Position numbers and translations under genes: made by a program. A stretch of DNA of 64,000 nucleotides. Origin: OCS116 cluster bacterium AG-435-F03. GTDB lineage: Bacteria > Pseudomonadota > Alphaproteobacteria > MED-G09. Of this stretch, positions 1 through 64,000 are shown piece by piece; the stretch's first letter is position 1; the number at the start of each line of letters is the position of its first letter. The notes under the pieces were generated by a model. The model made no database searches. It was not told the DNA's origin and was given only the letters and a program-made list of their open reading frames with translations. Where the stretch lies: positions 560,893-624,892 of the forward strand of contig QCOV01000001.1 in assembly GCA_003212795.1 (NCBI GenBank), written 5' to 3'.

Positions 1-69
1 AAAGATTACAATATTAGAACTTTTATCAATGTAATCTTTAAAATCCTTAATATCATCCTTACTAATCAT
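1..69 (-). CDS. Partial ORF running off the left edge
   Basis: An ATG at 69-67 opens a minus-strand frame that stays open to base 1 (23 residues visible, beginning MISKDDIKDFKDYI). It overlaps the last 8 bases of the upstream 204-residue gene in another frame, a spacing common in this genome. Too little is visible to assign a family. It may simply be chance, as short open frames are common in AT-rich DNA. Confidence 0.3.
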   Translation of the reverse strand, partial: MISKDDIKDFKDYIDKSSNIVIF

Positions 70-676
70 TTTTTTTATAATAAATGAAGTTGATAAAAAA
101 CCAAAGAGTGATCAGTAAAGTTATCCACCATTCGATAATATTTTCTATATATCCATAATTCTTAACGAATAAAAAAAATGGTATGGCCAATAAAAAAGCT
201 AAGAATTGTAAAAAAACAATAATATTTATTAAAAAATTTTTAAGAAAAAATTTTCTTTCTATTATCTGAGTATTTAGAGTAAAAACCCATTGAGAAATAA
301 GGGTAAAAATATAAAAAATAAAAACACCAAACCTTCTCATTAATTCATATAAAAAACCCTCCTCTCCCAAAGCTACTATATACGCGATAAGAAATAATGA
401 TCCCACTCTGCCAATTAGAATTAACATTTTATTATAATTTGGTTTAAATAATCTAGGCCACAAAAAAAATAGGGAAAAGGCAGAAATCAACATAAGTATT
501 TTGAAAATAATTATTGAAGATGGTTGTCTTGCAACTCTACTTATAGAATAACAACCATCAATATAAGGGTTACATAAAGCTAAATATTCATTTTGAACTG
601 ATAAAATGAATGATAGGTGAATAGCTATAAATGGAATGATTGATACAAGTAAAAGATGAAATTTTAACTTAAGCAT
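62..676 (-). CDS. Multi-pass membrane protein of unknown function
   Basis: This 204-residue protein is strongly hydrophobic, with about five or six predicted membrane segments spread over its whole length. The first and second are separated by a polar loop containing CNPYIDGCYSISR, whose two cysteines could form a disulfide outside the membrane. The C-terminus is short and basic (YYKKND). I do not recognise the family with confidence; a Frag1/DRAM-like six-helix protein is one possibility. It may be co-transcribed with the partial ORF at the window edge, which it overlaps by 8 bases. No strong Shine-Dalgarno sequence precedes the ATG. Confidence 0.65.
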   Translation of the reverse strand: MLKLKFHLLLVSIIPFIAIHLSFILSVQNEYLALCNPYIDGCYSISRVARQPSSIIIFKILMLISAFSLFFLWPRLFKPNYNKMLILIGRVGSLFLIAYIVALGEEGFLYELMRRFGVFIFYIFTLISQWVFTLNTQIIERKFFLKNFLINIIVFLQFLAFLLAIPFFLFVKNYGYIENIIEWWITLLITLWFFINFIYYKKND

Positions 677-688
677 TAATAAATTTGA

Positions 689-766
689 TTAAATAATAAG
701 GAGATAAATTAAATAACTTAAAATTAACCAAGCAATAGTCCAGCCAAATAATCTTAGAAAAAACAT
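689..766 (-). CDS. Possible 25-residue single-helix peptide
   Basis: An ATG-initiated frame lies just upstream of, and in the same direction as, the 204-residue membrane protein. It encodes MFFLRLFGWTIAWLILSYLI and five more residues, essentially one transmembrane helix. No clear ribosome binding site is visible, so this could be random coding potential. It is listed because several similar micro-proteins occur in this window. Confidence 0.2.
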   Translation of the reverse strand: MFFLRLFGWTIAWLILSYLIYLLII

Positions 767-827
767 TTTATTGTTATAACTTATATAAATGATAGAGTCA
801 TAATCAAATTTAATATGGAGTAAAAAT

Positions 828-1106
828 ATGCCTTTAGTTGGAGTGAGAGCAAAAGTGGAAAGTTCAGATAAGTGGAAAGAAGAATTTAAAACACATGGAG
901 AATTATTTAAAAGCCAAGGTGTCTCAATTGCTTATATGGGAGCGACTGATAATAATTCTGTATTAGCTATTTTTGAAACTGATGATTTAGATAAATTTAA
1001 TGAAATATTTACCTCTGAAGAAACTTCTAAAGCAATGTCAAATGATGGTATTGAAGAAAACAGTGTGGAAATGTTTGTAATTACTGATCAATTAGTAATC
1101 ATGTAA
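828..1106 (+). CDS. Small ferredoxin-fold protein (DUF3764/ABM-like)
   Basis: The protein has 92 residues, no signal peptide and no membrane segment. The pattern of alternating strands, a central VLAIFETDDLDKFNEIF stretch and a terminal strand resembles the dimeric alpha-beta barrel (ferredoxin-like) fold of DUF3764, antibiotic-biosynthesis-monooxygenase and YCII-type proteins. No catalytic residues can be assigned. A TGGAG Shine-Dalgarno sequence lies about 8 bases before the ATG and supports the start. The gene heads a group of four plus-strand genes (828-3516). Function is unknown; the fold assignment is an inference from pattern only. Confidence 0.7.
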   Translation: MPLVGVRAKVESSDKWKEEFKTHGELFKSQGVSIAYMGATDNNSVLAIFETDDLDKFNEIFTSEETSKAMSNDGIEENSVEMFVITDQLVIM

Positions 1107-1126
1107 AACAACCTATTTTTTAAAAA

Positions 1127-1921
1127 TTGATAAATAATATAAATAATCCTCTTTGGGCGATGGCAGCAGGATGTATTCCAGATGCATTACCATGGGATAT
1201 TCCATTAATAGCTCATCAAGCTGGTTTTCAATCATCAGGTATGTGGGTAGACCCAAACACTACATGGGATAAAAATGCTCTTAATAAAACTAGGGATTCT
1301 CTTAAAAAAACTGAAATTCAACTGATAGATGTTGAAGTCACATGGCTTGAAAATGATGGCAACTTAAATGATAATCATAAATTAATTATTGATGTTGGTC
1401 TTGAATTATCTGCAAAAAATATTTTAGTTGTTAATAGGCATAATGATTACGATAAAGCACTCAATCAATTTTACAAAATGTGTGAGTATGCAAATAACAA
1501 CATAAGAATTTGCTTAGAATTTGGAGAATTTACCACTGTTAAGTCTTTAAACAAAGCTATCGATTTTGTTAATACAATCAACCACCCAGTAGCTGGAATA
1601 TTAATTGATTTAATGCATATAAATAGATCTATGGAAGATATTCCTGATTTAAATAATCCTATTTTTTCATACATACAAGGTTGTGATTTCTACCAATCAT
1701 CAAAGAATTTAACAGGTGATAACTATATAACAGCTGCAATTGATGATCGATGTTGTTTAAGTCATGGTGAGGCCAAAAAAGAGGAGATAATAAAAATGTG
1801 TAAATCTAATTTAGATGTTAGCCTTGAGATAAGATCAAAAGATTTAAGAGATAAATTTCCTGACCCTTATGAGAGAGCTAGTTATATTTTTAAAAATTGT
1901 ATTCGTGAAGATTATTTATAG
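1127..1921 (+). CDS. Sugar phosphate isomerase/epimerase-like TIM-barrel protein
   Basis: The 264-residue protein has the pattern of xylose-isomerase-like TIM barrels (AP endonuclease 2 family): strand-end acidic residues in LIDVEVTW, ICLEFGEF, GILIDLMHI and LSHGEA could bind a divalent metal, as in hydroxypyruvate isomerase or inosose isomerase relatives. The substrate cannot be read from the sequence. The annotated start is TTG with no obvious Shine-Dalgarno sequence; an ATG-led start further in would remove the first barrel strand, so I keep TTG. It lies 20 bases after the ferredoxin-fold gene and 17 before the next, so the genes are probably co-transcribed. Confidence 0.7.
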   Translation: MINNINNPLWAMAAGCIPDALPWDIPLIAHQAGFQSSGMWVDPNTTWDKNALNKTRDSLKKTEIQLIDVEVTWLENDGNLNDNHKLIIDVGLELSAKNILVVNRHNDYDKALNQFYKMCEYANNNIRICLEFGEFTTVKSLNKAIDFVNTINHPVAGILIDLMHINRSMEDIPDLNNPIFSYIQGCDFYQSSKNLTGDNYITAAIDDRCCLSHGEAKKEEIIKMCKSNLDVSLEIRSKDLRDKFPDPYERASYIFKNCIREDYL

Positions 1922-1938
1922 ATTTTGGAGAAATAATT

Positions 1939-2199
1939 ATGGATTTATTAAATGCAGAACAAATAGTTAAGTATGGTCAATGGATAATTGTCGTTATAAG
2001 TCTTTTGGGCGTATATCTTGTAAGCTCAACTAAACCAAAATCACGCCTAAGCGGTTATATTGTTACTGCGCTTGGAAGATTTACTGGCGCAATGATGTTT
2101 ATCATTCTTGATCTCTATGCTTTTGTAATTGTGAATATAATACATACTTACATTGGATTAAGAGGGTATTATAAAAATAAAAAAGAATTATCAAATTAA
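1939..2199 (+). CDS. Small membrane protein, about three helices
   Basis: This 86-residue protein has a hydrophobic segment after a short N-terminal amphipathic stretch (WIIVVISLLGVYLVSS), then two closely spaced hydrophobic stretches (GAMMFIILDLYAFVIVNIIH), and a basic C-terminus. A GGAG Shine-Dalgarno sequence about 8 bases upstream supports the ATG. The family is not recognised. It sits between the TIM-barrel gene and the methyltransferase in one apparent transcription unit. Confidence 0.6.
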   Translation: MDLLNAEQIVKYGQWIIVVISLLGVYLVSSTKPKSRLSGYIVTALGRFTGAMMFIILDLYAFVIVNIIHTYIGLRGYYKNKKELSN

Positions 2200-2229
2200 T
2201 TTAGGGTTACTAATTTTTGTAAGAAAAAA

Positions 2230-3516
2230 ATGAAGGAAATTGAAAAGCAATATGAAAAATGGGTTTATCCAAAACCTATAGAAGATATGGAAGAATTTAT
2301 TACAAAAACAGGAGGAACAATATTATCAAACATGCAATTTTATTGGGGCTTATTTTTTCCTGAAAAAAGATTCAATAAAAAATTGGATGTACTTATCGCG
2401 GGTTGCGGAACTAATCAGGCTATAGAAATATCTTTATCTAATCCTGAATGGAATATTCAAGCTATTGATTTAAGTGATACATCAATAGATTTTGTTAAAA
2501 AACAAATTAAAAAATATAATCTTAAAAATTTATTTATTGAAAAAAAGGATATACTTAAAATAAATTACAACGCTAAATTTGATTTAGTTATATCTACAGG
2601 TGTTATTCACCACACCCAAAACCCTAAAAAAACACTAGAAAAATTAATTCATTCGGTAAAAAAAGATGGTGCTTTATATATAATGGTTTATGCGACTTAC
2701 TTAAGACAAGGAATATATTATCTCCAAAACATTTTTAAATATTTAAATATAGAACAAAATGAAGAGGGAGTTGAATTTGTTAAAGATTATATTGATAATG
2801 TGATTCCAAAAACACATTACGCTTATAGATATATTGATGGCTCTGCTCAATTAAAAAGGGAAAGTGATCTTTATTATGACTCAGGCATTGTTGATACATA
2901 TCTTAATAAAGTTGATAATGCTTATAGTGTTCGTGATTTAGAGGAATTATTATCTAATAGCGGAGGATTTTTTCAAAACTGGATTAATAACGTGTATTTT
3001 TATCCATATACTTTTCTTGATGAAAAAAGATTAAACTCCCCATTGTACAAAAATATTGATCATTTAAGTCAATTTGAGGTTGGTGACTTAACACAAAATA
3101 CAATCATTAATGCTGGAAAATTAGATTTTATTATAAGAAAACAAAAAAAATTCGAAAATATTTGGCACAACATTGATGATATTAATGATGAAACATTCAT
3201 CAGAAAGAGAATATCAGTTAATTTAACAAATGATCCAATCAGTAAGAAAAATAATGTTGGTGGCTCAGTATATAGCAGTGAAAGTAAATACCGTAATAAT
3301 TTCAATATAATTGAAAGATTAACTTGGCATGCAATAATGTCAGAAAGCGATGAAGAATCTAGAGGAATAATCCTTAGTGAAGCTTTTGAAGGCACAAAAG
3401 GGCTTCTTAAAGATAATCATCTTAATTATAACCTTAATCAAAATGACTTTAAAATAATAATTCATAAATTTTGGAAACTTGGAATAATTATATTACAAAA
3501 AAATGGCAGTCCCTAG
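2230..3516 (+). CDS. Class I SAM-dependent methyltransferase with long C-terminal region
   Basis: The protein has 428 residues. The SAM-binding Rossmann motif VLIAGCG is at about residues 54-60, followed by the acidic strand end AIDLS (motif II region) and the motif IV-like FDLVISTGVIHHTQNP; this is the Methyltransf_11/12/25 pattern. The region after about residue 230 is not typical of the fold and probably determines the substrate, which is unknown. The last codons (GGC AGT CCC TAG) lie inside the convergent tRNA-Glu gene, so CDS and tRNA overlap by 13 bases. Methyltransferase fold is confident; target is not. Confidence 0.85.
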   Translation: MKEIEKQYEKWVYPKPIEDMEEFITKTGGTILSNMQFYWGLFFPEKRFNKKLDVLIAGCGTNQAIEISLSNPEWNIQAIDLSDTSIDFVKKQIKKYNLKNLFIEKKDILKINYNAKFDLVISTGVIHHTQNPKKTLEKLIHSVKKDGALYIMVYATYLRQGIYYLQNIFKYLNIEQNEEGVEFVKDYIDNVIPKTHYAYRYIDGSAQLKRESDLYYDSGIVDTYLNKVDNAYSVRDLEELLSNSGGFFQNWINNVYFYPYTFLDEKRLNSPLYKNIDHLSQFEVGDLTQNTIINAGKLDFIIRKQKKFENIWHNIDDINDETFIRKRISVNLTNDPISKKNNVGGSVYSSESKYRNNFNIIERLTWHAIMSESDEESRGIILSEAFEGTKGLLKDNHLNYNLNQNDFKIIIHKFWKLGIIILQKNGSP

Positions 3517-3578
3517 GGGAATCGAACCCCTCTTTCCAGGTTGAAAACCTGGCGTCCTAACCGATAGACGAAGGGACC
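3504..3578 (-). tRNA. tRNA-Glu (anticodon UUC)
   Basis: A full cloverleaf reads on the minus strand. The acceptor stem GGTCCCT pairs with AGGGACT (one G-U pair), the anticodon stem CCAGG/CCTGG encloses the loop TTTTCAA giving anticodon TTC, the T-arm carries GGTTCGATTCC, and CCA is encoded. It lies 36 bases downstream of recJ in the same direction and its 3' end overlaps the convergent methyltransferase stop codon. Confidence 0.97.
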
Positions 3579-3614
3579 GCGTTATATCTTTATATCGAAA
3601 AATTATTAACGAAT

Positions 3615-5399
3615 CTAGGCTATAAATGCATCAAATATTTGCAATTGTATACCTTTAAAGTCTTGCCAATCATTTTTTCTAATTACGCCAATAAAATGAA
3701 TTAAACTACCAGAATGATTTGTTATCAAGTCACCTAAAGGAGTTCCTATAGCATTAAACGCAATGCCATCTAGATTTTTATAGTTATTGCCAGAAATTTT
3801 AAGTTTTAAGTGCCCTTTCCCTACAACTTTACAAAATTCAATTTCAGCATTAGGTACAATAAATTTAGGCTCTGGGTTGCCTTGTCCGTATGGTGACGCT
3901 TTATTTATAAATTCATAAAAATTTCTATCAATTTCAACGCCATCAAGTATGTCATCATATTTTTGAGTCTTTTTTGTTAGGATATCATTATCTAATTCTA
4001 AAATTTTATGATCACAAAATTTATTAAATTCTTCTATCTTATTTTTATCTATACTGAAGCCACCTGCCATTGCATGTCCTCCACCAGACAAAAGAATTCC
4101 TTGATTTACTCCTTCTAATATTATTTTTCCAATATCAATTCCTGGCAAGGATCTAGCAGAAGCAGTACATAAATCATTATTTGAAGATATGACAAAAGAT
4201 GGTCGATGAAATTTATCTTTTAACCGACTTGCAACTATTCCCAAAACTCCTAAATGCCAATTATCATTGGAAACAAATATTGAGGTTGGGTAATCATTTA
4301 GACCATTTTCTCTCATATAATTTTCTACTTTTTCTAAAGATTGGTCTAACACCTTCCTTTCAATATTTTGTCTTTCCTTATTAAGTTCATTTAATTTATC
4401 AGCTATAGCATTCGTTTCATCGTTATTATCTGAAGTTAAAAGTCTGAAACCTAACTCAGGTGATCCTGTTCTACCAGCGGCATTAATTCTTGGCCCTAAA
4501 ATATAACCAAGTTCATAAACATCAATATTTTTAACTCCTGCAACAGAACATAAACTTTTGATTCCTATTTTATCTGTATTATTAATAATTTTTAAACCCT
4601 CTTTAACAAAAGCACGGTTTAATGATTTTAGTTGAACGACATCACAAATAGTTCCTAAAGCTACTATATCAAGATATTTTTTTAAATTTGGTTCACTGAT
4701 GTTATTAAATTCTTTTATATCTCTTAGTGCTCTTCTAAGAGCAACTATAAATAAAAATGTTAAACCTACAGCTGCCAAATGGTTTAAATTAGAATTATCA
4801 TCTTTTCTTGTTGGATTAATATGAGCAAAACATTCAGGTAAAATGTTATCAACTTTATGATGATCAATAATAATGACTTTAATGTTGTTTTTATTGGCAT
4901 ATTCTAAAGGTTTAATTGATGCAGACCCACAATCAACTGTAATTACAGTATCAATTCCTTTTTCGATAAATTGATCAAATGCAAAAATATTTGGGCCATA
5001 GCCGTCTTTAAGTCTATCTGGAATATAGACCTCAGAATTAATATTATAATGATCAAAGAAATTTTTTAACAAAGAAGAAGATGTTGTTCCATCAACATCA
5101 TAATCACCAATAATTCCAATTTTTTTATTATCGATCATTGCTGATGTAATTTCTTTTATAGCATTATCCATATCAACTAATTCGTTAGGATCTATTATTA
5201 GTTTATTTACTTTAGGATCTAAAAAATCATCAAAATCTTCTTTTTTGATATTTCTTCCATATAAAATAGTTTCCAAAATACTGTTAAGTTTTGAGTCAGT
5301 TATTTTATCGGTATCTAGACTGTCATTAATTAAACGTTTCTTCCAAAAAGTACCATTAATCGATGATCTTTTTTCAATAGTCAGAAGATTTTCATTCAT
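3615..5399 (-). CDS. recJ: Single-stranded-DNA-specific exonuclease RecJ
   Basis: RecJ degrades single-stranded DNA 5' to 3' in recombination and mismatch repair. The 594 residues carry the DHH-family motifs: GDYDVDGTTSS (motif I), VDCGS, the IIDHHKVD motif III with the DHH signature, and the DHHA1 motif GGGHAMAGG near the C-terminus, which is followed by the OB-fold domain. Length matches the family (E. coli 577). It begins 2 bases after glpX ends, and the gene order hom, glpX, recJ is a known alphaproteobacterial arrangement, so it is probably co-transcribed with biosynthetic genes rather than SOS-controlled. Assignment is secure. Confidence 0.95.
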   Translation of the reverse strand: MNENLLTIEKRSSINGTFWKKRLINDSLDTDKITDSKLNSILETILYGRNIKKEDFDDFLDPKVNKLIIDPNELVDMDNAIKEITSAMIDNKKIGIIGDYDVDGTTSSSLLKNFFDHYNINSEVYIPDRLKDGYGPNIFAFDQFIEKGIDTVITVDCGSASIKPLEYANKNNIKVIIIDHHKVDNILPECFAHINPTRKDDNSNLNHLAAVGLTFLFIVALRRALRDIKEFNNISEPNLKKYLDIVALGTICDVVQLKSLNRAFVKEGLKIINNTDKIGIKSLCSVAGVKNIDVYELGYILGPRINAAGRTGSPELGFRLLTSDNNDETNAIADKLNELNKERQNIERKVLDQSLEKVENYMRENGLNDYPTSIFVSNDNWHLGVLGIVASRLKDKFHRPSFVISSNNDLCTASARSLPGIDIGKIILEGVNQGILLSGGGHAMAGGFSIDKNKIEEFNKFCDHKILELDNDILTKKTQKYDDILDGVEIDRNFYEFINKASPYGQGNPEPKFIVPNAEIEFCKVVGKGHLKLKISGNNYKNLDGIAFNAIGTPLGDLITNHSGSLIHFIGVIRKNDWQDFKGIQLQIFDAFIA

Positions 5400-5401
5400 T
5401 A

Positions 5402-6376
5402 TTAGTCTTGTGAATTAAATTTATCTATATTTTGATGATGAGCAGTAATCCAGCGAATAGTTTTAGAAGATGAACGCATTACAATTGTATGAGTCCATAT
5501 CCCACTATTAATTTCAATTCCTGATAATATTGAGCCATTAGTAACACCAGTTGCTGCAAATAATGCATCTCCTGTTACCATATCATCAAGATCATAAATT
5601 TTATCTAAATCTGTTATTCCTAATCTTGCTGCTCTATCTTTTTTTTCTTGATCTTCTAATACTAATTTAGTTTGCATTTGTCCGCCAATACAACGAAGAG
5701 CAGCAGCAGCTAAAACTCCTTCAGGAGCTCCTCCTATCCCCATATACATATCAATGCCAGTAGATTTTTCGGTTGTATGGATTACTCCAGCAATATCTCC
5801 ATCTTGTATTAATCTTACTTTTGCGCCTACTGATCTTAAAGATTCAATCAAATTATCATGTCTTGGTCTATCAAGAACGCAAACAGTTATTTGCTCAACA
5901 GGTTTATTAAGTGCCTTACTAAGCTCTGTAACATTTTTTTCAGGATCCTCTTCAAGCGATATAAGATTATCTGGACATCCAGGCCCAATGGCAATTTTTT
6001 GCATATAAACATCGGGGGCATTAAGTAATGAACCTTTTTCAGCCATTGCTATTGTTGTTAACGCATCAGCTTGGCCTTTTGCTGTAAGGGTCGTACCTTC
6101 CAAGGGATCAAGTGCTATATCAACTTTAGGACCTTTCCCACTCCCTACTTTTTCACCTATAAAAAGCATAGGTGCCTCATCTCTCTCGCCCTCACCTATT
6201 ACAACCTCACCATCAATATCAAGTTGGTTTAATTCTTTACGCATTGCATCAACAGCTGCTTGATCAGCATCCTTTTCATTGCCTCTTCCAACAAGATATG
6301 ATGCAGCTACAGCGGCCCGTTCTGTAACTCTAACAAGCTCAAGAGTGAGCACTCTATCTAATATTTCATCTGACAT
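5402..6376 (-). CDS. glpX: Class II fructose-1,6-bisphosphatase
   Basis: GlpX removes the 1-phosphate of fructose-1,6-bisphosphate, the committed step of gluconeogenesis. The 324 residues show the lithium-sensitive phosphatase metal motifs EGERDEAPML and DPLEGTT near residues 60-95, and the substrate-binding IGGAPEGVLAAAALRC. Length is typical. It lies 4 bases after hom and 2 before recJ. In autotrophic relatives the same enzyme also acts as sedoheptulose bisphosphatase, but no Calvin-cycle gene is visible here, so gluconeogenesis is the likely role. Confidence 0.95.
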   Translation of the reverse strand: MSDEILDRVLTLELVRVTERAAVAASYLVGRGNEKDADQAAVDAMRKELNQLDIDGEVVIGEGERDEAPMLFIGEKVGSGKGPKVDIALDPLEGTTLTAKGQADALTTIAMAEKGSLLNAPDVYMQKIAIGPGCPDNLISLEEDPEKNVTELSKALNKPVEQITVCVLDRPRHDNLIESLRSVGAKVRLIQDGDIAGVIHTTEKSTGIDMYMGIGGAPEGVLAAAALRCIGGQMQTKLVLEDQEKKDRAARLGITDLDKIYDLDDMVTGDALFAATGVTNGSILSGIEINSGIWTHTIVMRSSSKTIRWITAHHQNIDKFNSQD

Positions 6377-6380
6377 TTTT

Positions 6381-7682
6381 TTAACCCTTAATTAAAATTG
6401 GCATATGTAGTGGTTCAGAAGATACAATATCTGAGTTACTTAATATATCAATTAATGAATCAATTTCATCTTTTTTTACAGGATATGTAATCATGATAAC
6501 TGGTTTAAATTTTTTTTCATTATTAGTATTTTCATCTTTTTGAATTATCTTATCTAAAGAAATGTTACTATCACTTAGAAATTTAGTTAAACTAGACATA
6601 GAGCCTTTTTGATCCTTTAGAAAAACTCTTAAATAATATGGTCTTTCACCAGATGAAATTTTATCAATATTATTAGACAATTCAGAATGTGATTTACTAA
6701 ATAAATGTAGCTTCAAGCCTATTGCACAATCAATTAAATCAGAAATAACTGATGATGCGGTTGGGCCTTCACCTGCGCCTTGCCCTTCCAAAACAACATC
6801 CCCGCTTTCCTGGCCAATTATCTTTATTATATTGTTTGCTTCATCTACTCTTCCTAAAGAACTATCCTTATCTACCAACATAGGTGTCACTTCCTTATAA
6901 ACGCCATTATCTGTAATAACCGATAAAGCAATTAATCTTATATTATATCCAAATTCAGATGAATGATTGTGATCTATAAGTTCTATATTCTCTATTCCTC
7001 TAATATGAATGCTTTTAAAAGATGGTATTTCAGAAAAAATTATAGAATTTAAAATTGATAATTTATGGGCAGAATCCTCTCCATTAATATCAAGAGTAGG
7101 ATCGGATTCAGCATAACCCTTATCTTGTGCATTTTTAAGGGCATCATCAAAACTTATTTTTAATTTACTCATGTTAGATAAAATATAATTAGATGTACCA
7201 TTTAAAATTGCATAGATTTCTCTAATTTCATTTAAAATAAGACTTTCTTTAAGAGTTTTAATTATTGGAATTCCTCCTGCCACAGAAGCTTCAAAACCAA
7301 AAAAATTTTTATGTTTTTCAGTAAGAATTGATAACTCCTCTCCATGCTTGGAGATTAATGCCTTATTTGCAGTTATAAAATTCTTATTATTTTTTAGAGA
7401 ATTAATCGCTAAATCATAAGCCAGACCATCTTCACCACCGATTAACTCAATCACTGTATCAATATTTTTCTCATTAATAATGTCTAGAGGGTTATCAAAC
7501 CATTTATAATTTGAAACATTAAAAGATCTTTCCTTACTCTTGGAATTTGCGGATATACCTAAGATGTTAAACACAACATCATAATTATTTTTAAAATAGT
7601 CTCTGTTCTTTTCAATGCTTTTTATTACACCCGAACCTACCGTTCCTAGACCAACAATTCCAATATTCAATTCTTTCGTCAT
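6381..7682 (-). CDS. hom: Homoserine dehydrogenase
   Basis: The enzyme reduces aspartate semialdehyde to homoserine for threonine and methionine synthesis. Visible are an N-terminal Rossmann motif GIVGLGTVGSGV (residues 8-19), the catalytic-domain lysine region TANKALISKHG, the DPTLDINGEDSAHK motif of the dimer/catalytic core, and a C-terminal ACT domain (KDQKGSMSSLTKFLSD) that normally senses threonine. This makes it the monofunctional 433-residue type. Its ATG overlaps the TGA of the aminotransferase gene (ATGA), indicating translational coupling. Confidence 0.95.
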   Translation of the reverse strand: MTKELNIGIVGLGTVGSGVIKSIEKNRDYFKNNYDVVFNILGISANSKSKERSFNVSNYKWFDNPLDIINEKNIDTVIELIGGEDGLAYDLAINSLKNNKNFITANKALISKHGEELSILTEKHKNFFGFEASVAGGIPIIKTLKESLILNEIREIYAILNGTSNYILSNMSKLKISFDDALKNAQDKGYAESDPTLDINGEDSAHKLSILNSIIFSEIPSFKSIHIRGIENIELIDHNHSSEFGYNIRLIALSVITDNGVYKEVTPMLVDKDSSLGRVDEANNIIKIIGQESGDVVLEGQGAGEGPTASSVISDLIDCAIGLKLHLFSKSHSELSNNIDKISSGERPYYLRVFLKDQKGSMSSLTKFLSDSNISLDKIIQKDENTNNEKKFKPVIMITYPVKKDEIDSLIDILSNSDIVSSEPLHMPILIKG

Positions 7683-8851
7683 TTCATTAATTTTCTAAGG
7701 TTTCTTGCGGCTTGGCGTACTCTTTGTTCATTCTCTACCATTGATAATCTGACAAAACCTTCTCCATATTCGCCAAAACCTAAACCCGGTGAAACAGCAA
7801 TATCAGCTTTTTCTAAAAGCAATTTTGAAAACTCCAAAGAAGTCATTTCCTTATATTTTTCTGGAATTGGCGACCAAGCAAACATAGTTGCTTTTGGAGC
7901 AGGTATATCCCATCCAGCATTAGAAAATGATTCAATTAATATGTCTCTTCTTTCTTTGTATACCATTCTTATATCATCAATAAATTTTTCATCGCTATTC
8001 AAAGCTGTAACAGAAGCAACCTGAATAGGTGTAAAAGCTCCATAGTCAAGATAAGATTTTATTCTTGTAAGAGCTGAAATTAAATATTCATTTCCAACAG
8101 CAAAGCCCATTCTCCAACCTGGCATAGAAAAAGTTTTAGACATTGAAGTAAATTCAACAGCTACATCTTTTGCTCCATCTATCTCTAAAATGGATGTTGG
8201 TTTATCATCTTCATTAAAATAAATTTCTGAATAAGCTAGGTCAGATAGAATTATAATATCTTTTTTTATGGCATATAAAACAATTTCTTTATAAAAATCT
8301 CTACTGCAGATACGAGCGGTAGGATTTGATGGAAAGTTTATAACAATAGCTTTTACAGGAGTTTTTGATGATTCAACCTTTTCAGCTATTTCAGTCATCA
8401 AATCAATTTCTTCATTAATACGATAATGAATTAAATTTGCACCTGATATAATAAAACCAAAAGCATGAATTGGATATGCTGGGTTAGGAACTAAAAATGT
8501 GTCACTCGGGATACTTAATACTTGAGCCATATTTGCTAAGCCCTCTTTAGAACCAAGAGTGGCAACAACTTCTGTTTCATAATTTAATTTAACATTAAAC
8601 CTCCTTTCGTAATATTCTGCTTGTGCTTTTCTTAGCCCAGATATCCCCTTAGATGAAGAATAACGATGAGATTTTGGATCTTGTACAGCTTCTATTAATT
8701 TATCAACTATATGTTTAGGTGTTGGTGAGTCAGGATTACCCATGCCAAAATCAATAATATCCTTCCCCTTAGAGCGAGCGTCATCTTTAATGCGGTTGAC
8801 TTCTGCAAAAACATAAGGAGGAAGCCTATCTAATTTTTCAAGCTTTTTCAT
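7679..8851 (-). CDS. Class I PLP aminotransferase (AlaC / LL-DAP aminotransferase-like)
   Basis: This 390-residue fold-type I aminotransferase has the PLP-lysine motif SMSKTFSMPGWRMGF, the cofactor-contacting NFPSNPTA and ILSDLAYSEI, and the C-terminal arginine region EGFVRLSMVENE that binds the substrate carboxylate. The closest well-known relatives are E. coli AlaC (pyruvate to alanine) and proteins often annotated as LL-diaminopimelate aminotransferase. Position next to hom in the aspartate-family cluster is conserved in alphaproteobacteria, but the amino-acid substrate cannot be settled from motifs. It overlaps hom by 4 bases and begins 5 bases after the lipoprotein gene. Confidence 0.88.
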   Translation of the reverse strand: MKKLEKLDRLPPYVFAEVNRIKDDARSKGKDIIDFGMGNPDSPTPKHIVDKLIEAVQDPKSHRYSSSKGISGLRKAQAEYYERRFNVKLNYETEVVATLGSKEGLANMAQVLSIPSDTFLVPNPAYPIHAFGFIISGANLIHYRINEEIDLMTEIAEKVESSKTPVKAIVINFPSNPTARICSRDFYKEIVLYAIKKDIIILSDLAYSEIYFNEDDKPTSILEIDGAKDVAVEFTSMSKTFSMPGWRMGFAVGNEYLISALTRIKSYLDYGAFTPIQVASVTALNSDEKFIDDIRMVYKERRDILIESFSNAGWDIPAPKATMFAWSPIPEKYKEMTSLEFSKLLLEKADIAVSPGLGFGEYGEGFVRLSMVENEQRVRQAARNLRKLMK

Positions 8852-8856
8852 AATAA

Positions 8857-9063
8857 TTAATTCACAAATTTTTTATCACTACTTATATAGCAGAAATTAT
8901 TATTATTACTTGGCCATTTTGCATTTTTATCAAGGTCATAATATTCTTGATCACTTAATAGCTGCATAACTGTTTCACTATATAGATACTTATTTTTTAT
9001 TGTCTCTCTTGTTCCACAAGAAATCAAAAAAATACAAAAAAATATTAAAAAAAGAGATTTCAT
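8857..9063 (-). CDS. Small predicted lipoprotein
   Basis: The 68-residue product starts with a classic lipoprotein signal: lysine near the start, a hydrophobic core LFLIFFCIFLI and lipobox LISC with the cysteine at residue 16. About 52 mature residues follow, with no recognised domain. It is inserted between argC and the aminotransferase gene with short gaps (8 and 5 bases), so it belongs to that operon. Function unknown; outer- or inner-membrane anchoring is inferred from the lipobox only. Confidence 0.65.
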   Translation of the reverse strand: MKSLFLIFFCIFLISCGTRETIKNKYLYSETVMQLLSDQEYYDLDKNAKWPSNNNNFCYISSDKKFVN

Positions 9064-9071
9064 TTTCTTAC

Positions 9072-10118
9072 TTATGGGTACATACCAAAACTAGTTAAGC
9101 CTTCACTTTCATCAAAATCGAACATAATATTCATATTTTGAATTGCTTGACCTGCTGAACCTTTTATTAAATTATCTATTGAAGTCGAAATTATAATTCT
9201 TCCATCGATTCTATCGTCAAAAATAGAAATCAAACAATTGTTTGAACCCCTCACCTTAGAGGTTTCAGATGGGATACCTTGATTTGAAATATGAACATAA
9301 GAATCTTCTTTGTAATAAGAATTTAAACAAGAAATTGCTTCTTTTGCTTTAGATCCGTTAATTGTCTTTAAATATATGGTTACTAATTCTCCTCTATTTA
9401 TTGGAATTAAATGTGGTGTAAAATTTATTTTTATTTCTTTACCGCTTATATCACCAATAATTTGTTCAATTTCAGGCGTATGTCTATGTTTTGCAATATT
9501 GTAAGGTTTCATACTTTCTGAGATCTCTGAGAACATTAGCTCTTCTTTATTTCCCCTACCTGCACCCGAAACACCAGACTTAGCATCAACAATAATATCT
9601 TCTAGAGAAATAATATTCTCTTTAATAAGTGGTAAAATTGATAATAGAACTGCAGTAGGATAACAACCTGGGCAAGCAACAATTCTAGATTCTTTTATAG
9701 AGTCCCTAAAAATTTCTGATAAGCCATATGCGGTTTCGCTAAGCAATTCAGATGAATTATGTGAAGTTTCATAATACTGGTTGTATATATTAACATCAGA
9801 AAACCTAAAATCAGCAGACATGTCTATTACTTTACATTTGTTTGGTATATTATTGATAATATTATGTAAATTATTATGAGGTAAACCTGATATAACCAAA
9901 TCAATTTGAGTAAAATCTATTTCATCAAGACTTATAAAATCTGGTAACTGAGCATTAAATAATGAAGCATGAACATTAGAAGGATTCATACCTAATTTAG
10001 AGTTAGCGCTTAGAGCAGAAATATTAACATAATCATGATTTAATAATATTTTAATTAAATCGCCACCTGTATAACCTGATGCACCGAGAACAGCTATATT
10101 TATCTTATTTTGATTCAT
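9072..10118 (-). CDS. argC: N-acetyl-gamma-glutamyl-phosphate reductase
   Basis: ArgC catalyses the NADPH-dependent reduction of N-acetylglutamyl phosphate to the semialdehyde, the third step of arginine synthesis. The 348 residues carry the N-terminal dinucleotide motif VLGASGYTGGDL, the catalytic cysteine in ACPGCYPTA (C152), and the conserved SGVSGAGR. Length is typical of the long (type 1) form. It begins downstream of the rpsI terminator, so it probably starts the argC, lipoprotein, aminotransferase, hom, glpX, recJ unit. A weak AAGGT Shine-Dalgarno sequence precedes the ATG. Confidence 0.95.
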   Translation of the reverse strand: MNQNKINIAVLGASGYTGGDLIKILLNHDYVNISALSANSKLGMNPSNVHASLFNAQLPDFISLDEIDFTQIDLVISGLPHNNLHNIINNIPNKCKVIDMSADFRFSDVNIYNQYYETSHNSSELLSETAYGLSEIFRDSIKESRIVACPGCYPTAVLLSILPLIKENIISLEDIIVDAKSGVSGAGRGNKEELMFSEISESMKPYNIAKHRHTPEIEQIIGDISGKEIKINFTPHLIPINRGELVTIYLKTINGSKAKEAISCLNSYYKEDSYVHISNQGIPSETSKVRGSNNCLISIFDDRIDGRIIISTSIDNLIKGSAGQAIQNMNIMFDFDESEGLTSFGMYP

Positions 10119-10146
10119 TTTTATACCTTATAACTTTTTGTCACAT

Positions 10147-10173
10147 AAAAAAAGAGCGCTTAAAAAAGCGCTC
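10147..10173 (-). terminator. Rho-independent terminator after rpsI
   Basis: On the minus strand the perfect stem GAGCGCT/AGCGCTC with a six-base loop is followed directly by seven Ts, 24 bases after the rpsI stop codon. It ends the rplM-rpsI transcript before argC. The opposite strand also has a weaker T-rich tail, but no plus-strand gene leads into it. Confidence 0.9.
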
Positions 10174-10196
10174 ATATTTTTTTATAAATAAAATTA

Positions 10197-10688
10197 TTAA
10201 CGCTTTGAGAATTGGAAACTACGTCTCGCCTTACGTCTTCCGTATTTCTTTCTTTCTACAACCCTTGAATCACGTGTTAAGAAACCACCAGATTTCAAAA
10301 CTTTCTTCAATTCTGGCTCAAATAGTACTAAAGCTTTAGAAATACCATGCCTAACAGCGCCGGCTTGTCCTGAGAGCCCTCCTCCTGTTACAGAACAAAC
10401 AACATCAAATTGTTCTTTTCTTTCTGAGGCAATAAGTGGTTGGTTAATTAACATTCTTAAAACAGGTCGTGCAAAATAATCATCAGATGATTTTCCATTA
10501 ATTGTTATATTACCTGGCCCTTGTTTAAGCCAAACCCTCGCTACAGCATCTTTTCTTTTTCCTGTTGCATAAGATCTACCAAAATCATCAACTTCTTTTT
10601 CAGGAAGTATCATGTCATTTTCATTTTTCTCAGTTTTTGATAAATCTTCAAAACTTTTTATTTCTTCTGTATTTTCTTGTTCTTCCAT
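10197..10688 (-). CDS. rpsI: 30S ribosomal protein S9
   Basis: The S9 core begins at [18 protein letters not shown] (about residue 37) and ends in the hallmark basic tail [10 protein letters not shown], which reaches the P-site tRNA. The conserved [14 protein letters not shown] is present. The protein is 163 residues because of an acidic N-terminal extension of about 35 residues ([15 protein letters not shown]), longer than E. coli S9 (130) though N-terminal extensions are known in alphaproteobacteria. It follows rplM by 4 bases and is closed by an intrinsic terminator. Confidence 0.96.
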
Positions 10689-10692
10689 TTAT

Positions 10693-11154
10693 TTATCTTT
10701 TTCCATTTTTTACATTCATAGATTTAAAATCTATTAATTCAGGTTTTTGAGATTCATGAGGATGCTCAGTACCACAATAAATCTTCAAATTTTTTATTTG
10801 TTTGTTTGCTAAAGGTCCTGAAGGCATCATTCTTTCAACAGCTTTCTTTAATATTCTGTCAGGAAATTTGCTAGCTAGGATATTTTCAGGAGTTTGCATT
10901 TTAATTCCTCCTGGGTAGCCTGTGTGCTTATAATATTTTTTATCTGTTAATTTGTTACCAGTAAAATGTATCTTTTCAGCATTTATAACTACTACATGAT
11001 CACCATCATCAACATGAGGTGTAAAAGAGGCTAAATGTTTACCTCTAAGCCTATTAGCGATAAAAGAAGCCACCCTACCTACAACCACATCAGTTGCATC
11101 AATAAGTATCCACTTTTTCTCAACTTCACTTTGTTTTGTAGAAATTGTTCTCAT
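10693..11154 (-). CDS. rplM: 50S ribosomal protein L13
   Basis: L13 is an early-assembly large-subunit protein. The 153 residues show the typical [16 protein letters not shown] start region, [16 protein letters not shown], and [11 protein letters not shown] followed by the [11 protein letters not shown] motif. Length is normal for alphaproteobacteria. It heads the two-gene rplM-rpsI operon, with a candidate sigma-70 promoter about 25-50 bases upstream. Assignment is secure. Confidence 0.97.
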
Positions 11155-11178
11155 AGTTATAAATCCAAATTTAAAGTT

Positions 11179-11206
11179 CTTTTAAAGAATAGTTAATTTA
11201 TGTCAA
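11179..11206 (-). promoter_or_regulatory. Candidate sigma-70 promoter of rplM-rpsI
   Basis: On the minus strand a perfect -35 TTGACA (11206-11201) is followed after 16 bases by TAAAAG (11184-11179, four of six matches to TATAAT). The predicted start is about 20 bases before the rplM ATG. The position before a ribosomal operon and the perfect -35 support it; the -10 is imperfect. Confidence 0.55.
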
Positions 11207-11252
11207 TACTTATAATTTAATTTAATAAAAACAATAGTTTATTTTGAGGTAA

Positions 11253-12275
11253 TTATTTACTTCGATAGATAATTGATCGATAAAATATTGAAACAGAAAA
11301 TAAAATTAGAGCAAAAAATTGATGCAATAATGCAGTTTCCCAAGGCATATAAAATAAAATTGAAACTACGCCAAAAAAGATCTGTATAAGAACAATTATT
11401 AACAAAAGATTCGAAATCTTAAAAAGACCTCTATTTTTCTTAAATATATAAATATTAATTAAAGATAAAAATAATATTAAATAAGCCAAAGTTCTGTGAT
11501 TGAATTGAATGTTAGATCTATTTTCAAAAATATTCAAAAAACCTAAATCTATACTCCAGTAGTCCAATGGTAAAAATGTGTTACCCATTAATGGCCATGT
11601 TGGGTAAATCAACCCTCCATCAAGTCCAGAGACTATTCCTCCAAGAAATATTTGTAAAAAAATAAGACTTACAAAAAAAGTAGACCACAATTTAGAAAAA
11701 GGTGAAGAAAAGTTTCCTTTTAAATTCAACATATCGAACAGCAACATAAAACTCACATAAATTATAATAAAAGCCATGGTTAAATGTGTTGCTAATCTGT
11801 ATTGGCTGACGTCAACTCTTTCAGTTAGACCGCTTTGAACCATATACCAGCCAATATATCCTTGGATACCTATTAATATAATGATTAATAATGATTTTTT
11901 TATTTGTGATTTTGATAGTTTTTTTGAAATTAAAAAATAAACAAAAGGTAATAAAGCAATTAATCCAACAACTCTAGCAAGGAAACGATGGCCCCATTCC
12001 CATAAATAAATAACCTTAAACTCAGACAAACTCATTTGATAGTTAACGAGAGTATATTCAGGGATTTTTTTATATTTCTCGAATTCTAAAGTCCAGGATT
12101 CAAGTGATAGAGGCGGAAATACCCCTATTATTGGCTCCCACTCTGTTATTGATAAACCAGAGTCAGTAACTCTTGTTGCCCCTCCAACCAACACAAGAGT
12201 AAATAACATTAATATTAATGAAGATACCCAAATAATTAATGGTTTGTTTTCTTTATTTATTGTAAAAGCTATCAA
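11253..12275 (-). CDS. ctaA: Heme A synthase (CtaA/COX15 type)
   Basis: This integral inner-membrane enzyme oxidises the heme O methyl group to give heme A for aa3-type cytochrome oxidase. The 340 residues contain eight hydrophobic helices in two repeats, with heme-ligand histidines in EWGHRFLAR, RLATHLTMAF, FNHRTLAY and LLHQFFAL, and the GGATRVTDSGLSITEW N-terminal loop characteristic of the COX15 class. It is followed on the opposite strand by a DUF2842 gene, a pairing seen in alphaproteobacteria. It implies that the organism respires with an aa3 oxidase. Confidence 0.95.
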   Translation of the reverse strand: MIAFTINKENKPLIIWVSSLILMLFTLVLVGGATRVTDSGLSITEWEPIIGVFPPLSLESWTLEFEKYKKIPEYTLVNYQMSLSEFKVIYLWEWGHRFLARVVGLIALLPFVYFLISKKLSKSQIKKSLLIIILIGIQGYIGWYMVQSGLTERVDVSQYRLATHLTMAFIIIYVSFMLLFDMLNLKGNFSSPFSKLWSTFFVSLIFLQIFLGGIVSGLDGGLIYPTWPLMGNTFLPLDYWSIDLGFLNIFENRSNIQFNHRTLAYLILFLSLINIYIFKKNRGLFKISNLLLIIVLIQIFFGVVSILFYMPWETALLHQFFALILFSVSIFYRSIIYRSK

Positions 12276-12318
12276 AGTAAATCATCTAAATTGTTCACAT
12301 ATGTATATAGGTATAGTT

Positions 12319-12528
12319 ATGAAGATTAACAATAGAATAAAAAAATTAATTGGAACAATTATTATACCTATATGGTTGATTTTCTTTATTGGTATTGTAG
12401 CCGTTTTAGCTGAAATACTATTACCTAATTTAAATGGTTTTATGGTTTTCTTATTTTATCTTATAGCTGGTTTGATTTGGGTAGTTCCTGTATTGCCAAT
12501 AATTTCTTGGATGCAAAGAGAAAATTAA
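12319..12528 (+). CDS. DUF2842 family small membrane protein
   Basis: I take the internal ATG (MKINNRIKK) rather than the ORF-track start at 12244, because the extra 25 residues overlap ctaA and do not match the family. The 69-residue product has a short basic N-terminus and two hydrophobic helices, ending WVVPVLPIISWMQREN, which matches the alphaproteobacterial DUF2842 pattern (a conserved P-x-x-P-x-I-x-WM ending). The gene is divergent from ctaA and may be linked to cytochrome oxidase assembly, but the function is unknown. Confidence 0.75.
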   Translation: MKINNRIKKLIGTIIIPIWLIFFIGIVAVLAEILLPNLNGFMVFLFYLIAGLIWVVPVLPIISWMQREN

Positions 12529-12605
12529 TCAAATCTTCCAAAAGTTATCTTATTTAAAAGAAAAATAATCAGAATAAAAATTGATATTGCTATAATTGCT
12601 ATCAT
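12525..12605 (-). CDS. Possible 26-residue single-helix peptide
   Basis: A minus-strand ATG frame encodes a hydrophobic helix (MIAIIAISIFILIIFLLNK) followed by ITFGRFD. Its TAA overlaps the convergent DUF2842 stop codon by 4 bases, the compact end-to-end packing seen elsewhere here. No strong Shine-Dalgarno sequence is seen. Could be a real micro-protein or chance. Confidence 0.25.
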   Translation of the reverse strand: MIAIIAISIFILIIFLLNKITFGRFD

Positions 12606-12659
12606 TTGTAACCTATATAAAAATAGTGATTTTTGATTTTATAAATTATATTGGTTGTT

Positions 12660-14723
12660 ATGAATAGATCTAAAAAGAAATTCTTTTTTATTATTTTAAC
12701 ATGTTTGTCTTTTATTTTTATACCTTTGTTAGTGTTAGCTGAAACAAAGAATAAAAAAAATGGAGAAATTTTATATGCAGAAAATTGTGCAGAATGCCAT
12801 TCATTATCCTTAAGGGGGTCTTCACATGGTAATGAATTAATAGGAAGAATTTTTATAGAAAAATGGCAAAATAATTTTGAATTACTTTTTTCAGTTATAG
12901 CTAACACAATGCCGCCCGGTAATAATCATAAAATTAGTAATAGTGATTACTTGGAAATTCTTTCATATATATTAGATAAAAATAATATAAAAAATATTAA
13001 CCTAACAAATATTGTTGATATTTCTGATGAAGAAGAATGGGTTTCTTTCAGTGATCCAAGTACAATTGATAGGCCTGAAGATAGAAAATCATTATTCGAA
13101 AATAAAAAATTAAAAAATTATAATAATTTATCAATTGATGCCGTAAATTATCCTAACCCTAATGACTGGACGTCATGGCGAAGAAGTCCATTATCTCATG
13201 GATTTACTCCACTTACTCAAATAAATAAAAAAAATATTAGCAATTTAAAGTTGTCATGGTCATTAACAATGTCTGAAGGAAGCAATCAGGGAACACCTTT
13301 GGTTTATGATGGCGTTATGTTTTTAACGCATCCAGATAATATAATACAGGCTATCAATGCTAAAAACGGAGAGTTGATTTGGGAATATAAATATAATTAC
13401 AAAAAAGGCTCTAAAACATTAGGTGGGCCTACTAGAAATATAGCTATTTTTCAAAATAAAATCTTTTTAGCTACTTATGATGCTCACTTAATTGCATTAG
13501 ATGCTGTGACTGGAAAATTAATATGGAAAACTAAAAAAGCTAATTATGAAGATGGTTATACACATACCAGCGGTCCAATTATTGCTGATGGAATAGTTAT
13601 ATCAGGAATTAATGGTTGCGAAAGATATATAAAAGACGGTTGCTTTATAACTGGACATGATCCAGAAACAGGGGAGGAAATATGGAGAACGTCAACTATT
13701 GCCTTACCCGATGACCCCAATAGTGAAAGCTGGGGTGATACACCTCAACTTTATAGATCAGGATCAGATATGTGGATAGCTGGTAGCTATGATCCAGTTT
13801 TAAACTTATTCTATATTGGAACCTCACAAGCAAAACCATGGGTTGCTGCGAGTAGAGGAATGACTCCTAATGAGGCAGCTTTATATACAAATTCAACATT
13901 AGCGATAAAGCCAAGAACTGGAGAAATTGTTTGGTATTTTCAACATATACCTGGTGAAACTATTGATATGGAGGTTGGGTTTGAAAGAATACTTATTGAT
14001 GAAGATGGAAAAAAATATCTTATCACAATAGGTAAAGATGGGATTGTTTGGAAATTGAATAGAGAAAGCGGAACATTTGTTAAACTAAAAGATACTATGA
14101 ACCAGGATATATATAGTAGTGTTGATAAAAAATATGGAAGAGTAAAATACCGCGAAGATATTATAAATTCTGAAATTGGTAAGGCATTTTCAGCTTGCCC
14201 AGGTATATATGGAGGCCATAACTGGCAATCAGCTTCATATGATAATATCTCTAAAATACTCATAATCCCTTTACATCAGCTTTGCTCAGATATGATAGGT
14301 AGAAAAGTGGACATGTCCGAAGGTGGTGGAGGTTATGGAGGAGATTCAAAAACATATAAAATGCCAAACAAAAAACCTGGTAAAATTATAGCTATCAATT
14401 CCCAAAATTTGGAAGAATTATGGTCTCATGAGCAAGAAGCTATGTTCTTAACATCGGCCTTAACAACAAAATCTGGGATAACATTTATTGGTGATTTAGA
14501 TAGAAAGTTTAAAGCATTTGATACTAGAAATGGTAATTTGTTATGGGAAACAACTCTAAACTCAGCAGTTCATGGTTATCCAATTAGTTATGGAGTTAAT
14601 AATAAACAATACATTGCAGTAACAACTGGCATGGGGGTTTTTAGAGCCTTAACATCAAATATAAGTCCTGATATTTATCAGCCAGAAGGCGGCAACACGA
14701 TTTATGTTTTCGAATTAGACTAA
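12660..14723 (+). CDS. Periplasmic PQQ-dependent dehydrogenase with N-terminal cytochrome c domain
   Basis: I choose ATG 12660 (MNRSKKKFFF), which gives a good Sec signal peptide (basic start, hydrophobic core, LVLA cleavage region), over the upstream TTG at 12651. A class I cytochrome c domain follows, with heme motif CAECH (C43, C46, H47) and a probable axial methionine in NTMPPGNNH. From about residue 160 an eight-bladed beta-propeller begins with repeated tryptophan-docking motifs (GKLIWKTKKAN, GNLLWETTLNS). PGETIDMEVGFERILID and GCERYIKDGCF match PQQ alcohol dehydrogenase relatives. Electrons would pass from PQQ to the fused heme. The substrate cannot be told, and I could not place the catalytic or lanthanide-binding aspartates of methanol dehydrogenases, so calling it a methanol or ethanol dehydrogenase would be overreach. 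Confidence 0.88.
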   Translation: MNRSKKKFFFIILTCLSFIFIPLLVLAETKNKKNGEILYAENCAECHSLSLRGSSHGNELIGRIFIEKWQNNFELLFSVIANTMPPGNNHKISNSDYLEILSYILDKNNIKNINLTNIVDISDEEEWVSFSDPSTIDRPEDRKSLFENKKLKNYNNLSIDAVNYPNPNDWTSWRRSPLSHGFTPLTQINKKNISNLKLSWSLTMSEGSNQGTPLVYDGVMFLTHPDNIIQAINAKNGELIWEYKYNYKKGSKTLGGPTRNIAIFQNKIFLATYDAHLIALDAVTGKLIWKTKKANYEDGYTHTSGPIIADGIVISGINGCERYIKDGCFITGHDPETGEEIWRTSTIALPDDPNSESWGDTPQLYRSGSDMWIAGSYDPVLNLFYIGTSQAKPWVAASRGMTPNEAALYTNSTLAIKPRTGEIVWYFQHIPGETIDMEVGFERILIDEDGKKYLITIGKDGIVWKLNRESGTFVKLKDTMNQDIYSSVDKKYGRVKYREDIINSEIGKAFSACPGIYGGHNWQSASYDNISKILIIPLHQLCSDMIGRKVDMSEGGGGYGGDSKTYKMPNKKPGKIIAINSQNLEELWSHEQEAMFLTSALTTKSGITFIGDLDRKFKAFDTRNGNLLWETTLNSAVHGYPISYGVNNKQYIAVTTGMGVFRALTSNISPDIYQPEGGNTIYVFELD

Positions 14724-14784
14724 TCTAATAATGGACAATATTTTTTTATGAGATAATATTTTCTTAATAATAAGAAAAATAAGA

Positions 14785-14880
14785 ATGAACAAGTTATCCG
14801 ATATAATTACCTATACTGCATTAGTAGCATTATTTATCATTGTGCCCCTTTATTTTATTTATAAAATTTTGAATAATTAA
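14785..14880 (+). CDS. 31-residue single-pass membrane peptide between quinoprotein and proteorhodopsin
   Basis: The frame ATG...TAA encodes MNKLSDIITYTALVALFIIV and eleven more residues ending FIYKILNN: a short polar start, one hydrophobic helix and a lysine/asparagine tail. It is too short for the ORF track. It lies 61 bases after the quinoprotein and 99 bases before proteorhodopsin, same strand. There is no convincing Shine-Dalgarno sequence; an A/T inverted repeat sits immediately upstream. It could be an electron-transfer or rhodopsin accessory subunit, or chance. Confidence 0.4.
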   Translation: MNKLSDIITYTALVALFIIVPLYFIYKILNN

Positions 14881-14918
14881 TTATTTATTTCAATAATAAT
14901 TTTATTATAAAATATTTA

Positions 14919-14924
14919 TATAAT
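14919..14924 (+). promoter_or_regulatory. TATAAT hexamer upstream of proteorhodopsin
   Basis: A perfect -10-like TATAAT lies 56 bases before the proteorhodopsin ATG in a very AT-rich stretch. There is no recognisable -35 at the proper distance, and such hexamers occur by chance in DNA this AT-rich, so this is only a candidate. Confidence 0.25.
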
Positions 14925-14965
14925 TAATTTTTAATTAAAATAAAATTTTTTAAATATGCTTACAT

Positions 14966-14973
14966 AAGGAGGG
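14966..14973 (+). promoter_or_regulatory. Strong Shine-Dalgarno sequence of proteorhodopsin
   Basis: AAGGAGGG, an almost complete complement of the 16S 3' end, lies 6 bases before the ATG. It is among the best ribosome binding sites in the window and fits a highly expressed membrane protein. Confidence 0.85.
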
Positions 14974-14979
14974 CTTAAT

Positions 14980-15684
14980 ATGAATGATATATTAGCAGCC
15001 AACGACTACGTTGGAATTACATTTTGGATAGTTGCGGCAGGTATGCTTGCAGCAACTGTTTTTTTCTTTGTCGAAAGAGATAGAGTTTCTGACAAATGGA
15101 AAACATCTCTCAGCGTCGCTGGTTTGGTTACTGGTGTTGCATTTTGGCATTATCTATATATGCGAGGCGTATGGATCTCAACTGGTGAATCACCAACAGT
15201 TTATAGATATATTGATTGGGTAATAACAGTACCTCTTCAAATTGTTGAATTTTACTTAATTGTAGCTGCAGTTGCAGTTGTAAGAGCAGCATTATTTTGG
15301 AAGCTTTTAATAGCATCTTTAGTTATGTTAGTTTTTGGATATCTTGGAGAATTAGGTTTAATTAATGCTACAACTGGTTTCGTAATAGGTGTTTTTGCAT
15401 GGGCATACATTATTTATGAAATTTTCCTAGGCGAAGCTTCGAAAGCTAACGCTGGAAGTGGCAATGCAGCAAGTCAGGCGGCATTCTCTACTATTAGACT
15501 TATTGTAACATTTGGTTGGGCAATTTATCCGATTGGATATTTCTTAGGCTATATGGGTGGTGGCGTAGATTCAAATACACTAAACATTGTTTACAACCTT
15601 GCTGACTTTTTAAATAAAATTGCATTTGGTATAGCTATTTGGGCTGCAGCAGTTTCTGACTCAAGCTCAAGATCAAGCGCATAA
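14980..15684 (+). CDS. Proteorhodopsin, blue-absorbing type, light-driven proton pump
   Basis: This 234-residue seven-helix retinal protein carries the diagnostic helix C motif RYIDWVITVPLQIVEFY. D79 matches the proton acceptor D97 of green proteorhodopsin, E90 matches the proton donor E108, and Q87 takes the spectral-tuning position 105, where Q gives blue and L gives green absorption. H57 matches H75 that pairs with the acceptor. The retinal lysine is K213 in NLADFLNKIAFG. This D/Q/E pattern is that of an outward proton pump of the inner membrane. No retinal or carotenoid genes (blh, crt) lie in the window. A strong Shine-Dalgarno sequence and an intrinsic terminator frame the gene as a probable single-gene transcript. 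Confidence 0.97.
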   Translation: MNDILAANDYVGITFWIVAAGMLAATVFFFVERDRVSDKWKTSLSVAGLVTGVAFWHYLYMRGVWISTGESPTVYRYIDWVITVPLQIVEFYLIVAAVAVVRAALFWKLLIASLVMLVFGYLGELGLINATTGFVIGVFAWAYIIYEIFLGEASKANAGSGNAASQAAFSTIRLIVTFGWAIYPIGYFLGYMGGGVDSNTLNIVYNLADFLNKIAFGIAIWAAAVSDSSSRSSA

Positions 15685-15706
15685 ATTTATAAATTTATAA
15701 TATTTT

Positions 15707-15739
15707 AAAACCCGGCTTATTTTAGGCCGGGTTTTTTTT
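15707..15739 (+). terminator. Rho-independent terminator after proteorhodopsin
   Basis: The 10-bp perfect stem AAAACCCGGC/GCCGGGTTTT with a nine-base loop runs into eight Ts. It ends the proteorhodopsin transcript 22 bases after its stop. The other strand has only TTTT after the stem, but could also serve the convergent SnoaL-like gene ending at 15738. Confidence 0.92.
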
Positions 15740-16202
15740 ATATTATTGGCGATGAATGATGCACCTTTATCTTGAGGTTATCATTTGTATCTTTTACAAG
15801 CATAAAAGTGAAGGCAACTTTAGTGTTTTCATCCTTAGATAATGGAAATAATTCCAAAACACCCATACAAAAACAGTAACCATTTTCAATAATTATATTT
15901 ATATCTAATAGATCTATTTTTTCCCAAGGCTTAATAGCAAAGCCATTATCTTCTGATATATTACCCTTAACGAAGTAAGATAGAGCATCCTCTTGATTAT
16001 TCCTAAAAATTACCTCTTTTGTGAATGTCGGTTTAAATAAAACTTCACCCTCAGTAAAGTTATAATGCTTTAATATAAAATCTTTAGCTACTGAAACAAA
16101 ATCATTATTCTCAGTATATGTTTGGCCAATGCTAACCACCCCACTCTTCCAGGAATCTAAAAAAGAAATAACCTCATCTTTGTGAATAATTCTTTCTATC
16201 AT
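15738..16202 (-). CDS. SnoaL-like (NTF2-fold) protein of the DoxX-linked type
   Basis: The protein resembles a family often labelled phosphoribosyl-AMP cyclohydrolase by mistake. It shows the conserved EVLFKPTFTKEVIFR, ALSYFVKGN, EDNGFAIKPWEKI, a GYCFCMGVLELF strand, KVAFTFMLVKD and the ending KIKVHHSSPII. The fold is probably an NTF2/SnoaL cone; no enzymatic role can be assigned. I use the ATG at 16202 rather than the TTG at 16205, because it gives the TGATG overlap with the DoxX stop codon and implies translational coupling. No signal peptide is evident. Confidence 0.78.
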   Translation of the reverse strand: MIERIIHKDEVISFLDSWKSGVVSIGQTYTENNDFVSVAKDFILKHYNFTEGEVLFKPTFTKEVIFRNNQEDALSYFVKGNISEDNGFAIKPWEKIDLLDINIIIENGYCFCMGVLELFPLSKDENTKVAFTFMLVKDTNDNLKIKVHHSSPII

Positions 16203-16645
16203 CAATCATTACCTTTAATGAAGAAATATAAACCTATAGTAAGAAGAAATAATTGCTCACTAGCAAATAATATTTTTCCTCTCTCTCCAATAAATATACT
16301 CCAATCAGAATGAGCAATAATTAAAGCACTTATCATAATTACTATTACACCTGCGCCAGATAATCTTGTTAACAAATTAGATAAAACAGGTAGTGATTTA
16401 ATTAATAATCCTCCAATAATTATGGTTATACCGGCAAGCATCTCTCCCCAAGCAACTAAATATGTCATAAGTTTTGGGTATAGAACTCCTTGAGAACCAA
16501 GAAAACTTGTAAATCCATCAATAATTTTAAATTTTCCATAACCATGTAAAAAAAAAGATATACCTAGAGTTATCCTTAAAAGAAAATGAGCATAATTATA
16601 AAGTGGAGAAAACAATCTATTTAAAAAAGAATTTATTAGCATCAT
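16202..16645 (-). CDS. DoxX family membrane protein
   Basis: This 147-residue protein has four hydrophobic helices. The first contains the family signature FLLRITLGISFFLHGYGKF, and WGEMLAGITIIIGGLL follows in helix two. DoxX proteins are small quinone-linked or redox-stress membrane proteins; the precise role is unsettled. A GGGAG Shine-Dalgarno sequence 7 bases upstream supports the start; a second ATG follows at once. It is coupled to the SnoaL-like gene by a one-base overlap. Confidence 0.88.
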   Translation of the reverse strand: MMLINSFLNRLFSPLYNYAHFLLRITLGISFFLHGYGKFKIIDGFTSFLGSQGVLYPKLMTYLVAWGEMLAGITIIIGGLLIKSLPVLSNLLTRLSGAGVIVIMISALIIAHSDWSIFIGERGKILFASEQLFLLTIGLYFFIKGND

Positions 16646-16783
16646 CTACTTACTCCCTAAAATTTAATTAATTTAACTAAGTGATTCCATTAATTCAGAT
16701 TAACACTTTTTTTGTGTTTTTTTTTATTTTTAAAAATTTGGCATGTTTTTTGATTATTAGAAATAGAATTATAGGAGTAATTA

Positions 16784-16861
16784 ATGTCAATTCTAAATAA
16801 CATAATGATGATAGTTTTATTTTCAGCAGTGATAATAGCTGTTCAACCACTTTTCATATAA
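16784..16861 (+). CDS. 25-residue membrane micro-protein with clear ribosome binding site
   Basis: The frame encodes MSILNNIMMIVLFSAVIIAV then QPLFI, essentially one hydrophobic helix with a short tail. AGGAG at 16773-16777 lies 6 bases before the ATG, better support than for other micro-ORFs here. It is 10 bases upstream of a 66-residue membrane protein in the same direction. The family is unknown. Confidence 0.5.
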   Translation: MSILNNIMMIVLFSAVIIAVQPLFI

Positions 16862-16871
16862 ATAAATTATC

Positions 16872-17072
16872 ATGTTTACGAAAAAAATTTTTATAGAGAT
16901 AACTAAACTTGCTATATGTATTCTTGGTGTTCTAACTCTTTATATATCATTGGCTTCCATTATTAATGGCCAATATGCTTTATTTAGCTATCTTCTGCCT
17001 TTTAATATTGCATTTGTAGTATGGTATCATTTTAGGCTAAATAATATTTCTTTGAGGTTCTTTAAGTATTAA
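16872..17072 (+). CDS. Small two-helix membrane protein
   Basis: The 66-residue product has a basic N-terminus, a first helix (LAICILGVLTLYISLASII), a second (LFSYLLPFNIAFVVWYHF) and a basic ending. No domain is recognised. It sits between the 25-residue micro-protein (10 bases upstream) and the YqhA-like gene (53 bases downstream), suggesting a small plus-strand membrane-protein operon. Function unknown. Confidence 0.5.
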   Translation: MFTKKIFIEITKLAICILGVLTLYISLASIINGQYALFSYLLPFNIAFVVWYHFRLNNISLRFFKY

Positions 17073-17125
17073 GAAATTAATAAATAATTTTTTAATAAAA
17101 TTATGAATCGCATTAAATAATAGAT

Positions 17126-17641
17126 GTGCATAAAATATTAGAAAATACACTTGAAAAATTTATCTTTGCAAGTCGTTGGCTACTTGCTCCAATTTATGTA
17201 ATTCTCTCCATCTCACTTTTTTTCATAACTATAAAAGTTCTTGAAGAGTTTATAAGTTTTATTCCAGTGCTAGGCTCATCAGATCTTAAAGATATGATGC
17301 TCTTTATATTGCATATTATTGATTTAGCTTTAGTTGCTAATCTAACACTTATGATTATCTTTTCAGGTTATGAAAATTTTGTTTCAAGAATAAGTATCGC
17401 TGATGGAAGTGAAGATAAACCAGATTGGATGGGAACTGTCGATTTTAGTGAATTAAAATTAAAGTTGGTAGCTTCAATAGTTGCTATATCAGGGATTAAT
17501 CTTCTTGAAACTTTTATGGACATAGGAAAAAAAAGTGAAAATGAAATCTTTTGGATGATTATTATTCATGTTGTTTTTGTAGGTTCAGGTGTTTTATTAG
17601 CTTTGATGGATTATATTTCATCAAAATCAAAAAAGAATTAA
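17126..17641 (+). CDS. YqhA/UPF0114 family membrane protein
   Basis: The 171-residue protein matches the UPF0114 (YqhA) pattern: an N-terminal FIFASRWLLAPIYVILS segment, a second helix with IIDLALVANLTLMIIFSGYENFVSR, the polar DWMGTVDFSELKLKL linker, and C-terminal helices ending ALMDYIS. Four membrane helices are predicted. The biochemical function of the family is not established. The start used is GTG (MHKILE); an overlapping ATG two bases earlier is out of frame. Confidence 0.85.
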   Translation: MHKILENTLEKFIFASRWLLAPIYVILSISLFFITIKVLEEFISFIPVLGSSDLKDMMLFILHIIDLALVANLTLMIIFSGYENFVSRISIADGSEDKPDWMGTVDFSELKLKLVASIVAISGINLLETFMDIGKKSENEIFWMIIIHVVFVGSGVLLALMDYISSKSKKN

Positions 17642-17711
17642 ATCTTATAAATCTATAAAAATAGAATATAATTAAATTTATTTAGCTTACTTAAGATTTT
17701 AAGGATTTTAA

Positions 17712-18086
17712 ATGGCACTAAAACCAGGCCCAATGAAAGTAATTCATAATTTTTTTAAAACAAAAGATGAAGTTCTTGATGATATTAAAAAATTAGATCT
17801 TTGGCCAAGTGTATATGTTTCTGATAGAATGGATGAACTTCCGCCTCATTGGCATGACTTAGATAATTGCGGGTATGTAATGCAAGGAAGTAGTTATGTT
17901 ATAGACGAGAAAGGAGAGCGAATTCCTCTTAATCCCGGAGATAAACTTCATATACCTGCAGGTGCGATTCATGCAGAAGGAAAGGTAGAAGAACAAATGA
18001 TTTATATTGTTGGGTTGTCTGAGCCAGGAAATTTATTAGAAAAACTATCGTTACTAGATCCAAAAGATAGCCCACTTAAATACTAA
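17712..18086 (+). CDS. Cupin domain protein
   Basis: This 124-residue single-domain cupin has the metal-site motif 1 PPHWHDLDNCGYVMQG (two histidines and probably a glutamate replaced by N/G), and motif 2 PGDKLHIPAGAIHAEG with a third histidine. The protein is soluble with no signal peptide. Small cupins serve as isomerases, dioxygenases or sugar-binding sensors, and the substrate is not deducible here. It lies just before the convergent tRNA-Pro. The start is taken at ATG 17712 with AAGGA about 8 bases upstream. Confidence 0.8.
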   Translation: MALKPGPMKVIHNFFKTKDEVLDDIKKLDLWPSVYVSDRMDELPPHWHDLDNCGYVMQGSSYVIDEKGERIPLNPGDKLHIPAGAIHAEGKVEEQMIYIVGLSEPGNLLEKLSLLDPKDSPLKY

Positions 18087-18094
18087 TATTTATT

Positions 18095-18171
18095 TGGTCG
18101 GAGCGGCGGGATTTGAACCCACGACCCCTTGTCCCCCAGACAAGTGCGCTACCGGGCTGCGCTACGCTCCG
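18095..18171 (-). tRNA. tRNA-Pro (anticodon GGG)
   Basis: The minus-strand cloverleaf has acceptor stem CGGAGCG/CGCTCCG, anticodon stem CTTGT/ACAAG around loop CTGGGGG giving anticodon GGG, T-loop GGTTCAAATCC, and encoded ACCA. Length 77 is typical for tRNA-Pro. Its 5' end lies just after the merR-like gene stop on the same strand. Confidence 0.96.
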
Positions 18172-18177
18172 AAGCTT

Positions 18178-18534
18178 TTAAAGGGAAGATCGAATTTCTA
18201 TAAGTTCATTGATAATGAGCTGTTTGATATCTAATGAGTCTTTGCCATCATTTGTTTGAATTATTATTTCTTTATTCGTTAGACCTTCATTAGTATTAAT
18301 CTTTTTAAGCTGCTCAACAGCACCTTTAATGGTTAAGCCGTTATCATACAAAAGAGATTTAATAACTTTTAATTTATCAATATCAGAAGGTCTATAAAAT
18401 CGCCTTCCCCCCGATCTCTTAACTGGTCTGAGTTGAGAAAATTTGGTTTCCCAAAAACGTAATACATATGGTTCAACTCCAACTTCATTTGAAGCTTCAC
18501 CAATAGTTCTATAGGCATCGGGTCCTTTATTCAT
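18178..18534 (-). CDS. MerR family DNA-binding regulator
   Basis: The 118-residue protein starts with a MerR-type winged helix: YRTIGEASNEVGVEPYVLRFWETKFSQL, then the wing RPVKRSGGRRFYRPSDIDKLKVI. The C-terminal half is short, without the usual effector domain or metal cysteines. A merR gene directly downstream of ihfA and fabH is a conserved alphaproteobacterial arrangement, but its targets are not known to me. It begins 7 bases after ihfA ends. Confidence 0.88.
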   Translation of the reverse strand: MNKGPDAYRTIGEASNEVGVEPYVLRFWETKFSQLRPVKRSGGRRFYRPSDIDKLKVIKSLLYDNGLTIKGAVEQLKKINTNEGLTNKEIIIQTNDGKDSLDIKQLIINELIEIRSSL

Positions 18535-18541
18535 AATAATC

Positions 18542-18829
18542 TTAGCTGTTTACTCTTCTTTTTAATTCTTTACTTGCTCTAAACGAAATAACTCTTCTTG
18601 CATCAATGATCGCTTCTTCTTTTGTTTTAGGATTTCGTCCAATTCTTTCTTTTTTATGTTTAACAGAAAAAGTTCCAAATGATGTTAATTTCACTGAATT
18701 CCCATCAATTAAATCTAAAATTATTTCTTCAAAAAATTGATCAACTATTTCAGAAGCTTCTGTTTTTGAAATTCCAACTTCACTGTAAATTAATTCCGCC
18801 AGTTCTGCGCGAGTAAGTGTTTCAGACAT
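18542..18829 (-). CDS. ihfA: Integration host factor subunit alpha
   Basis: IHF-alpha pairs with IHF-beta to bend DNA sharply. The 95 residues show the HU/IHF body (LTRAELAELIYSEVGISKTEA), the beta-arm region SFGTFSVKHKKERIGRNPKTKEEAIIDARRVISF with the intercalating proline in RNPKT, and ending RASKELKRRVN. The extended C-terminus and the position between fabH and merR favour IHF-alpha over HU. A Shine-Dalgarno GAGGG precedes the ATG. Confidence 0.93.
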   Translation of the reverse strand: MSETLTRAELAELIYSEVGISKTEASEIVDQFFEEIILDLIDGNSVKLTSFGTFSVKHKKERIGRNPKTKEEAIIDARRVISFRASKELKRRVNS

Positions 18830-18888
18830 ATCCCCTCTCGATTTAATATCACATAAAACTATGATAATTCATTAAAATCAAGCTTTAA

Positions 18889-19866
18889 CTACCATCTAAT
18901 TAAGCTTGAGCCCCATGTAAAACCTCCGCCCATTGCTGCTAATAAAACAATATCACCTTTGCTAATATTATTATTATAAACAGCTTCATTTAAAGCCAGC
19001 GGTATAGATGCTGCAGATGTATTTGCGTGCTTGTCTACAGTTACAATAATCTTATCTTTTTCTATACCTATTTTTTTAGCAACAGCATCTAAAATTCTTG
19101 AGTTGGCTTGATGAGGTACAAACCAATCAATATCTTCAATTGTCATATCATTGGTATCAAGAGCTTCAATTATTGATGAAGAAATATTCTTTACAGCATG
19201 CTTAAAGACACCACCTCCATCCATTCTAAGAAAACCAACATTATTTGAAGTGGATGGACCTCCATCAACATAAAGCATATCTTTGTAATCACCGTCAGAA
19301 TAAAGGTGATTACTTAAAATTTGGCTAGAAGAGCTATAATCAGTAGATTTTAAAACTACAGCCCCTGAACCATCTCCAAATAGAACGCATGTTGATCTAT
19401 CATTCCAATCAAGAATTCTGCTGAATGTCTCTGAACCAATGACTAATGCGTAATTAGACTTTCCAAGCCTTATTGCATTGTCTGCAAGTTCAAGGGCATA
19501 TACAAATCCTGAACATACTGCTTGCACATCATAAGCATATCCTTTTTTTATTCCCAATCCAGATTGAATTGATGTTGCTGTTGCTGGAAAGGTGTTATCG
19601 GGAGTAGCCGTAGCTAAAATTATCAAATCTATGTCTTGCGAAGAAATTCCTGCATTTTTTATAGCATTTTTTGCAGCTTGAATTCCTAACGATGAAGTAG
19701 TTTCAGATTCATCAGCAATTCTTCTCTCTTGTATTCCAGTTCTTTCCTTAATCCATTCATCACTTGTTTCTACAGTCTTAGAAAGCTCATCATTAGTTAC
19801 AACCTTATCTGGTAAATAGCCGCCTACCCCTATAACTTTTGATCGATAAAATTTTTCGCCTGACAT
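18889..19866 (-). CDS. fabH: 3-oxoacyl-ACP synthase III (KAS III)
   Basis: FabH condenses acetyl-CoA with malonyl-ACP to start fatty acid synthesis. The 325 residues carry the catalytic triad: cysteine C118 in [10 protein letters not shown], histidine in [10 protein letters not shown], and asparagine in [11 protein letters not shown]. The terminal [13 protein letters not shown] is typical. The ATG overlaps the plsX TAA (TAATG), indicating coupling of fatty acid and phospholipid initiation. Length and motifs are standard. Confidence 0.96.
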
Positions 19867-20879
19867 TAAATATTTTCCTCAATGAGATCACTTATCTTCT
19901 TTGAAACATCTGAACGAGCAAGATTTACACTAAATTGAATAGCGTTTGAAAACCCTAAAAAGTCAGTTCCACCATGACTTTTAACTACTAATCCATTAAG
20001 GCCTAAAAAGAAACCACCATTATTTCCGCGAGGATCAATTTTATCTTTTAGAGATTTAAGGGAATTTTGAGCAATAAACATTCCCAATTTTCCTGTAAGA
20101 CTAGATTTTAAGCTATCAGTTAAATAAAAAGCAATAAGTTTGGCAATTCCTTCAGCTGTTTTTAAAGCAACATTACCAGTAAAACCATCTGTAATAATTA
20201 CATCTGCAGTACCTTTTGATAAATCATCACCCTCAACAAAACCAATAAAATTATCATTAAAGATATTGTTTAATTTATCATTGGCCTCTTGAAGATTATT
20301 AGATCCCTTAATCTCTTCATGACCTATATTTAAGATTGCTATTTTTGGGTTTTCTTTTTTTAAAACACAAATAGCATATGCATACCCCATAATACCAAAT
20401 TGAATTAATTGATTTGGTGAAACATCAATATTTGCCCCTAAATCCAAAACAACTGAATTTCCTTTTGGGTTAGGCCATAAAGCTGTAATTGCAGGTCTTT
20501 CAATTCCATCAACTGTTTTTAATATTAATTTTGATAAGGCCATTAACGCACCTGTATTCCCTGCCGAGAGAACAACATCTGACTCATTATTAGCGCATGA
20601 AGCAATACTCATCCACATAGATGAGTCTTTTCCAATTCTTCTAATTGCATCAGCAGGTTTCGCATCCATTGGAACATAGTTTTCAGTATGAAAGATGGTT
20701 AATTTTTTTTCTAAAGATGGATATTTTTTTAGAACTTTATGAATTTCATTTTCATTACCAAATAAGTTTGCATGAACATTGTCTAACTGATCTAAAGCAT
20801 GATTTAAGCCTTTAACGGTTACCTCTGGCCCAAAATCACCTCCCATCATATCAATTGATATTTTTGTTATATCTGACAA
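19866..20879 (-). CDS. plsX: Phosphate acyltransferase PlsX
   Basis: PlsX makes acyl-phosphate from acyl-ACP for phosphatidic acid synthesis. The 337 residues begin with the family motif [18 protein letters not shown], then [27 protein letters not shown], and the C-terminal [19 protein letters not shown]. It begins 20 bases after the bc1 chaperone gene. The DUF177 (yceD) and rpmF genes that often precede plsX are not present here. Confidence 0.95.
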
Positions 20880-20899
20880 GCTTTATTAATTTTAAAGAA

Positions 20900-21442
20900 T
20901 TAAAACTCCCTTTTTGATTCTTCAATTATATCTTTATAAGATTTATTGTTGTACTTATGTATTTTTTTATAAACATATTCGCTTAATTTATGAACTTTAT
21001 TAGTTAACTCTTTATCTAGAGGCCAGATATTTCTTAAAAGGGCCTCGTCAAAAGATTTCCTATCATTAATTGTATTTGAATAAATACTTAATCTTCCATA
21101 CATTGATTTAGCTGCAATTTTCATTTTCTTAGAAAAAGTATTGTCACTGATTCCCAATTCTCTATAAGTTGACTCCAATTCATCTATAAATGTTTCTAAT
21201 AGATTCTGTTTAAATAACTTATTTTCATTATTATTTTGGTCTAAAGAATTAAAAATAATGAAAATATGTAGAATGATAATTTCAAACCTTCCATTAATAT
21301 CGTTTTTAACTTCTAAGTCATTGAAAAACCAATCATTGTATGACTGAACAAGTATTTTCTTGTAAAGCGCTTCATGAGGTAAGTTATATTCTTTAAAATT
21401 TACTTTTTTATAAGAAAATAGATTTTTAAATTTTTTAAACAT
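20900..21442 (-). CDS. Ubiquinol-cytochrome c chaperone family protein (CBP3-like)
   Basis: The 180-residue protein shows the CBP3/UQCC1 family pattern: an N-terminal helix with ALYKKILVQSYNDWFFNDL, then NDINGRFEIIILHIFIIF, FIDELESTYRELGISDNTFSKKMK and YGRLSIYSN. Mitochondrial CBP3 helps cytochrome b assembly into complex III, and the bacterial version is typical of alphaproteobacteria between bamE and plsX, as here. It is divergent from bamE. The assignment rests on pattern and gene order. Confidence 0.82.
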   Translation of the reverse strand: MFKKFKNLFSYKKVNFKEYNLPHEALYKKILVQSYNDWFFNDLEVKNDINGRFEIIILHIFIIFNSLDQNNNENKLFKQNLLETFIDELESTYRELGISDNTFSKKMKIAAKSMYGRLSIYSNTINDRKSFDEALLRNIWPLDKELTNKVHKLSEYVYKKIHKYNNKSYKDIIEESKREF

Positions 21443-21518
21443 TTAATTTTGAAATATTGACATAGTTGTAATAAAAGACCATTTCTAATAATGTTTATTT
21501 TAATGTAAATATATAGAT

Positions 21519-21968
21519 ATGAAATTAATTTTTGAAAAATTTATATTTGTTGCCCTATGTTCTACAATAATCAATTGTTCACCAATTGTAGAAAATAGAG
21601 GATATGTCTTTGATAATAAGCTTATCTCGCAAATAGAGGTGGGTAAAACAAATGCTGGACAAGTTTTAAATATATTAGGAACACCATCAACAACATCTAC
21701 TATTGATGCTAAGACTTGGTACTATATTTATAGTAAGGCCGAAACTACCGCATTTTATCAGCCAAGTGTTTCTCAGAGAAGAATAATAACTGTTGGTTTT
21801 AATGATGATAGTAGGGTTACATATTTAGAAGAATATGGATTACAAGACGGAAATATAATTGCCTTTAATTCAAATTCTACACCAACAAGAGGAAGAGAGC
21901 TTACTATTCTTCAACAATTGTTTGGTAACTTAGGAAGATTAGGAGCAGGTAATTTGCCTGGAAATTAA
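21519..21968 (+). CDS. bamE: Outer membrane protein assembly factor BamE (SmpA/OmlA)
   Basis: This lipoprotein of the BAM complex has a signal peptide with lipobox-like TIINC (C20), then the SmpA/OmlA domain: KLISQIEVGKTNAGQVLNILGTPSTTS, DAKTWYYIYSKAET and IITVGFNDDSRVTYLEEY. The 149-residue length is usual for alphaproteobacteria. It is divergent from the bc1 chaperone, and its stop overlaps the next ATG by one base (TAATG). Confidence 0.9.
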   Translation: MKLIFEKFIFVALCSTIINCSPIVENRGYVFDNKLISQIEVGKTNAGQVLNILGTPSTTSTIDAKTWYYIYSKAETTAFYQPSVSQRRIITVGFNDDSRVTYLEEYGLQDGNIIAFNSNSTPTRGRELTILQQLFGNLGRLGAGNLPGN

Positions 21969-22303
21969 TGGTAAAAGAAATTAATTTTGAGATTCTTGAT
22001 AGCGCTGCTCAGCAAATTAAGGAAATCATTAAGAATGAAAAATCAGATACTTATCTAAGAATTGAAATTCTTGGAGGTGGTTGTGCGGGCTTTTCATATA
22101 AAATCGATTTAGATAACAACATCAATGATGATGATATAGTTTTATCAAAAGATAGTGTTAAAGTTCTAATAAACAGAGCTTTTATTCCTTATCTAGATGG
22201 CTCAACAATAGAATTTGCTGATGAACTTATTGGAAAATCTTTTAAAATTAATAATCCAAATGCCACATCATCTTGTGGCTGCGGAACTTCTTTTTCAGTC
22301 TAA
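21968..22303 (+). CDS. A-type iron-sulfur carrier (IscA/ErpA/HesB family)
   Basis: The 111-residue protein keeps the three conserved cysteines of the family: C39 in GGGCAGFSY and C103/C105 in SSCGCGTSFSV, used to hold and deliver Fe-S clusters. Whether it is closer to ErpA or IscA cannot be decided by eye; the alphaproteobacterial bamE-adjacent copy is often annotated ErpA-like. It overlaps bamE and xthA by one base each, so the three are likely co-translated. Confidence 0.92.
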   Translation: MVKEINFEILDSAAQQIKEIIKNEKSDTYLRIEILGGGCAGFSYKIDLDNNINDDDIVLSKDSVKVLINRAFIPYLDGSTIEFADELIGKSFKINNPNATSSCGCGTSFSV

Positions 22304-23082
22304 TGAAGGTTGCTTCATGGAATGTAAATTCGGTTAGAACAAGGATTGATAATATTCTCGAATGGATTAAGAAAGAAAATCCAGATATTTTATGTCTTCA
22401 AGAAATTAAAGTTATTACAGAAAGCTTTCCAAGAGAGCCTTTTGAAGATTTAGGCTATAACTTAATAATCAATGGTCAAAAAAGTTATAATGGAGTAGCT
22501 ACATTATCAAAATTTTTAATAGAGGAAAATATAACAAAAATACCAAATTTTGATGATGATCAAGCAAGGTATATAGAAACAGTTCATTCCGTAAATTCAA
22601 AAGTAATTCGTATATCAAATATTTATTTACCCAATGGAAATCCCTACCCTGGTGATAAATTTGATTACAAATTAAATTGGATGAAAGCTTTAAAAGAACA
22701 CTTAATTTCACTAAATATTAGAGATGAGTCATTTGTTTTACTTGGTGACTTTAATGTTATTCCTGAAAGTATTGATGCTTATGATGCTGATAAATGGCTA
22801 AATGATGCTCTATTTACTATTGAAACGAGAAAAGAATTTAGAGAAATTGTTTCGTTAGGTTTAAATGATATGTATCGAGCATATAATCCTTTAGCAAAAG
22901 ACTTTACATTTTGGGATTATCAAAGAGGAGCATGGCAAAAAAACGAGGGAATTAGAATAGATCATATTTTGGCATCACCTATTGCGGCTGATCAAATTAG
23001 CAATATAGTTATTGATAAAGAAGAAAGAGATAAGAATAAGCCCTCAGATCATGTTCCAATAATTGCTGAAATCGATCTTTAA
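22303..23082 (+). CDS. xthA: Exodeoxyribonuclease III (AP endonuclease)
   Basis: I start at ATG 22303 (MKVASWNVNSVR), not at the ORF-track start 22273, because the family begins with exactly this strand and it gives a TAATG overlap with the Fe-S carrier gene. The 259 residues carry the EEP nuclease motifs ILCLQEIK, YNGVATLSK, LLGDFNVIP and KPSDHVPIIAEI with the catalytic aspartate and histidine. The enzyme cuts abasic sites and trims 3' ends in base excision repair. It converges on ilvD with a gap of 2 bases. Confidence 0.95.
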   Translation: MKVASWNVNSVRTRIDNILEWIKKENPDILCLQEIKVITESFPREPFEDLGYNLIINGQKSYNGVATLSKFLIEENITKIPNFDDDQARYIETVHSVNSKVIRISNIYLPNGNPYPGDKFDYKLNWMKALKEHLISLNIRDESFVLLGDFNVIPESIDAYDADKWLNDALFTIETRKEFREIVSLGLNDMYRAYNPLAKDFTFWDYQRGAWQKNEGIRIDHILASPIAADQISNIVIDKEERDKNKPSDHVPIIAEIDL

Positions 23083-23084
23083 GT

Positions 23085-24809
23085 TTATATATCAGCGTAG
23101 CAATGAGTTTCTTCTTTAGCGCCTGGATGCGTTACCGCACCATATCTAGCTGGACCTACTTGACGAGAGTATTTCCATAATGTACCAGAATTATAGTCTG
23201 TTTTCGGTTTAACCCATTGTTTTTTTCTATTTGATAATTCTTCTTTAGTTAAATCAACTTCTATAGTTCCTGAGTCCGCATCTATTGATATTATATCTCC
23301 ATCTTTTATGAGAGCAATCGGTCCACCATCAGCAGCTTCGGGGCCAACATGACCTATACAAAACCCTCTAGTTCCGCCTGAAAATCTTCCATCAGTAACT
23401 AATGCAACCTTATCTCCTTTTCCCTGTCCATAAAGAGCTGCAGTAGTTGATAACATTTCTCGCATTCCTGGGCCTCCTTTTGGACCTTCATAACGTATAA
23501 CAATTACATCACCATCGTTATAATTTTTGTTTTCTACAGCAATAAAAGCATCTTCTTCACAATCAAAACATCTTGCAGGACCTGTAAATTTTAAATTATC
23601 CATTCCAGCAACTTTAACGATTGCGCCGTCAGGAGCAAAATTACCTTTCAATCCAACTACACCACCTGTCTTTGTAATAGGTTTATTTGCTGGATAAATT
23701 ACTTTTTGAGTAGCATCAAATGTTACCTCTGATATATTTTCTGCAATTGATTTACCGGTTACCGTAAGGCAATCGCCATTTATAAAACCTTCATCTAAGA
23801 GAGTTTTTAATAACATAGGTACTCCTCCAGCTTCATGCATATCTTTTGCAACATAATTACCACCGGGCTTTAAATCTGCAATATATGGAGTAGACTTAAA
23901 AATATCAGCTACATCAAATAAATCAAAATCTATACCGATTTCATTAGCCATTGCTGGTAAGTGTAGTGCTCCATTTGTTGATCCTCCTGTGGCCGCAACA
24001 ACTACTGCCGCATTTATAAATGACTCTCTTGTAACAATATCTCGAGGCCTAATATTATTTTCGAGTAAATCCATAACAGCTTTTCCAGAATCAAAGGCAT
24101 ATTTATCTCTACTTTCATCTGGCGCAGGAGGTCCAGCTGAGTAAGGTAATGCTAGTCCTATTGCTTCAGAAACACATGCCATAGTATTTGCGGTAAATTG
24201 TCCTCCACATGATCCTGCGCTTGGACATGCCACACATTCTAATTCATATAAGTCTTCCTCACTTATTTTACCTGCAGAAAATTCGCCTACTGCTTCAAAT
24301 ACATCAACAACTGTTACATCTTTTCCTTTATAGCTTCCTGGAAGGATAGAGCCTCCATATATAAATACTGATGGAACATTTAATCTTAACATTGCCATCA
24401 TCATACCAGGTAAGGATTTATCACAACCTGCTACTCCAACTAAAGCATCATAACAATGACCTCTCATAGATACCTCTATTGAGTCAGAGATTATCTCTCT
24501 ACTTACTAGAGAAGACTTCATTCCTTGGTGTCCCATAGCAATTCCATCAGTTACAGTAATAGTTGTAAATTCTCTTGGGGTTCCACCCTCTTTTGAAACA
24601 CCTTCTTTAACACTCTTAGATTGCCTCATTAGGGAAATATTACAAGGAGCTGATTCATTCCAACATGTCGCAACACCTATAAAAGGTTTATCTATATCAT
24701 CCTCATCCAAACCCATTGCATAATAATAGGATCTATGAGGGGCTTTTTCAGAGCCTACTCTGACATGCCTACTGGGTAATTTACTATGGTCAAAATTTCT
24801 TTTTTTCAT
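23085..24809 (-). CDS. ilvD: Dihydroxy-acid dehydratase
   Basis: IlvD dehydrates dihydroxy-acids to the 2-keto acid precursors of valine, leucine and isoleucine, using an Fe-S cluster. The 574 residues contain the conserved cysteines in [19 protein letters not shown] and [16 protein letters not shown], and the C-terminal [17 protein letters not shown] signature. Length is typical. It begins 10 bases after the methyltransferase gene on the same strand and converges with xthA. Confidence 0.96.
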
Positions 24810-24819
24810 TTTAATAATC

Positions 24820-25611
24820 TTAAATTGGTTGTGCTACCATCCACATGTTATCACTTGTAATCTGTTTATCTAAATAATTAAACTTTATAATTTTGTATCC
24901 TGCTTTTTTTACCATCTTCGTCAGAGTAAATGGTGTAAATTGATTTACATGATCAGGAAATCTATAGCCGCACCAATTTTTTCCTCTTACACTTCTATTG
25001 ACTGAAGCATAATTTGGAACCTTTATTATTATACTTCCATCACTAGTTAATGTTTCCTTAAGTTCATCTAAAACTTCAAATGGGTGATGCTCATGCTCTA
25101 GATATGACCTTAAGATTGCGCCCTTAAATTTATTCTTACCATATTCTTTCAAAACATCTGTGGCAGGGGCGCATATAGCTGTTCCCCCTCTTTTTTCAAA
25201 GTTGGTTTTTGCTTCAAAGGCTGATTTTTCTGATATATCTATTCCAAATGGGATAAATTTTTGAGGAATATCATCAAATTTAACACCTGAACCGCATCCA
25301 ATATCAAGAACTTGGCCTTCTTTTATATATTTATCTAATAAAAACAATAATTTATTTCTTTTTATTAAACCTTTAATAGATCTTCTTATTTTTTTTGATA
25401 ATTTTATATCTTTTGAAGGACTAAAGTTTTTCTCCCAGGCGAATTCTTCTTTCATCATTTCATATACTGGAACTTCAGGCATATAAACAAAAGAACATTC
25501 TGAGCATTCTACTAATTCCCAGTTATCATGCATTAAAATACTAATTTCACTATTTTCGGCATTACATAAAGGACAATTTTTCCTTTTTTTTATTTTTATA
25601 TCATTACTCAT
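24820..25611 (-). CDS. SAM-dependent methyltransferase with N-terminal zinc ribbon
   Basis: The 263-residue protein begins with a four-cysteine ribbon (CPLCNAENS and CSECSFVYM), followed by a class I methyltransferase domain with VLDIGCGSG at about residues 95-103 and [13 protein letters not shown]. This two-domain layout (zinc ribbon plus Methyltransf_23/11) is common in sugar or lipid C-methyltransferases, and [17 protein letters not shown] fits this class. The substrate is unknown. It is packed between ilvD and valS with gaps of 10 and 2 bases, but no functional link is evident. Confidence 0.82.
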
Positions 25612-25613
25612 TA

Positions 25614-28256
25614 TTATTTAATAAGCTTCTTAATAAGCTCCTTTGACGATAATAGTCTTTCTTTATTCTGCATCATATCTTCTATTTTAATTTTATTTTC
25701 TTCAACAACTTTTTTCGGTGCTTTAACAATAAAATCCTTATTTTTAAGGCGGTTAGATATTGAGTTTATTTCTTTTTCAAGCTTCTCCTCTTCTTTGATT
25801 ACCCTGCTAAGCTCAGCTGTAAGATCAATACTAGTAGGAATAAGTAAAGAGAATCGAGAATTATTTACATTAAATTTAGCTGATTTATCAGAAAAATCTG
25901 AAACTTCAGTTATATATGAAATATTGGCAATTTTTGCTAAATAAAACTCCAAATTCTTTATTTTTAATGCTTCTGAGTTATTTATAACTTCTATTGCGAG
26001 TTTTTCTTTTGGTTTTATATTCAATTCAACTCTTATTGATCTGATATTTGAAATTATTTCTATTAAGTCATTTATTTCATCACCTAAATTATTATGACCA
26101 TCAACTAAGGATATCTCTCTCCATTTTTGAATAATCAATGGATTATCTCTCTTCTTAATATTTTGCCATATTTCTTCAGTAATGAATGGCATAAATGGAT
26201 GCAATGAGATTAGTATTGAGTCCAATATAAATGAACATGTTTCTTTAATTTCATTGGCGTATTTGTCATCTTCTTCTGAAAGATGGGGCTTAATTAACTC
26301 TATATACCAATCACAAAATGTTCCCCAAATAAATTGGTATATAATATTTGCAGCATCATTAAATCGGTATTCTGTTATATTTATTTCTAATTGAGATTGC
26401 ATTTCAACAAATTCATTTAAAATCCAGATATTTAGTGGATATTCAAGAGAATTTTTGTCAAAACTGTTGAAATTATTAATATCATTCATTTCACAAAATC
26501 TTGATGCATTCCAAATTTTAGTACCAAAATTTCTGTAACCCTGAACTCTAGATTCAGATAACCTTACATCTCTTCCTTGTGCTGCCATTGCAGTAAGAGT
26601 AAAGCGAAGTGAGTCAGCTCCATACTTATCTATAAGATCTAAGGGATCAACAATATTGCCTTTTGATTTCGACATTTTTTGACCCTTTTCATCTCTTACT
26701 AAAGCATGGATATACACTTCAGAAAAAGGTCTTTTTCCCATAAAATGAATCCCCATCATCATCATGCGGGCAACCCAAAAAAATATTATATCAAACCCTG
26801 TTACAAGCAGATTTGTAGGATAATATTTTTCAATTTCCACAGTTTCTTCTGGCCAACCTAAAGTTGAAAAAGGCCAAAGCGCAGAAGAAAACCAAGTATC
26901 AAGAACATCCTCATCTTGATAAATTTCTATATCTTTACCAAATTCTTTTTTTGCAATCGAAAAAGCCTCTTTCTCATTATGAGCAACAATTATTTTTCCA
27001 TCTTTTGTGTACCATGCAGGTATTCTGTGTCCCCACCATAACTGACGAGAAATACACCAAGGTTGAATATTTTCTAGCCATTCATAATAAGTTTTTGACC
27101 AATTAGATGGAATAAATTTCATATCACCTGATTTCACAGAATCTAGAGCTGGTTTAGCTAATGTTTTTGCATCTACATACCATTGCTCTGTCAAATAAGG
27201 TTCGATAACAACATCAGATCTATCACCATGGGGAACAGAATTATTATATTTCTCTTCTTTTTCTAAATAGCCTTCTTTAGAGAGCATTTTCAATAATTTT
27301 GATCGCGCTTCAAATCTATCAAGACCTTGCCATTCTTTATCTACATTTTGATTTAATTTACCATCTATATCCAAGATAGACAGCATTTCTAAATTATTTC
27401 TTTTTCCAACTTCGAAATCATTAAAATCATGTGCAGGTGTAATTTTTACAGCCCCACTACCTTGCTCGGGATCAGCATATTCATCAGTTATGATTTTTAT
27501 AGATCTACCGATAATAGGAATAATAACATCTTTTCCAATCAGATCTGTATATCTATTATCACTTGGATGAACAGCTATTGCTGTATCACCAAACATTGTT
27601 TCTGGTCTTGTTGTTGCAATTGTAATTGATTCCTTAGAGCCTTTGATTGGGTAATTTATGTACCATAGACAACCATCAACTTCTTTTTGAACAACTTCTA
27701 AGTCAGATATAGCTGTTCTTAACTGTGGATCCCAGTTAACAAGCCTTTTATCTTTATAGATTAAGCCTTCATTATATAAATCTACAAATACTTTATTGAC
27801 TGCAAGACTAAGACCTTCATCCATAGTAAAGCGCTCTCTACTCCAATCACATGATGCGCCTAGCCTTCGTAGTTGATTAGTAATTATGCTTCCAGATTCT
27901 TCTTTCCATTTCCAGATTTCATCAATAAATTTTTTCCTCCCAAGTTCAATCCTTGAAGGTTTATTTTCGGAATCAAGCTTTCTTTCAACAACCATTTGAG
28001 TAGCAATTCCTGCATGATCAGTTCCAGTTTGCCATAAAACATCCTCACCTAGCATTCTTTTGTATCTAACAATTATATCTTGAAGTGTATTATTTAATGC
28101 ATGCCCCATATGTAGACTACCAGTGACATTGGGTGGTGGAATTACTATTGAAAAAGGCTGGTTATTTGTTAAGCCACATTTAAAATAACCCTCAGTTTCC
28201 CAATAATTATATAGCCTAGCTTCCGCTTCTTTAGGATCATAACTCTTGTTAAGCAT
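25614..28256 (-). CDS. valS: Valyl-tRNA synthetase
   Basis: The enzyme charges tRNA-Val. The 880 residues hold the class I signatures HMGH in PPNVTGSLHMGHALNNT (HIGH motif) and KMSKSKGN (KMSKS motif), the TDHAGIATQM substrate site, the CP1 editing domain (TTRPETMFGDTAIAVHP), the anticodon-binding region, and a C-terminal coiled coil (KEEEKLEKEINSISNRL). The presence of the coiled coil distinguishes ValS from IleS. It follows the PopZ-like gene by 1 base. Confidence 0.97.
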   Translation of the reverse strand: MLNKSYDPKEAEARLYNYWETEGYFKCGLTNNQPFSIVIPPPNVTGSLHMGHALNNTLQDIIVRYKRMLGEDVLWQTGTDHAGIATQMVVERKLDSENKPSRIELGRKKFIDEIWKWKEESGSIITNQLRRLGASCDWSRERFTMDEGLSLAVNKVFVDLYNEGLIYKDKRLVNWDPQLRTAISDLEVVQKEVDGCLWYINYPIKGSKESITIATTRPETMFGDTAIAVHPSDNRYTDLIGKDVIIPIIGRSIKIITDEYADPEQGSGAVKITPAHDFNDFEVGKRNNLEMLSILDIDGKLNQNVDKEWQGLDRFEARSKLLKMLSKEGYLEKEEKYNNSVPHGDRSDVVIEPYLTEQWYVDAKTLAKPALDSVKSGDMKFIPSNWSKTYYEWLENIQPWCISRQLWWGHRIPAWYTKDGKIIVAHNEKEAFSIAKKEFGKDIEIYQDEDVLDTWFSSALWPFSTLGWPEETVEIEKYYPTNLLVTGFDIIFFWVARMMMMGIHFMGKRPFSEVYIHALVRDEKGQKMSKSKGNIVDPLDLIDKYGADSLRFTLTAMAAQGRDVRLSESRVQGYRNFGTKIWNASRFCEMNDINNFNSFDKNSLEYPLNIWILNEFVEMQSQLEINITEYRFNDAANIIYQFIWGTFCDWYIELIKPHLSEEDDKYANEIKETCSFILDSILISLHPFMPFITEEIWQNIKKRDNPLIIQKWREISLVDGHNNLGDEINDLIEIISNIRSIRVELNIKPKEKLAIEVINNSEALKIKNLEFYLAKIANISYITEVSDFSDKSAKFNVNNSRFSLLIPTSIDLTAELSRVIKEEEKLEKEINSISNRLKNKDFIVKAPKKVVEENKIKIEDMMQNKERLLSSKELIKKLIK

Positions 28257-28257
28257 T

Positions 28258-28617
28258 TTAATTACGTTTTTTAAATAGTTTTGATATTTCCTGTTTAACA
28301 GATTCTTCTACAATTGGTCTTAGATTTCTTGAAAACCAATCCTCGATAGAATCTTTTACAGCTTCCCTAATAACATTATCTATAGATATGTCTCCACCTT
28401 CAAATATATCGGCAATATTATCGTTATTATCTTGAATGTCTGTATCTTCTTCAACTTCTGTATCATCAATAATATCTGTAAGTTCAAAAACATTATCATC
28501 AACGACATCATTATCTTCTTCATTATTCGATACATCTTTATCGCTAGCAATAACATCTTTAATGGATGATAATATTTCATCTACTGATGGTTCGTCTTTT
28601 TCGTTATCTTGACTCAT
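28258..28617 (-). CDS. PopZ-like / DUF2497 protein
   Basis: This acidic protein has the layout of the alphaproteobacterial polar organiser PopZ and DUF2497 proteins: a short N-terminal helix EPSVDEILSSIKDVIASD, a central stretch rich in D, E and N (low complexity), and a C-terminal helical region VIREAVKDSIEDWFSRNLRPIVEESVKQEI used for self-assembly. I prefer the ATG at 28617 (MSQDNEKDE) over the GTG at 28623. In Caulobacter PopZ anchors the chromosome at the pole; polar function here is by homology only. Position upstream of valS is common in alphaproteobacteria. Confidence 0.82.
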   Translation of the reverse strand: MSQDNEKDEPSVDEILSSIKDVIASDKDVSNNEEDNDVVDDNVFELTDIIDDTEVEEDTDIQDNNDNIADIFEGGDISIDNVIREAVKDSIEDWFSRNLRPIVEESVKQEISKLFKKRN

Positions 28618-28647
28618 AAACACATCTTATAGGATAGATTAATGATA

Positions 28648-30009
28648 TCAATCAACATTTCCTATTACTTTAATTCTATTAGGGCCAATTTTAATTGTCT
28701 TAACTCTTTTGTAATTTTTATTTGGATCATATTTTATTATATCCATATTAAGATTTTCTGGAGTTAATGTTCCTAAATAATAAGACAGACGAAAAAGAGA
28801 TATATTTGAATCATTTTTTGCAGTCACTAATGAAACTCTAGCATCTAAATATTCTTGCTCAGCGTCGAGTATATCTAAAGTCGTTCTTGTTCCTAATTGA
28901 AATTCCTGCTTAACACCTTCAAGCGCAATATCAGTTGCTTGTGTTTGTTTCTCGGTAGCTGAAATTCTAAGTTTTGAAGCATTATATTCAGCAAAAGATT
29001 TTTTTACAAAACCTCTGATCTTTCTTTTTCCATCAATAATTAAATATTTATCCCTTGAATTAATTTCTTGAGCCTTCCTTATATTTGACCAATTCAATCC
29101 ACCATAAAAAATAGGTATTTTTACTTGCCCTGTAATTTGATACTGGTCAATATCATCGGACATAAGAAAAGATTGGTCTTCCGCATAAATATATTCTCCT
29201 CTTAATGATAATTGAGGTGAAAGCATGCTTTTTTTAGATGAAACATTGTAGCCAGATGATTTTTCAATGCTTTCATAATATTTTAATTGAGGGTTATTTT
29301 TTAAAGCGATCGAAATTGCTTCATTTTCATTTTGTGGCAAATCAAATTCTTTATTCCATTCTTCAAGGTTATTAGGATTTAATCCAATTATTGATCTGTA
29401 ATCCGCTTCCCTAGCCTTTAATAGACTTCTAGCATCAGCTAAATTTGATTGTGCCTGAGATAACCTTGCTTCTGCTTGCGCAACATCAGTTAATGTTAAT
29501 TCGCCAACTTCAAATTGTATTTTTGTAGCTTCTAATCGTTCACTCAGCACTTCAAAGTTATTCTGCTGTAATTTCACAATCTGTTCAGTTTTCAAATAAT
29601 TAAAATAAGCTTGAGCAGCTTCAAATAAAATACTTTGCTCTGAGTCTCTAAGGCTTTGTCTTCCTGCAGCAACAAGATTTATTGCGCTTAATCTATCATT
29701 AATTAACTTACCGCCTGAAAATATTTTTTGATTAATAAGAAGTGATCCTGCTAAAGGGTTAGTTTTAATTTTATTTAATTCACCATATTCAAGTGTATTT
29801 TCACTATAACTTCCAACAACCTCAATGCTTGGAAAAAATTGTGAAGAAGCAGCACTAACATTCTCATCTAATGATCTTAATTCTGCTCTTTTAGAGTTAA
29901 TTATAGGATTATTAATATAAGCGTTTGATAGGGCTGATGATAATGTTTCTGCTTTAGTATTGCTCACACCTAAAATAACTATTAAACCTATTATTATAAA
30001 TTTATTCAT
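28648..30009 (-). CDS. tolC: TolC family outer membrane efflux channel
   Basis: TolC forms the outer-membrane and periplasmic tunnel for type I secretion and RND/MFS efflux. From the ATG at 30009 (MNKFIIIGLIVILGVS), supported by AAGGTG six bases upstream, it gives 453 residues with a signal peptide cut near TKAET. Two OEP repeats follow, with long helical hairpins (VLSERLEATKIQFEVGELTLTDVAQAEARL and the second-repeat VKQEFQLGTRTTLDILDAEQEYLDAR). The GTG at 30018 used in the ORF track is less likely. Two inverted repeats lie upstream. It is the last gene of the minus-strand group before tRNA-Cys. Confidence 0.93.
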   Translation of the reverse strand: MNKFIIIGLIVILGVSNTKAETLSSALSNAYINNPIINSKRAELRSLDENVSAASSQFFPSIEVVGSYSENTLEYGELNKIKTNPLAGSLLINQKIFSGGKLINDRLSAINLVAAGRQSLRDSEQSILFEAAQAYFNYLKTEQIVKLQQNNFEVLSERLEATKIQFEVGELTLTDVAQAEARLSQAQSNLADARSLLKAREADYRSIIGLNPNNLEEWNKEFDLPQNENEAISIALKNNPQLKYYESIEKSSGYNVSSKKSMLSPQLSLRGEYIYAEDQSFLMSDDIDQYQITGQVKIPIFYGGLNWSNIRKAQEINSRDKYLIIDGKRKIRGFVKKSFAEYNASKLRISATEKQTQATDIALEGVKQEFQLGTRTTLDILDAEQEYLDARVSLVTAKNDSNISLFRLSYYLGTLTPENLNMDIIKYDPNKNYKRVKTIKIGPNRIKVIGNVD

Positions 30010-30025
30010 TTGTAACACCTTAAAA

Positions 30026-30041
30026 ATGACGCATGCGTCAT
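30026..30041. promoter_or_regulatory. Perfect 16-bp palindrome upstream of tolC
   Basis: ATGACGCATGCGTCAT is an uninterrupted palindrome, 16 bases before the tolC ATG and just downstream of a TATAAT box (30058-30063 on the minus strand). It could be an operator for a dimeric repressor or a very short hairpin in the leader. It is GC-rich for its surroundings, so chance is unlikely. Confidence 0.6.
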
Positions 30042-30066
30042 CTTTATAAATAATTACATTATAAAG
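30042..30066. repeat. Inverted repeat overlapping the tolC -10 region
   Basis: CTTTATAA and TTATAAAG flank a nine-base spacer and directly abut the 16-bp palindrome. The arm at 30059-30066 includes most of a minus-strand TATAAT box (30058-30063). No good -35 is evident. The pair of abutting symmetric elements suggests a regulated promoter, but A/T repeats are common here. Confidence 0.4.
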
Positions 30067-30145
30067 TAAAGAGAATTTCTAATTAGCCTTATTTTTACTT
30101 CAAATATGAACATTCAAATGATAACTATACATATACCACAAATGA

Positions 30146-30219
30146 GGCCACGTGGCGGAGTGGTTACGCAGCGGCCTGCAAAGCCGTGGACATCAGTTCG
30201 AATCTGATCGTGGCCTCCA
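30146..30219 (+). tRNA. tRNA-Cys (anticodon GCA)
   Basis: Acceptor stem GGCCACG/CGTGGCC, anticodon loop CTGCAAA (anticodon GCA) on a GCGGC/GCCGT stem with one G-U pair, T-loop GTTCGAATC, discriminator T (the cysteine identity base) and encoded CCA. Length 74. It is immediately followed by the OYE family gene. Confidence 0.97.
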
Positions 30220-30237
30220 TTTTTAGGATTCAATAAT

Positions 30238-31314
30238 ATGAATAAATTAAATAATAGTATTGTTTTTCCCTGCGGATTAAGTATGAAAAACAGATTTATG
30301 TTAGCACCATTAACAAACACACAAAGTTTTGAAGACGGAAAATTATCAGATGACGAATTTACATGGCTTACACTCAGAGCAAAAGGTAATTTTGGTATCA
30401 CTATGTCTTGCGCTTCACATGTTCAAGAGATAGGTAAAGGTTTTCCAGGTCAGTTAGGAATATTTGATGATAAACATATAGATGGACTAAAAAGACTTAC
30501 TGATGAAATAAGAAAATATGAAAGTTTATCTGTAGCTCAACTTCATCATGCAGGCATGAGATCTCCTGAGGATATTATTGGTGATAAGCCTGTTTGCCCT
30601 TCAGCAGATGAAGAAACTAAATCAAGATCGTTATCTAATGAAGAAGTTAATTTTTTAAGAGATGATTTTATTAACGCAGCAATAAGAGCAAAAAAATCTG
30701 GATATGATGGTATAGAATTGCATGGCGCGCATGGATATATTTTATGTCAGTTTTTAAGTTCATCAATTAATAAAAGAAAAGATGAATATGGTGGGTCACT
30801 TGAAAATAGATCAAGAATAATTTTTGAAATTATTGACGGCATAAGGTCAGAATGTGGAAAAGATTTTCTTCTTGGAATAAGGCTATCTGCTGAAAGATTT
30901 GGAATTAAGCTAGCTGAAAGTAAAATACTATGTCAAAAGTTAATTGATGATGGAAAAATTGATTTTTTAGATATTTCTTTATGGGATTCATTTAAAGACC
31001 CCGTTGAAGAAGAACATAAGGGCAAAACTCTTTTACAACACTTTACTGAATTAAATAGAAAAGAAGTTCTTCTGACTGTTGCTGGTAATATAAGAACTGG
31101 AGAAGATGTTAATAAAATAATTTCATCTAATGTTGATTTTGTTACCGTAGGAAGAGCAGCTATTTTGCATCATGATTTTCCAAATAAAGTTTTAGAGAAT
31201 CAGAATTTTATTCCTATTGATACGCCCTCACCTAAAGAACATCTAAGAAAAGAAGGATTAAGCGAGAAATTTATTGAATATTTAAAGGTTTTCAAGGGTT
31301 TTGTTGAAGAATAA
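30238..31314 (+). CDS. NADH:flavin oxidoreductase (Old Yellow Enzyme family)
   Basis: This 358-residue FMN TIM-barrel protein has motifs of the OYE family: an N-terminal FMN-contacting LAPLTNTQS, the substrate-anion histidine region VAQLHHAGM, the GYDGIELHGAHGYILCQFLSSSINKRKDEYGGSLENR signature, and VTVGRAAILHHDFP near the phosphate site. OYE members reduce activated alkenes or act in alicyclic and aromatic catabolism; no substrate can be named. It begins 18 bases after tRNA-Cys and converges on the P450 operon, ending 3 bases before the 38-residue ORF. Confidence 0.9.
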   Translation: MNKLNNSIVFPCGLSMKNRFMLAPLTNTQSFEDGKLSDDEFTWLTLRAKGNFGITMSCASHVQEIGKGFPGQLGIFDDKHIDGLKRLTDEIRKYESLSVAQLHHAGMRSPEDIIGDKPVCPSADEETKSRSLSNEEVNFLRDDFINAAIRAKKSGYDGIELHGAHGYILCQFLSSSINKRKDEYGGSLENRSRIIFEIIDGIRSECGKDFLLGIRLSAERFGIKLAESKILCQKLIDDGKIDFLDISLWDSFKDPVEEEHKGKTLLQHFTELNRKEVLLTVAGNIRTGEDVNKIISSNVDFVTVGRAAILHHDFPNKVLENQNFIPIDTPSPKEHLRKEGLSEKFIEYLKVFKGFVEE

Positions 31315-31317
31315 GGT

Positions 31318-31434
31318 CTACTTGTTCTTAGATTTTTTTTTAAAGTAAGCTAAATCTTTTTTTAATTGTTTTTGCCTTTCTTTATCGAGTTTAACATTAT
31401 TTCTTTTTGGTTCATTGCAAACTGATATACCCAT
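31318..31434 (-). CDS. 38-residue basic peptide at the end of the P450 operon
   Basis: The ATG lies one base after the FAH-family gene's TAA (TAA C ATG), typical of translational coupling. The product begins MGISVCNEPKRNNVKLDKER and ends with a lysine-rich helix (LAYFKKKSKNK). It was missed by the ORF track because of length. Its end abuts the convergent OYE gene with 3 bases between. Function is unknown. The coupling is the main support for it being real. Confidence 0.45.
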   Translation of the reverse strand: MGISVCNEPKRNNVKLDKERQKQLKKDLAYFKKKSKNK

Positions 31435-31435
31435 G

Positions 31436-32308
31436 TTAACCCTCAAATGGTTCGTTAATTATTTTATTTTCAATGTAACCAATTTCTGAGATTGAAACCT
31501 TAACAATATCTCCATTCTTCAAAAATACATCATCAACTACACCCACGCCGCTGGGTGTTCCAGTAAGAATAAGATCTCCTGGCTCAAGTGTAAAGGCAGT
31601 AGAAAGATGCTCAATAATATCATAACAATTAAATATCAAATGCTTAGTATTTGATTTTTGACGAACTTCACCATTTACTTCTGTTATTAAATCAAGATCG
31701 TGAGGATTTTTAATCTCTTCTTTAGTCACTATTGATGGTCCGAACGGACAATGAGTATCAAATGATTTACCTATAGTAAAAGTTGGTACACGCATTTGCC
31801 AATCTCTAACACTAATATCATTTCCGATGGTGTATCCCGCAATAACATCTTCCGCATTATCCTTTTTAACATGTCGACATTTTTTTCCTATAACTATAGT
31901 AAGCTCCCCCTCATAATCTAATTTGTCTGAAACAAAAGGTTTTTGGATGTCATCATAAGGACCATTAGCTGATAATGATTGTTTATTAAAAATCATAGGA
32001 ACCTCTGGCGTTGCCATATCTCTTCCAGAAGCTCTTATTTCTTCTAGATGATCTGCATAATTTAAACCTATTGCAATAATCTTTGGCGGTCGATTAATAG
32101 GCTTTACTATTCTAATATTGTTTAATTTTATAGAGATATCAGATTCCTTATAGAGCTTTTTTGCTTTATTCAATGTTTTCGTTCCACCCTCTAAAAAATT
32201 AAGCATATTCTTCGGAATCTCTTTATCTTGAGAAAAAGGTACAACTCCACCATCCCTGAGAGCTCCTATTTGTACTTCTTCATCTGTTTTATAGGAAATA
32301 AGTTTCAT
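31436..32308 (-). CDS. Fumarylacetoacetate hydrolase (FAH) family protein
   Basis: The 290-residue protein has the C-terminal FAH fold: IIAIGLNYADHLEE, the metal-binding glutamates and aspartate in YEGELTIVIG and TIGNDISVRDWQ, and GDLILTGTPSGVG. Family members hydrolyse or isomerise acylpyruvates and 2-hydroxy-diene-dioates at the end of aromatic ring cleavage. The N-terminal 70 residues form the small lid domain. It begins 2 bases after the glyoxalase-like gene and is coupled to the 38-residue ORF. The exact substrate cannot be inferred. Confidence 0.92.
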   Translation of the reverse strand: MKLISYKTDEEVQIGALRDGGVVPFSQDKEIPKNMLNFLEGGTKTLNKAKKLYKESDISIKLNNIRIVKPINRPPKIIAIGLNYADHLEEIRASGRDMATPEVPMIFNKQSLSANGPYDDIQKPFVSDKLDYEGELTIVIGKKCRHVKKDNAEDVIAGYTIGNDISVRDWQMRVPTFTIGKSFDTHCPFGPSIVTKEEIKNPHDLDLITEVNGEVRQKSNTKHLIFNCYDIIEHLSTAFTLEPGDLILTGTPSGVGVVDDVFLKNGDIVKVSISEIGYIENKIINEPFEG

Positions 32309-32310
32309 AA

Positions 32311-33057
32311 TTATATTAACTCGATTTTAGTGCCACAAATTTCAATTTCATTTTCTTTATATTTTTGAAATATTTTATCTTTAAGTTCGGAATTATTAAT
32401 TTTTAAAGTTAGTTGTGACAGGTAATCTATCCTCTTAATATCATCATACATAAAGAAAATTTTGAAATCAGCTCCTTCAATAATGTATATGTCTCCAGAT
32501 TCATTTACAGAAAGATCAAGAAAAGATCCCCATTGATTTGCTAATTTACTTGGGTTTTTACAACTCATAGATATAGACGAAATTGAACATTGATTGTTTG
32601 TTTTCAATTGCCAATCATCGCCAGCCCATTGCCAATATGAATTTTTATCTTGCCAATCTTTTTTGTTCATTGAATCAACAGAAATAATTAATCCGCCAAT
32701 ATCTTTAGGGTGATAATGAGTAGCCTTAACTCCATTTTCTAAATCAGTTTTCCAAATACTTCTAATATTAAATTTATCTGCTTTCTGCCTATAAAGATCT
32801 GCATTTTCGCACTCAAATATCAACATGTATCCCGCGTCACCATTCATTTTAGACATAAATCTTTCAGCGGTTGTATCTTGTTTAAATGGAGAAACGACCT
32901 CAATAAAATTTCCATCAATCTCCAATAAACCATTTTCTAATCCAAAATGACTAACGCCTTCATCTCTAAAGCAAACTTCAGAACCAATAATAAAAGAAAA
33001 GTTTTTTAACGCATCTTCAAGGTCTTTTGCAACAAAACAAATTTGGCGTAATCTCAA
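32311..33057 (-). CDS. Glyoxalase-like (VOC superfamily) protein
   Basis: The 248-residue protein starts with a VOC module: RLRQICFVAKDLEDALKNFSFIIGSEVCF, then LENGLLEIDGNFIEVVSPF, suggesting two tandem beta-alpha-beta units in each half. It matches the Glyoxalase_3-like (PF13468) pattern rather than a classic extradiol dioxygenase, as a clear histidine-histidine-glutamate metal triad is not obvious. In this operon it may act as an isomerase or a ring-cleavage-type enzyme. It lies 6 bases after the P450 and 2 before the FAH gene. Confidence 0.72.
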   Translation of the reverse strand: MRLRQICFVAKDLEDALKNFSFIIGSEVCFRDEGVSHFGLENGLLEIDGNFIEVVSPFKQDTTAERFMSKMNGDAGYMLIFECENADLYRQKADKFNIRSIWKTDLENGVKATHYHPKDIGGLIISVDSMNKKDWQDKNSYWQWAGDDWQLKTNNQCSISSISMSCKNPSKLANQWGSFLDLSVNESGDIYIIEGADFKIFFMYDDIKRIDYLSQLTLKINNSELKDKIFQKYKENEIEICGTKIELI

Positions 33058-33063
33058 TTTATT

Positions 33064-34344
33064 CTACCTTTTTGGATTTGGAGTAAACTCTATATGAAGT
33101 TCTTTAAGAGATCTCAATAGATAATGAGGATGATACTTAAAATTATTTTTTCCTTCGGCAAACCACATATCTTCAAAAGAATCTAATGCTGCTTTAAAGC
33201 CCCAATATAACTCTCTTCTTGCTAGAGGCGCTCCTAAGCAATGATGAATGCCTGAACCAAAAGCCATATGAGAGCCAGCTTTCTTTCTTTCTAAATTAAT
33301 TTCTTCTGGTTTCTCAAAGTAATTTTCATCTCTATTTGCAGCAGCATATCTAACATTAATTATTGATCCAGCTGGAATTTTTACTCCATTTAATTCTACA
33401 TCTTTATGAGTATTTCTCATCAAACTTTGAACAGGTGATTCAAGCCTTAATACCTCTTCAACAAAAACTTTCAAATATTTATCTGAATTCTCTTTGAGCA
33501 TACCCCATACATCTTTTTTCTCGATTAGCAATTTTATACCAGCAGACAAAGCATTTGTTGTGGTTTCACTTCCGCCAACAAAGGTATCCGCCATCATTTC
33601 TGCGTGTAATTCATTATCATTAAGAGTTCTACCCCATTCCTCAATTTCAGTATTAACCAACTCACTAAGTAATGTGTCATTAGGGCATTCTCTTAATTTT
33701 TCAAAAATAGGTTGAAAATAATGTTGCCCTTCTATTTCTCGCTCGATAGTTTCTAGCTCTTCTTCCTGCGACAACATCATTCCAATTCTATGAAAAAAAG
33801 CATCAGTAGATTTTTTAATTTTCCACAAATCATCTTCATTTTCTATCCCCATTTGAATGCCTATTATTTTTAAAGGAAGAGGAATAGAAAATTGTTTAAC
33901 CCAATCACAGTAGCCATCATCTAAAAATGCATCAATAAGCTCATAGGATAAGCTTTCAACATTTGGCTCTAGTTCTTTAATTTTACCCGGTCTGAATGCT
34001 TGGTCAAAAATTGATCTCATTTCTTTGTGATTTGGATCATCCCTACCAGCAAGAGTAGGTGCTGGAACCCAGCCTTTTTCTTTGAATAATTGAGTGCCTT
34101 TATTTACATGTTCCGTATTAATATTGCCTTCGGCTTTTTGCCCTGCAGCTCCATACGAGCTTTTAAAATTCTCAGTATCTTTAAGAACATTTCTAACATC
34201 TTCATAACGAGTAACAATAAAGAAACCTGTTTTTGGATCTTGATAAACAGGAGCATTATCTCTTAATTTTTTATAAGCATCATAAGGGCATTGCTGTATT
34301 TCAACATCTGTTAAATCTACCTCTTCATGGTTAATATCAGTCAT
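33064..34344 (-). CDS. Cytochrome P450
   Basis: This soluble bacterial P450 (426 residues, no membrane anchor) has the I-helix oxygen-binding motif GGSETTT (about residues 257-263), the K-helix ExxR as EVLR (297-300), and the heme loop FGSGIHHCLG with the thiolate ligand C369. The acidic-alcohol pair (E-T) is intact, so it should be a monooxygenase. No ferredoxin or ferredoxin reductase gene lies in the operon, so electron partners must come from elsewhere. The substrate is unknown; the neighbouring desaturase and oxidoreductase hint at a lipid or terpenoid. Confidence 0.95.
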   Translation of the reverse strand: MTDINHEEVDLTDVEIQQCPYDAYKKLRDNAPVYQDPKTGFFIVTRYEDVRNVLKDTENFKSSYGAAGQKAEGNINTEHVNKGTQLFKEKGWVPAPTLAGRDDPNHKEMRSIFDQAFRPGKIKELEPNVESLSYELIDAFLDDGYCDWVKQFSIPLPLKIIGIQMGIENEDDLWKIKKSTDAFFHRIGMMLSQEEELETIEREIEGQHYFQPIFEKLRECPNDTLLSELVNTEIEEWGRTLNDNELHAEMMADTFVGGSETTTNALSAGIKLLIEKKDVWGMLKENSDKYLKVFVEEVLRLESPVQSLMRNTHKDVELNGVKIPAGSIINVRYAAANRDENYFEKPEEINLERKKAGSHMAFGSGIHHCLGAPLARRELYWGFKAALDSFEDMWFAEGKNNFKYHPHYLLRSLKELHIEFTPNPKR

Positions 34345-35358
34345 TTACATCCTCACCATAAGCTTTCCTTTATGACCTCCATTAAATAGCATTTGAATAG
34401 ATTTAGAAAAGGTTTCAATGCCTTCTTCATAATGAGTTGGAACAATAATATCACCATTATTATATAATTTAGTTAATTCATTTATGGCTTCTGGAAATTT
34501 TTCTGAAAAATGCATAACTGTAAAACCTTCCATTCTTGAATATCTTTCTGCAAGTTTAAGGTATGCGCTAGGGCCTAATATATTATCAAAATTATTATAC
34601 TGTGAAATTGCTCCACATATAGCAATTCTAGCTCCTGTGTTTAGATTATTAAGAACATCATTTAAAATTTCTCCGCCTACATTATCGAAAAATACATCAA
34701 TTTTATCTTTAGCTATACTTTCTAATTCTTCTCTAACATTCTGATTTTTATAATCAATGGCATAATCAACCTTTATTTCATTAAGTAGAAAGTTACTTTT
34801 TTCTTCACCTCCAGCTATTCCTATAACTTTTGCACCTTTAGTTTTTGCTAATTGACAAACAATGATACCTACACCACCTGCAGCTCCTGAGACAACAACT
34901 AATTCGTCCTTTTTAACTTTTCCAACATCAATTAATCCAAAATAAGCGGTTAATCCGGTTGTCAAACCAAGTAAGCCAATATTTAACTCGGGATCTGCAC
35001 TATTACTCTCAACCTTTTGATAGGCTGCAGAGTGCATGGTAATATGCGTTTGAGCCCCCATAGGACCGCTTACAAAATCACCTTCCTTGAATTTATCAGA
35101 TTTACTAATTAAAACTTCACCGATTCCTAAAGCACCTATTCCTTGATTTAGCTGCGATGTATCATGATAGCTACCCTCATCAAATGTTGTTCTAATCCAT
35201 GCATCAATAGCTATTGTATCAACTCTAATAAGAAGCTCATCATCATTAGGCTCGATACATTCTTCATCAATTATTTTAAACAAATCATCTGTAATTTCAT
35301 TTTCGGGTCTTTTTAATAAAATAGCTTTCTTATTTTTTGGTAAATTAGTTAATGTCAT
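34345..35358 (-). CDS. Zinc-independent MDR family NADP-dependent oxidoreductase
   Basis: I use ATG 35358 (MTLTNLPKNKKAILL), with AAAGGA upstream, since the ORF-track start at 35397 would overlap the desaturase. The 337-residue protein resembles the prostaglandin/curcumin reductase (CurA/PTGR) branch of the medium-chain dehydrogenase superfamily: GIGALGIGEVL, GLTTGLTAYFGL, and the NADP Rossmann motif VSGAAGGVGIIVCQLAK. The structural zinc cysteines are absent. It would reduce alpha,beta-unsaturated carbonyls with NADPH. It lies directly upstream of the P450 (no gap). Confidence 0.87.
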   Translation of the reverse strand: MTLTNLPKNKKAILLKRPENEITDDLFKIIDEECIEPNDDELLIRVDTIAIDAWIRTTFDEGSYHDTSQLNQGIGALGIGEVLISKSDKFKEGDFVSGPMGAQTHITMHSAAYQKVESNSADPELNIGLLGLTTGLTAYFGLIDVGKVKKDELVVVSGAAGGVGIIVCQLAKTKGAKVIGIAGGEEKSNFLLNEIKVDYAIDYKNQNVREELESIAKDKIDVFFDNVGGEILNDVLNNLNTGARIAICGAISQYNNFDNILGPSAYLKLAERYSRMEGFTVMHFSEKFPEAINELTKLYNNGDIIVPTHYEEGIETFSKSIQMLFNGGHKGKLMVRM

Positions 35359-35372
35359 TTTAATCCTTTGTA

Positions 35373-36218
35373 TTAGATACCGCCATCGAGGACACAATTT
35401 TTCTTTTCTAATATATGTTTCATATCTCTAAATGCACTTGGTGTTTTATGTAAAGGTATTGAAGGATATAAATGATGGATTATGTGATACTCCATACCTT
35501 GTGTAAGTATAGTTCCAGTATAGGCTTTCCACCCTCGAGTATCGTTATATCTACCCTTATTTTCCATTGGTTTATGAGGTAAAAATGATAGAGTAATTTG
35601 TAAATATGCAGTACCTATTAATCTTGGTAACCACCAAATTGATAATGCTATTAATCCATAACCAGATAATGCTAAAAATGCTAATAAAGCCCAATGAAAC
35701 CAGAAAAATACAAAATGCTCTTGCAATGCCTTACTGCTTATATTTTTTTTGAAGAAATCTGATTGAAGGCCATAACCAGCATTAGGCTGTCTTTGTAAAA
35801 CACCACAAACCCACAATGAATGTATAAAGTTTTTTGATTTTGTTCCTATATCAGGATCTTTATTTGGATCATTTGTATGCTTATGATGAAGCATATGTGT
35901 TTCCTTTAGAAGCTTATATCCAGTTAAAAGAGGTATAACTGAAATATAACCTACCAGTTCATTAATCCAAAAATAAGGAGAATTCCTTTTAATGATATTA
36001 CCATGCTGCGCTTCATGCGATGGAAGATATGCCAAACAACAATTTATTGTAGCGATAATAAATATAATCCATAAAGGTAGAATATTCATAAAAGCTATTG
36101 GCCACAAAGATATCCAAATAAGAAAATTACTAATGCCCCATACCACATAAATCCATGTATCGTTAAAAAGATACTTTCTAGCTATCTCCTGTTCTTCACG
36201 TAACAAAGACTCAGTCAT
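35373..36218 (-). CDS. Membrane fatty acid desaturase / hydroxylase family protein
   Basis: I take ATG 36218 (MTESLLREEQ), since it gives an ATGA overlap with the preceding 62-residue gene; the ORF-track start 36224 is a TTG. About 281 residues have several membrane helices and the di-iron histidine boxes HEAQH, HMLHHKHTND and HIIHHLYPSIP, which coordinate the active-site irons. The third box differs little from the beta-carotene hydroxylase/ketolase class, so an acyl or carotenoid-like substrate is possible. It is 14 bases upstream of the MDR gene. Confidence 0.9.
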   Translation of the reverse strand: MTESLLREEQEIARKYLFNDTWIYVVWGISNFLIWISLWPIAFMNILPLWIIFIIATINCCLAYLPSHEAQHGNIIKRNSPYFWINELVGYISVIPLLTGYKLLKETHMLHHKHTNDPNKDPDIGTKSKNFIHSLWVCGVLQRQPNAGYGLQSDFFKKNISSKALQEHFVFFWFHWALLAFLALSGYGLIALSIWWLPRLIGTAYLQITLSFLPHKPMENKGRYNDTRGWKAYTGTILTQGMEYHIIHHLYPSIPLHKTPSAFRDMKHILEKKNCVLDGGI

Positions 36219-36403
36219 ATCCAACTTCCTCTAATAGTAGCAATAAGCCCCCAAGAAAAACCTAGAAGCAGAGCAAAGTAAATATTCGATATAATTGGAA
36301 ACGAAAAATTATATAAATTCATAATTTCAACAAGTACTGGCGCTAAAATAAACAATCCAAAAAATAATGGGCCACATTTATTTAGAAAAGAAATAAACTT
36401 CAT
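36216..36403 (-). CDS. Small two-helix membrane protein, first gene of the P450 operon
   Basis: This 62-residue protein (start MKFISFLNKCGPLFF) has two hydrophobic helices and ends IATIRGSWI. Its TGA (36217-36215) overlaps the desaturase ATG as ATGA, a strong sign that it is real and co-translated. The ORF-track coordinates are 36215-36403. The family is not recognised; it may help the desaturase fold or anchor. It is the first gene of the operon, which begins about 120 bases from tRNA-Asn on the opposite strand. Confidence 0.6.
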
Positions 36404-36520
36404 TGCTTATTATACCTTTTTTTGCATTCTTCGGTCAAATCAACGAAATGTTAAATAATAATTTTAAATAAATATAATATGGAAAAAATACAAATCATCT
36501 GCTAAAAAACATCCAACTGT

Positions 36521-36596
36521 TCCCCGGTAGCTCAGTTGGTAGAGCAAATGACTGTTAATCATTGGGTCGCTGGTTCGAGTCCGGCCCGGGGAGCCA
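36521..36596 (+). tRNA. tRNA-Asn (anticodon GUU)
   Basis: Acceptor stem TCCCCGG/CCGGGGA, D-arm GCTCAGTTGGTAGAGC, anticodon loop CTGTTAA (anticodon GTT) on an AATGA/TCATT stem, T-loop GGTTCGAGTCC and encoded GCCA. Length 76. A TATAAT at 36473-36478 upstream may belong to its promoter. It is the only RNA gene between the P450 operon and the COQ4-like gene. Confidence 0.97.
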
Positions 36597-36670
36597 CTTC
36601 TTCAAAAAAATTGAAAAATATCTTATAAGATGGTATTTAATGAAAATAAGAACAATAATAAGTTATTGAA

Positions 36671-37198
36671 ATGAAAAGATTAAAGTATCAAGAACAAGAT
36701 TGCGAGTTAACACTTAAACAAGGTTTAGACGAATATCTAGATCATATTGGTCCAGAAGCAAAACTTACTGGCGATGAAAATAACGGCCTAGATGAGGGAT
36801 ATCGTCAATTTCTTCTTGCGCATGATTGTCAGCATGTTATTTTTGGGATAGCGCTTTCCCTAGAAGAAGAGAGTGTTTTGGATACATATGCTATTCAGGG
36901 TACAAGTGGTATTCCTTGGAAAAAAACATTTAAGTATGCTTTTTCGGGCGGCGAACTAACTCAACTATATAAAAAATTATATAAAGAGTATGGTTTAATG
37001 AGGATCTTTTCATTAGTCTTTAGAGCTAGAAAACAAAAGATAATGGCCTGGAAAAGAGTCAAACTCATGAAAAAGAAGTGGCCTTGGCTTATCCCTGAAA
37101 ATTATTTCTCTCGAACAATTAAAGATTTAAGAGATGAATACAATATTAAAGTTTTATCTGAAGAAGAACTTTACTTTGAAGACCCAACATATATGTAA
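36671..37198 (+). CDS. COQ4-like protein (ubiquinone biosynthesis family)
   Basis: The 175-residue protein keeps the COQ4 zinc motif HDxxH-(x)11-E as HDCQHVIFGIALSLEEE, at residues 51-67, with H51, D52, H55 and E67. COQ4 in eukaryotes and some bacteria takes part in ubiquinone ring modification (C1 decarboxylation/hydroxylation in recent work). The rest of the protein is divergent and I could not match it further, so a different role is possible. It is a single plus-strand gene after tRNA-Asn, converging on the GH3 gene. Confidence 0.6.
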   Translation: MKRLKYQEQDCELTLKQGLDEYLDHIGPEAKLTGDENNGLDEGYRQFLLAHDCQHVIFGIALSLEEESVLDTYAIQGTSGIPWKKTFKYAFSGGELTQLYKKLYKEYGLMRIFSLVFRARKQKIMAWKRVKLMKKKWPWLIPENYFSRTIKDLRDEYNIKVLSEEELYFEDPTYM

Positions 37199-37214
37199 TT
37201 TTATAGTATAATTT

Positions 37215-39158
37215 TTATTCTTCTAAATAACTTAATCCATGACCGTATCTAAAAATTGGATTTCTTGTGTCATCAGGAACATCCGAAAGTTGATCATTCA
37301 CTTCTTTCATAGATGAGGGGATATCAAAAGGAAGTTTTCCTGTTGGATTAAAATTACCAAAAATTACTTCTAATACAACTTCATCAAAAACACCAAAAAC
37401 ACCTATCAATCCATGGCTTAGTTTTTCAATTTCAGTAAGAATTGCTGGTCTGTTTAGGTCAACAACAATGATTAGTTTGCTCAATGAAGAATATTTTTTT
37501 AATTTAGATAAAATTTTCTCATCGTAATTCAAATCATTATTTGGAAATATAGTACTTAAAAAATTATCAATCGGCCTATCAATACCGGATGGCTGATTTC
37601 CATTAAAAACAGTTCGTAACTGAACAATGATATAATCAGAATCTTTAGGATCATTAGTAATTTCACAATATTTCTTTATTTCTTTCTTATCTAAACCATC
37701 AACAAAAATTTTAATATTTTTTTTAAGTGGTAAAATTTCTTTATTATTATCAATTTGATTTTTTAGTAACACTATTGATTTTTTTTGAGCGGTTAAACCT
37801 TTTTTTATAAAGGTCTCTGTTCCAACTCTTTTAGCAACTAAATTCTCATCAACGAAAGGATTGTCAAATAAACCTAACTCAAACTTGTTTATTAATATTT
37901 TTTTTACTGAATAATTAATCCTATCTTCAGATATTTCATTCTTTTTCACTAAATCAACAAGAAACTCAGGCGAGCTTTCGCCTCCATATTGATCTACACC
38001 TGCATCAATAGATTTCTTATATCTTTCTCTTAAGGTTAAGTCACCAACGCCCCAATGTCGTCCAGTTATTATGCCCCAATCAGTGCATATAACCCCATCA
38101 TATCCAAGTTTATCCCTTAATAAATGGGTTAAGATATCTTTATTATAAGCCATTGCAACATTTTCGGAAGTTTGATCAACTGGAATACCATAATATGGCA
38201 TAATGACCTTTAAATTATTATTAATAGCTCTCTTAAAAGGCTTTAAATGATATTCAAAATTATTTCCTGGATAGACTTGATTTTGTCCTGAGTATAGATG
38301 TGGGTCAAATCCTTCTTCCTGAGGACCTCCTCCAGGAAAATGTTTAACCATTGTTAAAACACTATTACTGTTAATCTTTTTGCCCTGAAAACCATCCATA
38401 TAAGCGATAGTAAAGTCTGAAGAAAGATCAGCATTTGAACCAAAAGTACCAAAATTTCTTGACCATCTTGGCTCAGTGGCAAGATCAGACATAGGATGCA
38501 AAGCTGTTCTTAAGCCGACAGATAGATACTCTTCTCTAGCTATTTCTGCAAATTCTTTAATTATTTCAGGTTGTCTAGTTGCAGCAAAACCTAATTGCGA
38601 TGGCCATTTTGAAAAGCCTTTTAATGAAAAAGCTGCCACACCTCCTCCTCGTGGCACCTCATGAATTGGATCAGAACTTATTGTTAAAGGAATACCTAAC
38701 CTAGATCTTTCGGCAATTTTCTGAAGTTGATTTATTTTTTTTGCTAATTGCGAAGGATTAGGTGAGCCGTATAAATTGTAATGTGTAATATTTTTGTTCA
38801 AAATTAATGATTCTGTTGTATCTCCTCTTCCGCTTGCTAGATTCATAATTTCAGAAATTGTACCACCATTAATAGAAATTGGAGGATGAAACATTTGTCC
38901 AGCCTTTTCTTCAATTGTCATTTTTTTTAATAAATCACTAGCTCTTTGTTCGGGGGTAAAATCAATGTTCTCATAAATTTCAATTTTGCCATTTTTATAG
39001 AGATCTCTATATACTTTATTATTCTTAATTATAGTTTTAGGTTTTTTATAAATTGAAAAATAAATTTTCAATTTAATATAAAATAATTTTGGAATATTTA
39101 GCGCTATCTTAAAAAGAATTTTTATTATGTCTAAAAAATTATTTCTAAATAATTTCAT
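37215..39158 (-). CDS. Glycoside hydrolase family 3 protein (beta-glucosidase-like)
   Basis: The 647-residue protein has a GH3 N-terminal TIM-barrel (RASDLLKKMTIEEKAGQMF, VLTMVKHFPGGG) with the catalytic nucleophile D360 in VICTDWG, and a C-terminal GH3 domain (SIVLLKNQ, ILPLKKNIKIFVDG, GKLPFDIPSS). The layout is beta-glucosidase-like rather than NagZ, which lacks the second domain. The N-terminal 40 residues are hydrophobic and basic (FLDIIKILFKIALNIPKLFY) without a cleavage site, and may tether the enzyme to the inner membrane. It overlaps the glucokinase gene by 14 bases. Confidence 0.86.
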   Translation of the reverse strand: MKLFRNNFLDIIKILFKIALNIPKLFYIKLKIYFSIYKKPKTIIKNNKVYRDLYKNGKIEIYENIDFTPEQRASDLLKKMTIEEKAGQMFHPPISINGGTISEIMNLASGRGDTTESLILNKNITHYNLYGSPNPSQLAKKINQLQKIAERSRLGIPLTISSDPIHEVPRGGGVAAFSLKGFSKWPSQLGFAATRQPEIIKEFAEIAREEYLSVGLRTALHPMSDLATEPRWSRNFGTFGSNADLSSDFTIAYMDGFQGKKINSNSVLTMVKHFPGGGPQEEGFDPHLYSGQNQVYPGNNFEYHLKPFKRAINNNLKVIMPYYGIPVDQTSENVAMAYNKDILTHLLRDKLGYDGVICTDWGIITGRHWGVGDLTLRERYKKSIDAGVDQYGGESSPEFLVDLVKKNEISEDRINYSVKKILINKFELGLFDNPFVDENLVAKRVGTETFIKKGLTAQKKSIVLLKNQIDNNKEILPLKKNIKIFVDGLDKKEIKKYCEITNDPKDSDYIIVQLRTVFNGNQPSGIDRPIDNFLSTIFPNNDLNYDEKILSKLKKYSSLSKLIIVVDLNRPAILTEIEKLSHGLIGVFGVFDEVVLEVIFGNFNPTGKLPFDIPSSMKEVNDQLSDVPDDTRNPIFRYGHGLSYLEE

Positions 39159-40074
39159 TTTTACAAACCTCTAAAGCTCCCATATAGCCTAAATCTTTCT
39201 CGTTTATTAAGAAAACAGGAATATTTGATAAATATTTATCCATCTTTTTACTTTCTTCAAAAATATTCCTAAATTCTGAAAAATCATTATCCTTTAATAA
39301 ACTTTTACTTAAAGATCCAGCTAGGTAAACACCTCCACTTGAACCAGTTATTAAAGCTGTATATTTTGCAAAAATGGCAAAAATCTTTATCAAAAGAATT
39401 TTAGTTTCATCACAAAAAGCGTCATCTGTTATATTATTTAGAATATCTTCATTACTGTATTTATGATCATAGTCTTGAGAGAGAAAACCATAGATATATG
39501 AAATACCTTTACCTGATAACAAATCCTCAAAAGTAGCCATTCTTTTATTTTCTTTCTTAAAATCTTCTAATAAGTGTTGTATTTCATCACCCATGTTAGG
39601 AATATTAAGGTGCCCTGCTTCAGTAGCTATAGACTCCCCATTAATTAAAATTGATAACCCTAAGCCAGTTCCAGGAATAATTAATATCTTTGGTCCTTGT
39701 GGAAAATTTTTATTGCTTCCAATAAATTTTAATTTATTTTTAGGGTAATTATTAAGAGCATAACATTGCAATTGTACATCATTAAATAATCTTAAGCCTC
39801 TAGGAAAAAAACTTTTTTCCATTTCTTTTACATTAAAAGAAAAGTCTATATTAACAAAATTAATTTCATTACCAATAATTGGGGCAGCAACACCTAAAAC
39901 ACCTGAGAGATTTTCTTTAGAAATATTAAACTCATTTAAATAATGATTAAGAAGATCACCAAGGGTTTTAAAGTTACTAATTTTATATGAAGATTTATAA
40001 ACTAAATCTTTGAAATCATTTACGATTGCTAACCTTGCGTTTGTTGCACCTAGATCTGCTATTAAAGTATTAAT
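39145..40074 (-). CDS. glk: Glucokinase, probable AUU start codon
   Basis: The ORF track starts at an internal ATG (39822, 225 residues) and misses the ATP-binding N-terminus. The same frame is open upstream without a stop and reads NTLIADLGATNARLAIVND, the phosphate-binding motif of Glk (E. coli LVGDVGGTNARLAL). The likely start is ATT at 40074-40072, since GAGG lies 5 bases before it; no ATG, GTG or TTG is in frame upstream before the TAA. This gives 309 residues, close to E. coli Glk (321). The body has GTGLGLSILI and TEAGHLNIP glucose-binding motifs. It is coupled with the GH3 gene, so glucose released by GH3 is phosphorylated. Confidence 0.82.
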   Translation of the reverse strand: MNTLIADLGATNARLAIVNDFKDLVYKSSYKISNFKTLGDLLNHYLNEFNISKENLSGVLGVAAPIIGNEINFVNIDFSFNVKEMEKSFFPRGLRLFNDVQLQCYALNNYPKNKLKFIGSNKNFPQGPKILIIPGTGLGLSILINGESIATEAGHLNIPNMGDEIQHLLEDFKKENKRMATFEDLLSGKGISYIYGFLSQDYDHKYSNEDILNNITDDAFCDETKILLIKIFAIFAKYTALITGSSGGVYLAGSLSKSLLKDNDFSEFRNIFEESKKMDKYLSNIPVFLINEKDLGYMGALEVCKNEII

Positions 40075-40155
40075 TTTTTCCTCAAATTGTTAGAAAATAT
40101 AATTATTTAATATTTATTATATACGAAATTGAGAGATGATATAAATAACTTATTC

Positions 40156-40184
40156 TTAGATTTTTTATAAGGAATCGGTATAAT
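40156..40184 (+). promoter_or_regulatory. Candidate promoter of the lipoprotein-amine oxidase-CFA group
   Basis: A perfect TATAAT lies at 40179-40184, 24 bases before the lipoprotein ATG. The element 17 bases upstream, TTAGAT, matches the -35 consensus poorly. The location just before a plus-strand gene after a divergent gap supports it, but it is a weak call. Confidence 0.35.
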
Positions 40185-40207
40185 GGAAGAGTAATTTGGT
40201 ATTTGTT

Positions 40208-40462
40208 ATGAGAAAAATTCTATCATATTTCTTTATTATTAATTTAGTTTTATTTGGTTTAATCGCTTGCGAAACAAGTGATAATTCTACAGGATTTTAT
40301 ACAGGTGATTCACTTGCTACAAAAAAGACTAATCAGGTTGAAGAAATTTCAGTTGAACAAGAAAAAGAACAAATTACTGAAAAAGAAACATTAGCTGAAA
40401 CTAATCCTATAATAATTGAAGAATCTTCTGAAATAACCGAAGAAGAATTAGATTATAAATAA
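40208..40462 (+). CDS. Small acidic lipoprotein
   Basis: I use ATG 40208 (MRKILSYFFIINLVL), since the upstream TTG at 40196 adds nothing plausible. The lipobox LIAC places the acylated cysteine at about residue 21. The mature part is about 64 residues, very rich in glutamate and threonine (VEEISVEQEKEQITEKE) and without a fold I recognise; it is probably disordered. It is 23 bases upstream of the FAD gene and could share its transcript. Function unknown. Confidence 0.55.
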   Translation: MRKILSYFFIINLVLFGLIACETSDNSTGFYTGDSLATKKTNQVEEISVEQEKEQITEKETLAETNPIIIEESSEITEEELDYK

Positions 40463-40485
40463 TAAAATTAATTTGTGAGGTTATT

Positions 40486-41742
40486 TTGGAAATTGCCGTA
40501 ATAGGGTCTGGTATATCCGGTCTTTCAGCATCATTATTTTTATCTCAAAAGAATAATGTTACCTTATATGAAAAGAATGATTATTTAGGTGGACACACCA
40601 ATACAAAAACAATCAAATATAAGGATAAAAGAATTAATGTTGATACTGGATTTATAGTTTTTAACAAACTTAATTATCCTAACTTAATGAAATTATTTGA
40701 TTTTCATAATGTTACTTATGAATATAGCGATATGAGTTTATCTGTATCAAATATAAATAATGGTATTGAGTGGTCTGGAAAAAGTATTAATACCATTTTT
40801 GCTGATCGAAAAAGAATATTTGATATTAATTTTTTGAAATTTTTAATTGATATTTTGAAGTTTAATAAATTTGTTAAAAACAATATTGACGAATTGTCAT
40901 TAGACAAACAACCGTTGGGCGAATGGTTGAATAATAAAAATTTTAGCAAACAATTTCAAGAAAACTATATATTGCCGATGAGTGCCGCTATTTGGTCAAT
41001 GAATTTCAATGATGTTTTAAATTACCCTATTTCTAATTTATTTAGTTTTTTTAATAACCATAGACTTCTACATGAAAAAAAATTGAGACCACAATGGTTA
41101 ACGGTAAGCAATGGAAGTAAATCTTATATAGATAAAATATTGAAATCAGTTAACATCAATAAAAAATTAAACTCAAAAATTCAGAAAATAAATACTAATG
41201 ATAATAAATTTTCTTTAATTGACATAAATGGAATTCAAAAAGAATATGATAAGATAATATTTTCTATTCATCCTGAAAAAATACTAGAAATCAAAAATGA
41301 CTTCGACAGCAAAATAATTAATATCTTAGGTCTATTTAAAACAAGCAAGAATAAAGCTTACTTACATTGTGATGCATCTCTAATGCCTAAAAATAGAAAA
41401 GTATGGTCATCCTGGAATGTCTTTTCAGATAAAGAGATAAATAAAGTTTCACTAACTTATTGGATGAATAAATTGCAAAATATAGATAACAATTATCCGA
41501 TCTTTGTCACATTAAATCCCCTCCATTTACCGGATGAGAATAAAATCTTTGATGTTATAGATTATGAACATCCAATCTATGATGAAAATGTAATTAATGG
41601 TCAATTACAACTAGATAACATTCAAGGCTATAAAAATTATTGGTATTGTGGCGCATGGACAGGAAATGGTTTTCATGAAGCCGGTTTATCATCGAGTTTA
41701 ATGATATCAAAACATTTAAATGGAGTTATACCTTGGTGTTAA
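40486..41742 (+). CDS. FAD-dependent amine oxidase-like protein
   Basis: The 418-residue flavoprotein starts with the FAD-binding GxGxxG motif IGSGISGLSASLFL, followed by YEKNDYLGGHTNT, and ends with the C-terminal FAD site YWYCGAWTGNGFHEAGLSSSL. The start is TTG, supported by GTGAGG five bases before it. This family (NAD(P)-binding, amine oxidase-like) is linked in many proteobacteria to DUF1365 and CFA synthase genes, as here, and has been proposed to desaturate or modify methylated fatty acids. It overlaps DUF1365 by 10 bases. Confidence 0.9.
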   Translation: MEIAVIGSGISGLSASLFLSQKNNVTLYEKNDYLGGHTNTKTIKYKDKRINVDTGFIVFNKLNYPNLMKLFDFHNVTYEYSDMSLSVSNINNGIEWSGKSINTIFADRKRIFDINFLKFLIDILKFNKFVKNNIDELSLDKQPLGEWLNNKNFSKQFQENYILPMSAAIWSMNFNDVLNYPISNLFSFFNNHRLLHEKKLRPQWLTVSNGSKSYIDKILKSVNINKKLNSKIQKINTNDNKFSLIDINGIQKEYDKIIFSIHPEKILEIKNDFDSKIINILGLFKTSKNKAYLHCDASLMPKNRKVWSSWNVFSDKEINKVSLTYWMNKLQNIDNNYPIFVTLNPLHLPDENKIFDVIDYEHPIYDENVINGQLQLDNIQGYKNYWYCGAWTGNGFHEAGLSSSLMISKHLNGVIPWC

Positions 41743-42503
41743 AATCATTAATATTCGAAGGCCAGGTAAGGCATAAAAGATACCATCAAAAGAAGCATCA
41801 GTTTAAATATAATGTTTTTAATATGTTAATTGATATTGATGATTTAAAATATTTAGATAAGAAACTTAATCTCTTTTCATTCAATAAGTTTAATATTTTC
41901 TCTTTTTATGAAAAAGATCATGGATTGAAGAATGGGACCCCGGTAAAAGACTGGATTTTAAAAGTTATCTCAAAAAGTGACATTGATATCGAGGCAAATA
42001 ATTTGAAAATATATTGCTTATGTTATCCAAGAATATTGGGTTATGTATTTAATCCGATTACAGTCTGGTCAATTTACGACAAAGATGAACTTAAAATTTT
42101 AATTTATGAAGTTAGAAACACATTTGGAGAAGATCATTCTTATGTTTTTATGTTAGACAGCGAAGAACAAAAATTAAATCATAGTAGAAAAAAACTATTT
42201 CATGTTTCTCCTTTTATTAATTTAAATGCTGAGTACAATTTTTCTACAGAAATAAATAAAGATTTTACTAGTATAATTATTAAAGAGAGCACAGATAAAA
42301 AACCATTGTTGTTAGCTTCTTTTAATGGAAAGTCAGTTGAATTAAATGACCTACACTTGATAAAGGTTTTTTTTAAATACCCTCTAATGACATTAAAAGT
42401 AATATTTGGGATTCACTTTCATGCTTTATTCTTATACCTGAAAAAGGTAAAATTTGAACCACATCCAAAAAATAAAGTTGATGATATAAGTTTTAGTGAT
42501 TGA
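41733..42503 (+). CDS. DUF1365 family protein
   Basis: The 256-residue protein fits DUF1365: an N-terminal FEGQVRHKRYHQKKHQFKYNVFNMLIDID, followed by YPRILGYVFNPITVWSIYDK, EVRNTFGEDHSYVF and a C-terminal helix with HFHALFLYLKKVKF. It occurs almost always between an amine-oxidase-like FAD gene and a CFA synthase. The function is not known biochemically; a link to fatty acyl modification is inferred from context. The start is TTG at 41733 or GTG at 41736, inside the end of the FAD gene. Confidence 0.88.
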   Translation: MVLKSLIFEGQVRHKRYHQKKHQFKYNVFNMLIDIDDLKYLDKKLNLFSFNKFNIFSFYEKDHGLKNGTPVKDWILKVISKSDIDIEANNLKIYCLCYPRILGYVFNPITVWSIYDKDELKILIYEVRNTFGEDHSYVFMLDSEEQKLNHSRKKLFHVSPFINLNAEYNFSTEINKDFTSIIIKESTDKKPLLLASFNGKSVELNDLHLIKVFFKYPLMTLKVIFGIHFHALFLYLKKVKFEPHPKNKVDDISFSD

Positions 42504-42509
42504 AAATTA

Positions 42510-43667
42510 ATGTATACAAAAAAATATATAAATAAAATTGGATCAAAAATAAAACAAGGGTCATTGAGAGTTGTATTTCCTAATAATGAAGAATTTTTAT
42601 TTAAAGGAAGGGATGGGCTTCATGGTGAATTAATATTAAAATCTTATAAACCAATATTTAGAACATTAGTAGGCGGTCATCTTGGATTTGCTGAAAGTTA
42701 TTTAAAAAATGAATGGGATAGTCCAAACCTTGAAAATCTTTTGGAATTAATGCTTCAAAATTTACCTAATGAATTTAAAGCTAAAAGCAGTTTATATAAA
42801 ACATATAATCGTTTTATTCACTTTTTGAGAGAAAATACAAAAATAAGAGCAAAAAAAAATATTGAATATCATTATGATATCGGCAATTCTTTTTATGAGA
42901 TTTGGCTTGATAAAAGCATGACATATTCAAGCGCTCTATTTAAAAACGATAGGGAAAACCTGTATGAAGCTCAGAGGAATAAATATCAAACTTTAGTTGA
43001 GCAATTAGACATTAAACCACATCATAGCGTTTTAGAAATTGGCTGTGGATGGGGTGGTATGGCAGAATACATTGGTAAAGAACTTGGTTGTAATTATACA
43101 GGAATAACAATTAGCCCAAGCCAAAAAGATTTTACAGAAGATAGGATAAAAAGAAATAGCTTAAAAAACTCAGAAGTTCATTTATGCGATTATAGAGATT
43201 TAAAAGGGTCTTTTGATAGAATAATCTCTATTGAAATGATTGAAGCTGTAGGTGAGAAATATTGGGACACATATTTTTCAAAAATAAATGAAGTGCTTAA
43301 GAAAGGTGGTTTAGCTGGTATTCAAATGATATTAATTGATAATAAACAATTCGATAGCTATCGTAAGTCTGTTGACTTTATTCAAAAATATATTTTTCCT
43401 GGCGGAATGCTTCCCTCACATGAAAAAATTAGAGAAAGCTTTAATAAAAATGGTTTAACTGAGATATCAAATAATTCTTTTGGAAAATCCTATGCTAAAA
43501 CACTAAATATATGGAAAACAAATTTTAACAACTCCATAGATAAATTACTATCAATTGGCATAGATGGAAATCTTCATAGATTATTCAATTATTATTTTTC
43601 TTATTGTGAGGCAGGGTTTTCTAATGGACAAATAGATGTTGCCCAAAAAATAATTAAAAAAAGTTAA
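42510..43667 (+). CDS. cfa: Cyclopropane-fatty-acyl-phospholipid synthase family methyltransferase
   Basis: The 385-residue SAM methyltransferase has the CFA motifs: the [24 protein letters not shown] substrate loop (about 120-144), the SAM motif [17 protein letters not shown] (173-189) and the bicarbonate-site region [13 protein letters not shown]. It transfers a methyl (or methylene) group to unsaturated acyl chains of phospholipids. Final residues overlap the convergent rplQ stop codon (TTAA). It is the last gene of the plus-strand lipid set, 6 bases after DUF1365. Whether it makes cyclopropane or methylated products cannot be told. Confidence 0.92.
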
Positions 43668-44083
43668 CTTACTTCTTCAATTTCTTCACTAAGATCTGGA
43701 CCGGAGTCTTGTCCTAAAGCATCAGGGTTTCTGTCAACTAATTCAATAACTGCCATAGGTGCTGAGTCGCCATAACGAAATCCAGCTTTTAAAACACGTG
43801 TATAGCCACCATCTCTTTCTTTATATCTCTCAGAAAGTTCATCGAAAATTTTTGATGTCCATTTTTTTTCAGGAAGAATAGAGTATGCTTTTTTTCTTGA
43901 TGCTAAATCACCCTTTTTACCTAATGTAATTAGTTTATCTACAAAGGGAGATAGTTCTTTTGCTTTAGGTAAAGTTGTTTGGATTTGTTCATGCTTTATT
44001 AATGCCACAGCCATGTTACCAAGCATTGCTTTTCTATGGCTTGAAGTTTTATTCAGTTTTCTTTTTGATTTTAAGTGACGCAT
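43664..44083 (-). CDS. rplQ: 50S ribosomal protein L17
   Basis: L17 lines the peptide exit tunnel surface. The 139 residues begin with the invariant [20 protein letters not shown], with [13 protein letters not shown] and [24 protein letters not shown] following. The final 20 residues ([18 protein letters not shown]) are an acidic tail beyond the core. It is the last gene of the alpha operon, 11 bases after rpoA. The stop overlaps the convergent cfa stop. Confidence 0.96.
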
Positions 44084-44094
44084 TTTTTTTCCAA

Positions 44095-45117
44095 TTAAAA
44101 TTTATCTGCAGCATGCTTCCTTGCTAATTCTTCAATATTTTCAGGTGGCCAATTTGGTATATCCATTCCAAGCGATAAATTCATTTCACTTAACACTTCT
44201 TTTATTTCATTGAGAGATTTTCTTCCAAAATTTGGAGTTCTTAACATTTCATTTTCAGACTTAAGAATTAAATCACCAATATATACAATATTATCATTTT
44301 TTAAGCAGTTAGCAGATCTAACTGATAGCTCAAGTTCATCAACTTTCTTAAGAAGAGATGCATTAAACTCTAATTCATCTTCGCTTTCTTCTATGACTTC
44401 TTCTTCCGGTTCATCAAAATTAATAAAAGGATTAAGTTGATCAATTAAAATTCTAGCAGAAAATGCAAGCGCATCTTCAGGTTTAACTGATCCGTCAGTT
44501 TCAATTGATAATGATAACCTATCATAATCAAGAAATTCTCCTTCTCTAGCATTATCAACTTCATATGAAACATTTGTTACTGGACTATAAATACTGTCCA
44601 CAGGAATCATACCTATCGGATCATCTTCGTTTCTATTTTCTTCAGCAGAAACATATCCATTTCCATTCCTAATATATAATTCCATTCTAAAAGAAATATT
44701 TTCATCAAGGGTACATAAGACTAAATCAGAATTCATAACTTCAATATCATCAGTTGTAGATATATCTCCAGCAACTACAACTCCGGGACCTGTTTTTTCA
44801 ATTGTGAGAATTTTACTACCATTAAAGTCAGCTCCAAATATTATTTTTTTAATATTCAATGCAATATCAATGACATCTTCTCTAACTCCGGAAATTGAAG
44901 AAAACTCATGCAATACGCCATCAATTTTAAATCCATAAACTGCAGATCCTTGAAGAGAAGATAAAAGCACTCTTCTTAGGGCATTGCCTAGAGTTATTCC
45001 ATATCCTCTTTCCAGTGGCTCAACTACTAATGTAGATTTCTTTAGAGGATCTGAGCCAGCCTCCATATTTACTACATTAGGTTTAAGTAATTCTCGCCAA
45101 TTTTTTTCAATACTCAA
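44095..45117 (-). CDS. rpoA: DNA-directed RNA polymerase subunit alpha
   Basis: The alpha subunit dimerises to scaffold the core polymerase. The 340 residues have the N-terminal dimerisation domain ([23 protein letters not shown]) and a C-terminal domain that contacts UP elements and activators ([35 protein letters not shown]). An acidic linker ([14 protein letters not shown]) joins them. It is placed between rpsK and rplQ in the usual alpha operon. Confidence 0.97.
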
Positions 45118-45151
45118 ATCAAATCCCCTTTAAAAATATAAAATTTTATAA

Positions 45152-45541
45152 TTAAACTCTTCTTCTTTTAGGAGGCCTACACCCGTTATGAGGTATAGAT
45201 GTTACATCCTTAATAGAAGTTATAGTGAAACCAGTCGACTGAAGTGCTCTTAATGCACTTTCTCGACCTGACCCTGGTCCTTGTATTTCGACCCTTAGGG
45301 TTTTAACTCCATGCTCTAAAGCCTTTGTTCCCGCGTCTTCTGCGGCCATTTGAGCTGCATAGGGAGTAGACTTTCTAGAACCTTTAAATCCCATCAAACC
45401 AGCAGATGACCAACTAATAGTATTACCATTTTCGTCAGATATAGTAATCATAGTATTGTTAAATGTTGAATTAACATGGGCTATTCCAGAAGAAATATTT
45501 TTCTTGTTACGCCTTTTTACTCTTTTATTTTCTTCAGCCAT
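45152..45541 (-). CDS. rpsK: 30S ribosomal protein S11
   Basis: S11 forms the platform of the small subunit near the Shine-Dalgarno helix. The 129 residues include [40 protein letters not shown] and the closing signature [14 protein letters not shown]. The length is normal and the gene lies 10 bases after rpsM and 34 before rpoA. Confidence 0.97.
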
Positions 45542-45551
45542 TATTTATTCC

Positions 45552-45926
45552 CTAAGCCGTTTTCTTTTTACCAGCTATAGCTTTAGCAGGGCCTTTGCGT
45601 GTTCTGGCGTTAGTATGAGTTCTTTGCCCTCTAACAGGAAGACCTCTTCTATGTCTTAAACCTCTATAATTTCCTAAATCCATAAGTCTTTTAATATTTG
45701 TTGAAATATCTCTTCTAAGCTCACCCTCAACTCTGTATGAGCCATCAATAATTTCTCTTATCTGAATTACTTCGGTCTCAAGAAGTTCATTAACTCTTTT
45801 ATCTTTATCAATTCCTGCTTTTTCACATATATCTGATGCTGATTTATCACCTATACCGTGTATATAGGTTAATCCTATGGAAACCTTTTTATTTGTGGGT
45901 ATATTTACACCTGAGATACGAGCCAA
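45552..45926 (-). CDS. rpsM: 30S ribosomal protein S13, TTG start
   Basis: S13 contacts the 50S subunit across bridge B1 and P-site tRNA. The 124 residues begin [26 protein letters not shown] and include [25 protein letters not shown]. The start is TTG, with GGAGG five bases upstream, so translation initiation is well supported. A strong promoter sits in the gap just upstream, so this gene starts a transcript carrying rpsM, rpsK, rpoA and rplQ. Confidence 0.96.
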
Positions 45927-45972
45927 TTAAGCCTCCGCTAAATAATATTCATAAAAACTGATGAATTTGCGG

Positions 45973-46000
45973 ATTATAGTCCTCAAATCCTTACAGTCAA
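45973..46000 (-). promoter_or_regulatory. Sigma-70 promoter of rpsM-rpsK-rpoA-rplQ
   Basis: In the adk-rpsM gap the minus strand reads TTGACT (46000-45995, five of six) then 16 bases then a perfect TATAAT (45978-45973). Predicted start is around 45966, giving a leader of about 40 bases with GGAGG before rpsM. It is one of the best consensus promoters in the window. The -10 box is also inside an imperfect inverted repeat (45965-45988). Confidence 0.7.
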
Positions 46001-46004
46001 CCAA

Positions 46005-46583
46005 CTAAATACCATTATTCAAAAAATTTTCAATATCAAGTGAAACTTCACTTATAGATTTCATCCCATTGATTTTCTTGAATTTTTTATTATTACTGTA
46101 ATACTCTCCTAAAGGAGCTGTTTGAATTTTATACTCCTCCAGTCTTTTAATTAGAACCTCAGATGTATCATCAGCTCTCTTTTCTTCATTATTTTCCTTA
46201 GTTCTTGACTCGATTCTTGACTCAAGAACTTCAAAATCAACATCTAAAAATAAAATTCTATCTATATTTCGATCAATATCTTTTAAAACTATATTTAACG
46301 ATTCAGCCTGAGTAATATTTCTTGGATAACCATCTAAAATAAAACCTAGATTACAATCACTTTGTGAAACTCTTTCCTTAATTACATCTAAAACTAAATC
46401 ATCTGATACTAATTCCCCTTTAGCCATTATATTTTTTACTTTATTCCCTAGATCGGTTTCATTCTTAACTGATTGCCTCAAAATATCGCCAGTTGATAAA
46501 TGAGGTATTGAAAGTTTGTTTTGAATAAAATTAGCTTGTGTGCCTTTTCCAGAGCCTGGTGGTCCTAATAAAATAATTATCAT
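46005..46583 (-). CDS. adk: Adenylate kinase, short-LID form
   Basis: Adk interconverts ATP plus AMP and two ADP. The 192 residues carry the P-loop GPPGSGKGTQ (7-16), the AMP-site LSTGDILR and LDGYPRN. The LID is reduced: RIESRTKENNEEKRADDTSE, lacking the zinc-binding or long LID insert of E. coli Adk (214 residues). Short forms are known in several alphaproteobacteria. It overlaps secY as ATGA. Confidence 0.95.
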   Translation of the reverse strand: MIIILLGPPGSGKGTQANFIQNKLSIPHLSTGDILRQSVKNETDLGNKVKNIMAKGELVSDDLVLDVIKERVSQSDCNLGFILDGYPRNITQAESLNIVLKDIDRNIDRILFLDVDFEVLESRIESRTKENNEEKRADDTSEVLIKRLEEYKIQTAPLGEYYSNNKKFKKINGMKSISEVSLDIENFLNNGI

Positions 46584-47917
46584 GATCTTCTTCTTGAGGC
46601 TAACCTAGATTTTTTTAAAAGACCTTCATATTGATGGGCAAACAAATATCCTTGAAATTGTGTCATTGTATCCATTGCAACATTAACAATAATTAAAATT
46701 GAAGTTCCTCCAAAGTAAAAAGGAACAGAATATCTTGAGATTAAAAATTCTGGAAGCAAACAGACAAGAACAAGATATGTTGCGCCAACAACGGTAAGTC
46801 TACTTAAAATAAAATCAATATACTCTGCTGTTTTTTCTCCTGGTCTTATACCCGGTATAAAACCGCCCTGCTTTTTTAAATTATCTGCAGTATCTGATGG
46901 ATTAAAAACAATAGCAGTATAAAAATAACAAAAGAAAATTATTAAACCTGCATAAAGAAGCATATACAAGGTCTGACCTCTTCCAAGCATAGCGGTAATT
47001 GTATTCAGCCAGCCTTGCCCTTCTCCAGTTGAAAAATTTGCAATTGTTATTGGCATTAAAAGCAAAGATGATGCAAAAATAGGCGGAATAACGCCAGCAG
47101 TATTAAGCTTTAAAGGTAGGTGAGAATTATCACCACCAAACATTTTATTTCCAACTTGTCTTTTTGGATACTGAACAATTAGTCTTCTTTGAGCTCTTTC
47201 CATAAAAACCACAAAAGTAAGAATAATAATTACTAAAAAAACCAGGCCTATAATCAAGGCGCCTGAAAGTGCACCTTGTCTACCTAACTGAAGAGTTCCA
47301 AATAAGGCAGCCGGTAATTCGGCGATAATACCAGCAAATATAAGAAGGGAAATACCATTTCCTAATCCTCTAGATGTAATTTGCTCACCTAACCACATTA
47401 AAAAAATTGTCCCGCCGACTAATGTTATTACAGCTGAGATTTTAAAGAAAAGACCTGGATCAATAACAACACCTGATGCACCTTCTAAACCTACAGCTAT
47501 TCCCCACGCCTGAATTGTTGCTAAAAAAACAGTACCATATCTAGTATATTGATTTATTTGTCTTCTTCCTTGTTCTCCACCTTCTTTTTTTAAATAATTA
47601 AGCCTTGGAACGACAGGCACAACAAGCTGTATTATGATTGATGAGGTTATGTATGGCATAATACCAAGTGACAAAATCGCCATTCTACCGACAGCGCCGC
47701 CAGCAAACATATTAAATATTCCAATAATACCTGATTGGTTTTGTTCAAAAATTTGTCTTAAAGTATCAATATTAATACCAGGTAAGGGCAAATATGTCCC
47801 TAAGCGATAGACCAAAAGAGCCAATAACGTAAACCAAATTCTTTTCTTTAATTCAGTTGCATTTCTAAATGCAGAAAAACTTATATTTGAAGCTAGCTGC
47901 TCAGCGACAGAGGCCAT
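46580..47917 (-). CDS. secY: Preprotein translocase subunit SecY
   Basis: SecY is the channel subunit of the Sec translocon. The 445 residues form ten membrane helices; diagnostic stretches include LPLPGINIDTLR, FNMFAGGAVGRMAILSLGIMPYITSSIIIQL (plug and gate region) and NTAGVIPPIFASSLL. It lies directly after rplO with no gap, and is followed by adk through a 4-base overlap, the usual spc operon order. Confidence 0.97.
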   Translation of the reverse strand: MASVAEQLASNISFSAFRNATELKKRIWFTLLALLVYRLGTYLPLPGINIDTLRQIFEQNQSGIIGIFNMFAGGAVGRMAILSLGIMPYITSSIIIQLVVPVVPRLNYLKKEGGEQGRRQINQYTRYGTVFLATIQAWGIAVGLEGASGVVIDPGLFFKISAVITLVGGTIFLMWLGEQITSRGLGNGISLLIFAGIIAELPAALFGTLQLGRQGALSGALIIGLVFLVIIILTFVVFMERAQRRLIVQYPKRQVGNKMFGGDNSHLPLKLNTAGVIPPIFASSLLLMPITIANFSTGEGQGWLNTITAMLGRGQTLYMLLYAGLIIFFCYFYTAIVFNPSDTADNLKKQGGFIPGIRPGEKTAEYIDFILSRLTVVGATYLVLVCLLPEFLISRYSVPFYFGGTSILIIVNVAMDTMTQFQGYLFAHQYEGLLKKSRLASRRRS

Positions 47918-48547
47918 CTATGTTCCCTCCGAATCCTCAGTTACATTATCTTCATCTTGAGATTCAGTTTCATCTTCTGAATTATCATCAGAATCATTTT
48001 CAACAACCTTATTATCCTCTAAAATATCTTCTTCCTGTTTGGTTTTGTTAGCTTTTTTTGTAACTTTTCTATTTCTTTTTGTTTTAGGTGTTTCAAGAAT
48101 ATTAATGGTACCGCCTAACGATTGAATTAACTCAATTGAAGATTTTGTAGCTTTAGAAATTGATATATTAATTTTAGATTTTAGATCACCCTTATTTAAC
48201 AATTTAAAACCATTTGGACTTTTTTTTATAGCGCAAGATGAAATAAAATCATCTTCAGTTATTTCCTTATCAATTTTTAAAAGCCCATTATCAATATATG
48301 ATTGAAGCTTACCTGTAGTAATTTCTGTATATTTCTTTTTAGTAAAATTATTAAACCCTCTTTTTGGTAAACGCATATGAATAGGCATTTGTCCACCCTC
48401 AAAGCCTTTAATTGCAACTCCAGATCTTGATTTTTGACCTTTATGACCTCTACCTGCTGTTTTTCCTTTACCCGAACCTATACCTCTTCCAACTCTAGTT
48501 CTTGATCGTCTTGATCCAGGGTTATCTTTTAATTCATTTAATCTCAT
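47918..48547 (-). CDS. rplO: 50S ribosomal protein L15 with long acidic C-terminal tail
   Basis: The L15 core is clear: [43 protein letters not shown] and [18 protein letters not shown]. The core ends near [18 protein letters not shown] (about 155). The remaining approximately 50 residues are first lysine-rich, then almost entirely D, E, S and N ([18 protein letters not shown]). E. coli L15 has 144 residues. The tail is probably disordered and solvent exposed. It lies between rpmD and secY. Confidence 0.95.
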
Positions 48548-48549
48548 GA

Positions 48550-48732
48550 TTAATCCTCTGAAATAACTTCAACCAAATGGCTAACTTTATTTATCATACC
48601 TCTAATTGATGGCGTATCATCTAATTCTACTGTCTTATGAAGTTTATTTAGACCCAACCCTACTAAATTTTTTTTCTGATAAGGCTTTCTTCTAACTGAA
48701 CTAGCAATTTGTTTAACTTTTATTTTTTTCAT
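48550..48732 (-). CDS. rpmD: 50S ribosomal protein L30
   Basis: The 60-residue protein shows the L30 fold: [54 protein letters not shown]. The length is standard. It lies directly after rpsE and 2 bases before rplO. Confidence 0.94.
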
Positions 48733-49284
48733 TTACGCCCCGTCAGTAACTTCTTCCTGATTTTCAGATTTAGACACAACTTCACTTACTTTTTTATTTC
48801 TCCTAGCCGCAACTTGTCTTGGGCTATCTATTTTTGAAAGAGCGTCAATAGTAGCCCTAACCATATTATATGGATTAGATGAACCAATAGATTTTGCAAC
48901 CACATCCTGTACACCTAAAACTTCAAAAACAGCTCTCATTGGACCACCAGATATTATTCCCGTTCCAGGAGGTGCAGTCCTTAAAATAACCTTACCTGCC
49001 CCATGGCGTCCTTCAATATCATGATGAAGGGTTCTACCCTCTTTTAAAGGAACTTTAATTAATGTATTTTTAGCAGAATCGGTAGCTTTCTTCACAGCTT
49101 CTGGAACTTCTCTAGCTTTGCCATGACCAAAACCAACATAACCTTTTTGATTTCCAGCTACAACTAATGCGGCAAAACTGAATCTTCTTCCGCCCTTAAC
49201 AACGGTTGCAACCCTATTAATAAAAACTAGTTTATCAATAAATTCATTATCATTATCTTGAAAATTTTTATCTTCTAAAGCCAA
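48733..49284 (-). CDS. rpsE: 30S ribosomal protein S5
   Basis: S5 controls decoding accuracy. The 183 residues show the double-stranded RNA-binding start ([30 protein letters not shown]) and the second domain ([37 protein letters not shown]). The C-terminus is short and acidic ([11 protein letters not shown]). It lies between rplR (9-base gap) and rpmD. Confidence 0.96.
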
Positions 49285-49293
49285 AATATTCTC

Positions 49294-49644
49294 CTAAAAA
49301 ATTAGTCCTGCTTCTCTAGCTCCTTCAGCTAAAGCTTTTACTCTTCCATGATATCTATACTTACCTCTATCAAAGAAAATTTCTTTAATACCTGCATTAA
49401 TAGCTTTTTCACCTATCATAGCGCCTACTTTAGAAGCACCGTTTATATCACTTCCCTTTTCCTTAAAGTCTTTATTTAGAGATGAAGCGGAAGCAATGGT
49501 CTTTCCTGAAGTATCATCAATAATTTGTGCATAAATATGTTTTGAAGATCTAAAGACTGTTAATCTGCATTTATCCGCAGCTTTTTCTTTAAGATCTTTC
49601 CTAACACGGTTTTGTCTTCTTATATCTCTACTTAACTTTGCCAT
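49294..49644 (-). CDS. rplR: 50S ribosomal protein L18
   Basis: L18 brings 5S rRNA into the large subunit. The 116 residues include [35 protein letters not shown] and the ending [24 protein letters not shown]. Normal length and position between rplF and rpsE. Confidence 0.96.
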
Positions 49645-49648
49645 TTAA

Positions 49649-50182
49649 TTATTTCTTCTTACCTTCTTTCCTAAAGATGTATTCATCCTCGTATCTTACA
49701 CCTTTACCTTTGTAAGGTTCAGGTGGCCTAAAAGATCTTATTTCAGCAGCTACTTGACCAACTTTTTGTTTATCTATACCACTAATTATAATTTCAGTTT
49801 GTGTTGGTGTTTCGATTTTAATTCCATCAGGTGTTTCATAATTAACATCATGACTAAAACCAAGTGATAATTGAATATTATTGCCTTTCATTTGAGCCCT
49901 ATAACCAACACCAGTAATCTCAAGTTTTTTTGAATAACCTTCACTCACCCCTATAACACTATTCGATATAAGAGTTCTTTGCAGGCCCCAATTTTTTGAA
50001 AAACCTTGATTATCTGCACCTTTATTAACAGTTATTGTTTTATCAGCGATCTCAATGTTTGCCCCCTCAAATATTGGAGCAGAAAGTTCACCTTTAGGAC
50101 CAGTCAGCTTTATTTCATCTTGACCTAGATTAGCTTCGACATTATCTGGAATTTCTATAATCTTTTGACCTATTCTCGACAT
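49649..50182 (-). CDS. rplF: 50S ribosomal protein L6
   Basis: The 177 residues begin MSRIGQKIIEIPDNVEA and contain the two related L6 domains, the second ending with the signature PEPYKGKGVRYEDEYIFRKEGKK. L6 sits near the factor-binding site. It lies 18 bases after rpsH and 4 before rplR. Confidence 0.97.
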   Translation of the reverse strand: MSRIGQKIIEIPDNVEANLGQDEIKLTGPKGELSAPIFEGANIEIADKTITVNKGADNQGFSKNWGLQRTLISNSVIGVSEGYSKKLEITGVGYRAQMKGNNIQLSLGFSHDVNYETPDGIKIETPTQTEIIISGIDKQKVGQVAAEIRSFRPPEPYKGKGVRYEDEYIFRKEGKKK

Positions 50183-50200
50183 AACAACACACCAATTAAA

Positions 50201-50599
50201 TTAAAAAACAGTACACAAAACTTCACCACCAACATTATTATTTCTTGCTGATTTATCTGACATAACTCCTTTTGGAGTTGATAAAATTGAAATACCTAAA
50301 CCATTACGAACAAGGTTCATTCCGCTTACTGAAGAATATACGCGCCTACCAGGCTTTGAAACTCTAGTGATCTCTCTAATTACTGGCTCACCCTCATGAT
50401 ATTTTAAATCGATTTGGACTTCAGATTTACCATTTTCATAATCAGTAGTTGAAAAACCTCTAATAAAGCCTTCATCCTTTAAAACCTCTAAGATGTTAAT
50501 TCTTAGATTTGAACTTGGAGAATCTACAGTATCCTTACCTCGTAAATGTGCATTACGAATTCTAGTAATCATATCTCCTATTGGATCATTTATATTCAT
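50201..50599 (-). CDS. rpsH: 30S ribosomal protein S8
   Basis: S8 is a primary 16S rRNA-binding protein and, in E. coli, the translational repressor of the spc operon. The 132 residues start [19 protein letters not shown] and end [31 protein letters not shown]. It lies between rpsN and rplF. Confidence 0.97.
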
Positions 50600-50606
50600 T
50601 AGTACC

Positions 50607-50912
50607 TCACCAACTTGACTTCACTACACCAGGTAGCTTTCCATGAGAAGCTAACTCTCTTAGAGCTATTCTTGATAAACCAAATTTCCTATAAACTGCT
50701 CTTGGTCTTCCAGTTAAAGAACATCTATTCCTTATGCGTGATTTAGAGGAATTTCTAGGTAGCTTTGATAACTTTAATCTTGCTTCAAATCTCTCCTCAG
50801 CAGAAGATGACTTATCATTTGCTATAGCCAAAAGACTTGCTCTTTTTTCTTTATACTTATTCCAAAGTTTTCTTCTCTTTAAATCTCTTTGAACTAAACT
50901 AACTTTTGCCAT
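50607..50912 (-). CDS. rpsN: 30S ribosomal protein S14, zinc-free form
   Basis: The 101-residue long form of S14 has one cysteine ([21 protein letters not shown]) and no four-cysteine zinc ribbon, typical of proteobacteria. The ending [17 protein letters not shown] is conserved. It is 14 bases after rplE and 7 before rpsH. Confidence 0.97.
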
Positions 50913-50926
50913 ATTTACCTCTTTTT

Positions 50927-51481
50927 TTAGTTTCCAAATGGAAAGTTAAAACCCTTTAATAATGCTAAAGCTTCTTCATCAGTATTGGCAGATGTAGAAA
51001 TAATAACATCCATTCCCCATATATCAGTAACGGATTCATAGTTGATCTCAGGAAAGATTATGTGCTCTTTAATACCAAAAGCATAATTTCCATTTCCATC
51101 AAAGCTTTTATTATTTAATCCTCTAAAATCTCTAACCCTTGGCAGAGCAATATTAATTAATCTATCTATAAACTCATACATAATTTTTTTTCTTAAAGTA
51201 ACCTTAACACCTACAGGCAAGCCCTCTCTTAGCTTAAATCCAGCTATAGCTTTTTTTGCAATAGTTTTAACTGGCTTTTGGCCAGAGATCAGCTCTAAAG
51301 CATCAACAGCAGAGTTAATCTTTTTACTGTCACTAACATTCTCACCAATACCCATATTCAGTACTACTTTATTGATCTTCGGTACTTCTAATCGATTTTG
51401 ATAAGAAAAAGCGTCAATTAAGTCCGTTATACCTTTATCATTATAAAGTTTTTGTAATCTTGGAATTTCAATTTCAGTCAT
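50927..51481 (-). CDS. rplE: 50S ribosomal protein L5
   Basis: L5 binds 5S rRNA and the central protuberance. The 184 residues include [40 protein letters not shown] and [23 protein letters not shown], and ending [17 protein letters not shown]. It overlaps rplX by 8 bases, indicating coupled translation. Confidence 0.97.
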
Positions 51482-51788
51482 TGATTAATTCTCCTGATTT
51501 CTTTGCAAATCTAGTAATTATGCCTTTTTTGTTTTGTTTAAAGCCAATTTTAGTAGGTTTTTTGCTTTTTGGATCTATGAGCATCAGATTGGATTTATGT
51601 ATTGGTTTTTCTTGATCAACAATACCTCCTTCATCTTCCTGTGAAGGTTTTTTGTGTTTTTTTACTAGATTAATTCCTTGAACAATAGCTTTATCAGATC
51701 CTAAAATTTGTACAATTTCGCCTTCTTTACCTTTGTCTTTTCCAGCTAAAATAAAGACCTTGTCTCCTTTTTTTAGTTTTGAAGCCAT
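51474..51788 (-). CDS. rplX: 50S ribosomal protein L24
   Basis: L24 starts large-subunit assembly. The 104 residues begin with the KOW motif [28 protein letters not shown] and include [13 protein letters not shown]. It overlaps rplN by one base (TAATG) and rplE by eight. Confidence 0.96.
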
Positions 51789-52156
51789 TATATTACCTCC
51801 GGAGCCAGGGAAACAATTTTCATAAGATTCTTAGAACGTAACTCTCTTGTTACTGGACCAAAAATTCTTGTGCCAATTGGCTCTCCTTGAGCATTAACTA
51901 GAACAGCAGCATTGGTATCAAAACGAATAGCACTACCATCCTGTCTTCTTATCTCTTTTTTTGTTCTTACAATAACAGCTTTAAGAACTTCACCTTTTTT
52001 AACTCTACCTCTAGGAATAGCTTCTTTGACTGAAACAACAATAATGTCTCCTACACCAGCAGTACGTCTCTTAGATCCACCAAGCACTTTTATGCACTGC
52101 ACAAGTTTTGCTCCAGAGTTATCGGCTACATCTAATTTTGATTGCATTTGAATCAT
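51788..52156 (-). CDS. rplN: 50S ribosomal protein L14
   Basis: L14 forms an intersubunit bridge and binds 23S rRNA. The 122 residues begin [24 protein letters not shown], the family start, and include [14 protein letters not shown]. The start at 52156 is supported by the family N-terminus. It is preceded by rpsQ (16-base gap) and overlaps rplX by one base. Confidence 0.97.
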
Positions 52157-52172
52157 TGTTTATTCCTTAATA

Positions 52173-52403
52173 CTAATCCTCTAACACTATCCAAGATTTT
52201 GTTTTAGAAATCGGACGGCATTCTTGAATTCTAACAGAATCACCGACTTTAAATTTATTATTCTCATCATGTGTTTTATATTTTTTTGAGCTTCTTACAG
52301 TTTTTTTGAAAAAAGGATCAGAAAATCTTCTTTCCACTTTAACGGTAAGTGTTTTATCAGCCTTATCACTAATTACTACTCCTTTAAGAATTCTTCTAGG
52401 CAT
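52173..52403 (-). CDS. rpsQ: 30S ribosomal protein S17
   Basis: The 76-residue S17 has the OB-fold sequence [34 protein letters not shown] and ends with [18 protein letters not shown]. It overlaps rpmC by 8 bases. Confidence 0.97.
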
Positions 52404-52611
52404 TTGATGACTCCACTTCTTTACTTTGAATATTGATAAAGGTTTTTGCCCTAGCTATGTCTTTTTTAATTTTAGAGATATTTGAAGTATTGTTGTTTTG
52501 ACCAGACATAATCTCAATTTTCAGATTAAATAATTCCTTTTTTAGAATTTCAATATGATCAATTAGTTGATCTTTGCTCATATCTCTTATTTCTTTTTTC
52601 TTTTTTGCCAT
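52396..52611 (-). CDS. rpmC: 50S ribosomal protein L29
   Basis: The 71-residue L29 consists of two helices: [31 protein letters not shown] and [19 protein letters not shown]. Trigger factor and SRP bind to the L23/L29 region. It overlaps rplP by one base and rpsQ by eight. Confidence 0.95.
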
Positions 52612-53033
52612 TATTTATTACCTTCACCAGGTCTCTTAATAATTTTTGTCTGAAGAGGTAATTTTGAGGAACCAAGATTCAATGCTGTATGAGCTATATC
52701 AGAAGGCACACCATCAATTTCAAACATTACTCTTCCTGGTTTAACCCTTGCAGCCCAGTATTCTGGAGTTCCTTTACCCTTACCCATTCTTACTTCTGTA
52801 GGTTTTTTTGAAACAGGAACATCAGGAAAAATCCTTATCCAAACTTTACCAGCTCTCTTCATATGTCTTGTTATAGCTCTTCTCGCAGCTTCAATTTGAC
52901 GAGATGTTACTCTTTCAGCTGTCAATGCTTTTAATCCATAAGAGCCAAAATTAAGAGTTGTACCACCTTTTGCTTTACCTCTAATTCTGCCTTTGTGCGC
53001 TTTTCTATATTTTGTCTTTTTAGGTTGTAGCAT
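52611..53033 (-). CDS. rplP: 50S ribosomal protein L16
   Basis: L16 lies near the A-site. The 140 residues begin [24 protein letters not shown] and contain [39 protein letters not shown]. It follows rpsC by 5 bases. Confidence 0.97.
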
Positions 53034-53038
53034 TTAAC

Positions 53039-53731
53039 TTATAACCCCTTACCTTGCTCAAGAGCTTTATCTTCAGATTTTTTATCTTTTGCAAATGGAT
53101 TGTGTTCCATGATATCGCCAAGATAAATCCAAACTTTAATTCCGCAGATACCGTATGTTGTATGAGCAGAAGCAACGCCATAATCAACATCTGATCTTAG
53201 GGTATGTAGAGGAACTCTCCCTTCTCTATACCATTCAGTTCTAGCAATCTCTGCACCGCCAAGTCTTCCACCACAATTAATTCTAATTCCTTGCGCTCCC
53301 AATCTCATTGCTGATTGAACAGCTCTTTTCATAGCTTTTCTAAAACCTACACGTCTCTCTAATTGTTGGGCAATATTCTCGGCAACTAAAGTAGCATTTA
53401 TTTCGGGTTTTCTAACTTCAACAATATTAACTACAACATCGGATGATGTTAATTTCTGAAGTTTTTTTCTTAAACTTTCTATTTCAGAGCCTTTTTTTCC
53501 AATAATAAGACCTGGTCTACCTGAATGAATAGTTACTAAACATTTTTTGTGTGGTCTCTCAATAACAACTCTTGATATCGCAGCATTCTTTAAATCTTTA
53601 AAGATCATTTTTCTCATATTCAAATCTTCCTTTAAGAGGATTGAATATTCATTTTTTCCTGCATACCAAGTAGAGTCCCATGTTCTATTGATACCCAATC
53701 TCATACTTATAGGATTAACTTTTTGACCCAT
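53039..53731 (-). CDS. rpsC: 30S ribosomal protein S3
   Basis: S3 forms the mRNA entry tunnel. The 230 residues begin [26 protein letters not shown] and contain the KH motif [17 protein letters not shown] and the ending [16 protein letters not shown]. The start is supported by the invariant GQKVNP. It overlaps rplV by one base. Confidence 0.97.
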
Positions 53732-54111
53732 TATTTTGTATCCTCAATATTTTGTTCTTTTAAAATGATAGTAAGCTGACTAAATGGTTTTAATATTTTT
53801 GCAGCTCTACCTCTAGCTCTAGCTCTCCATCTTTTCATGACCATATTTTTTCCAACAAAAGCTTCATCTACATATAATTTATCTATATCAAGAGCGTGAT
53901 TATTTTCTGCATTTGCTATAGCGCTCTCTAAAGTATCTTTTACCGTATTTGATATTCTCTTTTTTGAAAACTCTAGGTAAGAAAGAGCATCATCAACCTT
54001 TTTCCCCCTTATAGATTTAGCTTCTAGGTTAAGTTTATATGGACTAATTCTTATCATTTTACCTATAGCTCTTGATGTTGGTTTACTTATTTCTTTAGTT
54101 TTTTTATTCAT
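53731..54111 (-). CDS. rplV: 50S ribosomal protein L22
   Basis: L22 lines the exit tunnel and carries the macrolide-related loop. The 126 residues include [34 protein letters not shown] and the tunnel loop [18 protein letters not shown]. It directly follows rpsS. Confidence 0.96.
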
Positions 54112-54390
54112 TTAAGTTCTCTTCGCTGATTTGTCAGCAGTATGTCCATAATAAGTTCTAGTAGGAGCAAATTCACCAAACTTATGCCCTACCATATCTT
54201 CAGTAACTAGAACTGGAATAAACTTTTGTCCGTTGTGAACTCCAAAATTTAAACCAACAAACTGAGGAAGGATAGTTGATCGTCTACTCCAAATTTTTAT
54301 AATATCTTTTCTTCCAGACTCCCTTGCAGCCTCAGCCTTTTTTAATACGTAACTTTCTACAAATGGTCCTTTCCAAACTGATCTAGCCAT
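54112..54390 (-). CDS. rpsS: 30S ribosomal protein S19
   Basis: The 92-residue S19 begins [20 protein letters not shown] and contains [13 protein letters not shown] and [16 protein letters not shown]. It lies 2 bases after rplB and directly before rplV. Confidence 0.97.
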
Positions 54391-54392
54391 AA

Positions 54393-55229
54393 TTACTTTC
54401 TCTTCCTTCTTTGATGTCTACTTCTAACTATATATTTATCAGAACTCTTGTTTGATCTTGTCTTTTTACCCTTAGTAGGAACCCCCCATGGAGTTACAGG
54501 ATGACGTCCACCAGAAGTTTTACCCTCACCACCTCCGTGAGGATGATCAACTGGGTTCATTACAACACCTCTGACTGAAGGTCTTTTACCTTTCCATCTA
54601 TTTCTACCGGCCTTAGCTAGTTTTTGATTAGAATTATCTGGATTTGAAACAGCTCCAATTGTTGCATAACATTCTGCAGGAATAAGTCTTTGCTCACCAG
54701 AGGTCAGCCGAATAATTGCCATACCCTGATCTCTACCGACTAATTGGGCAAAAGTACCTGCTGATCTTATTAATTGACCACCTTTACCCGGTTTCATTTC
54801 AATATTATGAATAATTGTACCTATAGGAATTTTAGTCATAGGTAAGGCATTTCCTGGCTTTATATCTGAATTAGGTCCTGATGAAATTTTATCGCCAATT
54901 GATAATCTTTGAGGGGCTATAATGTACCTATGCTCATCTTCATACTTAATAAGTGCAATAAAAGCTGTTCTATTGGGGTCATATTCAAGTTTCTCTACAA
55001 CTCCGACTGAATCAATTTTATCTCTTTTAAAATCAATTTTTCTATATAATCTTTTATGTCCACCACCTCGTCTTCTTGATGTAATTCTTCCATTATTGTT
55101 TCTACCAGATTTTGAGGGTAAACCTTCAGTAAGTTTTTTTATTGGCCTGTCTTTTGATAAAGAAGATTTATCTACTAAAACTAGACCTCTTTGTCCCGGA
55201 CTTGTTGGTTTATATTGCTTTAATGCCAT
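54393..55229 (-). CDS. rplB: 50S ribosomal protein L2
   Basis: L2 is needed for peptidyl transferase assembly. The 278 residues contain the [21 protein letters not shown] loop, and the C-terminal [29 protein letters not shown], with the functional histidine region. The start is [15 protein letters not shown], as in the family. It lies 6 bases after rplW. Confidence 0.97.
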
Positions 55230-55235
55230 AATCGA

Positions 55236-55532
55236 TTAAACAGAACCCATTGTATCAATGGTCTGACCTTCCTCTAAAGTAATAATTGCGTGTTTAAAAT
55301 CTTTTCGTTTACCTTTGATATTTCTAAAGTTGGTGGATTTACCTTTTCTTCTCAGAGTATTTATAGATTTCACCTTAACTTTAAAAATTTCTTCAACGCT
55401 CTTTTTGATTTGCTTTTTATTTGATTTAATAGCTACTTTAAAAACAACTTTATTTGACTCTGACAATAGAGTTGATTTTTCAGTAACGACAGGACTTAAT
55501 AATATATCGTAATTACTTACACTCATTGACAT
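55236..55532 (-). CDS. rplW: 50S ribosomal protein L23
   Basis: L23 at the tunnel exit docks trigger factor and SRP. The 98 residues include YDILLSPVVTEKSTLLSESNKVVFKVAIKSNKKQIKKSVEEIFKVKVKSIN. It overlaps rplD by 10 bases, indicating coupling. Confidence 0.96.
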   Translation of the reverse strand: MSMSVSNYDILLSPVVTEKSTLLSESNKVVFKVAIKSNKKQIKKSVEEIFKVKVKSINTLRRKGKSTNFRNIKGKRKDFKHAIITLEEGQTIDTMGSV

Positions 55533-56143
55533 CTCTCCACAATATTATTTAAGGAGTCCTTAGTTATAATAAGTTTTTGATTATTTAGAATATCGTAAAC
55601 ATTAATTCCATCAACTTTTATGAATTCAATGTTTTTAATATTTTTTGCAGCCTTAACAAAAGGATTATCACTATCAAAATTATTAACAATCAAAGAATTA
55701 TTTAAATCAAGTTTTTCAATCTTGTCTTTTATAGACTTAGTTTTAGATAGATCAGAAAAATTTCCATCAACAAGTATTAGTTCATTATTTTTAGCCTTTG
55801 CTGATAAAGCATGTCTTAATCCCAATTTTCTAATCTTCTTAGGTAATTTAGTGGAATGATCTCTTACTTTTGGACCAAAGGCTGTGCCCCCGCCTCTAAA
55901 GAGATTAACTTTTTTAGTTCTATGTCTTGCACCACCTGAACCTTTTTGACGCATAATCTTTTTGGTGCTTCCAGTAATTTCTCCTCTACTCTTAGTTTTC
56001 CTTGTACCTAACCTCTTTCTTGATAATTGCCAAGTTACAACTCTATGTAAAATATCTTTTCTTGGATCAAGTCCGAAAAACTCATCTTGTAGATTTTCTG
56101 AAGTTGTTTTTTCAGTTTCTATATTAATAAGATTAACTTTCAT
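55523..56143 (-). CDS. rplD: 50S ribosomal protein L4
   Basis: L4 lines the exit tunnel and in E. coli represses the S10 operon. I start at ATG 56143 ([12 protein letters not shown]), because GAGG lies six bases before it and the first 5 residues of the ORF-track version (MMRLK) do not match the family. The 206 residues include the loop [37 protein letters not shown]. It overlaps rplC by 11 bases, including its acidic end. Confidence 0.95.
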
Positions 56144-56963
56144 CTTTAACCTCATCATCTGCTGGAGCTTCTTCTGCTGGAGCTTCTTCTGCTGGAGCTT
56201 CTTCTGCTGGAGATTCTTCTGCTGGAGCTTCTTCTGCTGGAGATTCTTCTGCTGGAGATTCTTCTGCTGGAGCTTCTTCGTTTACATCATGACCCTTAAT
56301 ACCAGCTGGCAAAGGCAAGTCCTCTCTTAAAGGAATTTTTTTTGCATCATTTAAAATAACCCAGCCACCTTTTGATCCAGGAACAGACCCCTTTACGAAA
56401 ATAAAACCACTTTCTGAGTCTGTTTTAACAATTTCAAGGTTTTGAGTTGTAACGGTAGATGCTCCCATATGCCCGGCCATTTTTTTACCTTTAAATACTT
56501 TACCAGGATCTTGGCATTGACCAGTTGAACCATGACTTCTGTGACTTATTGAAACACCATGCGATGCACGAAGCCCACCAAAGTTATGTCTTTTCATAGC
56601 GCCGGCAAATCCTTTGCCTATTGAAGTTCCAGTAGCATCAACAAGTTGGCCATTTATAAAGTGAGAGGCCACAATTTCGGTTCCATTATCCATCAAATTA
56701 TCAGGGGTGACTCTAAATTCAGAAAGTTTTAGCTTTGGTTCAACCTTGTTTTTCTTAAAATGACCTTTCATGGATTTAGATAATTTTTTGTCTTTAATTT
56801 TACCCACTCCAATCTGTACGGCAGAATAACCGTTCTTTTCTTCAGTCATAGATGAAATAACATGACAGTTATCTAGGTGAAGAACTGTTACTGGAACATG
56901 AGAGCCATTCGAGTCGAATATTCTACTCATTCCTAATTTTTTACAAATTAAACCTGTTCTCAT
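56133..56963 (-). CDS. rplC: 50S ribosomal protein L3 with acidic repeat tail
   Basis: The L3 core starts [33 protein letters not shown] and holds [52 protein letters not shown], including the glutamine that is methylated in E. coli L3. The core ends near residue 228. After that a tail of about 45 residues is built of repeats of [10 protein letters not shown], ending DDEVKDES. E. coli L3 has 209 residues. The tail is encoded by the 15-bp tandem repeat listed separately. It is the second gene of the S10 operon, 9 bases after rpsJ. Confidence 0.95.
56158..56277. repeat. Eight-copy 15-bp tandem repeat in rplC
   Basis: Eight units of TCTGCTGGAG(C/A)TTCT follow without interruption on the plus strand. 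Each encodes PAEEA or PAEES on the minus strand. Units differ only at one base (C or A), so the array is nearly identical and could expand or shrink by slipped-strand mispairing without shifting the frame. The antisense ORF it creates (tryptophan- and cysteine-rich, 55962-56330) is not a gene. Confidence 0.97.
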
Positions 56964-56972
56964 AACTAAAAC

Positions 56973-57281
56973 CTATAACTTTATCTCAACATCAACACCA
57001 GCAGCCAAATCTAGCTTCATTAGAGCATCAACTGTTTGAGGTGTAGGATCAATGATATCCATTAATCTCTTGTGAGTTCTAATTTCGAATTGTTCACGAC
57101 TTTTCTTATCAATATGAGGGCTTCTAAGAACTGTAAATTTTTCTATTCTTGTTGGCAGTGGAATAGGGCCCACTACATCAGCACCTGTTCTTTTAGCGGT
57201 CTCTAATATTTCTTTAGCTGAAGTATCAAGCACCCTATGATCATAGGCCTTTAATCTTATTCTTATATTTTGTTCTTTCAC
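56973..57281 (-). CDS. rpsJ: 30S ribosomal protein S10
   Basis: S10 (NusE) also takes part in transcription antitermination. The 102 residues include [41 protein letters not shown] and ending [23 protein letters not shown]. It follows fusA by 14 bases with no tuf gene between, unlike many relatives. Confidence 0.97.
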
Positions 57282-57295
57282 TCTACCCTCTTAAT

Positions 57296-59371
57296 TTAAG
57301 CTAATTTTGAAATTATTTCTTCAGATACAGCTTTTGGAACTTCTTGATAATGATCAAATTGCATAGTAAAAACTGCTCTTCCTTGAGACATAGATCTTAA
57401 GTTATTTACATAGCCAAACATATTTGCTAAAGGAACCATACTATTAATTACAGTTGAAGGGCCTCTAGTTTCAGTTCCTGACACTTGACCTCTTCTGCTA
57501 TTTAAATCACCAATAATATCTCCCAAATACTCTTCTGGAGTAACAACTTCAACACTCATGATTGGTTCTAATAACTTTATCCCAGCATCCTTACAAACTT
57601 CTCTGAAAGCTGCACGAGCAGCTATTTCAAATGCCATTACACTTGAATCAACATCATGGTATGCGCCATCAATTAATCTCACTTTAAAATCAATTATAGG
57701 GAAACCAGCTAACGCACCAGTCTCCTTAATGCTTTCTATCCCTTTAGAAACTCCAGGAATATACTCTTTAGGAATATTTCCACCAACAATTTCACTTTCA
57801 AACGAGTATCCTTCACCAGGATCAACTGGGCTTACAACTATTTTTAATCTAGCAAACTGTCCGGCTCCTCCAGATTGTTTCTTATGAGTATAATCAATTT
57901 CAGCTTCTTTAGATAATGTCTCTCTATAAGCAACTTGAGGAGCTCCAACATTTGCCTCAACCTTAAATTCTCTTTTCATACGGTCTACAAGAATATCTAA
58001 ATGAAGCTCACCCATACCGCTTATGACTGTTTGTCCAGATTCATCATCTGAAGCAACTCTAAAAGATGGATCTTCTTTTGCTAATCTTTGAAGTGCAATA
58101 CCCATTTTTTCTTGGTCTGCTTTTGTTTTTGGTTCTACAGCTACTTCAATAACTGGATCGGGAAACTCCATTCGCTCTAAAATAACCTGATCGTCAGCAT
58201 GGCACAAAGTATCTCCAGTTGTGGTATCTTTTAATCCAACTAAAGCAACAATATCTCCAGCATATGCTTCTTTAATTTCTTCTCTAGAATTAGCATGCAT
58301 AAGTAGCATTCTTCCAATTCTTTCTTTTTTGCCCTTTACAGTATTAATGAGGGTTTCACCAGATTTAATAACTCCTGAATAAATTCTAGCGAATGTCAGA
58401 TTGCCGACAAAAGAGTCATTCATTACCTTAAAAGCTAATAGTGATAATGGTTCTTCATCTGATGATTTTCTTGTTATTTCATCTTCAGTATCAGGGTTAA
58501 TACCTTTAATAGCCTCGACATCAGTAGGAGAAGGCATAAAATCAACAACAGCATCTAATAAAGGTTGTACACCTTTATTTTTAAAAGCAGTACCATTTAA
58601 AACAGGAACAAAAGATTGATTTAAAACACCAAGACGAATGCACTCTTTAAGGGATTCTTCTGATGGTTCATTTCCCTCAAGATATTGCTCCATAACATTA
58701 TCATCTTGTTCAACTGCCATTTCAACTAATGAAGTTCTATATTTCTCAGCCTCTTCTTTAAGCTCATCTCTAATATCTTTATATTCAAATTCAGCTCCAA
58801 GGCTTTCTTCTTTCCAAATAATTTCCTTCATAGTAATAAGATCAATTAACCCCTCATAATTACTTTCAGCTCCTATAGGGAGTTGAATTACTAGAGGATT
58901 AGAACCTAATCTATCTTCAATCATTTCAACGCATCTATAAAAATCAGCGCCAATTCTATCCATTTTATTTACAAAACACATTCGTGGAACACTATATTTA
59001 TTTGCTTGTCTCCATACAGTTTCAGATTGCGGCTCAACACCTGCGACTGAATCAAAAACAGCTACTGCTCCATCAAGAACCCTTAAAGATCTTTCAACTT
59101 CTATAGTAAAGTCAACATGGCCAGGTGTATCAATAATATTAATTCTTTTATCTCTCCAGTAACATGTAGTAGCAGCAGAAGTAATTGTAATACCTCTTTC
59201 CTGCTCTTGCTCCATCCAGTCCATAGTTGCAGCTCCATCATGAACTTCGCCAATTTTGTAACTTTTACCAGTATAATATAGGATACGCTCCGTAGTTGTC
59301 GTCTTGCCAGCATCAATATGGGCCATAATTCCAATATTTCTATAATCATTTAATGGTGTTGAACGACTCAT
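57296..59371 (-). CDS. fusA: Elongation factor G
   Basis: EF-G translocates tRNA and mRNA after peptide bond formation. The 691 residues carry the GTPase motifs [19 protein letters not shown] (G1), [14 protein letters not shown] (G2), DTPGHVDFT (G3) and VNKMDRIG (G4), followed by domains II to V ([26 protein letters not shown] in domain III). It lies between rpsG (12-base gap) and rpsJ. Highly conserved. Confidence 0.98.
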
Positions 59372-59383
59372 AAATTACCTCTT

Positions 59384-59854
<471 letters not shown>

Positions 59855-59875
59855 CTATTCCTTCTCCCAAATAAT

Positions 59876-60247
59876 TTATTTAGGTCTTTTTGTTCCATAT
59901 TTAGATCTTCTTTGTTTTCGATCAGCAACACCTTGGGTATCTAAAACACCCCTTAATATATGATATCGAACACCAGGAAGGTCTTTTACTCTTCCACCGC
60001 GAATCAGGACAACTGAGTGTTCTTGTAAATTATGTCCTTCTCCCGGAATATAGCTAGTAACCTCAAAACCATTAGATAATCTTACCCTGGCTACTTTTCT
60101 TAATGCAGAATTAGGTTTTTTTGGAGTTGTTGTATAAACCCTAGTACAAACACCTCTTTTTTGAGGACATGACTCCATTGCAGGGACTTTATTTAATTTT
60201 TCAACTTTAGCCCTTCTTTTACGTACTAATTGATTAATAGTTGGCAT
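59876..60247 (-). CDS. rpsL: 30S ribosomal protein S12
   Basis: S12 monitors decoding. The 123 residues begin [24 protein letters not shown] and include the [29 protein letters not shown] loop with the lysine changed in streptomycin-resistant mutants, and [15 protein letters not shown] with the conserved aspartate. The wild-type residues are present. It opens the str operon after the structured rpoC-rpsL gap. Confidence 0.98.
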
Positions 60248-60252
60248 AACAA

Positions 60253-60277
60253 AACCTCAATATCCATATCAGGATAT
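60253..60277 (-). promoter_or_regulatory. rpsL ribosome binding site with flanking inverted repeat
   Basis: On the minus strand, ATATCC-TGATAT-GGATAT is a 6-bp stem hairpin (60277-60260) ending four bases before GAGG, the Shine-Dalgarno sequence, which sits about 6 bases before the rpsL ATG. The hairpin may modulate access to the site. Confidence 0.4.
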
Positions 60278-60312
60278 AATTAACAAATAAAAAGCGAATG
60301 GCGACAGTGTTT

Positions 60313-60357
60313 AGGAAACCTACGACCTGCCATAAGCAGTGCTTTAGTAGCTTTCCT
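60313..60357 (-). other. Structured element in the rpoC-rpsL gap
   Basis: AGGAAACCTAC (60313-60323) and GTAGCTTTCCT (60347-60357) pair over 11 bases with a single mismatch, and inside them CTGC/GCAG (60327-60330 with 60336-60339) forms a second short stem over a five-base loop. The element is GC-richer than its surroundings and sits in the leader of the str operon. It is not followed by a T-run on the minus strand, so it is not an intrinsic terminator. A ribosomal-protein-binding leader or processing site is possible. Confidence 0.5.
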
Positions 60358-60387
60358 CAGGTAATCAGTCAACAAAAAAATTAATTT

Positions 60388-63300
60388 TTAAGAGGCCTCT
60401 TCTTCAATTAACTCTGAGCCTTCAGGTCTTTTATCAATTAACTCCTGATCTCTTGCTCCAGCTTCGTTTTCCAGCCTTCTAATTGAACTACCAGTACCAG
60501 CAGGAATTAATCTTCCGACTATGACATTTTCCTTTAAACCAATCAAATGATCTGATTTTCTATTCACGGCAGCATCTGTTAAAACTCTTGTTGTTTCTTG
60601 GAAGGAAGCTGCTGAGATAAATGACCTTGTATGCAATGATGCTTTAGTTATACCTAAAAGTAATGGCTTATATTGTACTAGCTCTTTTTTCTCTTCCAGA
60701 AGCCTTTCATTGATTTCTTCTACTTCAATTTTATCAAGTTGTTCACCTTCAAGATAAGCACTATCACCAGATTCTAAAACCTCGACTTTTTGAAGCATTT
60801 GCCTAGTAATAACCTCAATATGTTTATCATTAATTGTTACGCCTTGAAGTCGATATACATTTTGAACCTCATCCACAAGATAACTTGCAAGTGCCTCAAG
60901 GCCAAGAATTGATAAAATGTCATGTGGAGCAGGATTACCATCAATTAAATAATCACCTTTTTCAATAATATCTCCATCTTGTACTGATATATGTTTGCCC
61001 TTAGGTATCAAATAACTTGCTTCATTTTCATCTTCATTTGTTGGATGAATAACGATTCTTCTTTTGTTCTTATAATCTCTTGCAAATTCAACTGTTCCTG
61101 TAACTTCAGCAATTACAGCATGGTCTTTTGGTCTCCTTGCCTCAAACAATTCTGCCACCCTTGGTAGACCACCAGTAATATCTCTAGTTTTTGCTCCCTC
61201 AGTGGGAATTCTAGCAATAACATCTCCGGCATTTACTTTTTTACCATCGTTAGCAGAAATAATAGCATCTACAGACATAAGATATCTTGCTTCCCTGCCA
61301 GTGGCGTTAGAGGCAATATTTCCTTTTTCATCTTTAATGAGTATTGATGGTTTTAAAGATGCTGATTTTGACGAATTTTTCCAATCAACTACGACTTTTT
61401 GTTTAATACCAGTTGATTCATCTGAAATTTCGCTCAAGCTTATGCCCTCAGTTAAATCTTCAAATTGAATAATACCAGAAGACTCAGTTATAATTGGAAT
61501 CGTATAGGGATCCCATTGAGCTAATCTATCGCCTTTTTTGATGTCTTGTCCTTCTTCTACAAGTAATTCACTACCATATGTAAGCTTATGTTTTGATCGC
61601 TCGTTTCCAAACTCGTCAATGACTGAAATATTAGTAGTTCTTCCAATAATAATTTTTCTTTTTTCAGAGTCTTCTAACATGTTTAAATCGTCAATCTTGA
61701 TCTTACCATCAACAGTTGCTTCTACATAAGATTGGTCCATAACCTGAGCTGTACCACCAATATGGAAGGTTCTCATTGTTAGCTGAGTACCTGGTTCACC
61801 AATAGACTGAGCAGCAATAACTCCAACAGCTTCACCAATATTAACTGGTGTTCCTCTAGCTAAATCACGACCATAACACTTTGCGCATACGCCATTTTTT
61901 GTTTCACATGTTAAAACTGATCGAATTTTAATTTCTAAAAGATTAGCATTATCAATTAATGGTAGATGTTTTTCTTCAATAATCTCACCCTTTTTAACTA
62001 TTGTTTCATTTGTTGCTGGATCAACAACATCATCGCAAGGAACTCTTCCTAAAACTCTATCTGATAAAGAAACCATTTCTTCACCAGATTCTATGACTGG
62101 TTTAATTATTAAGCCTTCTGAAGTTTTACAATCCTCTTCAACTATTATGCAATCCTGTGCAACATCAACAAGCCTTCTTGTTAAGTATCCTGAGTTAGCA
62201 GTTTTTAATGCCGTATCTGCAAGGCCTTTTCTAGCACCATGAGTAGAGTTAAAATACTCAAGCACATTCAAGCCCTCTTTAAAATTAGAAATAATGGGTG
62301 TTTCGATAATTTCACCTGATGGTTTCGCCATAAGTCCACGCATACCAGATAATTGTTTCATTTGCGCTGCTGAGCCTCTGGCGCCTGAATGAGCCATCAT
62401 ATATATTGAATTAATTGGCTCCTCTCTTTCAGTATCGTCATTAATTTGAGACGAAGAAATGATATTCATCATTTTATCCTCGACCTTATCAGTACATTTC
62501 GCCCATGCATCAACAACTTTATTATATTTTTCGCCTCTAGTTATAAATCCATCAATATATTGTTGTTCAAACTCTTTAACTAACTCATTAGTATCATTAA
62601 TTAGACTAACTTTATCTTCAGGAATAATCATATCATCTTTACCAAAAGAGATTCCAGCGTTACATGCGTGTTTAAAACCTAATTTCATAATATGATCACA
62701 AAAAATAACAGTTTCTTTCTGACCACAATGCCTATAAACATCATCTATCATTCTAGAAATTTCTTTTTTTGTTAGAAGTTTATTCACAATTTCAAATGAA
62801 ATATTTTCATTGCTAGGTAACTCTTTTGAAATTAAAACTCTACCAGGCGTTGTATCGAATTTCTTATAACCATCTTCTGTATTAAATCTAAAACTTATCT
62901 TTGTATGAAGAGTTATATTTCTATTATCTAAAGCAAATTCAATTTCATTTATATCATCAAAATGTCTTCCTTCTCCTGGTTCATTTTGTTTCATTTGAGA
63001 CAAATAGTATAATCCTAAAATAATATCTTGACTGGGAACAATAATTGGATCTCCATTTGCAGGATGTAAAATATTATTTGTAGACATCATCAAAACTCTT
63101 GCTTCAAGCTGAGCTTCTAATGATAAAGGTACGTGCACAGCCATTTGATCTCCATCAAAATCAGCATTAAAAGCCGCACAAACAAGGGGGTGTAACTGTA
63201 TTGCTTTACCTTCGATAAGAACTGGTTCGAAAGCTTGAATTCCGAGCCTATGAAGAGTTGGCGCGCGATTAAGTAAAACTGGATGCTCCCTAATGACTTC

Positions 63301-64000
63301 TTCTAAAATATCCCAAACTTCAGGGGTTTGTTTTTCTACCATTCTTTTAGCTTGTTTGACTGTTGATGAAATTCCCATAGATTCAAGTCTTGAATAAATA
63401 AAAGGTTTAAAAAGCTCTAGAGCCAATTTTTTGGGTAACCCACATTGGTGTAACTTTAGCTCCGGTCCGACTACAATTACAGACCTTCCTGAATAATCTA
63501 CTCTTTTACCTAATAAATTTTGTCTAAATCTACCCTGCTTACCTTTTAACATATCTGAAAGTGACTTTAGCGGCCTTTTGTTAGATCCAGTTATTACTCT
63601 GCCTCTACGTCCATTATCAAATAATGCATCCACAGATTCTTGAAGCATTCTTTTTTCGTTTCTTATAATGATATCTGGTGCTCTTAAATCCATTAATCTT
63701 CTTAATCTATTATTTCTATTAATAACTCTTCTATAAAGATCGTTTAAATCAGAGGTGGCAAATCTTCCTCCATCTAGAGGAACAAGCGGTCTAAGCTCAG
63801 GTGGAATTACTGGAATGACTTTCAAAATCATCCATTCAGGTTTATTTCCTGAAACTTTAAATGCTTCGACTACTTTTAATCTCTTTGCCAATTTTTTTGG
63901 TTTTAATTCACTGGTAGTTTCTTTTATTTCTTTTCTGATTGATTCACTCAATTCTTCTAAATCAAGCTCTTCGAGAAGCAATCTAATTGCTTCAGCGCCT
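60388..64000 (-). CDS. rpoC: DNA-directed RNA polymerase subunit beta' (5' end cut off by the window)
   Basis: The frame remains open to the edge, where codons read GAEAIR (as in E. coli beta' near residue 180), so about 175 N-terminal residues are missing. Visible are the active-site motif [12 protein letters not shown] carrying the three magnesium-binding aspartates, the rudder/clamp region, the bridge helix and trigger loop region ([30 protein letters not shown]), and the zinc cysteines in [13 protein letters not shown]. The end matches the family. It is followed on the same strand by rpsL. Confidence 0.98.

Follow-up and report, generated by a model that had tools for sequence, protein, structure and literature searches.

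Seven co-directional genes on the minus strand of a small marine bacterial genome form a real, genus-conserved operon in which known enzyme families occur in a new combination. They were found in the window, that is the whole stretch of 64,000 nucleotides that was analysed, and they run from 36403 to 31318 in the order TM62-DES-MDR-P450-VOC-FAH-s38 (Table 1). With a probability that we put at about one half, the operon encodes an oxidative route for a hydrophobic, membrane-soluble lipid (fatty-acyl) or terpenoid. The genome (G000; 1.44 Mb, 95.8% complete) has PS1 clade AG-343-O05, OCS116 cluster AG-430-B22 and a Rhodobiaceae MAG as its closest named relatives. Bacteria of the PS1/OCS116 group are marine plankton with small genomes, and the present organism is free-living and oceanic. 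Eight P450 genes are kept despite the small genome, alongside 12 MDRs, and the operon offers a defined candidate for the function of such enzymes.

Table 1. Positions of the features discussed. Positions refer to the window unless a locus (L) is named.
Feature	Position	Strand	Remarks
Promoter-like site	36409..36438	-	TTGACC-18-TATAAT; 5 bp before TM62 ATG
TM62, 62-aa two-helix membrane protein	36215-36403	-	Own family (A2); no Pfam match
DES, membrane di-iron desaturase/hydroxylase	35373-36218	-	PF00487 FA_desaturase, 2.4e-32
MDR reductase, ADH_N_2 (prostaglandin/curcumin enone reductase) type	34345-35358	-	PF16884 + PF00107
Cytochrome P450	33064-34344	-	PF00067, 3.7e-31; GGSETT, ExxR and heme-Cys motifs
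VOC-fold protein, TTG start	32311-33057	-	AF2 pLDDT 93; sub-threshold Glyoxalase_3 match
FAH hydrolase	31436-32308	-	PF01557 FAA_hydrolase, 4.9e-70
s38, 38-aa conserved peptide (MGISVCN...)	31318-31434	-	dN/dS 0.03 or zero amino-acid change
Old-yellow-enzyme ene-reductase (OYE), convergent neighbour	30238..31314	+	PF00724
h175, 175-aa protein	36671-37198	+	Coq4-like HDxxH-x11-E motif
Glucokinase-like gene	39145-40032	-	Listed ORF short
Predicted ufaD-ufaO-ufaM-type operon	40486-43667	+	Amino_oxidase, DUF1365, CMAS (Pfam); ends against rplQ
Extradiol dioxygenase, FAD_binding_3 monooxygenase, SDR between VOC and FAH	L028:2214-7725	-	Sister-genus cluster
TM62-desaturase pair, tandem duplicate (G362)	L158:7361-9548	+	
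TM62 downstream of DES (G209)	L160:7744-8927	-	Flipped order

Gene order and selection within the genus

An earlier note on this DNA had described seven minus-strand genes with tight junctions, all of which were recovered. From 5′ to 3′ the junctions are an ATGA overlap (TM62/DES, -4), 14, 0 (TAA-ATG), 6, 2 and 1 bp (TAA-C-ATG). Of the enzyme families named at that time, Pfam likewise confirmed FA_desaturase, MDR (ADH_N_2 and ADH_zinc_N), P450 and FAA_hydrolase. The seven-gene run is the longest of the window outside ribosomal clusters. Spacing alone is nevertheless no evidence for an operon, because tight packing is normal in this genome, gaps of 20 bp or less being present in 38 of the 53 other same-strand neighbour pairs of the window. 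Judging from the genomes compared, it is conserved gene order, not spacing, that exceeds chance and supports the cluster. Three other genomes of the genus (L009, L010 and L011; four with the window) have exactly this order, and dN/dS was 0.03–0.21 in 20 of 21 gene comparisons, the remaining one (s38 against L010) being undefined with zero amino-acid change. Such purifying selection establishes that all seven genes are real, including the one for the 38-residue s38, whose family starts with MGI(S/P)VCN and adjoins FAH in the genus of the window and in two sister genera.

Within the genus (g1) the interval reads rplQ, ufaM-O-D, glucokinase, GH3, h175, tRNA-Asn, operon, OYE, tRNA-Cys, tolC, and OYE adjoins the operon in the members in which the interval is assembled. 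Three further members (G001, G005 and G006) gave no hits to the operon, which we do not accept as real loss. The contig begins inside tolC in G001 and stops inside GH3 in G005, and G006 is without tolC altogether; with the interval interrupted or missing in these assemblies, absence is not demonstrated. A plasmid context was also rejected, as the plasmid search gave matches of only 34–35% for the P450 and 25% for the desaturase.

The promoter-like site upstream of TM62 is the only 11/12 sigma-70-like match in 30000–44200 and is kept in the three other genus members; its counterpart in the sister genus is degenerate. Taken as a class, promoter matches showed no enrichment relative to shuffles. 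The position of the site would fit a near-leaderless transcript, and the seven genes are probably co-transcribed.

The enzymes and a proposed oxidative route

The most specific new point to emerge from these comparisons is the pairing of DES with TM62, a protein previously unnamed. The TM62 gene abuts the desaturase at every examined close-homologue locus (E below about 1e-89) holding both ends, and none was found beside distant desaturases at the loci examined. Strong desaturase matches are rare; of 398 other genomes in the phylum, 4 had one at E below 1e-40. In other Alphaproteobacteria the pair has been duplicated in tandem in one genome and occurs in flipped order in another (Table 1). Such constancy suggests that the membrane di-iron enzyme has a small partner subunit, a role that TM62 may fill.

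DES shares three histidine boxes (HEAQH, HMLHH and HIIHH) and the family fold with CrtR-type and other PF00487 membrane desaturases, and H68/H72, H108/H111/H112 and H245/H248/H249 are conserved (A1). The best NCBIfam model for DES is the CrtR beta-carotene hydroxylase, which would suit a carotenoid or retinoid modification in which DES hydroxylates a beta-ring and the remaining genes break down products of the ionone type. That proposal is very improbable, and DES was rejected as a CrtR enzyme, since its score of 85.2 bits falls far under the cut-off of 475; the constant two-helix partner gene is a further difference from CrtR. Foldseek of the DES model (pLDDT 80) yielded only two weak significant matches, both to chloroplast FtsHi motor complexes, and gave no functional clue.

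In the P450, the heme-ligating C369, E297-R300 of the ExxR motif and the acid-alcohol pair E260/T261 are invariant (A3). Its relatives are 75–80% identical in the sister genera and 53–72% identical in P450-rich Alphaproteobacteria, where no DES was found beside them. Some relatives are clustered with genes for Rieske oxygenases, a CoA ligase, an SDR, an ADH_N_2 MDR and a TonB receptor, and this catabolic setting fits the oxidative remodelling that had been suggested from the gene content. The best relatives of solved structure are the class I bacterial enzymes CYP150, CYP142 and CYP125, which are of the ferredoxin type and to which similarity is moderate (best phmmer E 3.9e-48). The earlier remark that no ferredoxin is present holds for the operon but not for the genome, which encodes elsewhere two putidaredoxin-like 106-aa 2Fe-2S ferredoxins, each beside a flavoprotein reductase gene (L195, L196); these pairs could serve the P450. 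Our search of the literature on PS1/OCS116 genomes found no P450 pathway.

The MDR has the architecture ADH_N_2 plus ADH_zinc_N and scored 248 bits with the curcumin reductase model, below its cut-off of 440 bits. MDR and OYE families reduce enones. The catalytic set of FAH is complete, with H87/E90, E133/E135, D164 and K181 invariant (A5), and corresponds to the His-Glu dyad, ExE...D metal site and Lys of acylpyruvase FAHD1 and HpcE-type hydrolases, while its scores are below every NCBIfam equivalog cut-off. For the VOC protein the glyoxalase-like call was borne out by a confident VOC fold resembling HPPD in the AF2 model, though Pfam gave only a sub-threshold match. The conserved 2-His-1-carboxylate metal triad is absent, with zero invariant His in A4, and a role as a type I extradiol dioxygenase or ring cleaver was rejected on this ground.

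The step order and substrate class that we infer for an oxidative route are as follows. The TM62-DES membrane unit would desaturate or hydroxylate the substrate within the bilayer, and the P450, with ferredoxins from other loci as electron donors, would oxygenate it. MDR, possibly together with the neighbouring OYE, would reduce the resulting enone, and FAH would hydrolyse or decarboxylate a beta-dicarbonyl-type product, while the VOC protein may act other than as a dioxygenase, for instance by isomerisation or binding. This route is favoured by the order kept under purifying selection in four genomes, by the conserved catalytic residues of DES, P450 and FAH, by the catabolic clusters around relatives of the P450 and the extradiol dioxygenases paired with relatives of FAH, and by the ferredoxin-reductase pairs of a genome rich in P450s and MDRs. 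It is weakened by an operon that has no regulator, as had been noted before, likewise no transporter, and nothing that names a substrate. As in the earlier note, no established pathway is known to us that has this combination, and a limited literature search returned none.

Reshuffled blocks in the sister genera

Throughout the family, which has three genera, the operon genes lie as sub-blocks in the interval bounded by rplQ and tolC. In g2 the interval holds rplQ, ufaM-O-D, one or two MDR genes, a divergent TM62-DES-P450, 2-oxoglutarate dehydrogenase genes and tolC; FAH and s38 are located elsewhere in the genome, and no g2 genome searched yielded a VOC homologue. In g3 (G008) it holds rplQ, a glucokinase-like gene, GH3, h175, TM62-DES-MDR, VOC, an extradiol dioxygenase, a FAD_binding_3 monooxygenase, an SDR, FAH, s38, DoxX and tolC, the linkage of TM62-DES-MDR to VOC spanning a contig break at which the MDR pieces overlap. 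The P450 of G008, 80% identical, sits elsewhere, 5 kb from the OYE orthologue. Gene order is therefore intact within the genus of the window and broken or reshuffled in its sister genera; what the family shares is a block of varying make-up rather than a fixed cassette. Beyond the family only the pairing of TM62 with the desaturase persists. TM62-DES and the P450 each have other partners elsewhere, and what the earlier note would have counted as refutation is thus seen by half.

These differences in membership (VOC in no g2 genome, the P450 moved in g3) and the occurrence of TM62-DES on its own count against a single oxidative route, and in a genome as compact as this one short gaps do not prove a single pathway. 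Two or three modules (TM62-DES-MDR, P450 and VOC-FAH-s38) might instead have been packed under one promoter in a streamlined genome without a common pathway. We regard this as an unlikely but serious alternative. In its favour, short gaps prevail in the window, the blocks part in the sister genera, and TM62-DES and the P450 have separate partners elsewhere. Against it, a single interval, rplQ-tolC, holds much of the same set in three genera although genes have been gained and lost, and within the genus the order does not vary. The holding together of blocks over three genera also speaks for the oxidative route.

It had further been noted that FAH and VOC proteins usually act on ring-cleavage or acylpyruvate products. 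The relatives of FAH are indeed linked to ring cleavage, being paired with an extradiol dioxygenase in L097 and, in G008, accompanied by an extradiol dioxygenase, a flavin monooxygenase and an SDR. The window operon shares FAH with both of these meta-cleavage clusters, and VOC, MDR and s38 orthologues with that of G008, but it has neither a ring-cleaving dioxygenase nor a flavin monooxygenase. A search of G000 and of other g1 and g2 genomes for homologues of this dioxygenase of G008 found none. With no homologue found in the genome of this enzyme, the one ring-cleaving family covered by the search, and a VOC protein that lacks the metal triad, aromatic ring cleavage is unlikely in this organism, and that part of the earlier interpretation is not upheld. 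FAH and VOC could still be remnants of a cluster with a flavin monooxygenase and an extradiol dioxygenase, now acting on a leftover or different substrate. The run MDR-VOC-EDO-FAD_binding_3-SDR-FAH-s38 in G008 and the EDO-FAH pair in L097 (EDO, the extradiol dioxygenase) speak for such an origin. The lack of an EDO homologue in the g1 and g2 genomes searched speaks against it, and we consider it improbable.

Neighbouring genes and a possible link to furan fatty acids

A separate, complete three-gene operon, which the earlier note had not mentioned, lies on the opposite strand, 4.1 kb from the start of the seven-gene operon. By Pfam families and by the gene order of R. palustris it is predicted to encode UfaD (amine-oxidase-like), UfaO and UfaM; the roles of ufaD-ufaO-ufaM in furan fatty acid biosynthesis and the R. 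palustris gene set are described in PMC7380195. The closest known counterpart is the furan fatty acid operon of Rhodobacter sphaeroides (RSP1091/RSP1090) and Rhodopseudomonas palustris (RPA2571-2569), to which the three genes correspond in the same order. None of the seven genes is a ufa gene, UfaD being a flavin amine-oxidase-like desaturase whereas DES is a di-iron enzyme.

The seven-gene operon might tailor or degrade furan or methyl-branched fatty acids made by the adjacent genes, which we consider rather doubtful. DES and P450 would then oxidise the chain or ring, MDR and OYE would reduce a ring-opening enedione, in line with the enone chemistry of their families, and FAH would cut a dicarbonyl, an assignment of roles that is equally doubtful. 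Besides the proximity in the window, ufaDOM lies directly beside MDR and TM62-DES-P450 in six g2 genomes, and the rplQ-ufaMOD end of the interval is common to g1 and g2. This linkage may, however, be a single inherited arrangement; moreover, G008 keeps TM62-DES-MDR-VOC-FAH yet no ufaO was found there, and TM62-DES is either distant from the ufa genes or on another contig in G026 and G035. More speculative still is the combined proposal in which a rare alphaproteobacterial membrane di-iron desaturase has TM62 as a new small integral subunit and, together with P450, MDR, VOC and FAH, would constitute an undescribed pathway for ufa-made furan or methyl-branched membrane fatty acids. Because the readings considered here overlap, the probabilities that we attach to them do not sum to one. 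If functional, the link to ufa would give access to what becomes of furan fatty acids in bacteria; no described pathway for this was found in the literature.

Two further genes of the interval deserve mention. For the h175 protein, neither a Pfam match above the cut-off nor a relevant PDB match was obtained; the protein is conserved (82%) in a sister genus next to TM62-DES. In the glucokinase-like gene, homology to two relatives continues in frame past the first ATG, GTG or TTG, and the gene therefore probably starts at an unusual codon (perhaps ATT) near 40080.
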